Source of the DNA: Acidimicrobiia bacterium
Lineage (GTDB): Bacteria; Acidobacteriota; Vicinamibacteria; Vicinamibacterales; UBA2999
Reading direction: 5' to 3'
DNA length: 56,047 bases
Assembly: GCA_016871375.1 (NCBI GenBank)
Contig: VFYY01000004.1
Coordinates: 1-56,047 of the forward strand
Shown here: in pieces, positions 1 through 56,047 of the stretch
Numbering within the stretch: position 1 is the stretch's first letter
Layout of the letters: every line of letters starts with the position of its first letter
Program-made: the position numbers and the translations under genes
The notes under the pieces: generated by a model
What the model was told of the DNA's origin: nothing
What the model saw: the letters and a program-made list of their open reading frames with translations, nothing else
The model's database searches: none

Positions 1-68
1 CGGACCAACGCGTTCCGCTCGTCATCGGTCAGGACCAAGGCTTTCTTGGGGCGTCCAGTCTTTGGCAT
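1..68 (-). mobile_element. IS630-family transposase, N-terminal part (runs off the window edge)
   Basis: Minus strand from ATG at 68 reads MPKTGRPKKALVLTDDERNALVR, resembling the N-terminus of IS630-type transposases; truncated by the window start. Confidence 0.7.
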
Positions 69-123
69 GCCCCTTTTAGATCACAATGCGCGTTCTATTT
101 CCAGCTATTTCGTTTCCGGGGTA

Positions 124-235
124 CTAGCGCGGTTTCGACTTCTTCGTAGTGTCCGGCTTTAGCCGGACCACACACGGCGGTGCCGATCAACGTGGTCCGG
201 CTAAAGCCGGACACTACGACGTTTCAGAAACCGCT
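124..235. repeat. Palindromic REP-like element, copy E1 (two 26-bp inverted arms plus GCGGTTTC ends)
   Basis: CTAGCGCGGTTTCGACTTCTTC-GTAGTGTCCGGCTTTAGCCGGACCAC-spacer-GTGGTCCGGCTAAAGCCGGACACTAC-GACGTTTCAGAAACCGCT; the arms are perfect 26-bp inverted repeats. Confidence 0.95.
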
Positions 236-268
236 CGAAGCCGTTCTGCCGAGCCGTGAAGGCCCGCC

Positions 269-1024
269 CTACTTCCCTCTTACTTGCCGGCCGGCGCGGA
301 CGTCGTCCGCGTAGGCGGTGATGGCGTCGAGTGTGACGCGCGCGACGTTGGCGTAGCGGTCCACGTTGTCGTCGAGCGCGGCGGCGATGTTGCCGATGGC
401 GTTGCCGATGGCGCGCACGCGGCCGTCGAGCCACGGTCCGCCGCCCAGGCCGCCGAGAACGGGAATCGACACGGCACTCACGACGGCGGGCCCCGCCTCT
501 GGACCGGAGTGCCGGAAGTCGAGCATCGACGCCCCCGCGCCTTCCAGCTGGCGGGCGTGCTCGACGTAACGATGTATGTCGATCGTAGTGTCCGGCTTCA
601 GCCGGACCACACTCAGCTGGGCCCAGGTCGCGATGCCGGCCACTGCAACGGCACGCACCGTCTCCGCCGGCGCCTCGAGCTTGACCATGTCCGCGCCGCC
701 GTCGTTCACCAGCGTTCTCGCCGCGCGCACGGCGGCCCCGGGTCCGTCGTTCGCCGCCGCCGCGGGCACGTCGCAGCTCACCAGCGCGCGCCGCACGCCC
801 CGCCGCACGGCGCGGCACGCCAGCAGCATCTCGTCGAGCGTCACGTCCGCTTCGTCGCGCTGTCCCCACAGCGTCATGCCGACCGAGTCGCCCACCGACA
901 CGAGATCGACCCCCGCGCGGTCCACGATCTGCGCGGTCTGGAAGTCGTAGACCACCACGGCGACGATCTTGCGCCCCTCGCGCTTCATGCGCTGCAGCGC
1001 CGCCATCGTCACCGGGTCGGACAC
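269..1024 (-). CDS. 3-methyl-2-oxobutanoate hydroxymethyltransferase (PanB)-like protein, divergent
   Basis: MAALQRMKREGRKIVAVVVYDFQTAQIVDRAGVDLVSVGDSVGMTLWG..TLDEMLLACRAVRRG matches the PanB layout (YD..A..D, VGDS.GM, H/CRAVRRG). Confidence 0.8.
   Translation of the reverse strand: MSDPVTMAALQRMKREGRKIVAVVVYDFQTAQIVDRAGVDLVSVGDSVGMTLWGQRDEADVTLDEMLLACRAVRRGVRRALVSCDVPAAAANDGPGAAVRAARTLVNDGGADMVKLEAPAETVRAVAVAGIATWAQLSVVRLKPDTTIDIHRYVEHARQLEGAGASMLDFRHSGPEAGPAVVSAVSIPVLGGLGGGPWLDGRVRAIGNAIGNIAAALDDNVDRYANVARVTLDAITAYADDVRAGRQVRGK
585..610. repeat. Solitary 26-bp arm of the REP-like element inside the PanB-like CDS
   Basis: GTAGTGTCCGGCTTCAGCCGGACCAC, identical to the E1 arm except for the loop base (CTTCAG vs CTTTAG). 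Confidence 0.95.
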
Positions 1025-1027
1025 GCT

Positions 1028-1387
1028 CTACCGGAAGGACCTGAGGATGTCGTCCACGTAGTCGTCGTCGTTGGTGACGACGACCATGAGCGACCAGGGG
1101 CGGACCTGCGCGAGCGTCCTGGAGAGCGCGGCATCCGAGACCGCGGACGCGCGCACGATGATCGTGTGGGTCATCACGCGCCGGGCGCTGCACGCCTCGC
1201 CGATGATCGCCGCCGCGTGCGCGTCGCTGCCGGCGGCGACGATCATCACCACCAGATCCGCGGTGTCCACGCCGGCCACCAGCCGCGCGATGTCGTGCCC
1301 GGTCGCGGTGTCGAGGTCGATCGTGCGGATGACGCGGCCCGTGGGCGCCTGGCTCGTACGGAACTGCACGGCGCGGAACTGCGTCAC
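1028..1387 (-). CDS. Hypothetical protein, start overlaps the Rieske gene stop (GTGA)
   Basis: VTQFRAVQFRTSQAPTGRVIRTIDLDTATGHDIARLVAGVDTADLVVMIVAAGSDAHAAAIIGEAC...; overlapping GTG/TGA coupling with the upstream gene. Confidence 0.6.
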   Translation of the reverse strand: MTQFRAVQFRTSQAPTGRVIRTIDLDTATGHDIARLVAGVDTADLVVMIVAAGSDAHAAAIIGEACSARRVMTHTIIVRASAVSDAALSRTLAQVRPWSLMVVVTNDDDYVDDILRSFR

Positions 1388-2667
1388 ACGGTGGCCGGCT
1401 CGACGCCGGGACGCGCGACGAGCGCCTCGCGCGCCGCGTCCTTGAACGGCTGGTCGGGCGGCAGGACGACCGCCGCGGAGCGCACCCGCTGATGGACAGG
1501 ATCGACGCCGGGCGGCACCGTGCCCGACTCCTCGAGCGCCTTCACCGCACGCAGCAGCTTCTGGCGCGCCACGATGATGCCGCTGTCGGTGGAGACGAGC
1601 GTCTCCTTCGTCCGATCGACGATCGGCCCCATGCTCTCCTGCAGCGAGGCGTCCTGCATGGCGATCCCCGTGATGCCGCTGTAGGTGCGGCCCTCGCGCT
1701 GCGCCACGCGGTCCATCAGGTAGTCGTTGTCCCTGTGCGCGAGCGGCCGGTAGTTCGCGTCCACCTTCGCATGAATGCCGAGGCCGGCGCGCATCGCGGC
1801 CAGCTCGCCATCCGTCAGCGCGCGCGTCGGGTGGTAGTCGAAGCTCCACGCCCAGCAGTTCTCGTCGTCGATGGGAATCCAGAAGTGGCCGTGCACCGGA
1901 TGGCCGCCGCGGGGCGGAATCATCGTGTACGACGGCATCACCCACTGCGTGATGCGCCAGTAGTAGTGGCCGTGTTCGGCGTTGCGGCGCGCGCCGATGT
2001 AGAGGCCGCCCGCGCTCTCGACCACCTCGAAGACGGGGCTGAGGTCGCTGAGGTTGTAGCGGTTGCCGCGCGTGCCCTTGAACAGCGGATCGGTGTTGAG
2101 GCTGCCGCGGTGCAGGAACGAGACGTGGCTCGAGTCGATGCCGCCTTCCATCGCCTGCAGCCAGTTGCACTCCTGCATGCGCTTCGACATGTACGACTGG
2201 TTCGCCGGCACGGTGGCGAACTCGTAGGCAGGCCGCGGCGGCTCGCTGTCGGCCGGTCCCAGGTAGGTCCAGAGCACGCCGCCCTGCTCGACGAGCGGAT
2301 ACGACTTGAGCGTCACCTTCTTCGCGAACGCGGTGTGCTCCGGCTCGTTCGGCATGTCCGTGCACTGGCCGGTGACGTCGAATTTCCAGCCGTGATACGG
2401 ACAGCGCAGCCCGCATTCCTCGTTCCGGCCGAACCACAGCGAGACACCGCGGTGCGCGCAGAACTCGTCCATCAACCCGAGCCGGCCGTCGGTGTCGCGG
2501 AACGCGATCAGCCGCTCGGACAGCAGCTTCACGCGCACCGGCGGACAGTCGGGCTCCGGCAGCTCCTCCGCCAGCAGCGCGGGGATCCAGTAGCGGCGGA
2601 AGAGACGCCCGAGCGGCGTCCCCGGTCCCGTCTGGGTCAGGAGATCGTTCTGTTCCTTCTTGAGCAT
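1384..2667 (-). CDS. Rieske 2Fe-2S aromatic ring-hydroxylating oxygenase, large subunit (phthalate-dioxygenase-like)
   Basis: Rieske motif CAHRGVSLWFG...CPYHGWKFD; MLKKEQNDLLTQTGPGTPLGRLFRRYW N-terminus typical of the family. Confidence 0.92.
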   Translation of the reverse strand: MLKKEQNDLLTQTGPGTPLGRLFRRYWIPALLAEELPEPDCPPVRVKLLSERLIAFRDTDGRLGLMDEFCAHRGVSLWFGRNEECGLRCPYHGWKFDVTGQCTDMPNEPEHTAFAKKVTLKSYPLVEQGGVLWTYLGPADSEPPRPAYEFATVPANQSYMSKRMQECNWLQAMEGGIDSSHVSFLHRGSLNTDPLFKGTRGNRYNLSDLSPVFEVVESAGGLYIGARRNAEHGHYYWRITQWVMPSYTMIPPRGGHPVHGHFWIPIDDENCWAWSFDYHPTRALTDGELAAMRAGLGIHAKVDANYRPLAHRDNDYLMDRVAQREGRTYSGITGIAMQDASLQESMGPIVDRTKETLVSTDSGIIVARQKLLRAVKALEESGTVPPGVDPVHQRVRSAAVVLPPDQPFKDAAREALVARPGVEPATV

Positions 2668-2718
2668 GCGTCTGTTCGAATTATCCTACTGCCGACCGCC
2701 GACTGCCGACTGCCGACT

Positions 2719-3561
2719 ATGTCCGATTTTTTTCATCTCGCGGGCGTCATGGGGTGGCCGGTGATGCACTCGCGCTCCCCCGCGCTCCACAACTACTGGT
2801 TCCGGCAGCATGGCCTCGCGGGCACCTACGTCCCGCTCGCCATCAGGCCGGAAAATCTCGCACCCGCCCTGCGGGCGCTTGCGCCGCTGGGATTTGCCGG
2901 CTGCAACCTCACGATTCCCCACAAGCAGCAGGCGATGGCCATCGTGGACGAGGTCGACCCCGTGGCGCGCCGCATCGGGGCCATCAGCTGCGTCGTCGTC
3001 CGCGATGACGGGTCGCTGGCGGGGACCAATAACGACAGCTACGGGTTCATCCAGAACGTGCTGCAGCACCACCCATCGTGGCGGGCCGACGCGGGGCCGG
3101 CCGTGGTCGTCGGCGCGGGTGGCGGCGCGCGCGCAGTGATCTACAGCCTGGCGGACCGCGGCGCGCGTGAGATCCGCGTCGTCAACCGCTCGCCCGAACG
3201 GGCGCGGGCGCTCGCGAAGGAATTCGGTCCGCCGCTGGTCGCCGTGCCCTGGGAGGACCGCGGCGCCTCGCTCGCCGGCGCGGCCATGCTCGTCAACACG
3301 ACCAGCCAGGGCATGGTCGGCCACCCGCCGCTCGACCTCAGCCTCGACGCGCTGCCCACCCGCGCGCTCGTCTGCGACATCGTCTACGTGCCGCTGGAGA
3401 CGCCGCTCCTGACCGCCGCCGGCCACCGCGGCAATCCCACGGTCGACGGCCTCGGCATGCTGCTCCACCAGGGCCGGCCGGCCTGGAAGGCGTGGTTCGG
3501 CATCGAGCCGCAGGTGACGCCCGAACTCCGCGCGTCGATCGAATCAACGTTCCAGCTGTAG
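2719..3561 (+). CDS. aroE: Shikimate dehydrogenase
   Basis: GVMGWPVMHSRSPALHN..., NLTIPHKQ, GTNNDSYGF, VVGAGGGARAVIYSL, NTTSQGM, VDGLGMLLHQG: full set of AroE motifs. Confidence 0.95.
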   Translation: MSDFFHLAGVMGWPVMHSRSPALHNYWFRQHGLAGTYVPLAIRPENLAPALRALAPLGFAGCNLTIPHKQQAMAIVDEVDPVARRIGAISCVVVRDDGSLAGTNNDSYGFIQNVLQHHPSWRADAGPAVVVGAGGGARAVIYSLADRGAREIRVVNRSPERARALAKEFGPPLVAVPWEDRGASLAGAAMLVNTTSQGMVGHPPLDLSLDALPTRALVCDIVYVPLETPLLTAAGHRGNPTVDGLGMLLHQGRPAWKAWFGIEPQVTPELRASIESTFQL

Positions 3562-3886
3562 GAGGGTGCCGCAATCTCGATGCCCACGCCGACCACCCAG
3601 ACGACCGTCTGCGCTGTCTTCACTCTTTGCGACACCTTGGCCAACTCCGCCTGCACTGCCTTCTGAATTCGCGGGCCCGCAGAGGGTCTCAGCCGTCCTT
3701 GGGTTCACACGTGCGGCTCAGCCGCGGCGGGTGGCGCCGGGTGGGGCCGCCCCGCCCGCGCCGCAGGCGCCTCCCCCGTGTGGGTGCTCGTGGCGCCGAG
3801 CACGGGTGGGGCTACCCGGCGACAGGACCCGCCGCGGTCCAAGTCCCGCGAGTTTCCGGAGGCCCGAGCCTCCCGCTGCCGCGCTT

Positions 3887-3910
3887 GGTCCGGCTGAAGC
3901 CGGACACTAC
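3887..3910. repeat. Solitary REP-like arm between aroE and class II aldolase
   Basis: TTGGTCCGGCTGAAGCCGGACACTAC; 13 bp downstream of the minus-strand stop at 3923. Confidence 0.85.
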
Positions 3911-3922
3911 GTACGCTGCGGA

Positions 3923-4606
3923 TCACCCAATCTTCGAGTAGTAGTGGTCCCAGGTCTTCTTGAACAGGTTCGCGGACCAGAGCTTCTCGCGGCACGCCTG
4001 CTGCTCGGCTTCGCTGAAAACGTACGGATCGCCGATCTGCATCGCCATGTACTGGCGGTAGGCGTTCTCCTCCAGGTACGCCGCGAGGACGAAGGCTTCG
4101 ACGACGGTGGCGCCGACGGTGACCGCGCCATGCGCCTTGAGCAGCGCGGCGGGGCGCGCGCCGAGCGTGGCGGCGAGCTTCTCGCCCATCGGCCTGGTGT
4201 TGACCGAGAGCGGCGAGTCCATCACCGGCATGTCGCCGAGCAGGACACCCTGCGCGTAGACCGCCTTGTACGGGACGCCGGTCATCGTCAGGAACGTGGA
4301 CCACTGCGGATGCGTGTGCATCACGGAGTGCACGTCCGGCCGGGCGCGGTAGATCTCGGCGTGGATGTGGAACTCGAGCGGCGGCCGCGCGTCGCCGTCC
4401 ACCAGGTCGCCCTTCAGGTTCACGGTGACGATGTCGTTGGTGGTCAGCGTGCCGCGGACGGACGCGCCTGAGTTGATGTAGAACGACGTCTCGTCCCGCC
4501 GCGCGCTGCAGTGGCCGTTGTGGTCGATGATGCCGGCGCGCTCCAGCATGCGGATCGCATCGACGAGCTGCTGCTTCACATCACTCGCTTTTTCCATAAC
4601 TCCCAT
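3923..4606 (-). CDS. Class II aldolase/adducin family protein (start may be ATG at 4597)
   Basis: GNGHCSARR, FHIHAEIYRARPDVHSVMHTHPQWSTFL, LLKAHGAVTVG: class II aldolase metal-binding histidines. Confidence 0.88.
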   Translation of the reverse strand: MGVMEKASDVKQQLVDAIRMLERAGIIDHNGHCSARRDETSFYINSGASVRGTLTTNDIVTVNLKGDLVDGDARPPLEFHIHAEIYRARPDVHSVMHTHPQWSTFLTMTGVPYKAVYAQGVLLGDMPVMDSPLSVNTRPMGEKLAATLGARPAALLKAHGAVTVGATVVEAFVLAAYLEENAYRQYMAMQIGDPYVFSEAEQQACREKLWSANLFKKTWDHYYSKIG

Positions 4607-5304
4607 GACCGGCCGAGCGTCGCCAGGTTGACAGCGTCGGCCTTCCGCCCTTCTTCTTCATCGAGTGCGGCGATCTCGCCGCCGAGCGCCGCGGCCTGCA
4701 ACTGCACCCGCGCGCTGACCTCGGTGAAGACCGCGCGGAACACGGCCGCCTGGATGCTCGGGCCGACCGCGACGAACCCGTGCGCGCGCAGCAGCACCAC
4801 GTGCTTGTCGCCGAGCGCCTCGGCCAGCGCGGCGCCGCGTTCCGCGCTGCTGATCACGATGTCGCTGGCGCCGAATTTCTCGCGGATGTCGAAGACGGGC
4901 ACGCCCGCCGCGAGGAACGCGGCGTTGTGGTACGTGGCGCGCATCGGCGTGTCTGTCAGCCCGAACGGGATGACCGACGTCGAGTGCCCGTGCGCGATCG
5001 CCATGACATCCGATCGCTTGCGGTAAATCTCGGCGTGGAGGAAGCGCTCGACGAACGGCGACCGCCCGCGCGCGTCGATCGCCTCGCCGTCGAGCGTCAG
5101 CTCCATGATGTCGTCGGCGGTGACGAGCGCCGGCGCAAGGGACCGCGACATGAGAAAGCGATCGGCCTTCGCCGGATGCCGCATCGACGTATGGCCGGCG
5201 GCGTCGAACACGCCTCGATCGGCGAGGATGCGGCTCGCCGCCGCCAGGTCCTCGAGGATCGCGCTTGCCACGCCGACGCGTTGCGAAGGCGGGTCTACTT
5301 CCAC
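4576..5304 (-). CDS. Class II aldolase/adducin family protein (tandem paralog)
   Basis: DAAGHTSMRHP, RFLHAEIYRKRSDVMAIAHGHSTSV, LLRAHGFVAVG. Confidence 0.88.
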   Translation of the reverse strand: MEVDPPSQRVGVASAILEDLAAASRILADRGVFDAAGHTSMRHPAKADRFLMSRSLAPALVTADDIMELTLDGEAIDARGRSPFVERFLHAEIYRKRSDVMAIAHGHSTSVIPFGLTDTPMRATYHNAAFLAAGVPVFDIREKFGASDIVISSAERGAALAEALGDKHVVLLRAHGFVAVGPSIQAAVFRAVFTEVSARVQLQAAALGGEIAALDEEEGRKADAVNLATLGRSWELWKKRVM

Positions 5305-6407
5305 GGCATCACGGACACGTGAATGGCGCCCGGCGCGCCCTCGCCGCCCACGGACTTGATCGCATGGTCCACCTCCGACAGGCCGAACCGGTGGGTCGTC
5401 ATCAGCTCCAGCGGGAACCGCCGCGCGGCAAGGTGGTACAGCGCGAGCTCCACGGCGCGGTACGAGTGGCCGCGCGCGCTCTTGAGCGTCATCCCCTTGC
5501 GCGTCAGCCGGCCGATCGGGAAGTCCGGGAAGGTCGCGTTCCCCTCACCCTGGATCACCATCGTGCCGCCGCGGCGCTTCGTCGCTTCGATTCCGAGCAG
5601 CACCGCCGCCTTGCCGGCGCCGCTCGTGCAGTCCACGACGACGTCCACGCCGCGGCCGCCGGTGATGGCCATGATGCGGTCGAGCGCGTTCTCCTTCTCG
5701 ACGTCGATGACCTCGTCAGCGCCCATCTGCTTCGCCACTTGGAGCCGCCGCGCGTCCTTCGACGTCCCGGTGACGATGACGCGATCCGCGCCGGCCTGGC
5801 GCGCGGCCATCGCGCAGCACAGGCCCTGCTGCCCCGGCCCCTGGATCAGCACGGTGGAGGCGTAGCCGACGCCGCCGTCCATCAGCGTCCACTGGATGCC
5901 GTTCGACATCGGCGTCGCGATCCCCGCCTCCTCGGGCGAGAGGCCGGGCGGCACGCGGTGCAGCACCGCGTTCAGCGGCAGGTAGACGTAGTGGCTGAAG
6001 CCGCCCCAGAGCGACGGCGCGATCTCGATGGAGGTGTAGCCGTAGCGGATGGCCTTCGGGTCGTAGAACCACTCGGTGGCCGCGCAGTGGCGGTACTCGC
6101 CCCTGTGGTCCCACTCGCAGTGGCCGCACGGCAGATAGTGCTCGAGGAAGACGAGGTCGCCCTCCCTGAAGCCCTTGTGCCGCTCGAACAGGCGGCCGAC
6201 TCTGGCGAGATAGCCCACGTTTTCGTGGCCCATAATCAACGGCGCCCCGCGCAGCGGCAGCTTGTACTGGCTGACGTCGGTGCCGCAGACGCCCGCCACC
6301 TCCATCCTCAGCAGCGCCGCGTCGGGCGGGATCTCGGGCAGGTCGAACTCGCGCACTTCCGTGGTGGCCGGGCCGGTCTTGAGCGCGGCCAGCATCTTTT
6401 CCGCCAA
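5295..6407 (-). CDS. Zinc-dependent medium-chain alcohol dehydrogenase family protein
   Basis: GVCGTDVSQYK, MGHENVGY, CGHCEWDHRGEYRHC, VLIQGPGQQGLCCAMAARQAGADRVIVTG. Confidence 0.92.
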   Translation of the reverse strand: MAEKMLAALKTGPATTEVREFDLPEIPPDAALLRMEVAGVCGTDVSQYKLPLRGAPLIMGHENVGYLARVGRLFERHKGFREGDLVFLEHYLPCGHCEWDHRGEYRHCAATEWFYDPKAIRYGYTSIEIAPSLWGGFSHYVYLPLNAVLHRVPPGLSPEEAGIATPMSNGIQWTLMDGGVGYASTVLIQGPGQQGLCCAMAARQAGADRVIVTGTSKDARRLQVAKQMGADEVIDVEKENALDRIMAITGGRGVDVVVDCTSGAGKAAVLLGIEATKRRGGTMVIQGEGNATFPDFPIGRLTRKGMTLKSARGHSYRAVELALYHLAARRFPLELMTTHRFGLSEVDHAIKSVGGEGAPGAIHVSVMPWK

Positions 6408-6485
6408 AACGGTGGTCCTCCGGTCTTGCGCCGGATACGGCGCGAAGCCATCATATGCGCCCGGCTCCGGGAAAAGCAGCAGCCT

Positions 6486-6701
6486 ATGTTCACCCAGCTC
6501 ACGATCCGCGAGCGCAACCGCATCTCGGTCGTCGGCGACGGCATCGAGGCGCTGGCGTTCCTGCGCCGCGAGGGCCAGTACGCGAACGCGCCGCAGTGCA
6601 GCTGCTACGTCGCCACGCCGGTGGACCTGCCGCGCTTCCTGGAGGTCGTCCGCGCCATCGAGGACTTCTGGCTGTGCGTCGTCCAGCTGCCGCCGCGATG
6701 A
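6486..6701 (+). pseudogene. Rcp1-like response regulator remnant with in-frame internal deletion
   Basis: ERNRISVVGDGIEALAFLRREGQYANAPQ (alpha1/beta2 region) joins directly to CSCYVATPVDLPRFLEVVRAIEDFWLCVVQLPP (C-terminus of Rcp1-like receivers); the phosphoacceptor-Asp core is missing. Confidence 0.75.
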
Positions 6702-8332
6702 GCACGCTGTTGGCCGACGATCGCGTCTGGATCCTGCTGATCGAGGACAACCCCGCGGACGCGGACCTCGTGCGCGAGCACCTCGACGCCGACGGGATGG
6801 CGGGCAACGTGGAGCTGACCCACGTGTCGCGGGTCGCCGACGCGCTGGCCCAGCTCCGCGCGCAGCACTTCGACGCCATCCTCACGGATTTCAACCTCCC
6901 CGACGGCGCGGGCATCCCCATGCTGCAGACGCTGCGCGAGGCGGTGCCCGACACACCGATCGTCGTGATCACCGGCGAGTCGCAGAACCTCGGCCTCGCG
7001 CTCGAGGCGCTGCGCCACGGCGCGCAGGATTACCTGATCAAGGGCGCCGGCACCAGCCAGGTGCACCGCAGCCTGCGCTACGCGATCGAGCGCAAGCAGT
7101 TGCAGGACAAGCTCACGAGCAGCGAGTGGGAACTGCGGGAGAAGAACGACCTGCTGCGGGCGGTGCTCGACAACATGGGCGACGGCGTGATCGTGGCCGC
7201 GCGCGACGGCCGCATGCTGCTGTTCAACCCGGCGGCCACCCGGATCTTCGGCCGCGGCATCACCGACACGCTGCCGGATCGCTGGAGCGACACTTACGGC
7301 ATCCAGCGGCTCGAGACCGGCGAGCCGATCGCCGCCGACGACCTGCCACTCGTGCGCGCGATCCGCGGCCAGGCGTCCGACTCCGTCGACCTGGTGATCC
7401 GGCACAACGCGCTCTCGAAGAACGTGTACGTCCAGTCCACCGGGCGGCCGCTGCGCGACTGGAAGGGCGACGTCTACGGCGGCATGGTGGTGATCCACGA
7501 CATCACCGCGCACAAGGAGGCCGAGGAGGCGCTGAAGCAGAAGAACGACGAGCTGACGCACGCCTACTTCGAGCTCGATCGGAGCCGCAAGCAGCAGCTC
7601 GAGCTGAAGGACCAGGTGCTGTCGCACGTGTCGCACGAGCTGCGGACGCCGCTCAACGCCGCCGCGCAGTTCGTCACCATCCTCCGGCGCGGGTTCGCCG
7701 GCCCGCTGCAGGAGCAGCAGCAGGAGCTCGTCGAGGACATCGAGCGCAACCTGAAGCAGCTCCGCTCGATGATCGCGGACCTGCTCGACACGACGCGCGC
7801 GGAAAGCGGCAAGCTGACGCTCAAGCTGCGGCGGCTGCCGCTGCACGACGCCGTGGCCGACGTGCTGCGGACCATGCACTCCACCGCGGCCGACAAGGGC
7901 GTCGCGCTCGCCGCGGACGTGCCCGCGGAGCTGCCGCACGTCGCCGCCGACCCGGCGCGCATCCGGCAGGTGCTGACCAACCTCGTGGACAACGCGCAGA
8001 AGTTCACCCCGTCCGGCGGCTCGATCACCGTGCGCGCCCGCAGGTTCGAGGCCGACCCCGCCTTCGTCTGCGTCTCGGTCGTCGACACGGGCCGCGGCAT
8101 CGACGCCGCCGAGCATCAGCGGATCTTCAGCCGGCTCGCGCAGGTTGAGCAGTCGGTGACCGACGACAGCAGCACGCGCAAGGGGCTCGGCCTCGGCCTG
8201 TTCATCTGCCGCGAGATCGTGCGCCGTCACGGCGGCGACATCGGCGTGGACAGCCGCCCCGGCGAGGGCTCGACCTTCTACTTCACGCTTCCGATTCACC
8301 CCGCCGCGCTGCCCCAGGGAGGTTCCGCATGA
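6698..8332 (+). CDS. Hybrid sensor histidine kinase (REC-PAS-HisKA-HATPase)
   Basis: WILLIEDNPADADLVREHL..ILTDFNLPDG (REC); HVSHELRTPLNAA (H-box); DNAQKFTPSGGSI, DTGRGI, GLGLGLFICREIVRRHGG (N, G1, G2 boxes); ATG overlaps the preceding TGA. Confidence 0.95.
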   Translation: MSTLLADDRVWILLIEDNPADADLVREHLDADGMAGNVELTHVSRVADALAQLRAQHFDAILTDFNLPDGAGIPMLQTLREAVPDTPIVVITGESQNLGLALEALRHGAQDYLIKGAGTSQVHRSLRYAIERKQLQDKLTSSEWELREKNDLLRAVLDNMGDGVIVAARDGRMLLFNPAATRIFGRGITDTLPDRWSDTYGIQRLETGEPIAADDLPLVRAIRGQASDSVDLVIRHNALSKNVYVQSTGRPLRDWKGDVYGGMVVIHDITAHKEAEEALKQKNDELTHAYFELDRSRKQQLELKDQVLSHVSHELRTPLNAAAQFVTILRRGFAGPLQEQQQELVEDIERNLKQLRSMIADLLDTTRAESGKLTLKLRRLPLHDAVADVLRTMHSTAADKGVALAADVPAELPHVAADPARIRQVLTNLVDNAQKFTPSGGSITVRARRFEADPAFVCVSVVDTGRGIDAAEHQRIFSRLAQVEQSVTDDSSTRKGLGLGLFICREIVRRHGGDIGVDSRPGEGSTFYFTLPIHPAALPQGGSA

Positions 8333-9078
8333 GCGCCCAGAAGATCCTGATTGTGGAAGACGACGACGCGACGCAGAAGGGGCTGACCATGCTCCTGCGC
8401 GGCGACGGCTTCCACGTGAGCTCCGCGCCGGATGCGATCGCGGCGATGGTCAGCGTGCGGCGCATCAACCCCGACCTGGTGATCCTCGACCTCGGGCTGC
8501 CCGCCGGCGACGGCTTCAGCCTGCTCGAATCCATCAAGGCGCACCGGCCGTACGACCCGATCCCCACGATCGTCCTCACGGGCCGGGATCGGAAGTCCAA
8601 CGAGCAGCGCGCGACGACGGCGGGCGCCGTGGCGTTCTTCCAGAAACCGGCGGACCACGAGGAGCTGCTCTGGACCATTCGCCGGCACATCGGGCAGAAG
8701 CGGGCGACGCTGAAGAAGGTGCTGATCATCGAGGACGACCCCGACACGCAGAAGGGGCTGGCGACGCTGCTGAAAGCCGAAGGGTTCGTCGCCAACTTCG
8801 CCTCCGACGGCGCCACCGCGCTGTCGGTGGCCTCGCGCGAGGAGCCCGACGTCATCCTGCTCGACCTCGGGCTGCCGGCGGGCGACGGGTTCATCGTGCT
8901 CGACCGGCTCAAGCGCCACCCGACGCTCAACAGCGTGCCGGTGATCGTGGTCAGCGCGCGCGACGCGGAGGCGAACCGCCCGAAGGCGCTGCAGGCGGGG
9001 GCGGACGCCTATTTCCAGAAGCCGGCGGACTTCGAGGCGCTGCTGAAGGCGGTCCGCTCGGCCCTCGGAGAGGACTAG
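8329..9078 (+). CDS. Response regulator with two tandem receiver domains and no output domain
   Basis: KILIVEDDDATQKGLTMLL...LVILDLGLPAGDGF and again KVLIIEDDPDTQKGLATLL...VILLDLGLPAGDGF; ATGA overlap with the kinase. Confidence 0.93.
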   Translation: MSAQKILIVEDDDATQKGLTMLLRGDGFHVSSAPDAIAAMVSVRRINPDLVILDLGLPAGDGFSLLESIKAHRPYDPIPTIVLTGRDRKSNEQRATTAGAVAFFQKPADHEELLWTIRRHIGQKRATLKKVLIIEDDPDTQKGLATLLKAEGFVANFASDGATALSVASREEPDVILLDLGLPAGDGFIVLDRLKRHPTLNSVPVIVVSARDAEANRPKALQAGADAYFQKPADFEALLKAVRSALGED

Positions 9079-9098
9079 GATATGGGCGTGGAGCTGCC

Positions 9099-9692
9099 AT
9101 GATGCGAACGTCCGCGGCGCTCGTCCTGCTCATGACCGTGTGGCTTCCGGCCTCAGCCGGACGGCTCGCCGCGCAGGAGTGGATCGAATACACGGATCGC
9201 GCCGAGCGGTTCATGGTCAACTTCCCCGGCCAGCCGGTCGTGAGAGACGCCACGTGGGAGTCGCAGCGCGACGACGCGCTGCCGGCGCGCGTGTACCTGG
9301 CGCAGACCGGCCCGCAGCGCTATACGCTGACCGTGGTCAACCTCGCCAAGGTGGCGCAGCCATCCGACGTCAAGGGATCGGTGGCGTGGGCGGCGTGGCA
9401 GTTCCGGCAGCGCGGCGGCCAGATCACCTACGACGCCTACGCGCAGTCGGACCGCATCGAGGGCCACGAGCTCCACATCACCAACCGCGACACGACCCAG
9501 ACGTGGGTGGCGATCTACATGCTGGCCAGGCGCATGTACATCCTCGAGGCGGCCGTGCCCGCCAACTCGCCGGGCGCCGTGCACTTCCTGCAGTCGCTCA
9601 TCGTGCTCGACGAGAAGGGCCTCCGCATCCGCTACGAGATCGATTCCGACGGCAATCGCACCAGGCGTACGACGAACTTCGGCGACCAGTAG
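9099..9692 (+). CDS. Secreted hypothetical protein
   Basis: Signal-peptide-like MMRTSAALVLLMTVWLPASAGRLAAQ, then EWIEYTDRAERFMVNFPGQPVV; continuous ORF in operon-like position. Confidence 0.7.
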   Translation: MMRTSAALVLLMTVWLPASAGRLAAQEWIEYTDRAERFMVNFPGQPVVRDATWESQRDDALPARVYLAQTGPQRYTLTVVNLAKVAQPSDVKGSVAWAAWQFRQRGGQITYDAYAQSDRIEGHELHITNRDTTQTWVAIYMLARRMYILEAAVPANSPGAVHFLQSLIVLDEKGLRIRYEIDSDGNRTRRTTNFGDQ

Positions 9693-9715
9693 CCGGGGAC
9701 AACCGAGGAGGACAC

Positions 9716-12700
9716 ATGCCGGTCAGGCTCGGGCTTTGCTTCGCGTTCGTGTTTGTCTGTCTCTCGACGGCGGCCCGGGCACAGGACACCACCGCCACTC
9801 TCCTGGGCACGCTCTCCGACGCCTCGGGCAGCGTCCTTCCGGGTGTCACCGTCACGGTGACCAACGTCGGCACCTCGCAGGCGCGGACCCTCGTCACCGA
9901 CGAGAACGGCCGCTACCGCGCTCCGCTCCTGCCGCCCGGGCGCTATGAAGTGACGGCGCAGCTGCAGGGCTTCCAGACCGTCGTGCGGTCCGGCATCGGC
10001 CTCACCGTCGGCCAGGAGGCGCTCGTCAACATCCAGATGGCGCTCGGCAGCGTGACCGAGTCGATCACGGTGGAGGCGGCCGCGCCGCTCGTCGAGACGA
10101 CGACGGGCTCCATCTCCAACGTCGTCACGGAGGAGCAGCTCGGGTCGCTGCCGCTGAACGGCCGCGACTTCTCGCAGCTCGCGCTCCTGCAGCCGGGCGT
10201 CGTCGTGAGCCGCGCCAGCGCCAACTCGGCCAACGTCGGCCAGGGCATCAAGATCTCGGTGGCGGGCTCGCGCCCGAGCCAGAACATGTTCTCGCTGGAC
10301 GGGACGGCGTACAACGACGCGCTCAACAACACGCCGGCGAGCGCCAACGGCGTCATGACCGGCGTCGAGACGATCAAGGAGTTCCGCGTCGTCACCAACG
10401 CGATGAGCGCGGAGTACGGGCGCGGCGGCGGCGGCATCTTCAACGTCGTCACCAAGTCGGGCACGAACGCGTTCACCGGATCCGTCTTCGAGTTCTTCCG
10501 CGACGATGCGCTCGACGCGAAGAACTACTTCGAGGACGACAAGCCCGACTTCCGGCGGAACCAGTTCGGCGGCTCGCTCGGCGGGCCGCTCGTCCGCGAC
10601 CGCACGTTCTTCTTCACCAGCTACGAGGGGCTGCGCGAGCACAAGGGGATCACGCAGGTGGCCACGGTGCTCGACGACAACGCGCGCCGCGGCATCCTGC
10701 CGGGCCTGGCGCCCATTGCCGTCCCCGCCACGATCCAGCCGTACATCTCGCTGTACCCGGTCGCCAACGGCGAGCTGATTCGCGACGCCCGCGGCAATCC
10801 CACGGGCCTGGCCCGATACTCCAGCGTGCTGAACCGGCAGTCGACCCAGGACTTCGGGATGATCCGGGTCGATCATTCGTTCAGCTCGAGCAGCTCGCTG
10901 TTCGGCCGCTACCTGATCGACGACTCGCAGCGCGACGAGCCGGTCAACTACGCGGAGTGGCCCAGCGTGTCGCTCAACACCAAGCACGTATTGACGGTCG
11001 AGCAGCGGCAGATCCTGTCAGGCTCGGTGGTCAACGAAGCCCGCGCCGGGTTCAACCGCTCGATCCCGCGCGAGGACGTCAACCCCGTGGACCCGCGGAC
11101 CGATCTGGCGTTCGTGCCGGGCAAGATGTTCGGCGAGCTCGCCGTCACGGGGCTGACCGAGATCGGGACCGACCGCAACAACCCGAAGCGGTTCGCGCAG
11201 GACCTCTATCAGTTCACCAACCAGCTCTACGTCGTCACCGGCCGGCATGCGCTGAAGACCGGCGTGGACTGGCAGCACTTCCGCTACGACGGCAACTCCG
11301 AGAGCCGGACGCGCGGGCGCCTGCGCTTCCGCAACGTGCAGCAGTTCCTGCAGGGCGTGACGCAGCAGTTCGAGATCGCGAAGCCGGGCTCGGACTTCGA
11401 GCGCCACTACCGCCAGAACCTGGTCGGCGCCTGGCTGCAGGACGACATCAAGGTGAACGAGCAGCTGACGCTGAACGCGGGCGTGCGCTACGAGTTCGTC
11501 ACCACGCCGACCGAGCGTGACGGCAAGGTCTCGAACCTGCGCGCCCTCGGCGACCGGGCGGTCACCGTCGGCGATCCCCTGTTCCTCAACCCGACGAAGA
11601 CGCAGTTCGCGCCGCGCGTGGCGTTTGCGTGGAACGTCGGCGGGCGGGGACGCACCGCGATCCGCGGCGGCTACGGCATCTTCTACGAGGAGCCGCTCTT
11701 CCATCAGTACCGCGCGCCGATCTTCCGCGGGCTGCCCTACGTGGACCGCGCGGCGGTGAGCGCGCCGGCGCTGCCGATCAACCTGGCGAGCGTCACCGCC
11801 GGCGGCGTCCCCGAGAACGAGCTCATGGTCTACGACCTCGAGAAGAGCTACATGACGCAGTACAACGTCAACGTGCAGCGCGAGCTGCCGTGGGACAGCG
11901 CCGTCACCGTCGCCTACATGGGATCGCGCGGCAGCAACCTGCTCGGCTCCGGCGACGTCAATATCGCGGTGCCGCAGATCGTCAACGGCCGCCAGTTCTT
12001 CCCGGCCGGCTCACCCCGGCGCAACCCGGCATTCGGCACGATGCGCGCGATCCTGCAGGGGTTCCGTTCCGAGTACAACGGGCTCAGCGTCGGCTGGGTG
12101 AAGCGGCAGACCCAGGGGCTCCAGTTCCAGACGTCGTACACCTACGGCCACGGGAGGGACAACCGGTCGGGCACCGGCGGGCGTCTCGAGTCGAGGAACG
12201 GCCAGGCGCGGACGTTCGACCCGTACAACTTCGATCTCGACTGGGGCCGGTCGGACTACGACGTCCGGCACAATCTCGTCGTCAATGCGTCGTACGATCT
12301 GCCGTTCACCGGATCGCGCCTCGCGGACGGGTGGCAGGTCAGCGCGGTGGCGACAATGGCGAGCGGCGTTCCGTTCTCGCCGATCATTCCGGGCGACTCG
12401 GACCGCGACGGCAGCACCGACAACGTGAACCGGCCCGACGTCGTGCCGGGCACGTCCACGACGCCGAGCGGCGGCCGGACGCCGGAGCGGTGGTTCAACC
12501 CCGAGGCGTTCGCGTTCCCGGGGGCGGGGTTCAGGGGGAACGCCGGGCGCAACATCCTCGAGGGGCCCGGACTCGCGGTGGTCGACTTCTCGCTCGTGAA
12601 GACGCACCGGCTCGCCGGCGGCACGAGCGTGCAGCTCCGCTTCGAGGTGTTCAACCTGCTCAACCGCGCCAACTTCGACGTTCCGTTCAACGAGCCGGAC

Positions 12701-12811
12701 GGCGAAGCGGTGTTCGACGAGGCGGGTGGACGCGTGCCGACGGCGGGACGGATCTTCTCCACCGCCACCGACGCGCGTGAGGCGCAGATCGCGCTGCGAT
12801 TCGTATTTTAA
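9716..12811 (+). CDS. TonB-dependent receptor with N-terminal carboxypeptidase-regulatory-like domain
   Basis: GTLSDASGSVLPGVTVTVTNVGT...GRYRAPLLPPGRYEVTAQLQGF; plug VVTEEQLGSLPLNGRDFSQL; NVVTKSGTNAFTGSVFEFFRDD; C-terminal aromatic residue (RFVF). Confidence 0.93.
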   Translation: MPVRLGLCFAFVFVCLSTAARAQDTTATLLGTLSDASGSVLPGVTVTVTNVGTSQARTLVTDENGRYRAPLLPPGRYEVTAQLQGFQTVVRSGIGLTVGQEALVNIQMALGSVTESITVEAAAPLVETTTGSISNVVTEEQLGSLPLNGRDFSQLALLQPGVVVSRASANSANVGQGIKISVAGSRPSQNMFSLDGTAYNDALNNTPASANGVMTGVETIKEFRVVTNAMSAEYGRGGGGIFNVVTKSGTNAFTGSVFEFFRDDALDAKNYFEDDKPDFRRNQFGGSLGGPLVRDRTFFFTSYEGLREHKGITQVATVLDDNARRGILPGLAPIAVPATIQPYISLYPVANGELIRDARGNPTGLARYSSVLNRQSTQDFGMIRVDHSFSSSSSLFGRYLIDDSQRDEPVNYAEWPSVSLNTKHVLTVEQRQILSGSVVNEARAGFNRSIPREDVNPVDPRTDLAFVPGKMFGELAVTGLTEIGTDRNNPKRFAQDLYQFTNQLYVVTGRHALKTGVDWQHFRYDGNSESRTRGRLRFRNVQQFLQGVTQQFEIAKPGSDFERHYRQNLVGAWLQDDIKVNEQLTLNAGVRYEFVTTPTERDGKVSNLRALGDRAVTVGDPLFLNPTKTQFAPRVAFAWNVGGRGRTAIRGGYGIFYEEPLFHQYRAPIFRGLPYVDRAAVSAPALPINLASVTAGGVPENELMVYDLEKSYMTQYNVNVQRELPWDSAVTVAYMGSRGSNLLGSGDVNIAVPQIVNGRQFFPAGSPRRNPAFGTMRAILQGFRSEYNGLSVGWVKRQTQGLQFQTSYTYGHGRDNRSGTGGRLESRNGQARTFDPYNFDLDWGRSDYDVRHNLVVNASYDLPFTGSRLADGWQVSAVATMASGVPFSPIIPGDSDRDGSTDNVNRPDVVPGTSTTPSGGRTPERWFNPEAFAFPGAGFRGNAGRNILEGPGLAVVDFSLVKTHRLAGGTSVQLRFEVFNLLNRANFDVPFNEPDGEAVFDEAGGRVPTAGRIFSTATDAREAQIALRFVF

Positions 12812-12856
12812 CAGGGCGTGTAAGGCGGGTAGGGCGGGCAGGGCCAGTGGGATCTT

Positions 12857-12892
12857 ACTCGCCCCACCAGCCTCACTCGCCCCACCAGCCTT
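12857..12892. repeat. Two tandem copies of an 18-bp intergenic repeat
   Basis: ACTCGCCCCACCAGCCTC / ACTCGCCCCACCAGCCTT. Confidence 0.85.
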
Positions 12893-12907
12893 CAGGAGTG
12901 ACGCAGG

Positions 12908-14659
12908 ATGGCACGCTGGCATGAAGAAGGACGGGAGTGGGACGACGACCGCGGCTTCCTGAATGAGCAGCAGCTGACGGAGTGCGCCCGCGCCTACGAG
13001 CGCGAGCCGTACGCGTCGCCCGTCCCGACGCGGATGATCTCCAACGGCGAGTACATGCCGGCGCCGCAGACCGAGCAGCAGCGGCGCGTGGAAGCGCGCG
13101 TCGAGGAACTGTCGCAGGAGGCCAGCCGCAGGCTCGGGGTTGACCGCCGGCAGTTCCTCCGCAGCACCGGCGGCATGGCGGCCGCGCTCCTGGCGATGAA
13201 CGAGGTGTTCGGCCGCTTCTTCGACGTCAGCCCGATCGAGATGTTCGAGCCGGCGGCGTACGCGCAGGCGGGCGCGCCCCGGGATCTCTTCGTCTTCGAC
13301 GACCAGCTCCACTTCGTCCGCGGCACGCGCGGCGCCGTCGGCATGGGGCTGCGCGCGCTCTCGCAGGGCCCGAGCTCCGGCGCCCCGCGCAACCCGAACA
13401 ACCCGAAGGGGCTGCCCGACGAGCACGGCAACCCGTGGGCGGCGTGGAACCCGGCGCTCGTCGGCCTCCCGAACAACCCGGACAACTTCCTGCTCGTGCA
13501 GTTCATCAAGGACGTGTACCTGGACAGCCAGGTCAACGTCGGCCTCCTCAGCAACGTGACGGCAAGCGTCGTCAGCGTGGACGGCGAGCCGCAGCGGCCG
13601 CCGCGCAGCGCCCGCGACGCCATGGCCGGCGAGATGCTGACCGCGGCGCAGACCGCGGCCGCGCGCGACTTCGTGAACGAGATCTCCGGATCGACGCGCA
13701 TGCTCGCGCACGGGCTGCTCTACGTCGGGCGCGGCAACCTCGATTTCATCCAGGAGCAGATCGAGCAGAACGAGCCCGACTCGTGGAAGGGCTACAACAT
13801 CTCGAACGCCGCGAAGATCGACAACGACCCGATGAGCCCGATGCGGCAGTGGCGCCACGACGACGAGGCCGTGGCCTACCCGACGTTCGAGCTGATCAAC
13901 AGGATGTACCCGGCGCTGCGCGCGCAGAAGCCGGGGTTCAACAACATCTGCGTGCACAAGGGGCTGTCGAACGGCACGCCGGTGCGGCCGGAGATCGGCC
14001 ACCCCGCGGACCTGCCGAAGGCGGCGCGCGACTGGCCGAACCTCAACTTCATCACCTACCACGCCTGCATCCAGCCGCCGTTCTTCCTCCACGACTCGCT
14101 GCAGGAGGTCCGCTCGGGCCGGCTGCGCGACGGCGTGCCCGACATCAGCTGGACCACCGAGTACGCGCAGCTCGTGGCGCCGCTGCGGAACACCTACGCG
14201 GAGATCGGCACGACGTGGGCCTCCTCCATCGTCACGTTCCCGACGGTGGCGGCGCACATCATGGGACAGCTGATGAAGTACCTGGGACCGGACCGGATCG
14301 TCTTCGGCTCCGACTCGGTGTGGTACGGATCGCCGCAGTGGCAGATCGACGCGCTGTGGCGGTTCCAGATCCCGGAGGCGCTGCGCAGGCAGTACGGCTA
14401 CCCGGAGCTGACACAGGACGCCAAGCGCAGGATTCTCGGCCTCAACTCGGCGCGGCTCTACGGCATGGCGACCTCCGGCAATCTGCAGGAGCGCTTCAAG
14501 CCCGTGCCGCGCGACTACGAGCGGCGGATGTCCGACGGGCTCAAGAAGGTGCTCGAGCTGCCGCCGTCGCGCGCCGACAACCTCGACACGATCCGCGAAC
14601 AGTACGCGGCCGTCGGCGAAGATCCGAGCTTCACGCGCTACGGGTGGGTTCGCATATGA
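12908..14659 (+). CDS. Amidohydrolase (TIM-barrel, amidohydrolase-2-like) with internal twin-arginine segment
   Basis: RRLGVDRRQFLRSTGGMAAALLA (Tat-like) at residues ~75-95; YVGRGNLDFIQEQIEQNEPDSWKGYN, NICVHKGL, NFITYHA, IVFGSDSVWYGSPQWQIDAL. Confidence 0.82.
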   Translation: MARWHEEGREWDDDRGFLNEQQLTECARAYEREPYASPVPTRMISNGEYMPAPQTEQQRRVEARVEELSQEASRRLGVDRRQFLRSTGGMAAALLAMNEVFGRFFDVSPIEMFEPAAYAQAGAPRDLFVFDDQLHFVRGTRGAVGMGLRALSQGPSSGAPRNPNNPKGLPDEHGNPWAAWNPALVGLPNNPDNFLLVQFIKDVYLDSQVNVGLLSNVTASVVSVDGEPQRPPRSARDAMAGEMLTAAQTAAARDFVNEISGSTRMLAHGLLYVGRGNLDFIQEQIEQNEPDSWKGYNISNAAKIDNDPMSPMRQWRHDDEAVAYPTFELINRMYPALRAQKPGFNNICVHKGLSNGTPVRPEIGHPADLPKAARDWPNLNFITYHACIQPPFFLHDSLQEVRSGRLRDGVPDISWTTEYAQLVAPLRNTYAEIGTTWASSIVTFPTVAAHIMGQLMKYLGPDRIVFGSDSVWYGSPQWQIDALWRFQIPEALRRQYGYPELTQDAKRRILGLNSARLYGMATSGNLQERFKPVPRDYERRMSDGLKKVLELPPSRADNLDTIREQYAAVGEDPSFTRYGWVRI

Positions 14660-14715
14660 TTCAGCGTTCACGCAGGGGCACGGCGCCGCCCTGCCCCTGC
14701 CACATAGGAGTTCGC

Positions 14716-15573
14716 ATGGCTTTGAAGACACTGCGGGCGCTGGCGCTCGCCGCCGTGTTCGCCGCCGCCGCCCTTCCGGCCTCGGCCCAGACCACCGAGG
14801 ACCGCACGCAGGACCGCGTCGCGTTCCCGGCGCACAAGATCGTCGGCAACCTCTATTACGTCGGCACCGGCACGCTGAACTCGTACCTGATCACCACGCC
14901 GCAGGGACACATCCTCATCAACACCAACTTCGAGGAGACGGTGCCGCTGATGGAGCAGTCGCTCCAGAAGCTCGGGTTCACGTGGGCCGACGTGAAGGTC
15001 ATCCTCGGCAGCCACGCGCACGGCGATCACCAGCAGGCCAACGGCATGGTGAAGGATCTCACCGGCGGCGCGCAGGTGATGGTGATGGAACAGGACGTCC
15101 CGGCGATGAAGGGGATGAAGTCGCCCGCCGGCAAGGTGCAGGCCATCGATCGCGTGCTCAAGGACGGCGAGGTCGTCGCCTTCGGCGGGATGAACCTGAC
15201 CGCGCACCTCACGCCCGGCCACACGCGCGGCTGCACGACGTGGACGTTCCCGGTCACCGACGCCGGCCGGACCTACAACGTGCTCATCGCCTGCGGCGGC
15301 CTGCAGGAGGACGCGCGCCTCGTCGGCAACAAGAACTATCCCGAGATCGCCGACCACTTCGCGCAGAGCATCGCGAAGTACAAGACGCTCAAGCCGGACA
15401 TCTTCCTGGCGTCGCACAGCTGGTTCTTCGACCTGGCCGGCAAGTACAAGCGGCTGCAGGCGAGCGCCAACCCGAACCCGTACCTCGACGCCGCCGGCTA
15501 CCAGGCGTGGGTGGCGAACATGGAGAAGAACTGGAACACCCTCATCGCCGAGCAGAAGAAGGCCATCCAATAG
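14716..15573 (+). CDS. Metallo-beta-lactamase superfamily protein, subclass B3-like, secreted
   Basis: Signal peptide; GTGTLNSYLITTPQGHILINTNFEETVPLMEQSLQKLGF; metal motif HAHGDH; GHTRGCTTWTFPV; SHSWFF. Confidence 0.88.
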   Translation: MALKTLRALALAAVFAAAALPASAQTTEDRTQDRVAFPAHKIVGNLYYVGTGTLNSYLITTPQGHILINTNFEETVPLMEQSLQKLGFTWADVKVILGSHAHGDHQQANGMVKDLTGGAQVMVMEQDVPAMKGMKSPAGKVQAIDRVLKDGEVVAFGGMNLTAHLTPGHTRGCTTWTFPVTDAGRTYNVLIACGGLQEDARLVGNKNYPEIADHFAQSIAKYKTLKPDIFLASHSWFFDLAGKYKRLQASANPNPYLDAAGYQAWVANMEKNWNTLIAEQKKAIQ

Positions 15574-16124
15574 ACCTCGAACTCCTCGACATCCCCGATC
15601 GACGCCGCTGGAGGGCGTGGCTGCAGACGCACCACGCCTCCAGCCCCGGCGTCTGGGTCATCTTCCACAAGGCACACACCGGCAAGCCGTCGCTCGCCTA
15701 CGAGGACTTCGTCCGCGAGGCGCTCTGCTTCGGCTGGATCGACAGCCTGGGCAAGCGGCTCGACGACGACCGCTTCCTGCGCAAGGTCACGCCGCGCAGG
15801 CCCACGAGCAAGTGGTCGGATCTGAACCGCACGCGCTGGAAGGCGCTCGAGGCCGAAGGACGGCTGGCGCCGCCCGGACGCGCGGCCGCGCCGACCGCCA
15901 ACCGCTACGCGCCGCGCCCGACGATTCCGCTGCTGCCCGCCTACATCGCACAGGCGTTCAAGGCCAACGCGAAGGCGTGGGCGTTCTTCGAGGAACTGCC
16001 GCCGGGGGAGCGCCGCAACTTCGTCGTCTGGATCCACGTCGCGAAGCGGCCGGAGACGCGTGAGCGCCGCATCCGCGAGGCGGTGACGTTGCTGGCCAAA
16101 GGCAGGAGACTTGGACTCCGCTAG
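15570..16124 (+). CDS. YdeI/OmpD-associated (bacteriocin-protection) family protein; start codon unclear
   Basis: SPGVWVIFHKAHTGKPSLAYEDFVREALCFGWIDSLGKRLDDDRFLRKVTPRRPTSKWSDLNRTRW is the YdeI-family signature; no conventional start just after the MBL stop. Confidence 0.8.
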   Translation: MDLELLDIPDRRRWRAWLQTHHASSPGVWVIFHKAHTGKPSLAYEDFVREALCFGWIDSLGKRLDDDRFLRKVTPRRPTSKWSDLNRTRWKALEAEGRLAPPGRAAAPTANRYAPRPTIPLLPAYIAQAFKANAKAWAFFEELPPGERRNFVVWIHVAKRPETRERRIREAVTLLAKGRRLGLR

Positions 16125-16192
16125 AGCGGTTTCTGAAACGTCGTAGTGTCCGGCTAAAGCCGGACACTACGAAGAAGTCGAAACCGCGCTAG
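16121..16192. repeat. REP-like element, short copy E4 (single hairpin, no spacer)
   Basis: CTAGAGCGGTTTCTGAAACGTC-GTAGTGTCCGGCTAAAGCCGGACACTAC-GAAGAAGTCGAAACCGCGCTAG. Confidence 0.95.
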
Positions 16193-16296
16193 CGCGCTGA
16201 TCGACGTCGTACACGTGCCTGATACACCCGTCGATGGCGGAGACGATCAACAGGATGCTGCCGCCGGAGCCGGAGGCGTGCGGATAGAATGGCGGC

Positions 16297-16398
16297 ATGT
16301 GCCGCAACATCCGCACGCTCTTCAATTTCGATCCGCCGGCCACCGACGACGTGGCCGCCAGGGCGCGCGCCCGCGCCGCCCAGCGATTCGCCAGCTGA
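16297..16398 (+). pseudogene. DUF2277 family protein remnant, in-frame internal deletion (33 aa)
   Basis: MCRNIRTLFNFDPPATDD (diagnostic DUF2277 N-terminus) joined to VAARARARAAQRFAS (DUF2277-like C-terminus), then TGA. Confidence 0.8.
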
Positions 16399-16406
16399 CC
16401 GCGCCG

Positions 16407-16934
16407 ATGCCCGACGCCGGGTTGCACGTGCGCCGCGCGACGGCCGATGACGCCGAACGGATCGCGGCGGTGCTGCAGGCGGTCACGGCCGAGCGCGTCC
16501 ACTCCGCCATCGATCGGCCGTGGAGCGTCGCCGAGCAGCGGCGCTACCTGGCGTCGCTCTCGCCGCGCGACGCGTTCCATCTCGCCGCAACGGACACGGG
16601 CGAGGTGGTCGGCTATCAGAGCCTCGACCGCTACTCCACGGTGCTCGACTCCATGGCGCACGTCGGGCAGCTCGGGACGTTCGTACTGCCGGCCTGGCGC
16701 GGCCGCGGCGTCGGCCGCGCCCTGTTCGGAGAGACGACGCGCTTCGCGGCCGCGGCCGGCTACCGGAAATTCGTGATCGCCGTGCGCGCCTCCAACGCCT
16801 CCGCTCAGGCGTTCTACCGCCGCCTCGGGTTTGCCGACTGCGGCCGCCTGCAGGCGCAGGTCGTCATCGACGGCCGCGACGACGACGAAATCCTCATGGA
16901 GTTCTTCCTCACGATCTCCGGACCGGGTTGGTAA
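16407..16934 (+). CDS. GNAT family N-acetyltransferase
   Basis: LHVRRATADDAERIAAVL...GQLGTFVLPAWRGRGVGRALFGETTRFAAAAGYRKFVIAVRASNASAQAFYRRLGF. Confidence 0.92.
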   Translation: MPDAGLHVRRATADDAERIAAVLQAVTAERVHSAIDRPWSVAEQRRYLASLSPRDAFHLAATDTGEVVGYQSLDRYSTVLDSMAHVGQLGTFVLPAWRGRGVGRALFGETTRFAAAAGYRKFVIAVRASNASAQAFYRRLGFADCGRLQAQVVIDGRDDDEILMEFFLTISGPGW

Positions 16935-17967
16935 GCGACCCGATCTTCTCGATCGCGCACACGCCCGTGTCGCCGCCTTTCAGGTACACGGGCGGCGTCC
17001 GCCCCTCCCCCACGCCGCCGGGCGTGCCGGTGCCGAGCAGATCGCCAGGCCGCAGCGTCGAGATGTTCGACGCGTAGGTCACGAGGTCGCGCACGGTGTG
17101 CGTCATGAGCGCGGTGCTGTCGTCCTGCATCACGCTGCCGTTCAGCGTGTAGCGGACGCGCAGGTTCTGCGGATCGCCGACGAAGGCGGCGGGGACGATG
17201 AAGGGGCCGCTCGGGCCGAACGTGTCGTAGCTCTTGCTGATCAGCCAGTCGGATCCGTAGCGGCCGTCGGCGCGGTCCTCGCGGTCCGACACGTCGGTCA
17301 TCGCCATGTAGCCGAAGACGTAGTCGAGCGCGCGGTCGAGCGGCACCCGTTTTGCCTGGCGGCCGATCACCGCGACGAGCTCGCACTCGTAGTCGATCTT
17401 CTCGCGGCCCGGCGGGAGCACGATCGCGTCCCTGTCCGCAATCAGCGACGACTTCAGCTTCGGGAAGAGATACGGGTTGCCGCGCGGGTCGTTCGCCTGC
17501 CTCGTCCACAGTCCCGGAATCCCGACCCGCACCTTCTCGTCGATCACCGTCGTCGTCCCCAGGGTGCGTCCGGCCTGCGCCATCTCGTTGGCATGCTCGG
17601 CGTAGTTGCGCGCGGCCATCAGGATCGCGTCCGGATCGGGGATCGGCACCAGCGTCTTCACCTGCGCGAGCTGGAACGCGAACGAGGGCGCCTGGCGCTG
17701 CGCGTCGCCGGCGAGGCGGCCGAGTCGATCGGCCATCGCGCCGTCCCAGCCGGCGATGAGCTCGTGCAGCGTCGCCGGCGCGTTCACGTTGGCGCGCGAC
17801 AGATCGACGACCAGCGAGTCGCCGACCACCAGGCCGGCGAACGCGCGGCCGCCCTCCTGGAACATGCCGAGCTTGTACGGCGCGGGCGGGTTCTGCGCCG
17901 CGCCGCTCGAGCAGCCGGGCGCCGCCAGCGCCAGAGCCGCGACCATCCCGCCCAGGACCTTTTTCAT
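16909..17967 (-). CDS. Fumarylacetoacetate hydrolase family protein with an N-terminal export/lipoprotein-like signal
   Basis: ILMAARNYAEHANEM, DYECELVAVIG, DYVFGYMAMTDVSDRE, GTGTPGGVGEGRTPPVYLKGGD; MKKVLGGMVAALALAAPGCSSG N-terminus. Confidence 0.9.
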   Translation of the reverse strand: MKKVLGGMVAALALAAPGCSSGAAQNPPAPYKLGMFQEGGRAFAGLVVGDSLVVDLSRANVNAPATLHELIAGWDGAMADRLGRLAGDAQRQAPSFAFQLAQVKTLVPIPDPDAILMAARNYAEHANEMAQAGRTLGTTTVIDEKVRVGIPGLWTRQANDPRGNPYLFPKLKSSLIADRDAIVLPPGREKIDYECELVAVIGRQAKRVPLDRALDYVFGYMAMTDVSDREDRADGRYGSDWLISKSYDTFGPSGPFIVPAAFVGDPQNLRVRYTLNGSVMQDDSTALMTHTVRDLVTYASNISTLRPGDLLGTGTPGGVGEGRTPPVYLKGGDTGVCAIEKIGSLTNPVRRS

Positions 17968-18010
17968 GTATACCCTCGTAGAAGATCGTGATGATACCCG
18001 GAGCCATCTC

Positions 18011-18403
18011 ATGAACACGAACGTGACGACCGGCTCGCTGTACACCTGGACGCAGGGCATCTACCTGCTGCACGCGTTCAGCATCCTGACGGGCATCCTC
18101 GGCGCCGCCACCGTGATCGGCGCGTTCCTCACCGGCTGGCCCTCGATCATCGCCGTGATCCTCAACTACGTGAAGCGCGCCGAGGCGCGGGGCACGTGGC
18201 TGGAGTCGCACTTCCGCTGGCAGATCCGCACCTTCTGGTACGGCCTGATGTGGGTCTGCCTGTGCGGGCTGTTCGTGCTGCTCACGCTCGGCCTCGGCAT
18301 CTTCGTCGTCTGGGTGCCGCTCGGGATCGTGACCGTCTGGTTCGTCTACCGGGTCATCCGCGGCTGGATGGCGCTGACGTCCGGGCGTCCGCTGTACGTG
18401 TAG
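18011..18403 (+). CDS. Small integral membrane protein (DUF4870-like)
   Basis: Hydrophobic segments YLLHAFSILTGILGAATVIGAFL, WYGLMWVCLCGLFVLLTLGLGIFVVWVPLGIVTVWFVYRVIRGW. Confidence 0.75.
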   Translation: MNTNVTTGSLYTWTQGIYLLHAFSILTGILGAATVIGAFLTGWPSIIAVILNYVKRAEARGTWLESHFRWQIRTFWYGLMWVCLCGLFVLLTLGLGIFVVWVPLGIVTVWFVYRVIRGWMALTSGRPLYV

Positions 18404-18424
18404 GGGCCGACCGCGGGGTCGGCC

Positions 18425-18976
18425 CTACCCCTGAGCGCCGCTGATCACCCGCAGGTACTCCCGCCAGGGGCCGACTTCCTCCGCGTACTGCTTCGCGATC
18501 ACGCGCGAGATCTGGACGAGGTGATCGAGGTCGTGGGCGACCCACGTGGCGAGGAGCTGCCGCAGCGTCACGACGCCGAGCGCCGGATGGCGGCCGCGGC
18601 GGTCGAGGGCCGCGTCAGTGACGTGCAGCGCGGCCAGCGCGCGAAGACTCTCGCGGCGCAGCGCCCCGAACTCGTCGAGGAGCTGCGGCAGCGTCTTTCC
18701 TTCCGACTCGCGGAACTGCGCGAAGCGATCGAAGGTCTCGAAGGCGCGCGCCTCGCCGTGCTCGAGAATGATGCGGGCGCGGGGCATCCAGTCCGTCCGC
18801 TCGCCGTGAATGAGGTGGCCGAGGACGTCGAACGGGCTCCAGGTGTCGCCGCCTTCGTGCGCCGACGTCCATCCGTCGGGCAGGCCGCGCAGCAGCGCGT
18901 CGAGCGTGGCGGGCGTCCGCGACAGGATGGCGACGGCCTCATCCAGCGCGAACGGCCGCCGCGTGCGATCCGTCAC
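18425..18976 (-). CDS. DinB family protein
   Basis: WSPFDVLGHLIHGERTDWMPRARIIL...LRQLLATWVAHDLDHLVQISRVIAKQY; GTGA overlap with the PQQ gene stop. Confidence 0.88.
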   Translation of the reverse strand: MTDRTRRPFALDEAVAILSRTPATLDALLRGLPDGWTSAHEGGDTWSPFDVLGHLIHGERTDWMPRARIILEHGEARAFETFDRFAQFRESEGKTLPQLLDEFGALRRESLRALAALHVTDAALDRRGRHPALGVVTLRQLLATWVAHDLDHLVQISRVIAKQYAEEVGPWREYLRVISGAQG

Positions 18977-20724
18977 GGCAGCGCGAACACGTAGATCGCG
19001 TTGTGGGCGGGCACCGGGTTGGGGATCGCCTTCGGCATCACCTCGAGCGGCCCCGAGGTCGCCGACTGCGCGTTGCCGGTGAAGATCATCACGTACTGCT
19101 TGCCGTTCACCGCGTAGGTGATCGTGCTGTTGACGATCATCCCGCCGACCACCGCCTCCCACAGCACCGTGCCGCTGTCGGCGTCGAGCGCGCGGAAGCG
19201 GCGGTTGAGGTCGCCGAAGAACACGAGGTCGCCCGCGGTGGCCAGCGCCGAGCCGTTCACCGGCTGCGGCTGCGAGTAGATGATCCGCATCTCGCCCGTG
19301 GACGCGTCGATCCGCGCCATGTTCATGAACCTGTTCGGGTCGGACCCGGGGCGCGGCACGCCGACGCGGCGTCCGTAGCCGGTCGGGCTGTCGTTCACCG
19401 ACTCCATCGACAGGCACTGGTCGTGGAACGGGACGTAGATGGCGTTCTTGCCCGGGTGATACGCGATCTGCCAGAGGCTCCGCGTGTTGTGGAAGCACTC
19501 GAGCACGGTCTCGCGGTCGCGCCGGAACATCTTCTCGGGGTTGGCGCCGGTCTTCCCCGTCTTGACGTCCACCACGCTGAAGTTGAACTCGGGCACGTCG
19601 AACGGAAACGGCCTGCCCCAGAGGAAGCGGCCGGTCTGCCGATCCAGCGCGAACATGCCGCCGGCCTCGGCGACCGTGATCACCACGTCCTGCGCGGTGC
19701 CGCGCGCGATGTCCGGGTTGATCCACTTGACGTGCTTCGGATCCGGGTTGACGCGCGTGCGGATCAGCAGGCGCTCCTGATTGTGGTCGGCGTCCCAGTC
19801 GTCGCCCGGCAGCTCCTGGAAGTACCACGCGAGCTTGCCGGTGGCGACGTCGAGCGCGAGCGTCGAGTTGCTGTACAGCTCGGTCGGCGACATCGGCGAG
19901 ATCTCGTCGTAGCGGCCGTGGCGCTTGAAGCGCGTGTACGGGTTCGGGTTCGCGACGCCCCAGTAGACGATCTTCCGCACGGGATCGTAGGAGCCGGGCA
20001 GGCCCCAGGGACACGCTGCGCGCTGCTCGACGGGAATCTGTCCCCACGTATCGCCGCCCGGCTCACCCGGCGCGGCCGTCGTGTAGAAGCGCCACACCTC
20101 CTTGCCGGTGCGCGCGTCGTGCGCGGCAAGGAAGGCGAAGTCGCGCCGCGACTGCTGGCAGGTGCGGTTGGAGATCACCTTGCCGTCGGCGACGAGCAGG
20201 CCGCCGGCGGTGATCTGGCCGTTGTCGATCTTCGTCTCCCAGCGCAGCCGGCCGGTGGCGGCGTCGAGGGCGACGAGGAAGCCGTCGGGCGCGCCGAAGT
20301 AGATCATGTCCTCGAAGATGCCGAGGTTCTTGGCGCGCGCGGCGGCGGCGGCGACGCCCTGCGGATATTCGCGGCGGTACTCCCAGATCAGATCGCCGTT
20401 GGTCGCGTCGAGCGCCTGCACGCGGCCACCAGGCGCCATCACGTACATGACGCCGCGGTAGACGATCGGCGTGGACTCCTGCACGCCCGGCGGCAGGCCG
20501 CGCGACCACGCCATGCGGAGCTGCGCGACGTTGCCCTGGTTGATCTGGCTCAGCGGGCTGTAGCGATGCTGATCCTGCGTCCGGCTGATGTGCAGCCAGT
20601 CGGCGGGATCCGGGTTGGTCAGCACCGCGTCGGTGGCGGGGACAAACGCGGGCCGCTGCGCGTGCGCGGGAACGATCAACGCGGCAGCAAGCGACCCGGC
20701 AATCAACAGCGCGTTCTTCTTCAT
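18973..20724 (-). CDS. PQQ-binding-like beta-propeller dehydrogenase (quinoprotein alcohol dehydrogenase family), secreted
   Basis: Signal peptide MKKNALLIAGSLAAALIVPAHA; propeller repeats ALDATNGDLIWEYR, ALDAATGRLRWETK, ALDVATGKLAWYFQ, ALDADSGTVLWEA; GDDWDADHNQE. Confidence 0.9.
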   Translation of the reverse strand: MKKNALLIAGSLAAALIVPAHAQRPAFVPATDAVLTNPDPADWLHISRTQDQHRYSPLSQINQGNVAQLRMAWSRGLPPGVQESTPIVYRGVMYVMAPGGRVQALDATNGDLIWEYRREYPQGVAAAAARAKNLGIFEDMIYFGAPDGFLVALDAATGRLRWETKIDNGQITAGGLLVADGKVISNRTCQQSRRDFAFLAAHDARTGKEVWRFYTTAAPGEPGGDTWGQIPVEQRAACPWGLPGSYDPVRKIVYWGVANPNPYTRFKRHGRYDEISPMSPTELYSNSTLALDVATGKLAWYFQELPGDDWDADHNQERLLIRTRVNPDPKHVKWINPDIARGTAQDVVITVAEAGGMFALDRQTGRFLWGRPFPFDVPEFNFSVVDVKTGKTGANPEKMFRRDRETVLECFHNTRSLWQIAYHPGKNAIYVPFHDQCLSMESVNDSPTGYGRRVGVPRPGSDPNRFMNMARIDASTGEMRIIYSQPQPVNGSALATAGDLVFFGDLNRRFRALDADSGTVLWEAVVGGMIVNSTITYAVNGKQYVMIFTGNAQSATSGPLEVMPKAIPNPVPAHNAIYVFALP

Positions 20725-20855
20725 GACTCCTACCTGCGCAGCGAGCCAGGCCGTCAGGCACGCCACCGACAGACCCTTGCACATGGAATGTCCCCCCGGC
20801 GTTCGCGATTGTATTCCGTCTCGTTTCTCCAGAGTAGGATGCCGCACACGGGCCC

Positions 20856-21908
20856 ATGAGCCACATCCTGTTCTTCGTCCACGGCGTCGGCAAGCACGCG
20901 ACCGACTGGGCGGAAGCCGCGGGCGGTCCCATCGAGGCGCTGAAGGCGGCGAGCCGGCAGTACGCGTACTTCGGCGATCGCCGCCTCGAAACCCGCGTGG
21001 AGATGGTGTCGATCCACTACGACCCGATCTTCACGCAGGTCATCGCCGACTGGCAGCAGAACGCCAACGCGGTCAATGACCTCGACGCCTCGGGACAGCT
21101 GCAGACGGCGCTCGGGTGGCTCGCCGACGCGACGGAGGAGCAGTTCTGGTGGAGCCACGTCGCCGACGTGGTGCTCTACAAGCTGTCGCTGCCCTACCGC
21201 CAGATGGTGCGGACCTACATCATCAACGAGCTGGCCACGCGCATCGAGGCCGAGTTCGACGCGAACGGCAGCGCGACGTGCTCGGTGCTGGCCCACAGCC
21301 TGGGCACCGCCGTCGCCCACGACTGCCTCCACTATCTCGGCACGACGAGGTGGGGCAACGTGGCCAACCCCTTCCACCCGCGCCACTGGCGGTTCCAGCA
21401 CGTCTTCATGCTGGCCAACACGTCGCGGCTGCTCGAATCCACCGACGCCGGCATGGCCCGCGCCTACACCTCCATCGTCCGGCCCGGACCAGCCGAGGAC
21501 CCGGCGTCGTATTGCGGCACGTACTGGAACTTCCGGCACGAGTACGACCCGGTGGCCATCCCGCGGCGCTTCGACGCCGTCGGCTGGAACGGCTACTCGC
21601 TCGAGGTCGTCTCGCACTACCACGACGTCAACATCCACGGGTTCAGCCACTACCTGGCGAACCCGAGAGTGCACGTGCCGATCCTGCGCAAGGTGGTCAG
21701 GCGCTCGGCGGTGACCGACGAGGAATTCCGCGACGCGATCCACCCCGACAACTTCCCGCAGTTCCGGATCGCGCAGGTGGACAAGGCGAGGGCGCACCTC
21801 GTGGCGCTGGCGCGAGAGACGGTGACCGTCGGCGAGGATCCGGATACGCGGGCGTTCGTGCGGATGCTCCTCAACGTCTACAAGCTCCTCCAGGAGTTCC
21901 GCCAGTGA
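20856..21908 (+). CDS. Lipase-like alpha/beta hydrolase domain protein
   Basis: HILFFVHGVGKH...VLAHSLGTAVAHDCLHYLG (GxSxG nucleophile elbow AHSLG). Confidence 0.7.
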   Translation: MSHILFFVHGVGKHATDWAEAAGGPIEALKAASRQYAYFGDRRLETRVEMVSIHYDPIFTQVIADWQQNANAVNDLDASGQLQTALGWLADATEEQFWWSHVADVVLYKLSLPYRQMVRTYIINELATRIEAEFDANGSATCSVLAHSLGTAVAHDCLHYLGTTRWGNVANPFHPRHWRFQHVFMLANTSRLLESTDAGMARAYTSIVRPGPAEDPASYCGTYWNFRHEYDPVAIPRRFDAVGWNGYSLEVVSHYHDVNIHGFSHYLANPRVHVPILRKVVRRSAVTDEEFRDAIHPDNFPQFRIAQVDKARAHLVALARETVTVGEDPDTRAFVRMLLNVYKLLQEFRQ

Positions 21909-22990
21909 CCCGCATGCGACACGTCGCGGCTGGAGCGTGGCTGCTCGTCCTCATCACGGCCCAGGCCGCATTCGCGCAGGTCAACGACGTCACCGCATGG
22001 AAAGCAGCACCCGCCCACGAGGCGTCGTACGAGAGCGTGCGGCGGCGCCACGCCGATCTCCTCGGCACCTGGAGCTACGGCCGCCTCTTCACCGAGCTCG
22101 CCAGCGAGCTCGACACGAGCACGGCCTGGCCCGCGGGGGACAGGACGCGCGCGAACCTCGTCACCGCGCTGCGCGAGATGGCCGCGCGGTTCGCCGGCGA
22201 AGACGCGAAGCTGGCTGCCGCGACCGACGAGGCGTCGAAGAACGCGATCGTGAACACCATTCTCGACACCCGCCCCACGGGCCTGTTCCAGCTCGTGGAC
22301 GAGACGTGGTTCAGCGGACGGCAGTTTGTCGTGACGGCGGAGGAGGTCGAGGCGCTGCCGGCCGCGCGCTTCCAGGACTTCATGCACCGCGTCACCGTGG
22401 CCGAGCGGCTGCTCCGCGAGATGGCGCGCCCCAACCGCGCCGCCGCCGTGGCCGCCATCGCCGCCGCCGCGGAGCGCTGGCGCCAGTACGTGTTCGACGG
22501 CCGATCGCAGTATCCGTGGGAGATGGCGCTCAACGGGCTCACCACCGCGGCGCGCAGCGACATCCAGAACCCGCCGCGCCGGCAGTGGGTCCTGCTGCAT
22601 CCCGAGGTCGGCGTGGAGATGGGCCGCGGCGGCGCCAACGGCGACTACGTGACCGGCAAGGAAAGCGCGCTCGTCCAGGCGCTCGGCCACGTCTGGTACC
22701 GCTGGCCCGCGTCGGCCGGCGAGGAGCTGCGCTGGTGGGGCGTCTCCGGATCCGTCTCGCTGCGCGAGGAGCAGCGTCCCGGCGTCGGCTTCACCGTGCA
22801 CTACGGCAAGGTGGTGAACGTCGGCGTGTTGTGGCGCGAGGTCGATCGCAACGGGCGCCGCGAGCGGCTGCCGTACGTCCACACCGGCGTGGATCTCTTC
22901 CGCCTCGCGCGCAAGCGCCTGCCCGACTGGCTGTCGAAGCGGCTCGCCGACGGCAGCGCGCAGGCAGCCGCCCTCCCGGCGTCACCCTGA
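21905..22990 (+). CDS. Secreted hypothetical protein (start GTG 21905 or ATG 21914)
   Basis: Signal peptide MRHVAAGAWLLVLITAQAAFAQ; overlaps the upstream stop (GTGA). Confidence 0.7.
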   Translation: MTRMRHVAAGAWLLVLITAQAAFAQVNDVTAWKAAPAHEASYESVRRRHADLLGTWSYGRLFTELASELDTSTAWPAGDRTRANLVTALREMAARFAGEDAKLAAATDEASKNAIVNTILDTRPTGLFQLVDETWFSGRQFVVTAEEVEALPAARFQDFMHRVTVAERLLREMARPNRAAAVAAIAAAAERWRQYVFDGRSQYPWEMALNGLTTAARSDIQNPPRRQWVLLHPEVGVEMGRGGANGDYVTGKESALVQALGHVWYRWPASAGEELRWWGVSGSVSLREEQRPGVGFTVHYGKVVNVGVLWREVDRNGRRERLPYVHTGVDLFRLARKRLPDWLSKRLADGSAQAAALPASP

Positions 22991-23023
22991 CAATCCGTTT
23001 TTCCCACCTGCTACCGTAGGGCG

Positions 23024-24286
23024 ATGCGCACGCGCGTCCACTACGCCTGGGTCATCGCCGGCGTCACCTTCGTCGTGCTGCTCGTGACGGCGGGCATCCG
23101 CGCCACGCCGGGCGTGCTGATGGTGTCGCTCGAGGCGGAGTTCGGGTGGACGCGGACGGTCGTCTCGGGGGCGGTGGCGATCAACATCGCGCTCTTCGGG
23201 CTGCTCGGCCCCTTCGCCGCGTCGGTGATGGACCGGTGGGGACTGCGCCGCGTCGTGCTCGGCGCGCTCGCCCTGCTCGGCATCTCGGTCGCGCTCACCA
23301 CGCGCATGCAGAACCAGTGGCAGCTCACGCTGCTGTGGGGCGTGCTGGTCGGCACGGGCACGGGCGTGACGTCGATGGTGCTGGCGGCCATCATCGCCAA
23401 CCGCTGGTTCGACGCGCGGCGCGGCCTCGTGCTGGGCGTGCTCTCCGCCGCCAACGCGACGGGACAGCTGATCTTCCTCCCGCTGCTCGCGCAGCTCGCC
23501 GCCGAGCGCGGCTGGCGCGCGGCGGCGCTCCTCGTCGCCGGCGCGGCGGCCGTGGTCTTCGTGGTCGTGCTGGTCTTCATGCGCGACCGGCCGGAAGACC
23601 TCGGGCTGCGGCGCTACGGTCGCCCGCACGACGCGCCGCCGGACACGGGACCGAGGCCGATGGCGCCGATGGCGGCGCTCGGCTTCGCGATGCGGTCGCG
23701 CGCGTTCTGGATCCTGGCGGGGACGTTCTTCGTCTGCGGCGCGAGCACCAACGGCCTCATCGGCACGCACCTCATCGCCGCCTGCCACGACTACGGCATC
23801 GCGGAGGTGCGCTCGGCGCAGCTGCTGGCGATGATGGGCATCTTCGACATCATCGGCACCACCGCCTCGGGCTGGCTGACCGACCGCTACTCGAGCCGTC
23901 ACCTGCTCTTCGGCTACTACACGCTGCGCGGGATCTCGCTGCTCTTCCTGCCGCTGACGCTGCAGAGCGGCGGCAGCCAGCTGGCGTGGTTCGCGGTGTT
24001 CTACGGTCTCGACTGGATCGCCACCGTGCCGCCGACCGTCCGGCTGACGAGCGAGGCGTTCGGCCGCGAGAACACCGGCGTGATCTACGGATGGATCGGG
24101 GCCAGCCACCAGCTCGGCGCCTCGATGGCGGCGATCGGCGCCGGCACCATCCGCCAGGTGACCGGCGACTACCAGACGGCGTTCTGGATCGCCGGCCTGC
24201 TCTGCGTCGCCGCCGGCACGTCGTTCCTCACCTTCGGCCGACGCACGTTCTCCAAGGCGCCGGCGGCCGCGCTCGCGACGGCCTGA
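23024..24286 (+). CDS. MFS transporter (oxalate/formate antiporter-like)
   Basis: 12-TM pattern, GVLMVSLEAEFGWTRTVVSGAVAIN, MDRWGLRRVVLGAL, ANRWFDARRGLVLGVLSAANATGQL, GWLTDRYSSRHLLFGYY. Confidence 0.93.
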   Translation: MRTRVHYAWVIAGVTFVVLLVTAGIRATPGVLMVSLEAEFGWTRTVVSGAVAINIALFGLLGPFAASVMDRWGLRRVVLGALALLGISVALTTRMQNQWQLTLLWGVLVGTGTGVTSMVLAAIIANRWFDARRGLVLGVLSAANATGQLIFLPLLAQLAAERGWRAAALLVAGAAAVVFVVVLVFMRDRPEDLGLRRYGRPHDAPPDTGPRPMAPMAALGFAMRSRAFWILAGTFFVCGASTNGLIGTHLIAACHDYGIAEVRSAQLLAMMGIFDIIGTTASGWLTDRYSSRHLLFGYYTLRGISLLFLPLTLQSGGSQLAWFAVFYGLDWIATVPPTVRLTSEAFGRENTGVIYGWIGASHQLGASMAAIGAGTIRQVTGDYQTAFWIAGLLCVAAGTSFLTFGRRTFSKAPAAALATA

Positions 24287-24346
24287 GCCCACTAAGAGCA
24301 CAAAGACGATCAGCCACAAAGGCCACTAAAGCTTTTTCACAAAGGT

Positions 24347-24516
24347 CACAAAGGACGACGTTCGACCGCGCCGCCGAAGGCGGCAGCGCGAACGTCGAGA
24401 GCGCGAGCACAAGCCGATCTGCCCGTCGAAGCGGCTTGTGCTCGCGCTCTCGACGTTCGCGCTCTCGGCCTGCTGCGCAGGCCGGCCGGTCGAACGTTGC
24501 CTTGGTGTCCTTTGTG
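24347..24516. repeat. Large branched inverted repeat between convergent genes
   Basis: Perfect 31-bp arms 24386-24416 / 24432-24462 with 15-nt loop; outer arms CACAAAGGACGACGTTCGACC (24347-24367) / GGTCGAACGTTGCCTTGGTGTCCTTTGTG (24488-24516). Confidence 0.92.
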
Positions 24517-24575
24517 TCGTGATCCGGGTGTAGACGGCTTTGTGGCAAAACCGTCTTCGTGTCCTTGGTGGGAAG

Positions 24576-26651
24576 TTACTCGACGAACGGCTCGATGCCC
24601 GCCGCCTCGAGCACCCGCCTGGCGGCAGGCGTCGTGAAGGACAGGAGCAGCTCGCTCGCGCCCACCTCGTCACGCGTGTTCGCGCACACGCCGCCGGTGA
24701 ACCCGATCCACGTCTGCAGCTCCTGCGGGATGCGGCCGACCAGCTGCACGCCCTTCACGCCCGTGATGCGCGACGCCACGACGACGACGTACTCGGCGCC
24801 GCCGTCGGCGACGACTTCGACGTTGTACTCGCCGGGCATCGGCTTCATCTTCGGCTTCATCTGGCGCGTGATGCCGAGGCGATCGACGAGGCTGACGAAG
24901 TAGCGGCCGCTGGCGCCGTCGCCGGGATAGGCGACCGATGTCGCGCCGAGCAAGGTCTTTGTGAACGCCGCGGTGGTGGAGATGTCGGGCCTGGGCGCGC
25001 CCTCGCGCATGCCCATGCCGATGCCGGCGCGGCCGATCACCGTACGCGTGGCCGCGACGACCTTCTCCTTCCTGATCAGCGCGTCGAGGTTCTCCGGGTT
25101 GAGCACGGCGACGTCGCACGGCTCGCCGGCTTCGATCGTCCGCTGCGTCTCGGGATTCACCGCGAAGCGGACGTTGACGCGGCGCCCGGTCGCGCGTTCG
25201 AACTGCGACGCGATGCCGGCCACCGCCACGCGCGGGCCGTTACCGCTGAGGAGCGTGAGGGCCGGCGTCTTCGCGGCCTCGAACTTCGTGCGCAGCGCCG
25301 CGCGGTCCACCGCCGCCCCGCGCATGTAGACGGCCGAGATCCGCCGCGTGTTGTCGATGTCCTCGAGCGGGTTGGCGTCGAGGACCAGGAAGTCGGCGCT
25401 CTTCCCTGCCGCCACGGTGCCGACCTCCGTGAGCTTCAGAAATTCCGCCGGGTTGCGCGTGGCCGCCGTGATCGCTTCCGCCGGCGTGAGCCCGGCCTCG
25501 ACCATGCTCGCCATCTCGATGTGCGAGCCGAAGCCGAAGTAGAACGCCCCGTTGGTCGCGCCCGCATCGTCGCCCAGCCCGAACCGGATGCCGGCGGCCT
25601 TCAGCGCCTGCACGCCACGCGGGACGATGCCGGCCTTCCAGCGGGCGGCGGCGTCGGCAGGCGCGGCCGGCCGTTCGAGCGCGGCGATCTCCTCGGCGGA
25701 GAACGTCTCGCGCAGCAGCGGATCGTCGATCCACGCGGGCCGCCGGCCGAAGATGTCGTTGCGCGTGCTCCAGAGCGTGAGGAAGACGAAGACGTTCGGG
25801 CGCCGGCGGAACAGCCCGATCAGCTCCTCGTCCATCGCCGTGCCGTCGCGCCACGGCGGGTGCACCAGTCCGTCGATGCCCGCCCGCATGATCCCCTTGA
25901 CGTCGTCCTGCGCGAAGGCGTGCGTGACCGCGACGAGGCCCTGCGCGTGCGCCTCGTCGATGGCCGCGGTGTAGATCTCCGGCGTGAGCTTCTTCACCGT
26001 GCCCTCGCGATCGTCCACCCAGATCTTCACGAACTGATCGATGTTGCGCGCCTCGAGCTCGCGGACGGCGGCGCGGGCCTCCTCCGGCGTCGTGACGCCG
26101 TAGGGCGCGTCGCGCAGCGGCGGCGCCGGCCCGCCGAGCGGCATCGCCAGGCCGCGGCCCGCGGTGAGGAACCGGGCGGTGTTCGGCAGGGGATTGGCTC
26201 TCAGCTCGTCGCGGAGCGCAAAGCCGGCTTCCCGCTCGGCGCCCATGCTCATCACGGTCGTCACGCCGTGATACGCGAAGCGCTGAAGGTGATCGATGAG
26301 GTTCTCGCGCGTGTAGTTCTCGGCCGTGAAGCTTGCGCCCTTGCGGTAGCCGAGATGCGCATGCGCGTCGACGATCGCCGGCATGACGGTCTTGCCCGTC
26401 AGGTCCACGCGCGCGGCCCCATCGGGCGCCGTGACCTCTCCCCTGCGGCCGACGCGCGTGAAGACGCCGTTCTCGACGAGGAACGCGGAGCCTTCGATCG
26501 GCGCCTGCTCGTCGCCGATGATGAGCCGCGCGCCTTCGAACAGCGTGGCGGTCGATCCGGGTGCGGGCTGCGGTTCAGAGGGCGCCTGCGAGCACGCGGC
26601 CGCCGCCATCGCCAGTACGCACGCGAGCGCGGCTACGGAACGGACAGCCAT
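24576..26651 (-). CDS. Lipoprotein-type metal-dependent amidohydrolase fused to C-terminal type-2 periplasmic-binding (ModA/SBP_bac_11-like) domain
   Basis: Amidohydrolase: VDAHAHLGY, VKIWVD, AVTHAFAQDDV, GLGDDAGA, GKSADFLVLDANPLEDI. C-terminal ~230 aa: VAVAGIASQFERATGRRVNVRFAV...CDVAVLNPENLDALIRKEKVV...RAGIGMGMREGA..DISTTAAFTKTLL...VGRIPQELQTWIGFTGGV. Signal LACVLAMAAAACSQ. Confidence 0.85.
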   Translation of the reverse strand: MAVRSVAALACVLAMAAAACSQAPSEPQPAPGSTATLFEGARLIIGDEQAPIEGSAFLVENGVFTRVGRRGEVTAPDGAARVDLTGKTVMPAIVDAHAHLGYRKGASFTAENYTRENLIDHLQRFAYHGVTTVMSMGAEREAGFALRDELRANPLPNTARFLTAGRGLAMPLGGPAPPLRDAPYGVTTPEEARAAVRELEARNIDQFVKIWVDDREGTVKKLTPEIYTAAIDEAHAQGLVAVTHAFAQDDVKGIMRAGIDGLVHPPWRDGTAMDEELIGLFRRRPNVFVFLTLWSTRNDIFGRRPAWIDDPLLRETFSAEEIAALERPAAPADAAARWKAGIVPRGVQALKAAGIRFGLGDDAGATNGAFYFGFGSHIEMASMVEAGLTPAEAITAATRNPAEFLKLTEVGTVAAGKSADFLVLDANPLEDIDNTRRISAVYMRGAAVDRAALRTKFEAAKTPALTLLSGNGPRVAVAGIASQFERATGRRVNVRFAVNPETQRTIEAGEPCDVAVLNPENLDALIRKEKVVAATRTVIGRAGIGMGMREGAPRPDISTTAAFTKTLLGATSVAYPGDGASGRYFVSLVDRLGITRQMKPKMKPMPGEYNVEVVADGGAEYVVVVASRITGVKGVQLVGRIPQELQTWIGFTGGVCANTRDEVGASELLLSFTTPAARRVLEAAGIEPFVE

Positions 26652-27604
26652 CGCCTGGCGAGCTCCGCATAGGTGGTCGAATTCGACACGCGGCTGAGGA
26701 TGTCCGCCGACAGCGTCGGGCGCGGTGTCACCTCGCCGTTGGTCCGCAGCTCCTGCAGCATCGCGTCGCACAGCGCCATCGCCGGCTGCGACACCATGTT
26801 GGGGTGGATGTTGACCTTCATCCGCGTGTTCGTCAGCAGCGGCTTCGCCACGCCGATGCCGAGCAGCGGCACGGGCAGCTCGCCGGCGATCCGGTTGATC
26901 TGCTCCGCGCTGAACCCGGTGAGGCTGTTCATGACGACGTCGGCGCCCGCGCGGGCGAACGCCTGGCCGCGGCGGATGACTGTGTCGAGATCCTCGGCAA
27001 CCGTGCGGCCGATGATGACGAAGTCGCGGTTCGTCCGCCCGTCCACCGCCGCCTCGAGCCGCTCGCGCATCCGCTCGACCGTCTGCAGCGCGCTCGTGGT
27101 CGGTCCGCCCGGGCCGGCCCACGTTTCCATCTTTTTCGGGTTGACGCTGTCTTCGATATGCAGCGCGGCGATGCCCGCGCGCTCGTAGAGCTGCACCGTG
27201 CGATAGACGTTCAGCGACGTCTCGCCCGCCTGGTCGGCGTCCACGATCGCGGGAATCCGCACCTCGCGCGCGATGCGGCCGGCGATCTCGACCATGTCGG
27301 TGGTCGTGATGATGCCCCAGTCAGGGGCGCCGAGGTACGTCATCGACATCATGTTGCCGCCGATGTAGACGGCGTCGAAGCCGCGCGCCTCCGCGAGCTT
27401 GCCGGCGATGACGGTGTACGCCTCGGGCGCGGTGAGCAGGCCCGGCGCGCGCAGCAGCGCGCGCAGTCTGGCGAACTTCGAGGCCCCGTCCGGTGGGGGC
27501 GCCTGTGCCTGGACCGGTACCGCGTTCAACCCGAGCGTCGCGGCGGCGCCCGCTGCCGCGGCCGCCTGCTGCAGGAAATCACGACGTGATGCTGGACTGT
27601 CCAT
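26633..27604 (-). CDS. Isocitrate lyase/PEP phosphomutase family protein with Tat signal
   Basis: SRRDFLQQAAAAAGAAATLGLNAVPVQAQA; LRALLRAPGLLTAPEAYTVIAGKLAEARGFDAVYIGG, PAIVDADQAGE, ALHIEDSVNPKK, VIIGRTVAEDLDTVIRRGQAFARAGADVVM. Confidence 0.9.
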   Translation of the reverse strand: MDSPASRRDFLQQAAAAAGAAATLGLNAVPVQAQAPPPDGASKFARLRALLRAPGLLTAPEAYTVIAGKLAEARGFDAVYIGGNMMSMTYLGAPDWGIITTTDMVEIAGRIAREVRIPAIVDADQAGETSLNVYRTVQLYERAGIAALHIEDSVNPKKMETWAGPGGPTTSALQTVERMRERLEAAVDGRTNRDFVIIGRTVAEDLDTVIRRGQAFARAGADVVMNSLTGFSAEQINRIAGELPVPLLGIGVAKPLLTNTRMKVNIHPNMVSQPAMALCDAMLQELRTNGEVTPRPTLSADILSRVSNSTTYAELARRWLSVP

Positions 27605-27636
27605 ACGCTCCTCTGCTGGAGCCGACAGTGTAAGTC

Positions 27637-27954
27637 ATGGGCGGCGCGCGACGGACGCCGCGCGCCGCCGGTCCGGCGTGTTATCGGGCGCAGGTGCAGC
27701 TCTTGCCGCAGTTGCACGTCTGGCCACAGCGGCATCCCGCACGGCGGCCCTGGGTCGAGTACGACTTTCCCCGGTTCCGCCTGGGAGCCGGCTACGGCGC
27801 CTATCAGTCACGCGGCGCGGTGTGGCAGCACAAGCCGTTCGTCACCGCGACCGTCAAGGTGCCGCCCGTCGGCAACGTGGAGCTCTGGCTGCAGCGGCTC
27901 CACGACAATCACCTCACCGCGCAGATCCGCTTCGCGAAAGTATTCGTGCACTAG
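27637..27954 (+). CDS. Doubtful ORF, possible C-terminal fragment of a beta-barrel-like protein
   Basis: FRLGAGYGAYQSRGAVWQHKPFVTATVKVPPVGNVELWLQRLHDNHLTAQIRFAKVFVH looks protein-like; N-terminal part does not. Stop TAG lies in REP element E5. Confidence 0.3.
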   Translation: MGGARRTPRAAGPACYRAQVQLLPQLHVWPQRHPARRPWVEYDFPRFRLGAGYGAYQSRGAVWQHKPFVTATVKVPPVGNVELWLQRLHDNHLTAQIRFAKVFVH

Positions 27955-28065
27955 AGCGGTTTCTGAAACGTCGTAGTGTCCGGCTTGAGCCGGACCACGT
28001 CGATCGGCACCGCCGTGTGTGGTCCGGCTAAAGCCGGACACTACGAAGAAGTCGAAACCGCGCTA
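27951..28065. repeat. REP-like element, full copy E5
   Basis: CTAGAGCGGTTTCTGAAACGTC-arm-GTCGATCGGCACCGCCGTGTGT-arm-GAAGAAGTCGAAACCGCGCTA. Confidence 0.95.
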
Positions 28066-29034
28066 AGGCGACAGCGGCGCGAAGAGCTCCTCGATCGGGA
28101 CGACACGCGGCGCGAGGTGCTGCTCGAACAGGTACTGGGGCAGCGTCTCCAGCGAGCGCCGGTTACGTTCGACCCCGTACGGCCAGAAGTCCTCACCCAT
28201 GCTCCGGCGGGTCTCCTCCGTCTCGGCCACGATCCAGGGCAGCGTGATCTTCAGCGCGTCGATCTCGACGAGCTGCTCGTACGCCCACTGCTTCGCCCGC
28301 TCGAACGCGTCGAAGAGGCTCCTGGCCATCCACGGGTTCGCGTCGTACACGTCCCTGCGCACGACGATGACGTGCATGATCGGAAAGATGCCGGTCTTCT
28401 CGAAGTAGGTTTTTTCCACCCGCCGGTAGTCCTCGAACAACCGGCGCACCGGCGACCCGGGACGGGCGAGCGCCTGCGGCGCGTTGGGCGAGATGATGGC
28501 GTCGAGGGTCCCCTGCTCGAGCATCGGGCCCATGTCCTGCTCGAGGGGCATTCGTGTGAGCTTCACGCCGGGCAGGTCGAAGTCGATGCGCGTCGGCCGC
28601 TGCAGGCCGTCCTGCGTGCCGCTGAACCACTCGCTGGTCTCGGGGGCCACGCCGTACTCGTGCAGCAGCAGGCCGCGCGCGAATACCGCGGCCGTCATCG
28701 AGTACTCGGGAACCCCGATGCGCGTGCCGACGAGATCCGCCGGCTGACTGATCCCCGCGTGCCGGTTCACGTAGATGCAGGAGTGCCGGAAGAGCCGCGA
28801 GGGAAACACCGGGATGGCGATGAACGAGTCGTCGCCCCGCGCGCGGAGCATCGTGTAGTTGGAGAACGACAGCTCCGAGACGTCGAACGCCTTGTGGCGC
28901 AGCATGCGGAAGAACGTCTCGCTCGGCCTCGAGATGACCGGCGTCAGCTCGATGCCGTCCGGCACGATCGTCCGGTCGATCAGCGGGCGGACCCGGTCGT
29001 AATCCCAGAAGGCGATGGTCAGCCGCAGAGCCAT
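28063..29034 (-). CDS. 4,5-dihydroxyphthalate decarboxylase-like / PBP-II-fold protein
   Basis: LRLTIAFWDYDRVRPLIDRTIVPDGIELTPVISRPSETFFRMLRHKAFDVSELSFSNYTMLRARGD...GTRIGVPEYSMTAAVFARGLL. Confidence 0.85.
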   Translation of the reverse strand: MALRLTIAFWDYDRVRPLIDRTIVPDGIELTPVISRPSETFFRMLRHKAFDVSELSFSNYTMLRARGDDSFIAIPVFPSRLFRHSCIYVNRHAGISQPADLVGTRIGVPEYSMTAAVFARGLLLHEYGVAPETSEWFSGTQDGLQRPTRIDFDLPGVKLTRMPLEQDMGPMLEQGTLDAIISPNAPQALARPGSPVRRLFEDYRRVEKTYFEKTGIFPIMHVIVVRRDVYDANPWMARSLFDAFERAKQWAYEQLVEIDALKITLPWIVAETEETRRSMGEDFWPYGVERNRRSLETLPQYLFEQHLAPRVVPIEELFAPLSP

Positions 29035-29790
29035 CTATTCGACGCCGGCGTCGCGCAGCGTCCGCCGCGCGGCGGCAGTGGTGATGAAGCGGAGGAACGC
29101 CGAGGCGGCGACCGGCTCGCGCGCGGCGTGCATCACCACCGCGTCGTAGGTGGTGAAGTTCTGCAGCGGCGCAGGCAGCGGACCGGCATACTGCAGACCT
29201 GTTGCCCGGATGGCGTCTGACCTCGCGAGGAACGCGAGCTCGCTGCCGCGCGCGGCCGCGAGGCGCTCCATGACCGCCTCCCCATTGAGGACGCGGACGG
29301 TCTTCGCCTCGACGCGATCGGCGATGCCGAGCTGCGCGAGCAGCGTCTCGATGTACGTGCCGCTCGAGCCCTGGTTGTAGATGACCGCGTCCGCCGCGAG
29401 CAGTTCGCGGCGCAGCGCATCAGCGGACGAGACGTCGGGTGTGGCCGCGCCGGCGCGAACGACCACCGCCACGCCGACGCGGCCGACCGTCGTGCGCGAC
29501 GCGGCAGCGGCGCGGCGATCCGCGATCGCCTGGTCGACGACGGCCGCGGGCGCGATGAGGACGTCGGCGGCGTCGCCGGCCGCGAGCCGCGCCGTCAGTT
29601 GCGGCGCGTTGCCGATCTCGATGCGGACGACGTCACCGGTGTCACGCCGGTACTGGGCGGCGAGCTGCGTCACGCCCGCTTCCAGCGCGCCCGCGCTCAT
29701 CACGACGAGTTCCGCCGCGAAGAGCGTGGCCGCGCCGGCCGCGAGCACCACCGGCAGGACGAGTCTCAGAAATCGACCGTCAGGTTCCAC
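29035..29790 (-). CDS. Molybdate-type extracellular solute-binding (ModA-like, PBP-II) protein; start approximate
   Basis: LVVMSAGALEAGVTQLAAQYRRDTGDVVRIEIGNAPQLTARLAAGDAADVLIAPAAVVDQAIADRR..VGRVGVAVVVRAGAATPDVSSADALRRELL. Confidence 0.87.
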   Translation of the reverse strand: MEPDGRFLRLVLPVVLAAGAATLFAAELVVMSAGALEAGVTQLAAQYRRDTGDVVRIEIGNAPQLTARLAAGDAADVLIAPAAVVDQAIADRRAAAASRTTVGRVGVAVVVRAGAATPDVSSADALRRELLAADAVIYNQGSSGTYIETLLAQLGIADRVEAKTVRVLNGEAVMERLAAARGSELAFLARSDAIRATGLQYAGPLPAPLQNFTTYDAVVMHAAREPVAASAFLRFITTAAARRTLRDAGVE

Positions 29791-32700
29791 CGGACGAAGC
29801 GCGGCGTGTAGATCGCGGTCGGGTTGTTCCACGTCCCGCCGTTGCCCGCGTTGTTGGCGCTGAACTGGTAGATGTTCTCGTACGTCGTCGTGTAGTTCGT
29901 GTTGAGCAGGTTGCCCAGGTCCACGCCCACGTCGAAGCGCCGCTGGCCCCACCGCAGGATCTTCGCGAAGCGCATGTCGATCTGCGTGCGCCGGTTGTCC
30001 GCGTACAGGCGGTGGTCGTTGTCCAGGATCTCGATGGTCGTGAAGCCGGTGGCGAGGCCGCCCGGGGGCAGCCGGCCCGCGGCGGCCTGGATCACCGAGT
30101 TCGGCACCTGCCACGTGGCGATGCGCTCGAGCGGCGCCTGCGAGCGCACGGTGGCGCTGACGAGCACGTCCACCTTCGGCACGGTGTAGGAGCCGAGCCC
30201 GCGGATCGTCGTCTGCCACGGATCGGCATCCAGGCAGTTGCGCAGGTCCTTGATCACGCCGCCGTTGGTCAGCGTCCGGCCGAGCGCGGGAATGAACGCA
30301 CCGCCGACGGCGACCACCGCGACGTCGCTGACGCGCGCGGTCTCGCAGGCATCCTCGACCGACCGGCCGGTCTGCGTGCCGAACTGCAGCGTCAGCCCCT
30401 GGCGGAGGCGCGCGTTGACCGTGAAGTCCACGCCGTGCCAGTACTGGGAGCGCGCCGGGCCGAAGTCCTCCTCGAAGGTGACGTAGTTCTGCGCGCCGCG
30501 CGAGGCGGCCGCCGCCGTGACCATCGACACCGTGATCGGGTACCCGCCGCCGCCGGGCAGCCGGTTATCGCGCGGCGCCGTGAGCGTGAACGGCTGGTAG
30601 TCCTCGGGCCCCCGCAGGCGGTTGTCGATGACCTTGTTGCCCAGGAACCAGCGGCGGTTGTAGGCGACCTCCGCCGACACGCGCGGGATCAGCTCCTGCT
30701 GCAGCGTGACACCCCACTGCCAGTCGGCCTGCCGCACGCCCCACCCGCGCAGCGTGTCCTGGTTGACCTGCTGGACGTTGCCGGAGACGGCGCCGAAGTT
30801 CAGCAGGTCGCCGGTCAGCGCCGCGCACTCTCCGTTGGCGGCGAAGTTCATGATGGTGCAGTCCACCACCTTGTTGCCGTTGGTGTCGTTCCAGTTCCGC
30901 GCCGCGGTCCGGACGATGCGGACCGCCGGGTTGTTGCTGGTGTACTCGCTGTCGTTGGTGGCGGCATCGAGGTACTTGCCCAGGTTGAACTTGAGCGCCG
31001 TGCGGCCGTCGCCGAACACGTCGTAGGCGGCGCCGAACCGCGGCGTGACGTCGTTGAATGCATCAACGCCGGGCGTGCGCTCGAACCTGATCGGCGCGGC
31101 GTTGAACGGCGAGGTTTTCGTCGTGCCGTTGCCCTCAGCCGGGCTGAAGCTCCACGCGCGGTCGTAGCGCAGCGCGCCCTGCAGCGTCAGCCGCCCCCGC
31201 GTCCACCGGTCCTGGACGTAAAAGGCAGAGGTCCCCGTGCGGTCCGCCGTATTCCAGTCCGGCAGCCGGAACGTGAACTGATTCGGCACGCCCTGGTTGA
31301 AGCGGTACTGCAGCCCGGCATCGGGAGTGGTGAAGAAGAAGTTCACGCGGATGTAGGCGCCCTGATAGCCGACCTTCAGATCGTGCGACCCGGTGACGTA
31401 GGAGGCCGAGGCGCGCCAGTTGTTCGGGTTGGCGTAGTTGGGGCTGATCGCCGGCACGCCGCGGTAGGTATAGTTCGCGCGCGGCGCGAACGGCAGCCCG
31501 GTCGCGGGATTGATCGCGGTGGACTGCTCGACGACGGAGATCAGATCGAACACGCCGTCCGGAGGCTGCCGGCCCGTCGTCCCGCCCTTGAACGAGAAGC
31601 GCGTGACGCCGGCCTCGAGGAGCAGCCGGTTCGTCAACGGCGCGCTCCAGGTCCCCTGCGTCACGTAGTAGGGCGTGTTGCCGAAGTAGTTCGGGTTCGC
31701 CTCGGGCGAGACCGTCGCCGTGCCGGCCGCGATCCAGTTGTCGCCGCGCGTGTTGCAGCCGTCGGTGTCCACCTTCAGCGGCGACCCTTCGCAGCGGCGC
31801 TGGTATTCCTGGTTGAACGAGACGCGGTTGCGCGGGGTGACCTGCATCGTGACGCGCGCGATGTACGTCTCGCGTCCCTGCAGCTGCCGTGCGTTCACGC
31901 TGGCGTCCCCCACCCAGTCCCACCGCGACGCGTCGGAGGTGTTCCGGTTCGCGACGACACCCTGGACCGACGACGCCGTATCGAGCTGGCGATAGCTGCC
32001 GAAGAACCAGATGCGATCGCGCTGAATCGGGCCGCCGTACGACGCGCTCCAGTCGTAGGAGCCGATGATCCCGGGAGGTTCCCTGAGACCCACCGCGCGC
32101 AGCTCGTCGGTCAGGTTGTTGCCGCGCGACCAGTCGCCGGCGTTGTTGACGAACGCCTGCCCGCGGAACGTGTTGCCGCCGGAGCGCGGCACCAGGTTCA
32201 TCACCGGGCCGCCGATGTCCGACTCGCCGAGGCCGCCGGCGACCGACACCGACACCTCGTCCACGTTGATCGAGTCGAGGATGTAGGTGGACACGCCGCC
32301 GCCGTTGAACGGGGCGGCCACGGTCATGCCGTTGATCGTCATGCGCCCTTCGTTGATCGGGCCGCCGCGCGCGGCGAAGAACGTCATCGTCGGCGAGGCG
32401 GCCAGCGCCCCGTCGTTGACGGTGAGGCCGGGCACCGCGTTGAGCAGCGTGCCGACCGAGCGGTTGCCGGGGATGGCGGCGACGACGTCGGCGCTCAGCA
32501 CCGTCTCGCGCTGCGTGGTCTGCACGTCGACGACCGGCGTCTCGCCGGTGACGGTGACCGTCTCCTCGAGCGTCCCGACGCTCATCTCGGCCGGAATCGC
32601 CAGCGTGGCGGTGCCACTGAGCTCGATGCCGTCGCGCCTGATCACCCTGAAGCCCGGGAGCGTGAAGGTCAGGGAGTAGGTGCCGGGGTTGAGGCCGGTG

Positions 32701-32903
32701 ATGCGGTACTGCCCCGTGCCATCGGTGATGGCCGTGCGTACCTTTTCAATCAAGGCGGGGCTGGCCGCCTCGACGGTGACACCGGGCAGCACGGCGCCCG
32801 ATTCGTCTCTCACGGCGCCCGTGAGAGTGCCTTGCGCAAACGCCAACGACGGCAGGAAGGCCGTGATCGCCAGGACCAGGACGGCCTTCGACACCACGCG
32901 CAT
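29766..32903 (-). CDS. TonB-dependent receptor with carboxypeptidase-regulatory-like domain
   Basis: GTLTGAVRDESGAVLPGVTVEAASPALIEKVRTAITDGTGQYRITGLNPGTYSLTFTLPGF; EETVTVTGETPVVDVQTTQRETVLSADVV; barrel repeats; C-terminal WNLTVDF. Confidence 0.94.
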   Translation of the reverse strand: MRVVSKAVLVLAITAFLPSLAFAQGTLTGAVRDESGAVLPGVTVEAASPALIEKVRTAITDGTGQYRITGLNPGTYSLTFTLPGFRVIRRDGIELSGTATLAIPAEMSVGTLEETVTVTGETPVVDVQTTQRETVLSADVVAAIPGNRSVGTLLNAVPGLTVNDGALAASPTMTFFAARGGPINEGRMTINGMTVAAPFNGGGVSTYILDSINVDEVSVSVAGGLGESDIGGPVMNLVPRSGGNTFRGQAFVNNAGDWSRGNNLTDELRAVGLREPPGIIGSYDWSASYGGPIQRDRIWFFGSYRQLDTASSVQGVVANRNTSDASRWDWVGDASVNARQLQGRETYIARVTMQVTPRNRVSFNQEYQRRCEGSPLKVDTDGCNTRGDNWIAAGTATVSPEANPNYFGNTPYYVTQGTWSAPLTNRLLLEAGVTRFSFKGGTTGRQPPDGVFDLISVVEQSTAINPATGLPFAPRANYTYRGVPAISPNYANPNNWRASASYVTGSHDLKVGYQGAYIRVNFFFTTPDAGLQYRFNQGVPNQFTFRLPDWNTADRTGTSAFYVQDRWTRGRLTLQGALRYDRAWSFSPAEGNGTTKTSPFNAAPIRFERTPGVDAFNDVTPRFGAAYDVFGDGRTALKFNLGKYLDAATNDSEYTSNNPAVRIVRTAARNWNDTNGNKVVDCTIMNFAANGECAALTGDLLNFGAVSGNVQQVNQDTLRGWGVRQADWQWGVTLQQELIPRVSAEVAYNRRWFLGNKVIDNRLRGPEDYQPFTLTAPRDNRLPGGGGYPITVSMVTAAAASRGAQNYVTFEEDFGPARSQYWHGVDFTVNARLRQGLTLQFGTQTGRSVEDACETARVSDVAVVAVGGAFIPALGRTLTNGGVIKDLRNCLDADPWQTTIRGLGSYTVPKVDVLVSATVRSQAPLERIATWQVPNSVIQAAAGRLPPGGLATGFTTIEILDNDHRLYADNRRTQIDMRFAKILRWGQRRFDVGVDLGNLLNTNYTTTYENIYQFSANNAGNGGTWNNPTAIYTPRFVRWNLTVDF

Positions 32904-32951
32904 GGGGCCTCCTTCAGTACCGGGTTGAGGGGTACCACGCCGGCGGATGAC

Positions 32952-33329
32952 TTAACGGCCGTAGACGTTGATGGTCTTCCCGTCGGCGAGCACGACGTGT
33001 TCGAGCCGGATGATCTTCTGGCCGTCGGCGAACTGGTAGCCGGTGCCGGTGATCACGTCGCCCGGCTTCACCGTCGTCCTGGTCCAGCCGCTCGCTTCCA
33101 TCCGATTGAGCGCGGGACCGCCGATCAGCCACTGCTCCATCTGGCCGTTGTCGGCCTGGACCTGCAGCGTGATCATCGGGTGCGGGTTCACCCAGTTGAA
33201 GTCCTTCACCACGCCCTTCACGGTGACGAGCCGGGCGCGACTGACGGGCCACTGGTGGTGCGCGGACAGCGGGACTGCCGCGGCGATCAGCGTAAGGACA
33301 AGGAATACCGGAACAAGCACAGCCTTCAT
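32952..33329 (-). CDS. DUF6152-like small secreted protein
   Basis: LSAHHQWPVSRARLVTVKGVVKDFNWVNPHPMITLQV; same layout as 42935-43324. Confidence 0.82.
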   Translation of the reverse strand: MKAVLVPVFLVLTLIAAAVPLSAHHQWPVSRARLVTVKGVVKDFNWVNPHPMITLQVQADNGQMEQWLIGGPALNRMEASGWTRTTVKPGDVITGTGYQFADGQKIIRLEHVVLADGKTINVYGR

Positions 33330-33504
33330 CGTGGCGCTCCTTCCGGGGGTGATTCTAGGTCAGAACGCGCGTCGGCGGCTGAGATACTGCGGTGCCTCCC
33401 TTGCCCGTCTTCCGGAGATGAGTGAAGCGCCGGCCCCGAAGCCGCCGCCCGGAGAGTCGACCGCGTCCCTCATCGGCGGCGGATCGTGACGGTGACGCTG
33501 ACGT

Positions 33505-33801
33505 TCACGCTGCACGCGCAGCCATTACGGCCACTCCCTCGACGGCGGGGGGCGGAGTCCCGGCGAGCCACTCCAGGCGAACGGCGCAGTGCTCCGCGCG
33601 CGAGGTGTCACACGTGCAGTTGCCCTCCTCCCGGATGGCGCCGCACTGGTCGCACACGTATTCCGCGTGGCAGCGCACGAAGGTGGATGTCACGGTGTTG
33701 CCCCACATCCCGGTCTCGGTCGTGGGAACGGTCTCGGCGCCGGTGACGCGACGGCGCCACGCGTGACGGTGACGGCTCAGCAGATGCCGGCAGCAATCCA
33801 T
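33505..33801 (-). CDS. Small Cys-rich hypothetical protein (zinc-ribbon-like)
   Basis: MWGNTVTSTFVRCHAEYVCDQCGAIREEGNCTCDTSRAEHCAVRLEWLAG; paired-Cys spacing plausible for metal binding. Confidence 0.55.
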   Translation of the reverse strand: MDCCRHLLSRHRHAWRRRVTGAETVPTTETGMWGNTVTSTFVRCHAEYVCDQCGAIREEGNCTCDTSRAEHCAVRLEWLAGTPPPAVEGVAVMAARAA

Positions 33802-33966
33802 GATGCACCTCCCGGCTTTCCGTGAACGGTGCAATTGCTGCTCCAGCGGCGTCGATCGCTCGACGCCGCCCAACGGCGCAGCGCCTGCGTTCAGGCGCGG
33901 GATTGTTCCGCCGGCTGCGCAAGAATCCCCACGGTGGCGCGCTCGACGCCTCCAGCCGGACCCGGT

Positions 33967-34605
33967 TCAGCGCTGTTGGAGCAGCGCGTCCACGGCCAGC
34001 AGCTCGTCGCGGACGATCGTGTGTCCCATCCGCGGATAGATGCGCTCGTCCACCGCGGCACCCATGCGCCGGAACACCTCGGCGGACTCCTGCACGCGGT
34101 CGAGCGGAATGTGCGCGTCCACGTCGCTGCAGCCGATGAAGACCGGCGTGCCGTCGAACGCGCCCGCGTAGTCGCGCGCGGTTCCTGGCGGGCCGATCAG
34201 GCCGCCGCTGAAGGCGACGACCGCCGCGTAGCGCCGCGCGTGACGCGCGGCGAATTCCAGCGACAGGCACGCGCCCTGTGAGAACCCCATCACCGCCACA
34301 CGGCCGGGCGGAACGCCCTGGCGCTCGACGTCACCGACGAGCTCGTCGAGCCGGCGCAGCGCGGACGGGAGAAACGGCTCGTTCTGCTCCAACGGCGCAA
34401 GAAACGAGTAGGGATACCAGGCGCCGCCGCTCGCCTGCGGCGCGAGGTAGGCGATGTCGCGCGCGCTGAACTCTCCCGCCAGGCCGATGATGTCCTCCGC
34501 GGACGCGCCGCGCCCGTGGACGAGGATGGCGACGAGCCGTGCGTCCGCGAGCGGCGCTCCCGCATGGAGCACCGGTTGGTTGCCGTGCGGATGATTGGAA
34601 TCCAT
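33967..34605 (-). CDS. Phospholipase/carboxylesterase family hydrolase (MhqD-like)
   Basis: VAILVHGRGASAEDIIGLAGEF, LAPQASGGAWYPYSFL, VAVMGFSQGACLSLEFAAR, DAHIPLDRV, RMGHTI. Confidence 0.9.
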   Translation of the reverse strand: MDSNHPHGNQPVLHAGAPLADARLVAILVHGRGASAEDIIGLAGEFSARDIAYLAPQASGGAWYPYSFLAPLEQNEPFLPSALRRLDELVGDVERQGVPPGRVAVMGFSQGACLSLEFAARHARRYAAVVAFSGGLIGPPGTARDYAGAFDGTPVFIGCSDVDAHIPLDRVQESAEVFRRMGAAVDERIYPRMGHTIVRDELLAVDALLQQR

Positions 34606-34608
34606 GGG

Positions 34609-35562
34609 TCAGTCGATCGGCTCGAGCCGTGAGGCGATCTGCGCGCGGTGCGTTTCGAGGAACGGCGGCAGCACGAGGTGCTCGCCGAGCGTGGCGGGAT
34701 CCTCGTCCACGCCGAATCCGGGGCCGTCGGTGGCGATCTCGAAGAGGACGCCGTTCGGCTCGCGCACGTACAGGCTGCGGAACCAGAACCGATCCACCTT
34801 GCCGCTGTTGGGGACGCCGAACTCGTTCAGCCGATCCGCCCACGCGTCGTAGTCGGCGTCCGGCGTCCGGAACGCGACGTGGTGGACGCCGCCCGCGCCC
34901 TGCCGCACATCGGGCAGATCCGGCTGCACGGCCACGTGCAGCTCGGCATGCGGGCCGCCGGCGGCGCCCATCTCGAACACGTGCACCGTGGCCGCCGGAT
35001 TGTCCGGATGCGGGGTGTCGCGCACCAGGCGCATGTTGAACACCCGCGTCAGGAGGATGTCGGTCGGGTTCAGCGTCGGCACGCTGATGACAATCGGGCC
35101 GAGGCCGCGGATCTGAAACTCCGGCGGAACGGGACTGCGCTCCCACGGCGCCGGCGCATCGCCGCGGCCGCCGTCGTCGACGAGCGCGAGCCGCTGCCCT
35201 TCCGGATCCTCGAACCGCAGGTTCAGCCGGCCGTCGCGCTCGAAGACGTCGCCGTGGCTCACCCCGAGCTCGTCGAAGCGGCGCACCCACCAGTCGATCG
35301 CACGGGCGCCGTTCACGCGCAGGCAGGTGCGGACGATGCTGCGGGTGCCGCGGCGCTCGCGGGGAACGGGCCAGTCGAAGAACGTCAGGTCCGTGCCCGG
35401 CGTGCCCTTCGCATCCGCGTAAAACAGGTGATACGCGCTCACATCGTCCTGGTTCACGGAACGCTTGACGAGGCGCATGCCGAGCGTCTGCGTGTAGAAC
35501 CGGTGGTTCTCGCGGATGGCGCCGGAAATTGCGGTCAGATGGTGGATGCCGGTCAGATCCAT
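34609..35562 (-). CDS. Ring-cleaving dioxygenase, glyoxalase family (MhqO-like)
   Basis: [93 protein letters not shown]. Confidence 0.93.
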
Positions 35563-35597
35563 GGCGTCCCTATATTAGAATCCGCGCGGAGGTCATC

Positions 35598-36182
35598 ATG
35601 AGCCGCACGTTCGTTCTTTCGGTTGCGATGCTGGTGCTGTCGGCAAGCGCGTTCGCCCAGCAGGTCACCGGCACACCGCCGCCGCTCGAGCCGGGCGCGT
35701 CGCAGGCCGACGTGGACAAGGCGCTCCTCGCGGCGCCGGCCAACCTGCGTACGCAGGCCACCGTGGTCAAGTGGAAGCCCGACTTCACCTACGACACGCT
35801 GCGGAAGGGCACCAACCGCCTGGTGTGCTACGACCGGTCGGGGCAGCCGGCACAGCCGGCGTATTCGATCGAGTGCACGAGCCTCGGCAACCTCGAGCGC
35901 GTCGCGCAGAACATGAGATTCGAGGTGGAGACCGACCGCACGAAGCGGCAGGCGGCGCTCGACGCCGCGGAGAAGGACGGCAGCCGCGTGAAGCCCGAGT
36001 TCGGATCGGTGTTCTACAACCTGTCCGGACCGGACCAGGCGGCAGCGCGCACGCACACGACGGTCGCAGTGCCGGGCGCTACGGCGCAGTCGCTCGGACT
36101 GCCCGACACGGCCAAAATGGGCGGGGCATGGATCATGAACGCGGGCACGACGACCGCGCACATCATGATTCCCGGTCATTGA
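35598..36182 (+). CDS. Secreted hypothetical protein
   Basis: Signal peptide MSRTFVLSVAMLVLSASAFAQ; continuous ORF, coupled (TGATG) to the next gene. Confidence 0.72.
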   Translation: MSRTFVLSVAMLVLSASAFAQQVTGTPPPLEPGASQADVDKALLAAPANLRTQATVVKWKPDFTYDTLRKGTNRLVCYDRSGQPAQPAYSIECTSLGNLERVAQNMRFEVETDRTKRQAALDAAEKDGSRVKPEFGSVFYNLSGPDQAAARTHTTVAVPGATAQSLGLPDTAKMGGAWIMNAGTTTAHIMIPGH

Positions 36183-36508
36183 TGAAACATCTCATCCTCG
36201 GGTTCCTGGCCGCCGTCTCGCTGTCGGCCGGCCAGGACGCCCGGACGTTCACCGGGACGATCACCGACAGCATGTGCGCCGACGGCAACCATGCGCCCAT
36301 GCGCATGGGGCCGACCGCCGCGGAGTGCACCACCGCGTGCGTCATGGCGCACGGCGCGCTCTACGTGCTGTACGACGGCGAGAACGCCTACGACCTCAGC
36401 GATCAGAAGACGCCCGAGCAGTTCGCCGGGCAGCCGGTGCGCGTCGTCGGCACCCTCGACGTGAAGACGAAGACCATCCGCGTCGAGTCGATCACAGCCC
36501 GGAAGTGA
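36182..36508 (+). CDS. Small secreted protein (DUF5818-like)
   Basis: [55 protein letters not shown]...VRVVGTLD. Confidence 0.8.
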
Positions 36509-37304
36509 GCCGGTAGACGCCGTACTCCGGGTTGACCGCGTAGCCTTCGGCGACGAGCGCGCGGTTGCCGCGGCCGGCGTCCCGACGCGAGAGGCCCGTC
36601 ACCCGCGCCAGCTCGCCGGGGACGGTCATGCCGGCGCACGACAGAAAGCCGCGCGCGATCTCGCGCAGCGCCACCTCGCGCGAGACGCGCGTGCGAAGCG
36701 CATCGGGAAACCGCCCGACAGCCAGCGTCCAGAGATAGGTGAGCTTCGGCAGGTACAACACCTGGCTGGGCACCACGAGCATCGCCGCCTGGAGCTCGTC
36801 GAGCGCCCTGGTGAACGCCGCCCGGTCCTTCACGCCGGAGTCGTCCCGGAGGTCCGAGGTGGCCATCTCCCACTCGTGGCGCAGGACCTTCAGGATCTTC
36901 TGCGCGTTGCGGCTCAACCGCCGGCCCTCGTCGGCGCGCCGTATGCCCCACACGGCGTGGAAGTACGGAATCATGCGCGGCGCCACGAACGTCGCCTTGC
37001 CGCGCGCGAACTTCGCGTAGTACACGCGGCCGCGCCGCACGAGCTCGTCCTTCAGCCGCCACGTCAGCGACGATTCCGGATCCTTCTGCACGTTGCGCGG
37101 CATCACCGCGTCGCGGCGGCCGCAGACGGCGACATAGAGGGACGGCCCCGGCCGGCGGCCGTCGGTCAGGCACGCCGCGAAGCCGACACGCGCGATGAAG
37201 CCCTCCGCGGCGATCGGGCTGTCGATCTGGCGCGGCCCCTCACGATGCCAGTGGTAGTCGCGATACTCCTCGATATCCGCGGGAAGCTCCGGCCTGCGTC
37301 GCAT
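36492..37304 (-). CDS. AlkZ-related / winged-helix DNA-glycosylase-like protein
   Basis: [97 protein letters not shown]. Confidence 0.75.
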
Positions 37305-37307
37305 CGC

Positions 37308-37595
37308 TCACTCGGTCCGATCCCTCCGCCGGCGGCGCTTTCTGGCGGATCCGCCGAAGATCCCGAGATCGATCAGGACGGCGAGGACCACGATCGCCAG
37401 ATAGATCCCTTCCACCGACCCGCGAGCGTTCATCGCCAACGCGTAGGCGAGCGTCGTCAGCGGCAGGAACAGGAATCCAAGCAACGGCCAGAGCGTCGTC
37501 TGGTAGGCACGGCCGATGTAGTCGCTGACGATCACCACCAGGATGATGGCGAATCGCGGCGCGAGGAGGGCGAGGCAACCGACGAGGAACGGCAT
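37308..37595 (-). CDS. Small membrane protein
   Basis: Hydrophobic segments LVGCLALLAPRFAIILVVIVSDYIG, LLGFLFLPLTTLAYALAM, IYLAIVVLAVLIDLGIFGG. Confidence 0.72.
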   Translation of the reverse strand: MPFLVGCLALLAPRFAIILVVIVSDYIGRAYQTTLWPLLGFLFLPLTTLAYALAMNARGSVEGIYLAIVVLAVLIDLGIFGGSARKRRRRRDRTE

Positions 37596-37605
37596 GACGA
37601 CGCCC

Positions 37606-38397
37606 TCAGCGCGTCAGCACGAGATAGGCGCCCCAGGTCACGGCCGCGCTGCCGGCGAGGCGGCCAAACAGTGCGCCGCCGCGCAGGAGCTTCTCGAGCA
37701 GCACGAATCCCGCCAGCGCGGCGACCCACCACAGATTCATGACGCCGACGACGAAGAGGAGCGTCATCAGGAGCCAGCAGCACCCGACGCAGAACATCCC
37801 GTGACGGAAGCCCAGCCCGAATCCGCCTCCGGCACCTTCCGCCCAGTACCGTGAGAGGAACCCGAACGGCGACTGGCAGTGCGTCAGGCACATCTGCTTC
37901 AGAGGCAGCCACTGGTAGAGTCCGGCGACGATCAGCACCACGCCGGACACCCCGGCCGCACCGATGCGCATGTCGGCCGAGAGGAGCGCCGCGCGGTGCA
38001 GGACGAGTTGCGTGCTCGCGGCGGCCACGCTGAACGCCGTCCAGGCGGCCAGGTACCCCGTGACGAATGCGATCGAGGCGATTCGCGCCTGTGGATCGTT
38101 GCGCCGCCGATAGACGCCGAGCACGAGCAGAATCACCGGCGCAGCCGACGGCAGCATCATCGCCACCATCATGACCGTCCACATCGTCAACAGGCCGGCC
38201 CAGTCGGCTATCCCCCACGCGCGCATGTCGGCCATTCCCATGGCGGCATGCATCCGGGCGTCCGCCGCCATGGCGTCCATGCCGGCGGCGGCCCGGGCCA
38301 GATACACCCACGCGAGCGCCGTCATCGCGGCAAGACCGAGGCCCACCAGCAGCCGGTCCCGCCGGACGACGTGATCGAGCGTCGCGACCGCGTCCAT
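37606..38397 (-). CDS. DUF2182 domain membrane protein (predicted metal-binding)
   Basis: WTVMMVAMMLPSAAPVILL, FVTGYLAAWTAFSVAA, YQWLPLKQMCLTHCQSPFGFL, GFRHGMFCVGCCWLLMTLLFVVGVMNLWWVAAL. Confidence 0.93.
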   Translation of the reverse strand: MDAVATLDHVVRRDRLLVGLGLAAMTALAWVYLARAAAGMDAMAADARMHAAMGMADMRAWGIADWAGLLTMWTVMMVAMMLPSAAPVILLVLGVYRRRNDPQARIASIAFVTGYLAAWTAFSVAAASTQLVLHRAALLSADMRIGAAGVSGVVLIVAGLYQWLPLKQMCLTHCQSPFGFLSRYWAEGAGGGFGLGFRHGMFCVGCCWLLMTLLFVVGVMNLWWVAALAGFVLLEKLLRGGALFGRLAGSAAVTWGAYLVLTR

Positions 38398-38398
38398 C

Positions 38399-39031
38399 CT
38401 ATTCGTTGGTCCAGTTCACTTCCGCCGCTGCCGCGTATTTGCCGGGCCATTCGAGCCGGAAGTCTCCGTGCTGCGCCCGCATGGTCTCCGTCGTGGCGAT
38501 CTTCGCGTCGTTCCAGAAGAAGCCGCCCTGCGGGTAGACGATGTGCACTTCTTTCGCCTGACCGGACATGACGTCTCGAATCGGCGTCAACTGCAGCTCC
38601 ACGGCGCCCGCCACCCGCACGAGGGACTGCTCGCCGGCGGCTTTGATCTCCACGGGCTTGCGAATCGGGCCTTCGAACTTCGCGATGGTGCCCGCCAGCG
38701 CCTCCCACGGCATGCCGCCGAGCTGTCCGGACAGCACGGACGCGAACGCGTTCACTTGCGCGTCGCTCGCCTTGTCGTCGATGAACAACACGACGTGGCC
38801 GTGTCCTTCATGGATGGCCTTCGGGTACTTCGCGGCGACCACCGCGCGAACCCCCTTCAGAGACACGTCGCCGACGCGGCCGTCCGTGACGTCGAAGCCG
38901 ACGATGAACTCGCACTTGCCCTCGTTTGGAAACCCCGCGAACTGGCAGTTGCACCCATGCTGACAGTTGCAGGCTTCGATGCTCTCGGCCTTCACCCGGT
39001 AACCGGTCTTTCCAGCTGGCGCTGCACTCAT
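38399..39031 (-). CDS. DUF1326 domain-containing protein
   Basis: IEACNCQHGCNCQFAGFPNEGKCEFIVGFDVTDGRVGDVSLKGVRAVV; adjacent DUF2182 gene is the usual partner. Confidence 0.92.
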   Translation of the reverse strand: MSAAPAGKTGYRVKAESIEACNCQHGCNCQFAGFPNEGKCEFIVGFDVTDGRVGDVSLKGVRAVVAAKYPKAIHEGHGHVVLFIDDKASDAQVNAFASVLSGQLGGMPWEALAGTIAKFEGPIRKPVEIKAAGEQSLVRVAGAVELQLTPIRDVMSGQAKEVHIVYPQGGFFWNDAKIATTETMRAQHGDFRLEWPGKYAAAAEVNWTNE

Positions 39032-39116
39032 CGCATGTTCTCCATCTTCAGGCCCTCGGACAGCCCTTGTCATAGCGGTGTGCCCCGTCGGATCGCCGCG
39101 GCGAATTGTAATCCGG

Positions 39117-40949
39117 TCAGGCGACCGACGACGCGTGCGCGCGGATGGCGGACAGGAAGATGGGGCCGAGGTCCTCGGCCTTGCGCGCGCCGATCCCCTT
39201 GACCGACCGGAGCGCGTCGAGGGAGCTCGGCCGCAGACGGGCCATCTCGCGCAGCGTGGCGTCGTGAAAGATGACGTACGGCGGCACGCCACGCTGGCGC
39301 GCGGTCTCGAGCCGGAGGGCGCGAAGCCGTTCGAACAGCGCGCGATCCACGTCTTCCCACGATTGCGCCTCGACGCGCGACCGTGCCCGCGGCGCGTCCC
39401 GGCGCACGGCGCGCTGCCGCGCGAGCGTGAGGCCGGGACAGCTCGTCTCGTCCCGCAGCAGCGTCAGCCCCTTCGCCGTCAGCGCCAGCACGGCGTACGG
39501 ATCGTCGCTCGTCCTCAGCAGGCCGAGCGCGGTGAGCTGCTGGATGTATCCGCGGAGCTCGGACGCCGCAGCCTGGCGCAACAGCCCGAATGTGCTCAGC
39601 CGGTCGTGCGCCCTGGCGAGCACCTGCTCGCTCGCGTGGCCGCGGAGCACGTTCACCACGTGCAGCGCGCCGAACCGTTGTCCGACCCGCGCCACGCACG
39701 AGAGGATTTGCCGCGCGACGACGACCGGCTCCGCCACGGCCTCGAGCTCGTCGAGGCAGTAGTCGCAGGCGCCGCAGCTGCCGGGCGCGTAGCCGTCGCC
39801 GAAGTACTCCGCGAGATGGCGGTGGCGGCAGCCGACGCCCGCCGCGTAGCGTTCCATCTGCCGCAGCAGCGCGAGGTTCGCGTCCGTCAGCTCACCGTTG
39901 GTCTGCAGCATGACGCGCCAGCGCATGAAGTCGGCGGCTGAATACATCAGCAGGCACTCGGCCTCGAGACCGTCCCGCCCCGCGCGCCCCGACTCCTGCT
40001 GATAGTGCTCGACCGATCGGGGTGCGCCCGCATGGACCACGAAGCGCACGTTCGAGCGGTCGATGCCCATGCCGAAGGCGACGGTGGCGACGATGACGTC
40101 GATGCGCTCGGCGATGAAGTCGTCCTGGTTCCTGCTCCGCTCGGCCTCCCCGAGGCCGGCGTGGTACGGAAGCGCGGGAATGCCTTCGCCGGTCAGCCAC
40201 GCCGCCAGTGCGTCAACCTCGCGCCGCGCCGTGCAGTAGATGATCCCGGCCTCCCGAGGGTGCCGCGCCAGGGTGTCGAGGAGCTGCTGCTTCAGCCGGG
40301 CACGCGGCAGCACGCGGTAGACGAGGTTCGGCCTATCGAACGATCCGACGAGCTCGACGGGATCCACCAGGCCGAGCTGCGTGGCAATGTCGTGCCGCAC
40401 CCTCGCGGTGGCCGTGGCCGTGTAGGCGTGGACGCTGACCCCGGGCAGCCGTTGCCGGAGCTGCGCCAACTGACGGTACTCCGGCCTGAAGTCATGGCCC
40501 CACTGGCTGATGCAGTGCGCTTCGTCAACCGCCAGGAAGCTGACGTCACACGCCGCGAGCAGCGCCAGAAAGCTCTCGCTGCCCTCACCCACCAGCCGCT
40601 CAGGAGAGACGTACAACAAACGGTAGCGCCCCTCGCGCAGACCGGCGACCGCCCGCGCTTTCTCCGCTGCCGTGAGCGAGCTGTTGTACAGGACCGCTGG
40701 CACGCCGTTGCCCACCAGCGCGTCCACCTGGTCTTTCATGAGCGAGATCAGCGGCGATACCACGACCGCGAGTCCGGGCCGCACGAGGGCCGGCGCCTGG
40801 AAGCAGAGCGACTTGCCGCCGCCGGTGGGCAGCACGACCAGCGAGTCGCGCCGGGCGAGCACGGCCTCCATGGCCTGGCGTTGAAGGGGCCGGAACGAGG
40901 AGTACCCCCAGTACCGTGCGAGGACGTCTTCGAGCGGTGAGTCAGGCAA
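39117..40949 (-). CDS. recQ: ATP-dependent DNA helicase RecQ
   Basis: VVLPTGGGKSLCFQAPAL, SPLISLMKDQVDAL, VDEAHCISQWGHDFRPEY, YTATATARVRHDI, QESGRAGRDGL, Cys cluster, C-terminal HRDC. Confidence 0.97.
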   Translation of the reverse strand: MPDSPLEDVLARYWGYSSFRPLQRQAMEAVLARRDSLVVLPTGGGKSLCFQAPALVRPGLAVVVSPLISLMKDQVDALVGNGVPAVLYNSSLTAAEKARAVAGLREGRYRLLYVSPERLVGEGSESFLALLAACDVSFLAVDEAHCISQWGHDFRPEYRQLAQLRQRLPGVSVHAYTATATARVRHDIATQLGLVDPVELVGSFDRPNLVYRVLPRARLKQQLLDTLARHPREAGIIYCTARREVDALAAWLTGEGIPALPYHAGLGEAERSRNQDDFIAERIDVIVATVAFGMGIDRSNVRFVVHAGAPRSVEHYQQESGRAGRDGLEAECLLMYSAADFMRWRVMLQTNGELTDANLALLRQMERYAAGVGCRHRHLAEYFGDGYAPGSCGACDYCLDELEAVAEPVVVARQILSCVARVGQRFGALHVVNVLRGHASEQVLARAHDRLSTFGLLRQAAASELRGYIQQLTALGLLRTSDDPYAVLALTAKGLTLLRDETSCPGLTLARQRAVRRDAPRARSRVEAQSWEDVDRALFERLRALRLETARQRGVPPYVIFHDATLREMARLRPSSLDALRSVKGIGARKAEDLGPIFLSAIRAHASSVA

Positions 40950-41095
40950 CGGTCTTCATGATTGCACGGCTGCCGGCATCGCCGCGCGCATGAGCGCATG
41001 GCTTTAGGGTCTTCTCAGGATCGCCGTAAGGACAGTTCAGGAATCGCGGCCCGCGGGCGCCGAACGGGCAGGGGCCGAGCGGGAGCGCGACGGGG

Positions 41096-41854
41096 CTATG
41101 AGCGGGTCCGGGTGCGGACGGTGCGCTTTTTCCTGCCCGCGACGAGCTGCCACGCGTCGCGGATATGAATTCGCAGCGCATCGTCGCGAATCGCGCCGAG
41201 CATGATCCCCACCCAGCCGCTGGCTCCCATGTAGGGCGGCTTGAAATAGGTGCGCGGCGCGTCCTCGATCAGGAACGGCTGCAGGCCGTTGGGCACCGGG
41301 ACCCAGAGCGCGAGCCGGCCGTCATCATGATGATGGTCGGCGAACATCGCGAACACCCCTTTGTCCTTCTCGACGAAGAAGGTCGGCGTGCCGTGGGACA
41401 GCTTCTCGGTCACGCTCGGCATTGCTGCGCACAGACGACGCACGCGCTCGAGCTGCGCCTGACGGCCCTTCGAGCGCGCGCCCGCTCCCTTCTCGCGGCC
41501 GGTGAGGACGTCGGCGCGAAACCTGGCGATCCGTCCGATCAGGGTCGTGGGAACCGGTTTCGACAGCGGGAACCGGATTGAGCTCTTGCTGCGCTCGTAG
41601 GGCGCGAGCTCGCGCCTGAAGGCCGCGACGAGCGCGTCGTTCACCGGATACAGCGCGTAATGCGCTTTCCACCCCGCGAAATAGAGCACCGGCACGCCGT
41701 CCAGCGTGTACGACGGAATCTGATACGAGAGCCGCTCTTCCGCGCGCGGCACGGCCTTGCGGATCGCGCGGCGCACGCCTTCGAGGATCCCGCGGACGTC
41801 CCTGGGCTTCGCCGCGATATACGCGTCCACGGATGTGAACCGCGTCTTTGCCAT
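41096..41854 (-). CDS. DUF1801 (YdhG-like) domain fused to MmcQ/YjbR-like domain
   Basis: VDAYIAAKPRDVRGILEGVRRAIRKAVPRAEERLSYQIPSYTLDGVPVLYFAGWKAHYALYP (DUF1801); LCAAMPSVTEKLSHGTPTFFVEKDKGVFAMFADHHHDDGRLALWVPVP (YjbR-like). Confidence 0.88.
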   Translation of the reverse strand: MAKTRFTSVDAYIAAKPRDVRGILEGVRRAIRKAVPRAEERLSYQIPSYTLDGVPVLYFAGWKAHYALYPVNDALVAAFRRELAPYERSKSSIRFPLSKPVPTTLIGRIARFRADVLTGREKGAGARSKGRQAQLERVRRLCAAMPSVTEKLSHGTPTFFVEKDKGVFAMFADHHHDDGRLALWVPVPNGLQPFLIEDAPRTYFKPPYMGASGWVGIMLGAIRDDALRIHIRDAWQLVAGRKKRTVRTRTRS

Positions 41855-42023
41855 CAGAACCCCGCCATGTTCAGCACGCGGCCGGCGATCCTTGCGCTTC
41901 CCTGGGCGAAGGCCGAGGCGGCGCGTGAACCATCGCACGCATTCTGGCATGGGATCGCTCGACGCGAAGCGGGCCGGGCGATATCATGGTCCCGCAGATG
42001 GACCGAGAGGAGATCCCGTCCAC

Positions 42024-42938
42024 ATGAGAGGCATCATCCGACTCGCGGCCGCGCTTTCGTGGATTGCGCTCACCGTACCTGTCGCCCGCGCCCAGGGCGA
42101 TGGGCAGGCGCAGCTCGCACCGGGGGAATGGCAGCGTCTGCACGCAATGGGACTGCGCTACACGAGCGCGGACGATCTGTATCAGGCGCTCGAGCAGTCG
42201 GCGCGCGGGGGCCGCGTGTCGCCGCCGTTCAGCGGACTGCCCGACTGGACCGGGCTGTGGACGGCCGCTGGCGGCGGGACGTTCTTCGGCGCGGCCCCTG
42301 GAGGCGCGGTGCCAAAGCTCACGGCCACCGCCGCCGCGGCGCTGAAGGCCGGGAATGAGCTCGCTGCGCAGGGCATCCAGTACGACGAGAATCTGAGCGA
42401 GTGCGGACCCCCGGGATTCCCGCGATGGCTCGTGATCCCGTTCCTGCGCGAGTTCATCGTCAGGCCGGAGCAGACGTGGCTCTCGTCGGAGACCGTGAAC
42501 AACGTCCGCCGGATCTACACCGACGGCCGCGGCCATCCGTCGGCAGCCGACGCCTTTCCCCTCTACTACGGCGACTCGATCGGGTTCTGGGACGGTCAGA
42601 AGCTCGTGATCCACACCGCCCAGTTGATGGAGCGCTCGATGGGCCGCGGGCAACCCACCCAGAGCGAGCAGATGGAAACCGTCGAAGTCTGGGAGAGACT
42701 CGACGCGCGTACCATCAAGGCCGACGCGTGGATCTACGACCCCGCCACCTATACCGAGCCGTGGTTCCTCCAGCGGCGCTACCGGCAGGTCGAGAACCCC
42801 GACAAGAGCCTGCGGATGAACTACTGGCATTGCGGCGAGAACCCGAACAACGACGTCTACAAGACCCCTGAGGGCGGGACGCAATATCGAAACTTCACGT
42901 TCACGACCACTGACGACGCAAAGGAGCAGGGGAAATGA
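42024..42938 (+). CDS. Secreted hypothetical protein (large Acidobacteria-type family)
   Basis: Signal peptide MRGIIRLAAALSWIALTVPVARA; LPDWTGLWTA..., FLREFIVRPEQTWLSSETVNNVRRIYTDGRGHP, YYGDSIGFWDGQKLVIHTAQL. Confidence 0.82.
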   Translation: MRGIIRLAAALSWIALTVPVARAQGDGQAQLAPGEWQRLHAMGLRYTSADDLYQALEQSARGGRVSPPFSGLPDWTGLWTAAGGGTFFGAAPGGAVPKLTATAAAALKAGNELAAQGIQYDENLSECGPPGFPRWLVIPFLREFIVRPEQTWLSSETVNNVRRIYTDGRGHPSAADAFPLYYGDSIGFWDGQKLVIHTAQLMERSMGRGQPTQSEQMETVEVWERLDARTIKADAWIYDPATYTEPWFLQRRYRQVENPDKSLRMNYWHCGENPNNDVYKTPEGGTQYRNFTFTTTDDAKEQGK

Positions 42939-43324
42939 AGACATCACTGCCGCCCGCGATCTGCGCCGCGCTGCTCGTGGCGGTCCCTGCCGCCGGGCAT
43001 CACTCCGGCACGATGTTCGACGATGACAAGACCGTCACCGTCGAGGGCGTCGTGAAGGAATTCCAGTACACGAACCCGCATTCGTGGCTGCTGGTCGATG
43101 TCCCGGGTGCCGACGGCAAAGTCACGACCTGGGGCTTCGAGGCGGAGGGACCGACGACGCTGATGATGCGGCAGGTACGACGCAGCGACTTCACGCCGGG
43201 GACCAGGGTGACGATCACCGGCCATCCCATGAAGGACGGCCGGCCGGCCGCTGCCTGGGTGAAGGCGGTGCGCGCCGACGGAAAGCAGTTCTACCCGCGC
43301 GGGCAGGCCGCGGCCGAGCCCTAG
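42935..43324 (+). CDS. DUF6152-like small secreted protein
   Basis: GHHSGTMFDDDKTVTVEGVVKEFQYTNPHSWLLVDV; ATGA overlap with the upstream gene; stop TAG lies in REP element E6. Confidence 0.88.
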   Translation: MKTSLPPAICAALLVAVPAAGHHSGTMFDDDKTVTVEGVVKEFQYTNPHSWLLVDVPGADGKVTTWGFEAEGPTTLMMRQVRRSDFTPGTRVTITGHPMKDGRPAAAWVKAVRADGKQFYPRGQAAAEP

Positions 43325-43436
43325 AGCGGTTTCTGAAACGTCGTAGTGTCCGGCTTTAGCCGGACCACACACGGCGGTGCCGATCAACTTGGTCCGGCTG
43401 AAGCCGGACACTACGAAGAAGTCGAAACCGCGCCAG
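43321..43436. repeat. REP-like element, full copy E6 (spacer inverted relative to E1/E5)
   Basis: CTAGAGCGGTTTCTGAAACGTC-arm-ACACGGCGGTGCCGATCAACTT-arm-GAAGAAGTCGAAACCGCG. Confidence 0.95.
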
Positions 43437-43469
43437 GCAATCCTCCCGGTTCGGCTTCCCGAGGACCGC

Positions 43470-44492
43470 GTGAAGCGGATCGGTTTCCTGTCGTTCGGGC
43501 ACTGGACACCATCGCCCCACTCGGAAGTGCGGACGGCTGCGGATTCGCTGCTGCAGTCGATCGAGCTGGCCGTCGCCGCCGAGGAGCTGGGCGCCGACGG
43601 CGCGTACTTCCGTGTGCACCACTTCGCCAGGCAGCTCGCGTCGCCGTTCCCGCTCCTCGCCGCCATCGGCGCCCGCACGCGCAGGATCGAGATTGGCACC
43701 GCCGTCGTCGACATGCGCTACGAGAATCCGCTGTACATGGTCGAAGACGCGGGCGCGGCGGACGTCATTGCGGGCGGCCGCCTCCAGCTGGGCATCAGCC
43801 GCGGGTCACCCGAGCAGGTCATCGACGGCTGGCGTCATTTCGGTTACGCGCCGGCGGAGGGCGAGAGCGACGCGGAGATGGCCCGGCGCCACGCGGAGGT
43901 CTTCCTCGAGTTGCTCGCCGGGAAAGGATTCGCGACGCCACATCCGCGGCCGATGTTCCCCAATCCGCCCGGGCTGCTCCGGCTCGAGCCGCACCCGGAA
44001 GGGCTCCGCGATCGGATCTGGTGGGGCTCCAGTTCGAACGCCACGTCCGTCTGGGCCGCGCGGCTGGGGATGAACCTCCAGAGCTCGACCCTCAAGACCG
44101 ACGAGACCGGCGAGCCGCTGCACGTTCAGCAGCGGAAGCAGATAGACGCGTTCCGGGACGCGTGGAAGGAGGCGGGACACACGCGTGAGCCGCGCGTCTC
44201 GGTGAGCCGCAGCATCTTCCCGCTCGTCAACGACCGCGACCGCGCGTACTTCGGACGGGACGCGCGCGATCAGGATCAGATCGGCTACATCGACCCGAGC
44301 ACCCGCGCCATCTTCGGCCGATCGTACGCGGCCGAGCCCGACGTGCTGGTCCGGCAACTGGCTGCGGACGAGGCCATCGCCGCCGCCGACACGCTCTTGC
44401 TGACCGTGCCGAACCAATTGGGCGTGGACTACAACGCCCACGTCATCGAGAGCATTCTGAAGTTGGTGGCCCCCGAGCTCCACTGGCGTTGA
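43470..44492 (+). CDS. LLM-class (luciferase-like) flavin-dependent oxidoreductase
   Basis: RIGFLSFGHW, AVAAEELGADGAYFRVHHFARQLASPFPLLAAIGARTRRIEIGTAVVDMRYENPLYMVEDAGAADVIAGGRLQLGISRGSP. Confidence 0.92.
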   Translation: MKRIGFLSFGHWTPSPHSEVRTAADSLLQSIELAVAAEELGADGAYFRVHHFARQLASPFPLLAAIGARTRRIEIGTAVVDMRYENPLYMVEDAGAADVIAGGRLQLGISRGSPEQVIDGWRHFGYAPAEGESDAEMARRHAEVFLELLAGKGFATPHPRPMFPNPPGLLRLEPHPEGLRDRIWWGSSSNATSVWAARLGMNLQSSTLKTDETGEPLHVQQRKQIDAFRDAWKEAGHTREPRVSVSRSIFPLVNDRDRAYFGRDARDQDQIGYIDPSTRAIFGRSYAAEPDVLVRQLAADEAIAAADTLLLTVPNQLGVDYNAHVIESILKLVAPELHWR

Positions 44493-44554
44493 TGTCGCGT
44501 GCGTCCGGCACGCGCACGACGCGTGACCCTGGCTCCTCGGCGCCGGACAGGGAG

Positions 44555-44746
44555 TCAACCGAGGCCGCGGACGTCGAAGCCAAATGCCCGCGCCGCCACG
44601 CCGAGCGCGGCGTCGTGCGTGGCCATCGCTGGCAGCGGTCCCATGCGGTCGCGCCAGATGAGCACGGTCAGCGTGCCGCCGTTGCGCACGGACCGCAGAT
44701 GTTCGCTCAGGCGGGCTTTCAGTTCCGCAATGCCGACGTCGCTCAT
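44555..44746 (-). pseudogene. Toxin-antitoxin remnant: Phd/YefM-like antitoxin N-terminus fused to PIN-toxin C-terminus
   Basis: MSDVGIAELKARLSEHLRSVRNGGTLTVL + IWRDRMGPLPAMATHDAALGVAARAFGFDVRGLG. Confidence 0.75.
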
Positions 44747-44817
44747 GACCAATTGTGGTCACGAGGGGTCACGATTGCTCAAGTGCGGCTGAGATGGCGG
44801 GGAGAGGGTCTCGAATC

Positions 44818-45123
44818 TCAGTCACTCGCATACGCTCCCCGAGCTACGCCGCATGCGTCACCATCGGCTTGCCTGAAGTGCCGGACGACATTGACGCCGG
44901 TGAGAATGGCTGCAACTCCGAATAGCCATGCACCCTCGGGCACCTGCCGGGGCAGCATCCATGCCAGCCCAGTGAGAATGAACAGAAGTCCCCAACCGAT
45001 GTCGTCGAGCCGGCGATCGAGCCCGGTCCCACGCCCTCGCGATTGTTCTGAGAAGGCCGCCACAGCGTGAAGTCGCCAAGCGCCGCTTCGGCCGTCTCGT
45101 CGTCGCCGAGCAGGCGAACCCAC
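44818..45123 (-). pseudogene. Small TM protein remnant (no own start) abutting the truncated esterase
   Basis: LDRRLDDIGWGLLFILTGLAWMLPRQVPEGAWLFGVAAILTGVNVVRHFRQ in the frame overlapping the 44844-45368 ORF. Confidence 0.55.
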
Positions 45124-45368
45124 CGGTTCGCACGATAGGCGTCCGGCCAGTCGGCCTCGGCGGCCACGATGCCGAACCCCCGCTGCTCGATCAGGGCACG
45201 CGTGACGTCGGCTCGAATCCGATAGAACTCGTGTGTGCCGTGGGTCGCTTCACCGATGAGGACCAGCGACGCGCGTTCGTCGATCGCGTCGAGCATGCGG
45301 CTCGCGGCCGACTCCGCGGTCAGTCGTATCGCATGCTGCCGGACGACCGTCACCGCAGGGTCCTGCAT
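44844..45368 (-). pseudogene. Erythromycin esterase-like protein, N-terminal ~105 aa only, then junction
   Basis: [66 protein letters not shown] matches the family; homology stops and the frame becomes nonsense. Confidence 0.78.
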
Positions 45369-46054
45369 CACGCGCTCCGCTTGACACGTGTCGCCGCCGC
45401 AGACGCCGCGAGGAGATGACGGACCTCTTCGTCGGACGTCTGATCGAAGTTCTCGTACCACAGCCCAACGGCGCTGAATGGCTCCGGCATCCGTGCACAG
45501 ACGACTTCGTCGGCGACCTCGTCCATCGCCCGGCACGTCTCCCGCGCCCCAACCGGAACGGCAACAACGATGTGGGACGGGAGCCGACGTCGAATCGCCA
45601 GCACCGCCGCGCGCATCGTCGAGCCGGTCGCCAGGCCGTCGTCGACGAGAATGACGGTGCGTCCTTCTACCGCAATGGCAGGCCGCGTACCCCGATAGGC
45701 ACGTTCCCGGCGTTCGAGCTCCAGCTGTTCGGCACGAGCGACCGCCTCGACGGCCGACGGTGGGACGTGGATCTGTCTCATGGCCTCGTCGTTGAGGACG
45801 CGGACGCCCCCACTGGCGATGGCCCCCATCGCGAACTCAGGATGCCCGGGCAGTCCGAGCTTGCGGACGACGAAGACGTCGAGAGGCGCGTTCAGCACCC
45901 GCGCCACTTCATAGGCGACGGGAACGCCGCCGCGCGGCAGGCCCAGGACAACGACGTCGTCTCGTCCGGCATAGTCCCGGAGTCGGTCGGCGAGCATACG
46001 ACCTGCCTCGCCACGATCGACATATCGAACGCGCCCGAAGGCGGACATGCTCAT
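45368..46054 (-). CDS. Phosphoribosyltransferase family protein
   Basis: VVVLGLPRGGVPVAYEVARVLNAPLDVFVVRKLGLPGHPEFAMGAIASGG; VILVDDGLATGSTMRAAVLAIR (PRPP motif). Confidence 0.94.
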   Translation of the reverse strand: MSMSAFGRVRYVDRGEAGRMLADRLRDYAGRDDVVVLGLPRGGVPVAYEVARVLNAPLDVFVVRKLGLPGHPEFAMGAIASGGVRVLNDEAMRQIHVPPSAVEAVARAEQLELERRERAYRGTRPAIAVEGRTVILVDDGLATGSTMRAAVLAIRRRLPSHIVVAVPVGARETCRAMDEVADEVVCARMPEPFSAVGLWYENFDQTSDEEVRHLLAASAAATRVKRSA

Positions 46055-46122
46055 GCACCTGCACGGTGCAATCGCAATACCTGTTCGCAGGCGGCGCGAA
46101 CACGTCGGTGCCCCGCGAGACC

Positions 46123-46157
46123 GGATTTCACGCAGCGTCACCGGTGCGTGAAATTCC
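46123..46157. other. 12-bp stem hairpin upstream of the phosphoribosyltransferase operon
   Basis: GGATTTCACGCA-gcgtcaccgg-TGCGTGAAATTCC (one bulged base). Confidence 0.7.
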
Positions 46158-46312
46158 TGATGGCTCCGAGAATTTTCCCGGGGGGATCACCATCGGAGGC
46201 GCCTCTCGCACGTTATGGATTGGCGGGCTGTCCGGGACGATTTCCGCAACCGGCTCATCCAATTTGCGTGAGGCGTGCCACCTGTTCACACCGAGCTCGC
46301 CGAAGGCAAGAC

Positions 46313-48532
46313 TCAGAGCCTGAATAACCTGTTCACCTTGACGATCACCGCACGTGACGCGCCGCCGGGGTCTGGCCGGCCGAGCGTGTCCCGCTGTTCG
46401 TTGTAGACGACGAACAGCTCGCTGCCAGGATGGTATTCCCATCGCAGCCGCGCGTTGACGGCCGCCGTGCGCGTCGCGGAGTTGTACTGAACGAGGGTGC
46501 TGGCGAACATCAGCGGGGAGATGGAGTACGTGACGCGCGACCCGGCCAGGTGCGTCGCGAACGCGCCCTGCGGCAGATCTATCCAGTTGACCGAATAGGA
46601 CGGCTCCGCCGACAGGCGCGCGCTCAGGTTGACGCGTCCCCGCGCGAGGCTGAGCGCCGTCCGCTGCCCGCCATAAAAGGCGCCGTGCTCGAGCGAGACG
46701 TTTGCCGACAGCCGACGCTGCTGGCCGACGTTGTACGACACCCGCAGCAGATCGAAGTCATGGGCCCCAACGCCGATGACGGCTCGCTCGCCTGTGCGGA
46801 ATGGTGCGGGGATGAACTCGCGGCCCCGGCTGGCGGCGAGGCCGAACCGATCGCCGCTCTGGAATTCGAGGCCGAAATCGAGACCGGTGTCGCGATACTC
46901 GACGCGCCGCCGGGTGTTCTCGATGTAGGTCAGGGATCCGGTCCAGGAGTACCTGCGGATCGCGCCCACGCGGCGCGGCCTCGGGCTGAAGCGCGCGGCC
47001 GCGTAATTGCGGCGCATGTCGTCCCGCCGGACGAACCCCACTTCTGGATTGAAATCGTCGTCGACCGTCAGGTGCTCGAGCTGCAGTCCGTAGCGGTCCG
47101 AGTTGTAATCGAGCTGCGCCCGGTAGCTCGTCCCGTCGCGCGCCGCGCGCGTCCGCGCCCAGTACGTATTGACGTCGAGGCTGTTGAAGAACCGGAACAG
47201 GCCATCGGCGCCGTAGGTCTGTGCCGCGCCAGGCGCCGCCTGGCTCACGGAGCGGTTCGTCATGAGCAGGCCCACGCTGCTGCTCCGGAGCAGATCCCGC
47301 CTCACCCGCACGACGCTGAAATTGGTCGACGGGACAGCTGCCGGCACGTCATCGGCGTGCATGTTCAGCGCGCCCACGCTCCACCGGCCGACGCGGCCCG
47401 TGAGACGTGCGCCGCCCACGATCGGCACGTCACGGCTGCCGTGGAGGCCGATGCGACGGCTGTAGAAGAGGATGGGCGTGTCGCCGGCGCCGAAGCTCGA
47501 CACGCCGCCGAAGGCAAACAGCCCCTGGTTTTCCAGAAAGAACTCGCGCTTCTCGGGGAAGAACAGGTTGAACCGCGTGAGGTTGATCTGCTGCTCGTCG
47601 GCCTCCACCTGCGCGAAGTCGGTGTTGTACGTCAGGTCGAGGGCGACGTTCTGCGTGATCGCATACCGTGCGTCGACGCCGATGTCCCCGTCGAGATCCC
47701 CGGTCGCGCCGCCGGCTCCTGGACCGCCGGTGCCTGACGCCGTCAGGAACGGCTTGACGTCGAGGCTCTTCGCACCGGGTGGCACCTCGAGGCCGGCCAC
47801 GGTCGCCGAGAGCGACACCTGCATGATGGCGGCGAACCCGCGTGCCGCCGGAATCGGCGCCAGGTATGAGACCTCGTTCTTCCAGCGATTGATGCGGCGG
47901 GCGTTGAAACCCCACACCTGGTCGCGGCCCGGACCGTAACGCAACGACTTGAACGGCACGGCGGTTTCCGCGATCCAGCCGCCCTCGAACCGCCGGGCCG
48001 CCGCCGCCCACACAGGATTCCAGTCGGGACTCCACTGCCGCTCGTTGGCGCCCTGGCCGTCCATCCGCCCGCCGAGTGGATTGACGTGAAAGATGGAGGC
48101 GTTCCGGCGGTCGTGGAACGTGTCGAGCGTGAACGAGAACGCGTCGTTCGCGCCGCCGCCGATCGCGCCGGCATCGCGGCGCATGTCCGTGGCAATGATG
48201 CGCGCGGGCTCGCTCTCCCAGCATCTGGCCACGACGTACACGTAGTCGTCGTCGAACAGCAGCCAGAGCTCGGTCTTCTCGGTGGCGGGCATGCCTTCCT
48301 GCGGCTCCTGCTGCACGAAGCCGCTCATTGGCGCAAGCGTGGCGTAGACCGCCTCGTCGAGCCGGCCGTCAATCTGCAGCGGCGCGGAGACGCGCACGGC
48401 CTGGACCGTGATGCTGCTGTCGCGGGGTTGCTGCGCTTCCGCCGCCGTGGCGCAACAGAGGATCGCGGCGCAGGCGACCCTAGCGCAACTGGCGGCGGAA
48501 GAACTCAATGGTCCGGGGCCATGCATCGGCAA
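46313..48532 (-). CDS. DUF5916 / CBM9-like secreted protein (start uncertain, overlaps upstream gene)
   Basis: PLQIDGRLDEAVYATLAPMSGFVQQEPQEGMPATEKTELWLLFDDDYVYVVARCWES; INLTRFNLFFPEKREFFLENQGLFAFG; ILFYSRRIGL. Confidence 0.92.
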   Translation of the reverse strand: MPMHGPGPLSSSAASCARVACAAILCCATAAEAQQPRDSSITVQAVRVSAPLQIDGRLDEAVYATLAPMSGFVQQEPQEGMPATEKTELWLLFDDDYVYVVARCWESEPARIIATDMRRDAGAIGGGANDAFSFTLDTFHDRRNASIFHVNPLGGRMDGQGANERQWSPDWNPVWAAAARRFEGGWIAETAVPFKSLRYGPGRDQVWGFNARRINRWKNEVSYLAPIPAARGFAAIMQVSLSATVAGLEVPPGAKSLDVKPFLTASGTGGPGAGGATGDLDGDIGVDARYAITQNVALDLTYNTDFAQVEADEQQINLTRFNLFFPEKREFFLENQGLFAFGGVSSFGAGDTPILFYSRRIGLHGSRDVPIVGGARLTGRVGRWSVGALNMHADDVPAAVPSTNFSVVRVRRDLLRSSSVGLLMTNRSVSQAAPGAAQTYGADGLFRFFNSLDVNTYWARTRAARDGTSYRAQLDYNSDRYGLQLEHLTVDDDFNPEVGFVRRDDMRRNYAAARFSPRPRRVGAIRRYSWTGSLTYIENTRRRVEYRDTGLDFGLEFQSGDRFGLAASRGREFIPAPFRTGERAVIGVGAHDFDLLRVSYNVGQQRRLSANVSLEHGAFYGGQRTALSLARGRVNLSARLSAEPSYSVNWIDLPQGAFATHLAGSRVTYSISPLMFASTLVQYNSATRTAAVNARLRWEYHPGSELFVVYNEQRDTLGRPDPGGASRAVIVKVNRLFRL

Positions 48533-49943
48533 TGGCGTCGGCGTTGGTGCCGATGTGCTGAAACATCGCGAACGAATGCGTCGTCTTCGCGTAGACGCGC
48601 GCTTCGTACTGTTTGCCGAGGCGCGCCATCGTCACCCTCGTCTCGGCGACGTTGTCGGCCATGCGACCGTCGTTCTCGCCGTAGAGGCCGAGCACCGGCG
48701 CCTGGATCCTCGCCATCTGCGCCTCGGGCGGCGCTCCGCCGTAATACACGACCGCGCCGTTGAGTTGGGGCACCTCGGCCGCGAACCTGAAGCTGTTTCC
48801 CCCGCCCATGCAGAAGCCGATGGACGCGCTCTTGCCGTTGGCACGCGGCAGCTTCAACGCCCACTCGCGCGCCGTCGTGTAGCGCTTCATCGCCTCTTCC
48901 GGGGACACCTTGCCAGCGGCGTTTCGGACCGCGTCGTCCACGAACTCGGACGCGTCCCAATTGCCGCCGTTCGGCCCGGTACCTGACCACAAGTCCGGCA
49001 GGACCGCGATAAACCCGTCCTCGGCGATCTGATACGCCAGCGCGCGTTGCCATTCGTCCACGCCGACGCCGTGCTGCATCACGACGACGACGCCGGTTCT
49101 CGCGGCGCCCGCCGGGTAGACGACGAGCGTGTGCAGTGTGACCGTGTCGCCCTCGAGAGGAATATCGACCCACTCCGCCTTCAGCGTCGAATCGCGGATC
49201 GTGGCTCGGGCCATGAAGTAGTCCGCCGGGAGACGCGGATCCTTCCGTCCGATGTCGCCCGCGACCGGACGCGCGGCGCCGGCGGAGGCCTGCGACACCA
49301 TCGCCATGTGCATCGCGTGCGGATTGTCGGTCAACGTCGGCGCGTTGCCGGTACGCTCGTTCAAGTACTGGACGAGGGTAGGCCACGCAGCCGCGGACGC
49401 CGCGAACGATTCGCGTCCCTCCCTCGTTTCGACGGAGATACCGGTTGCCGAGACGTTGAGCTCGACGGGCCGGAGCGTGGCATCGGCGTCCGGCAGCTGC
49501 AGCGCCGCGCGGCGAACGGCGTCGTCGCGGCGACCGATCTCCGACACGTCCAGAGCGTCGCGCGTCTGCCGGTTCCCCTGCCGATCGATTTCGGTGAGCA
49601 CGTCAGGCACCACCGTCACGTACCCTTCGGCGGAGAGTTGATCGCTGACGGCACGCGTCCAGTCAGACGGGAGGGCCGTCTCGCCTCTCACGACGAGGAC
49701 CTGCGCACGGTCGCTGCGCTCGGGATGGACCACCCACGCCAGCACCGAGGCGTCCGGAGAGATGGGAACAACGATCCATTCGCGATGGCGCGTCGTCGTG
49801 TTCAGCAGGTGCTTCGCCCCGGTGACCGACGGCAGCGTCGAATGCGGCGTAATCGCGGGTCGAGCAGGCGCACGTCCGGCGATGCTCGCGCCGGCCACGG
49901 CGACCAGCGTCAACGCCTTCACGACGGTCATCGTTCTGCTCAC
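48480..49943 (-). CDS. Dienelactone hydrolase family, two-domain (degenerate N-terminal half, catalytic C-terminal half)
   Basis: C-terminal ...SIGFCMGGGNSFRFAAEVPQLNGAVVYYGGAP..PVLGLYGENDGR; N-terminal EWIVVPISPDASVLAWVVHPERSDRAQVLVVRG..AEGYVTVVPDVLTE lacks a nucleophile motif. Confidence 0.87.
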   Translation of the reverse strand: MSRTMTVVKALTLVAVAGASIAGRAPARPAITPHSTLPSVTGAKHLLNTTTRHREWIVVPISPDASVLAWVVHPERSDRAQVLVVRGETALPSDWTRAVSDQLSAEGYVTVVPDVLTEIDRQGNRQTRDALDVSEIGRRDDAVRRAALQLPDADATLRPVELNVSATGISVETREGRESFAASAAAWPTLVQYLNERTGNAPTLTDNPHAMHMAMVSQASAGAARPVAGDIGRKDPRLPADYFMARATIRDSTLKAEWVDIPLEGDTVTLHTLVVYPAGAARTGVVVVMQHGVGVDEWQRALAYQIAEDGFIAVLPDLWSGTGPNGGNWDASEFVDDAVRNAAGKVSPEEAMKRYTTAREWALKLPRANGKSASIGFCMGGGNSFRFAAEVPQLNGAVVYYGGAPPEAQMARIQAPVLGLYGENDGRMADNVAETRVTMARLGKQYEARVYAKTTHSFAMFQHIGTNADAIADAWPRTIEFFRRQLR

Positions 49944-50812
49944 TGGAGATGCTCCTTGAAAAACGCGAGCGTGCGCGTCCAGGCGTCCTGAGTCGCGGGA
50001 CCATTCCGCCCCTCGACCTGGATCAGGCCGAAATGGTGGGTGGCGCCGGGATACGTGCGGTGCTCGAAGCTCTTTCCCGCGCGCTGCAGTGTCGCCGCCG
50101 TCGCGGCGACGGTGCCGGTGACGGCGGGATCGTCCTCGCCGTAGAACCCGAGGACGGGAACCGTGATCTTCCGCAGGGTGGCGTCGTCCGGCGCGACGCC
50201 ATAGAACACGACCGCCGCGTGCACGACGGGCGCTTCGGCCGCGAAGCGGAAGCTGAAGGTGCCCCCCGGCCCGAAGCCGACGCTCCCGATCCTGCCGTTG
50301 GCGCGCGGCAACGTCGCGCCGTATGTTGCGGCGGCAAGATACTGCCGCATGGCCTGCTCCGGAACCACGCGCGTTCGGATCGCACGAATGACTTCATCCG
50401 GCGACCGCAAGGCGTCGTAGTTGCCGCCGTTCGGTCCGAGGCCGGTCAGCACGTCCGGCGCGAGAGCGATGAACCCGCTGGCCGCCAGTTCGTCGGCGAC
50501 GCTCCGGATCCAGTCGTCGAGCCCCGCTTCGTACGACATCACGACGACGACACCCGCCGGCGCGTCTCCATTCGGGTACTCGATCCAGGTGTGCACCGTG
50601 CTCGAGCCCACCGGGATGTCCACCCACTCGTGGCGGAGCGTGGTGCGGGCGACCGTGGACGGGGCGTTCCAGCCGCTGGCCAGCTGGCCTGGAACCTTGG
50701 CGAACGGCCCGCCGCCCGCCCCGCGGCCGCCGCGACCCGCCGGCGCCTGTCCGCCGACGACGATCGGGATGGCCAGAGCGACCGACAGCACCGCGACCGT
50801 ACAGCGCTTCAT
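49940..50812 (-). CDS. Dienelactone hydrolase family protein lacking the catalytic Cys
   Basis: EWVDIPVGSSTVHTWIEYPNGDAPAGVVVVMSYEAGLDDWIRSVADELAASGFIALAPDVLTG; SVGFGPGGTFSFRFAAEAP where the paralog has GFCMGG. Confidence 0.9.
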   Translation of the reverse strand: MKRCTVAVLSVALAIPIVVGGQAPAGRGGRGAGGGPFAKVPGQLASGWNAPSTVARTTLRHEWVDIPVGSSTVHTWIEYPNGDAPAGVVVVMSYEAGLDDWIRSVADELAASGFIALAPDVLTGLGPNGGNYDALRSPDEVIRAIRTRVVPEQAMRQYLAAATYGATLPRANGRIGSVGFGPGGTFSFRFAAEAPVVHAAVVFYGVAPDDATLRKITVPVLGFYGEDDPAVTGTVAATAATLQRAGKSFEHRTYPGATHHFGLIQVEGRNGPATQDAWTRTLAFFKEHLQ

Positions 50813-50848
50813 TGACGACCTCGCATGAGCAGGCGCGCATTCTCGCAC

Positions 50849-50868
50849 TTGTTTGACGCGTTAAACAA
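50849..50868. promoter_or_regulatory. Candidate MarR operator palindrome in the divergent intergenic region
   Basis: TTGTTTGACGCGTTAAACAA: 20-bp palindrome with one mismatched pair, lying 36 bp from the DLH start and 20 bp from the MarR start. Confidence 0.75.
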
Positions 50869-50888
50869 TCCGAATTATCGTTGCCGCC

Positions 50889-51332
50889 GTGCGCCCATCC
50901 GGAAAGGACCTCGTGCTGCCGCGTCACGCAATCATGGCGCTGATGACGGCGGCCGACCGCGCGCGGCGAGCGATGACCCAGGCACTGCAGCCGTTCGACC
51001 TGACACTGCCGCAGTTCAACGTGCTGGCCATCCTCGCGCACGAACGAGCGCTCCCGACGTTCCAGGTCGCTGCGCGGATGGTCGAGAACACACCGGGCAT
51101 CACGCGCCTGATGACGACGCTCGAGGCGAAGCGCTACATCCGGCGCAGCCAGTCTGCCGGCGATCGCCGCCAGCAGTTGTGTGCGCTGACGCCGCGGGGC
51201 CGCCGCGTGATGAGAGCCGCGATGCCAGGATTCACCGGCGCGCAGGCGCAGCTGCTCGGCGCGTTGACCAGGTCCGAGGCGCGACAGATGACCGCGTTGC
51301 TGCGGCGCGTCACGCCCGTCACGGAGGTGTGA
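50889..51332 (+). CDS. MarR family transcriptional regulator
   Basis: PFDLTLPQFNVLAILAHERALPTFQVAARMVENTPGITRLMTTLEAKRYIRRSQSAGDRRQQLCALTPRGRRVM. Confidence 0.93.
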   Translation: MRPSGKDLVLPRHAIMALMTAADRARRAMTQALQPFDLTLPQFNVLAILAHERALPTFQVAARMVENTPGITRLMTTLEAKRYIRRSQSAGDRRQQLCALTPRGRRVMRAAMPGFTGAQAQLLGALTRSEARQMTALLRRVTPVTEV

Positions 51333-51462
51333 ATGCAGCGCTCGGTCACGCCGCTGCAACCGCCGCCGGGGGCGGGGCGTCAAGGCGGCCGCGGCAACTG
51401 AGACGGGCTGATCCGCGACCAATGCGCTCCATTGGCGGTGATCACACGCAGGAGAGGGCTCC

Positions 51463-51943
51463 ATGCACGCACGTGCTGCGCTGGTCGCGTTGGTCCTGCT
51501 GGCCATCATGTCATCGGCGCTCGCCGTCCGCGGGAGGACCGACGACGCACACCGCCGCGACCCTGCCGGCGTGGAACGGCTGGTACGCGCGGGGCGCGCA
51601 GCAGGAACAGTGGACATACGGCGGTAACGTCCAGACAGCGACGATGCTGTCGCTGCCCACGCCGGAGTATCAGACGCGGATGGTGCGGATGGGCTACCAC
51701 GAAGCGGTCACCGATTCGCCGCAGTGGAACGCCGCATTCTGCTATCCCGAGGGACTGATGCGGTGGTGGGGCCAGGCGAGCCTGAGGAACATCGAAGTGC
51801 TGGGCAAGATCGTCAACGGCCCCGACGGTCGGCCCACGCAGATACTGCCGGGAGAAGAAGGCCACATCGACTTCTTCGGTCGGCCATGGGCGCAAGTGTG
51901 GGAGCGGTACTACGAGCAGGGCTGGCAAGAGCCGCAGCCGTAA
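51463..51943 (+). pseudogene. Frameshifted, shortened secreted protein of the same broad family as 42024-42938
   Basis: Signal peptide MHARAALVALVLLAIMSSALA in one frame; body LPAWNGWYARG...MGYHEAVTDSPQWNAAFCYPEGLMRWW..IVNGPDGRPTQILPGEEGHIDFFGRPW in the +1 frame. Confidence 0.65.
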
Positions 51944-52215
51944 GACGGCAAGACCACGACGTGGCGGTTCATCCACGGTTTGCGCATGCGCACCGGAAGG
52001 ACGTCTCGTGACCACGCCCCCACCCACGCGCAACTGAGGATCGGCAAGGACTTGCGACAGGTGACGCGCCAAGCCTTGGCTTTGTCCGGGCTTTATCCGC
52101 GGTTTTCGTCCGTTCGCGCCCGCTCACCGGCACGTGCGTCCGCTGACGACCGAATGTCGCACGAAGTGTCACACGCGTGGGCCGCCGCGTTAGAATTTCT
52201 GAGGTTGTCTCCACC

Positions 52216-52464
52216 ATGGACCGCGAAGCCGAGCTTCTCACGCGTATCACGACAAACCCCGAGATCTTCGGCGGCAAGCCGATCATTCGAGGACGTCGCC
52301 TCGCCGTGGAGCATGTCCTGGGAATGCTCGCTGCTGGCGATACTGCAGAGACAATCCTCGAAGGGTACGCCTGGCTCCAACCGGAGGACATTCGCGCCTG
52401 CCTGCTGTACGCGCAACGTCTCGTCGGCCACGAGCGCGTTGAACCTGCGCTGACCGATCGTTAG
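52216..52464 (+). CDS. DUF433 antitoxin-type protein
   Basis: LLTRITTNPEIFGGKPIIRGRRLAVEHVLGMLAAGDTAETILEGYAWLQPEDIRACLLYA. Confidence 0.95.
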   Translation: MDREAELLTRITTNPEIFGGKPIIRGRRLAVEHVLGMLAAGDTAETILEGYAWLQPEDIRACLLYAQRLVGHERVEPALTDR

Positions 52465-52470
52465 TCCGCC

Positions 52471-52827
52471 GTGAAGGTGCTCCTCGACGCGTGCGTCTGG
52501 GGAGGGGCCGCGACTGTTCTCACGGCGACTGGTCATGACGTCGAGGCCGTCGCCGGCTGGTCTGAAGACCCAGGCGATCGAGACATCCTCCGCCGCGCCT
52601 TTGACTCCGCCCAGGTCGTCGTGACGATCGACAAAGACTTCGGAGAACTCGCGGTGGTTCATCGCGTGGCCCACCGAGGCATTGTTCGACTGGTTGGCTT
52701 CGCCGCAGAACGTCAGGGAACTGCCGCGGCTGAAGCGCTCGCGAAGTACGGCGCGGAGCTGGATGCCGGAGCGATCGTAACGGTGGAACCCAGCCGCGTT
52801 CGAGTGAGACCTCCCGAGGCTGATTGA
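52471..52827 (+). CDS. DUF5615 PIN-like toxin
   Basis: VLLDACVWGGAATVLTATGHDVEAVAGWSEDPGDRDILRRAFDSAQVVVTIDKDFGELAV; immediately downstream of DUF433. Confidence 0.93.
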   Translation: MKVLLDACVWGGAATVLTATGHDVEAVAGWSEDPGDRDILRRAFDSAQVVVTIDKDFGELAVVHRVAHRGIVRLVGFAAERQGTAAAEALAKYGAELDAGAIVTVEPSRVRVRPPEAD

Positions 52828-52839
52828 CGAGTCGACACG

Positions 52840-53028
52840 TCACCCACTCGCGGCGCCACAGCATTTCTCGTACTTGCGCCCGCTGCCGCATGGACACGGT
52901 TCGTTGCGGCCGACCTTCGTGCTCGACGCCCGTTGCGACGCTTGGGCACCCTCCTCCAGCACGCTCCGCTGAATCGAACGACCCAGATGCGCATAGCCGG
53001 CCATCGCCTCGGGAAACACGTCACGCAT
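52840..53028 (-). pseudogene. SEC-C motif C-terminal fragment
   Basis: [25 protein letters not shown]; in-frame TGA separates it from an upstream 15-codon stretch MTLSVFASKRLAEAY. Confidence 0.65.
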
Positions 53029-53114
53029 CGTCGTCGCCAGATCCGGTAATGCTCGTCCACCTGTTTCTGCTCAATAGGCTTCCGCGAGCCGTTTCGAGGC
53101 AAAGACACTCAGCG

Positions 53115-53480
53115 TCATGAGCATCGCAGCGTAGTCTGTGCGCTGAGGCCTTCGCGTCGCAGATAGTGGGGCCGAATTGGACTGGCATGAACCTGGACCG
53201 CAACCACGTGGCTCCGACGCCATGGGATGATCTCCAGCTCGGGGACCAGTCGGGGAGTGATGTTGTCGCTGATCAGATTCGCCAGACGCTCTTCGAGATC
53301 GAGCGGCTCCCTGATTCCGCGCACATGGCGCGTCCGATCCTCGACGCCGACGAGCACGGTTCCACCGGCGGTGTTGGCGAAGGCCACGAGGCTTCGCAGC
53401 GCGCCCTCGGGGGACGAGAGGTCGCGCTTGAACTCGAGGGTCTTTCCTTCGGGCCGTTTCAGGAGCTCGAGCAAATCCAC
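53115..53480 (-). pseudogene. AlbA_2/Schlafen-type putative DNA-binding domain protein, truncated
   Basis: LLELLKRPEGKTLEFKRDLSSPEGALRSLVAFANTAGGTVLVGVEDRTRHVRGIREPLDLEERLANLISDNITPRLVPELEIIPWRRSHVVAVQVHASPIRPHYLRREGL, then SAQTTLRCS and stop. Confidence 0.82.
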
Positions 53481-53541
53481 GAGCTCAGAAGTACACTCTG
53501 AAGCGCCGCAGCTGTCGGCACGTCAGAGTCTGGAGATTTCG

Positions 53542-53907
53542 ATGACCAGCCCCTCACGCAGACGCCGTGAGCCTCCGCCACGCGTGCGGCGTCGAATCGC
53601 GCCGGGCCGTCTCGACGCCATGATCGAGGAAGCCATCGTCGATGCGTACACGGAATCCGAGCAGGCGGTTGGCTTTCACGCGACGCTTGACCAGCGCCTG
53701 CTGTGTCCCTTCGACACCGTTGTGCTCGGCACCACTGTCACGGTGAAGAAGATCGACGTCACCGCAGCCGGCACGATCGTCGCGATCTGCCACCGCGGGC
53801 GTGAACGACAGGCAATCCCGATCCTCGAGTTACCGCTGCCGCATCCGCCGCCGGCGGGATGGGAGTGGATCGAGGCCTACCGCAGATGGGCGCGAGGCCG
53901 CTGGTAG
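53542..53907 (+). CDS. Conserved hypothetical protein (often annotated as calcium-binding)
   Basis: RLDAMIEEAIVDAYTESEQAVGFHATLDQRLLCPFDTVVLGTTVTVKKIDVT..RQAIPILELPLPHPPPAGWEWIEAYRRWARG. Confidence 0.82.
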   Translation: MTSPSRRRREPPPRVRRRIAPGRLDAMIEEAIVDAYTESEQAVGFHATLDQRLLCPFDTVVLGTTVTVKKIDVTAAGTIVAICHRGRERQAIPILELPLPHPPPAGWEWIEAYRRWARGRW

Positions 53908-53923
53908 CGGGAGCCGCGCGCCG

Positions 53924-55060
53924 ATGAGCGAGCATCAATACTACGAGTTCCGAGCCATCGACCGGGTGCTGACAGACCGTCAGATGCGTGAGCTGCGCGC
54001 GATCTCCACGCGTGCCGTCATCTCGCGCACATCGTTCAGCAACTACTACACGTTCGGTGACTTGAAGGCCAATCCGCGCGACCTCCTGGTGAAGTACTTC
54101 GACGCCTCGCTGTATTTCGCCAACTGGCTTTTTCTGGAGGTGGCGTTCCGATACCCGAAGAGCGCTCTGGACCTCAAGAGGCTCCGCCGCTACGCTGCCG
54201 GCCCCACGGTCGAAGTTCGCTCCACTGGGCCAGACGTCGTCGTCGCCATTTCCGTCGAGAGTGATGGCGAGAGCTTCGATACCGCGGATGACGCAACCGG
54301 TTGGTTGGCGTCCCTGATGGCGCTTCGTGCCGACATCGCAAGCGGAGACGACCGAGCTCTCTATTTGGGGTGGCTGTTTGATGTCCAGTGCGGCGAGATC
54401 GAGGACGACGTCGTCGAGCCGGCACGACCAGAAGAACTCGGTCACCTCAATCCTGCGCTCGACAGCTTCATCGACATCGTCGGAATCGATCGCGATCTCG
54501 TGACCGTGGCCGCAGAAGGCGCGTCGCCGACGGCGCCGTCATCTGCGACTCGCGATATCCACGGATGGTTGGCCGGGCTCGAGACCAGTGAACACCTCAC
54601 GCTGCTGGCGCGCATTGCTCGCGGCGACGCGATTGTGGGAGCCGAGCTCAGGCGCCGGTTTCGCCAACACACGCAGGGGCGCGCGGCCGCTTTGCCGTTG
54701 CGCACAGCCGGTGAACTGCGTGCTCGAGCCGAAGCCATCGCCGAAAGACGGCGCAAGACCGCTCTGGAGCATGAAGCTCGCGAACGCGCCGCGCGCGAGC
54801 GGGAGGAGCAGACTGCCCGCGATCGATACCTGACTCACCTGGGGAAGCGAGAACGTCGGGCGTGGCAGCAGGTTGAGGCGCTCATCGGTACCAGGCGCCC
54901 CGCCGACTACGCCGCCGCGGTGGAGCTACTCGTGGACTTGCGGGATGTAAGCGGGCGGAAAGGACACGGGGCCACGTTCGCGAAGCGCATCCGGGCGTTG
55001 CGACTGGCGCACACGAAGAAGCCGAGTTTGTTCGCACGCCTTCGCAAGGCCGGCCTCTGA
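53924..55060 (+). CDS. Conserved hypothetical protein
   Basis: MSEHQYYEFRAIDRVLTDRQMRELRAISTRAVISRTSFSNYYTFGDLKANPRDLLVKYFDASLYFANW...; C-terminal charged coiled-coil plus RKGHGATFAKRIRALRLAHTKKPSLFARLRKAGL. Confidence 0.85.
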   Translation: MSEHQYYEFRAIDRVLTDRQMRELRAISTRAVISRTSFSNYYTFGDLKANPRDLLVKYFDASLYFANWLFLEVAFRYPKSALDLKRLRRYAAGPTVEVRSTGPDVVVAISVESDGESFDTADDATGWLASLMALRADIASGDDRALYLGWLFDVQCGEIEDDVVEPARPEELGHLNPALDSFIDIVGIDRDLVTVAAEGASPTAPSSATRDIHGWLAGLETSEHLTLLARIARGDAIVGAELRRRFRQHTQGRAAALPLRTAGELRARAEAIAERRRKTALEHEARERAAREREEQTARDRYLTHLGKRERRAWQQVEALIGTRRPADYAAAVELLVDLRDVSGRKGHGATFAKRIRALRLAHTKKPSLFARLRKAGL

Positions 55061-55955
55061 CCGCCACCGATCTCGACCGACGCAATTATTCGACGGAATA
55101 AGTACATGGGATTCGAACCGTGACAGTCGCAGCCAACAACTTTGGACAGGTAAGAGCGCTTCACGGAGATGGTGATTCCCACGGTGGGCTCACAGCCAGC
55201 AGCGTGGAGTCCGGGTTGGATCGCTGTTTCTCGAGAGCAACTGCGGAGACCGCGTAAGTCGCTGCACGATGAACAGCATTTGAAACCTGCGGAAGGCCGA
55301 TGTCGTAAACGGCTCGAGCTTGTTGTCGCGCCATGGCGCGCCCAGCTACCCTGAGTTCCTAAATCGCGCGCGTTGCACGCGGAGAACCGATGAGTCCTTG
55401 CAAGTTGCTGATGCGACAGGATCGCTGCGCTGGAGAGAGTGGGAGTTGCGACCTGCGGCAGTGAATCCAGCATAATTGCAGGCGCGAACGGCGATCGCAC
55501 CGCAGCAGATCCGTATATCTCTTGTGAAATCAATAGGTTATGATTGGCGGAGAGAGTGGGAGCCTTGCCCATCGATTGCGGCAACTCGCTGAACCGCAGC
55601 CACGATAACCGCTTGAAGCGAAAGTCGGTTATCCCTTTTCCATCCTCTTCCGCTGATCGCTGACTCGTTCAGACTTTCGCTGCTATTTCCGAGGGCGATG
55701 GAACGTGAAATGGAACATCGGAACACCGCGAGCTCCGACTTTCACCGATATGCCCCGCAACGACGCGCAGCAACCCGCTTGCTTCGTCGAGCTCCAGAAC
55801 GAGCGTAGCCGCAATGAAGTGCTGGTTCAGTCTGACGAAGTAGTCCGCGAGCGCCTCTCCGATTTCGAGCTTGCAGTGCCGTTTCATGACGAGGAACGTC
55901 GTCGTCCCTGCTGGCAGCGCGTGAAGGAATTGCAACGCTGCCTTGAGCTTGTGGG

Positions 55956-56001
55956 TTCCGGAAATTCTGGCCGCTGGATTCCGGAAATTCTGGCCGGTGG
56001 A
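55956..56001. repeat. Two tandem 23-bp repeats near the right edge
   Basis: TTCCGGAAATTCTGGCCGCTGGA / TTCCGGAAATTCTGGCCGGTGGA (one mismatch). Confidence 0.9.
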
Positions 56002-56047
56002 TCTGATGCCCCAGGTGAGGTCGGGTCGTCAAGCCCGAGGTGCTTGG

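Follow-up and report, generated by a model that had tools for sequence, protein, structure and literature searches.

The stretch of DNA analysed here (the window, 56,047 nucleotides) encodes a 691-residue protein in which an amidohydrolase runs without a stop into a solute-binding domain of the SBP_bac_11 family (SBP). The fusion is real, conserved and rare, and it is built from two known families. The features of the gene are as follows.

24576-26651, reverse strand: fused gene, amidohydrolase and SBP_bac_11, 691 residues, uninterrupted frame (ORF reading, Pfam)
26592-26651, reverse strand: hydrophobic signal peptide, residues 1-20, with a lipobox-like AAAC end (Cys20) (sequence)
25269-26561, reverse strand: amidohydrolase domain, residues about 31-461 (Pfam PF01979/PF07969)
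26355-26363, reverse strand: metal ligands H97 and H99, HxH (alignment to relatives)
26025-26027, reverse strand: K209, lysine expected to be carboxylated (alignment to relatives)
25920-25922, reverse strand: metal ligand H244 (alignment to relatives)
25860-25862, reverse strand: metal ligand H264 (alignment to relatives)
25566-25568, reverse strand: D362, residue of the metal set (alignment to relatives)
25263-25289, reverse strand: short junction or linker, residues 455-463, the least conserved part (six residues longer in the L052 version)
24579-25262, reverse strand: SBP_bac_11 (PBP-II) domain, residues 464-691 (Pfam PF13531; PDB profile match to ModA structures)

Architecture of the fused protein

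The single reading frame proposed in the first-pass annotation was confirmed at these coordinates and on this strand, together with its pairing of an amidohydrolase with a PBP-II domain, both Pfam matches lying above their gathering scores. The N-terminal half matches Amidohydro_1 (PF01979; 7.7e-24, 85 bits against a gathering score of 25), and Amidohydro_3 (PF07969) is also matched in this part above its gathering score. Residues 465-686 match SBP_bac_11 (PF13531; 3e-27, 96 bits against a gathering score of 25) over profile positions 1-226 of 227, which rules out that the C-terminal half is a mere extension of the amidohydrolase. Both domains are complete. The N-terminus is lipoprotein-like, as annotated: the hydrophobic signal peptide ends in AAAC at residues 17-20, a Pro-rich stretch follows directly after Cys20, and a cysteine is found at the equivalent place in L052, the only other fusion (see below). 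The N-terminal sequence makes the fused protein a putative lipoprotein. An AlphaFold2 model calculated from a two-sequence alignment (pLDDT 33, pTM 0.22) gave no usable picture of the domain interface, most likely because the alignment comprised only these two sequences.

The metal ligands recognised earlier correspond to H97, H99, K209, H244 and D362, all intact, and H264 completes the set; both fusions keep all six residues, as do nearly all of some 50 relatives. The same arrangement (HxH, Lys, His, His, Asp) is shared with the cog1228 enzymes, which include the Xaa-Pro dipeptidases, the L-arginine carboxypeptidase Cc2672 (3MTW), 2P9B (a possible prolidase) and the M38 aminoacylases. In contrast to these enzymes the fusion carries a C-terminal SBP domain, and it scores only 123.8 bits with the Xaa-Pro dipeptidase family NF051886, whose NCBIfam cut-off is 500. 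In characterised cog1228 prolidases and aminoacylases the substrate is reported to be contacted by an oxyanion-hole His and by a Tyr (in HxY) that binds the substrate carboxylate (PMC10781821). The fusion has GGPAPP where 3MTW has GGHCDS, and H244-A-F246 instead of HxY. The fusion, like nearly all the relatives that we examined, thus lacks both of these residues, so that a dipeptide or N-acyl amino acid substrate should not be assumed. Amidohydrolases are common in the window's genome (19 matches to the query, both halves counted).

In respect to the C-terminal half, the earlier term 'ModA-like' is correct for the fold only. The domain shares the family PF13531 with ModA, and its profile match to ModA structures (5e-27) indicates the PBP-II fold, but it misses the TIGR01256 equivalog cut-off of 62.5 bits (43.3 for the whole protein, 46.7 for the domain alone). 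Ser12, Ser39 and Tyr170, the ligand residues of E. coli ModA, are read from alignments as Gly472, Asn499 and Val625 in the fusion. Unlike ModA, this half has no signal peptide of its own, is fused to an enzyme, and is not accompanied by modB/modC ABC genes. Molybdate transport, or identity with ModA, was rejected since the ligand residues are replaced and the modA cut-off is missed. The fused domain and its free orthologues share the motifs LSGNG, YPGEGASGKYFV, MPAEYNVEVV and VVVVASRI in the alignment, and therefore probably have a common ligand.

Conservation and origin of the fusion

When 84,980 prokaryote genomes were scanned, in a search that detects close relatives only and could miss distant fusions, the sole relative returned was L052, from a metagenome-assembled genome of Candidatus Sulfopaludibacter sp. 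SbA3 (Acidobacteriota). Its fusion is a single 704-residue ORF (L052 1178-3292), 71% identical over query residues 9-691, with an Amidohydro_1 match of 72.2 bits over profile positions 1-343 of 345. The same PEP-mutase-family gene lies upstream, with the same 19-nt overlap. Two genome sets, one from the order (162) and one from the phylum (396), with 42 genomes in both, gave no full-length match outside the window's genome; no further amidohydrolase-SBP fusion appeared in about 520 genomes of the phylum, and none at 80% query coverage among 72,556 plasmids. The architecture, described as unusual from the outset, is indeed rare, with full-length proteins only from the window's genome and L052, and no description of an amidohydrolase-SBP_bac_11 protein was found in the open-access literature that we searched.

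The two fusions are separated by a dS of about 0.95, with dN/dS of 0.19 for the hydrolase, 0.26 for the SBP domain and 0.52 for an 18-residue linker stretch. The junction, where conservation is lowest in the mature protein, has an identity of 44%, versus 75% for the hydrolase and 69% for the SBP domain. These ratios indicate that purifying selection acts on both halves. The window's genome is a draft of 295 contigs, yet the chance that the gene is an artefact (a chimeric contig, or a frameshift or stop codon lost through sequencing error) is negligible, as the independently assembled L052 shares the fusion, junction and upstream gene at 71% identity and the variation is in frame, with a purifying pattern over both halves. 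An assembly join near 25260 is excluded on the same grounds, the two assemblies being fused at the identical point, and the single ORF of L052 rules out two separate genes.

The hydrolase exists as a separate gene in five genomes of the same family (G013, G026, G003, G011 and G015; 68-72% identity), and in G011, G003 and G015 it follows the PEP-mutase gene. The stop codons of these stand-alone genes fall where the fused protein runs on, e.g. RAALRAKWTGARATR followed by the stop versus RAALRTKFEAAKTPALTLLSGNG. The join thus connects the position of the stop codon of the separate hydrolase with the mature start of the binding protein, and neither the hydrolase nor the mature SBP loses any part. 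Free orthologues of the SBP domain, each with its own signal peptide, are found in G011 and G015 (66-68% identity), and the nearest relatives of the domain are free SBPs of other genomes (64-68%). We propose that an amidohydrolase gene of the stand-alone kind fused with an orphan (ABC-free) SBP gene, whereby the SBP signal peptide was lost. The reverse event, in which an ancestral fusion was later split, was rejected: no SBP remnant lies past the stop codons of the five stand-alone hydrolase genes.

In the SBP tree the two fused domains are sisters (97/96), within a clade that holds the free SBPs of G011 and G015. In the hydrolase tree the two fused copies and the five stand-alone genes form a 7-member clade (100/100), in which the fused hydrolases are not sisters and there is a weak preference for joining G000 with G003 (80/89; AU p 0.016). 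As the trees disagree, the simple history cannot be told apart from recombination or from a single fusion followed by loss in G003.

Neighbouring genes and other SBP loci

The neighbours of the fused gene are:

26633-27604, reverse strand: PEP-mutase/isocitrate-lyase family gene with a Tat-type signal, the upstream partner, overlapping the fusion start by 19 nt
28063-29034, reverse strand: relative of a PBP-fold enzyme, 48% identical to a record annotated 4,5-dihydroxyphthalate decarboxylase
29035-29790, reverse strand: free SBP_bac_11 protein, paralogue of the fused domain (Pfam; 33% identity)
23024-24286, forward strand: MFS transporter, convergent with the fusion (nearest NCBIfam below cut-off)

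No ABC gene is present among the neighbours examined (PEP-mutase, MFS, Pht5-like). The kinship of the fused SBP half to the free SBP at 29035-29790, pointed out in the first-pass annotation, is true homology (33% identity over 225 residues, E 3e-26), but the two are not nearest relatives, which lie in other genomes. The start of the 28063-29034 gene abuts the stop codon of this free SBP gene; relatives of 4,5-dihydroxyphthalate decarboxylase are often labelled ABC substrate-binding proteins in databases. For the MFS protein the nearest NCBIfam is L-lactate MFS transporter, of the oxalate/formate antiport family, and the match remains below cut-off. No Rfam families were found in 24300-33500. 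A REP-like element of 70 bases, consisting of two inverted copies of TAGTGTCCGGCTTNAGCCGGAC, is complete at window positions 147-216, 27974-28043 and 43344-43413, with partial copies at 586, 3897 and 16144-16169. We counted its core pattern 286 times in the genome of the window and 348 times in G039, but most relatives lack it altogether (the reversed pattern, used as control, gave 0). The four Y1_Tnp (PF01797) matches in the window's genome could be REP-associated transposases.

The two closest free SBP genes start within 4-nt overlaps with hydrolase genes: ATGA with an Amidase (PF01425) gene in G011, and GTGA with an Amidohydro_1 gene in G015, where an Amidohydro_3 gene follows the SBP gene. 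Overlaps of 4 nt are typical of translationally coupled partners. Because both genes overlap amide-hydrolase genes, the fusion is probably the covalent version of a pre-existing hydrolase/binding-protein pair. The coupled hydrolases come from other subfamilies (that of G015 is 25% identical to the fusion hydrolase), hence a common substrate is not implied. Most of the remaining free SBPs in the wider clade had no detected amide-hydrolase gene within 1.5 kb, and the hydrolase-SBP link, sampled at two loci, is a trait of a small clade and not of SBP_bac_11 generally.

A more distant SBP gene in G026 overlaps an MFS gene, and on Burkholderia and Paraburkholderia plasmids an MFS gene immediately precedes the SBP gene; the surroundings of these SBP genes yielded no ABC genes. 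The MFS protein that accompanies the plasmid SBPs and the one near the fusion are not closely related. Orphan SBP_bac_11 genes paired with an MFS permease and, on plasmids, beside dctA, without ABC genes (L163 4089-6106 (-); L157; L160), possibly represent SBP-assisted secondary transport. To our knowledge, the partners of SBPs without an adjacent transporter are mostly unknown.

Further attachments of SBP_bac_11 were observed in the order. They comprise a 6-bladed NHL propeller with SBP_bac_11 in one 616-residue frame (L111 1581-3428 (+), G077), a lipoprotein-like SBP_bac_11 with DUF4440 (L116 2686-4269 (+), G002), a tandem SBP-SBP protein (L117 3380-5122 (+), G076), and CarboxypepD_reg, TPR and SBP_bac_11 in a frame of about 585 residues in two species (G033 and G117; L108 3081-4835 (-) and L109 1816-3573 (+)), adjoining a TonB-type outer-membrane gene. 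In the case of L094 799-2163 (+) (G033), the first 74 of 187 profile positions of a 3-keto-disaccharide hydrolase domain precede SBP_bac_11, and the frame is either a truncated enzyme or an assembly collapse. Only the TPR arrangement was seen in more than one species; the others are candidates, each observed once in a draft genome. Several other long frames around SBP matches were rejected as spurious frames of GC-rich DNA, a normal signal peptide being present at the SBP start. The remaining cases suggest that the SBP_bac_11 domain has become mobile in the order.

Possible function of the fusion

We tentatively favour, at a little under even odds, an exported and probably lipid-anchored two-domain protein, derived from the fusion of a hydrolase gene and an orphan SBP gene, which serves the tethered capture of a substrate or product. 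Within the periplasm, the binuclear metal site would hydrolyse a small amide, lactam or ester, the tethered SBP domain would trap the substrate or product by the active site and prevent its diffusive loss, and a non-ABC transporter would then take up the retained compound. The capture-and-hydrolyse function suggested in the first-pass annotation is retained here as a hypothesis. It is consistent with the persistence of the fusion in two independent genomes with both halves constrained, the sister relationship of the SBP domains, a join that leaves both parts whole, the intact metal ligands, the overlap of the nearest free SBP genes with amide-hydrolase genes, and the association of distant SBPs with MFS and not ABC genes. 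Against it, only two species have the fusion, so that any functional advantage may be slight; the hydrolases coupled to SBPs in G011 and G015 are of other subfamilies; and for most of the other free SBPs in the wider clade no amide-hydrolase gene was detected nearby.

A further argument against tethered capture comes from the exported chorismate mutase-cyclohexadienyl dehydratase (CM-CDT) fusions, in which the PBP-fold half is a proven enzyme of the same pathway and which showed no catalytic benefit and no channelling (PMC10520331). Like these, the present protein is exported, occurs very rarely and joins an enzyme to a domain of solute-binding-protein ancestry; unlike them, its PBP-fold half looks like a binding protein. 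The lack of benefit in CM-CDT also speaks for an uncoupled fusion, with two functions merely co-expressed and co-exported and selected for stoichiometry or location, as do the restriction to two species and the existence of unfused free pairs with 4-nt overlaps. That the fusion has lasted through a dS of about 0.95, under constraint in both halves, excludes decay, not uncoupled fusion, and we give this explanation roughly one chance in four.

Slightly less probable is an allosteric sensor, in which a ligand of the SBP domain (e.g. product or pathway intermediate) switches the hydrolase on or off. Both domains are complete and under purifying selection, and the lytic transglycosylase MltF offers a precedent, being an exported hydrolase with a second, ligand-responsive regulatory domain, N-terminal in that case, on one chain (PMC10746161). 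The fusion differs from MltF in its unrelated hydrolase fold, opposite domain order and different substrate, and the short, poorly conserved junction (44%), with its 6-residue length difference, argues against a precise mechanical linkage. It is improbable that the PBP-fold half is a second enzyme and the protein a bifunctional catalyst: cyclohexadienyl dehydratase is such an enzyme derived from solute-binding proteins (PMC10520331), and a PBP-fold decarboxylase relative is encoded next door (28063-29034), but all of the nearest solved structures are binding proteins of the ModA type, and no catalytic residue set was recognised.

In general, the conserved fusion and the coupled gene pairs name amide hydrolases as the partner for one clade of orphan SBPs, and tethered capture offers a testable hypothesis, that of a binding module attached to a periplasmic hydrolase. 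The recurrent NHL, TPR, 3-keto-disaccharide-hydrolase-like and DUF4440 fusions in the order point to a more general trend. A broader idea, which we regard as unlikely though worth stating, is that the SBP_bac_11 proteins of this lineage left ABC transport to become exchangeable modules for binding or sensing on exported enzymes and scaffolds, the fusion being a true capture-and-hydrolyse or ligand-gated enzyme. If true, several such attachments, covalent or by coupled translation, would have arisen convergently, the amidohydrolase fusion among them.
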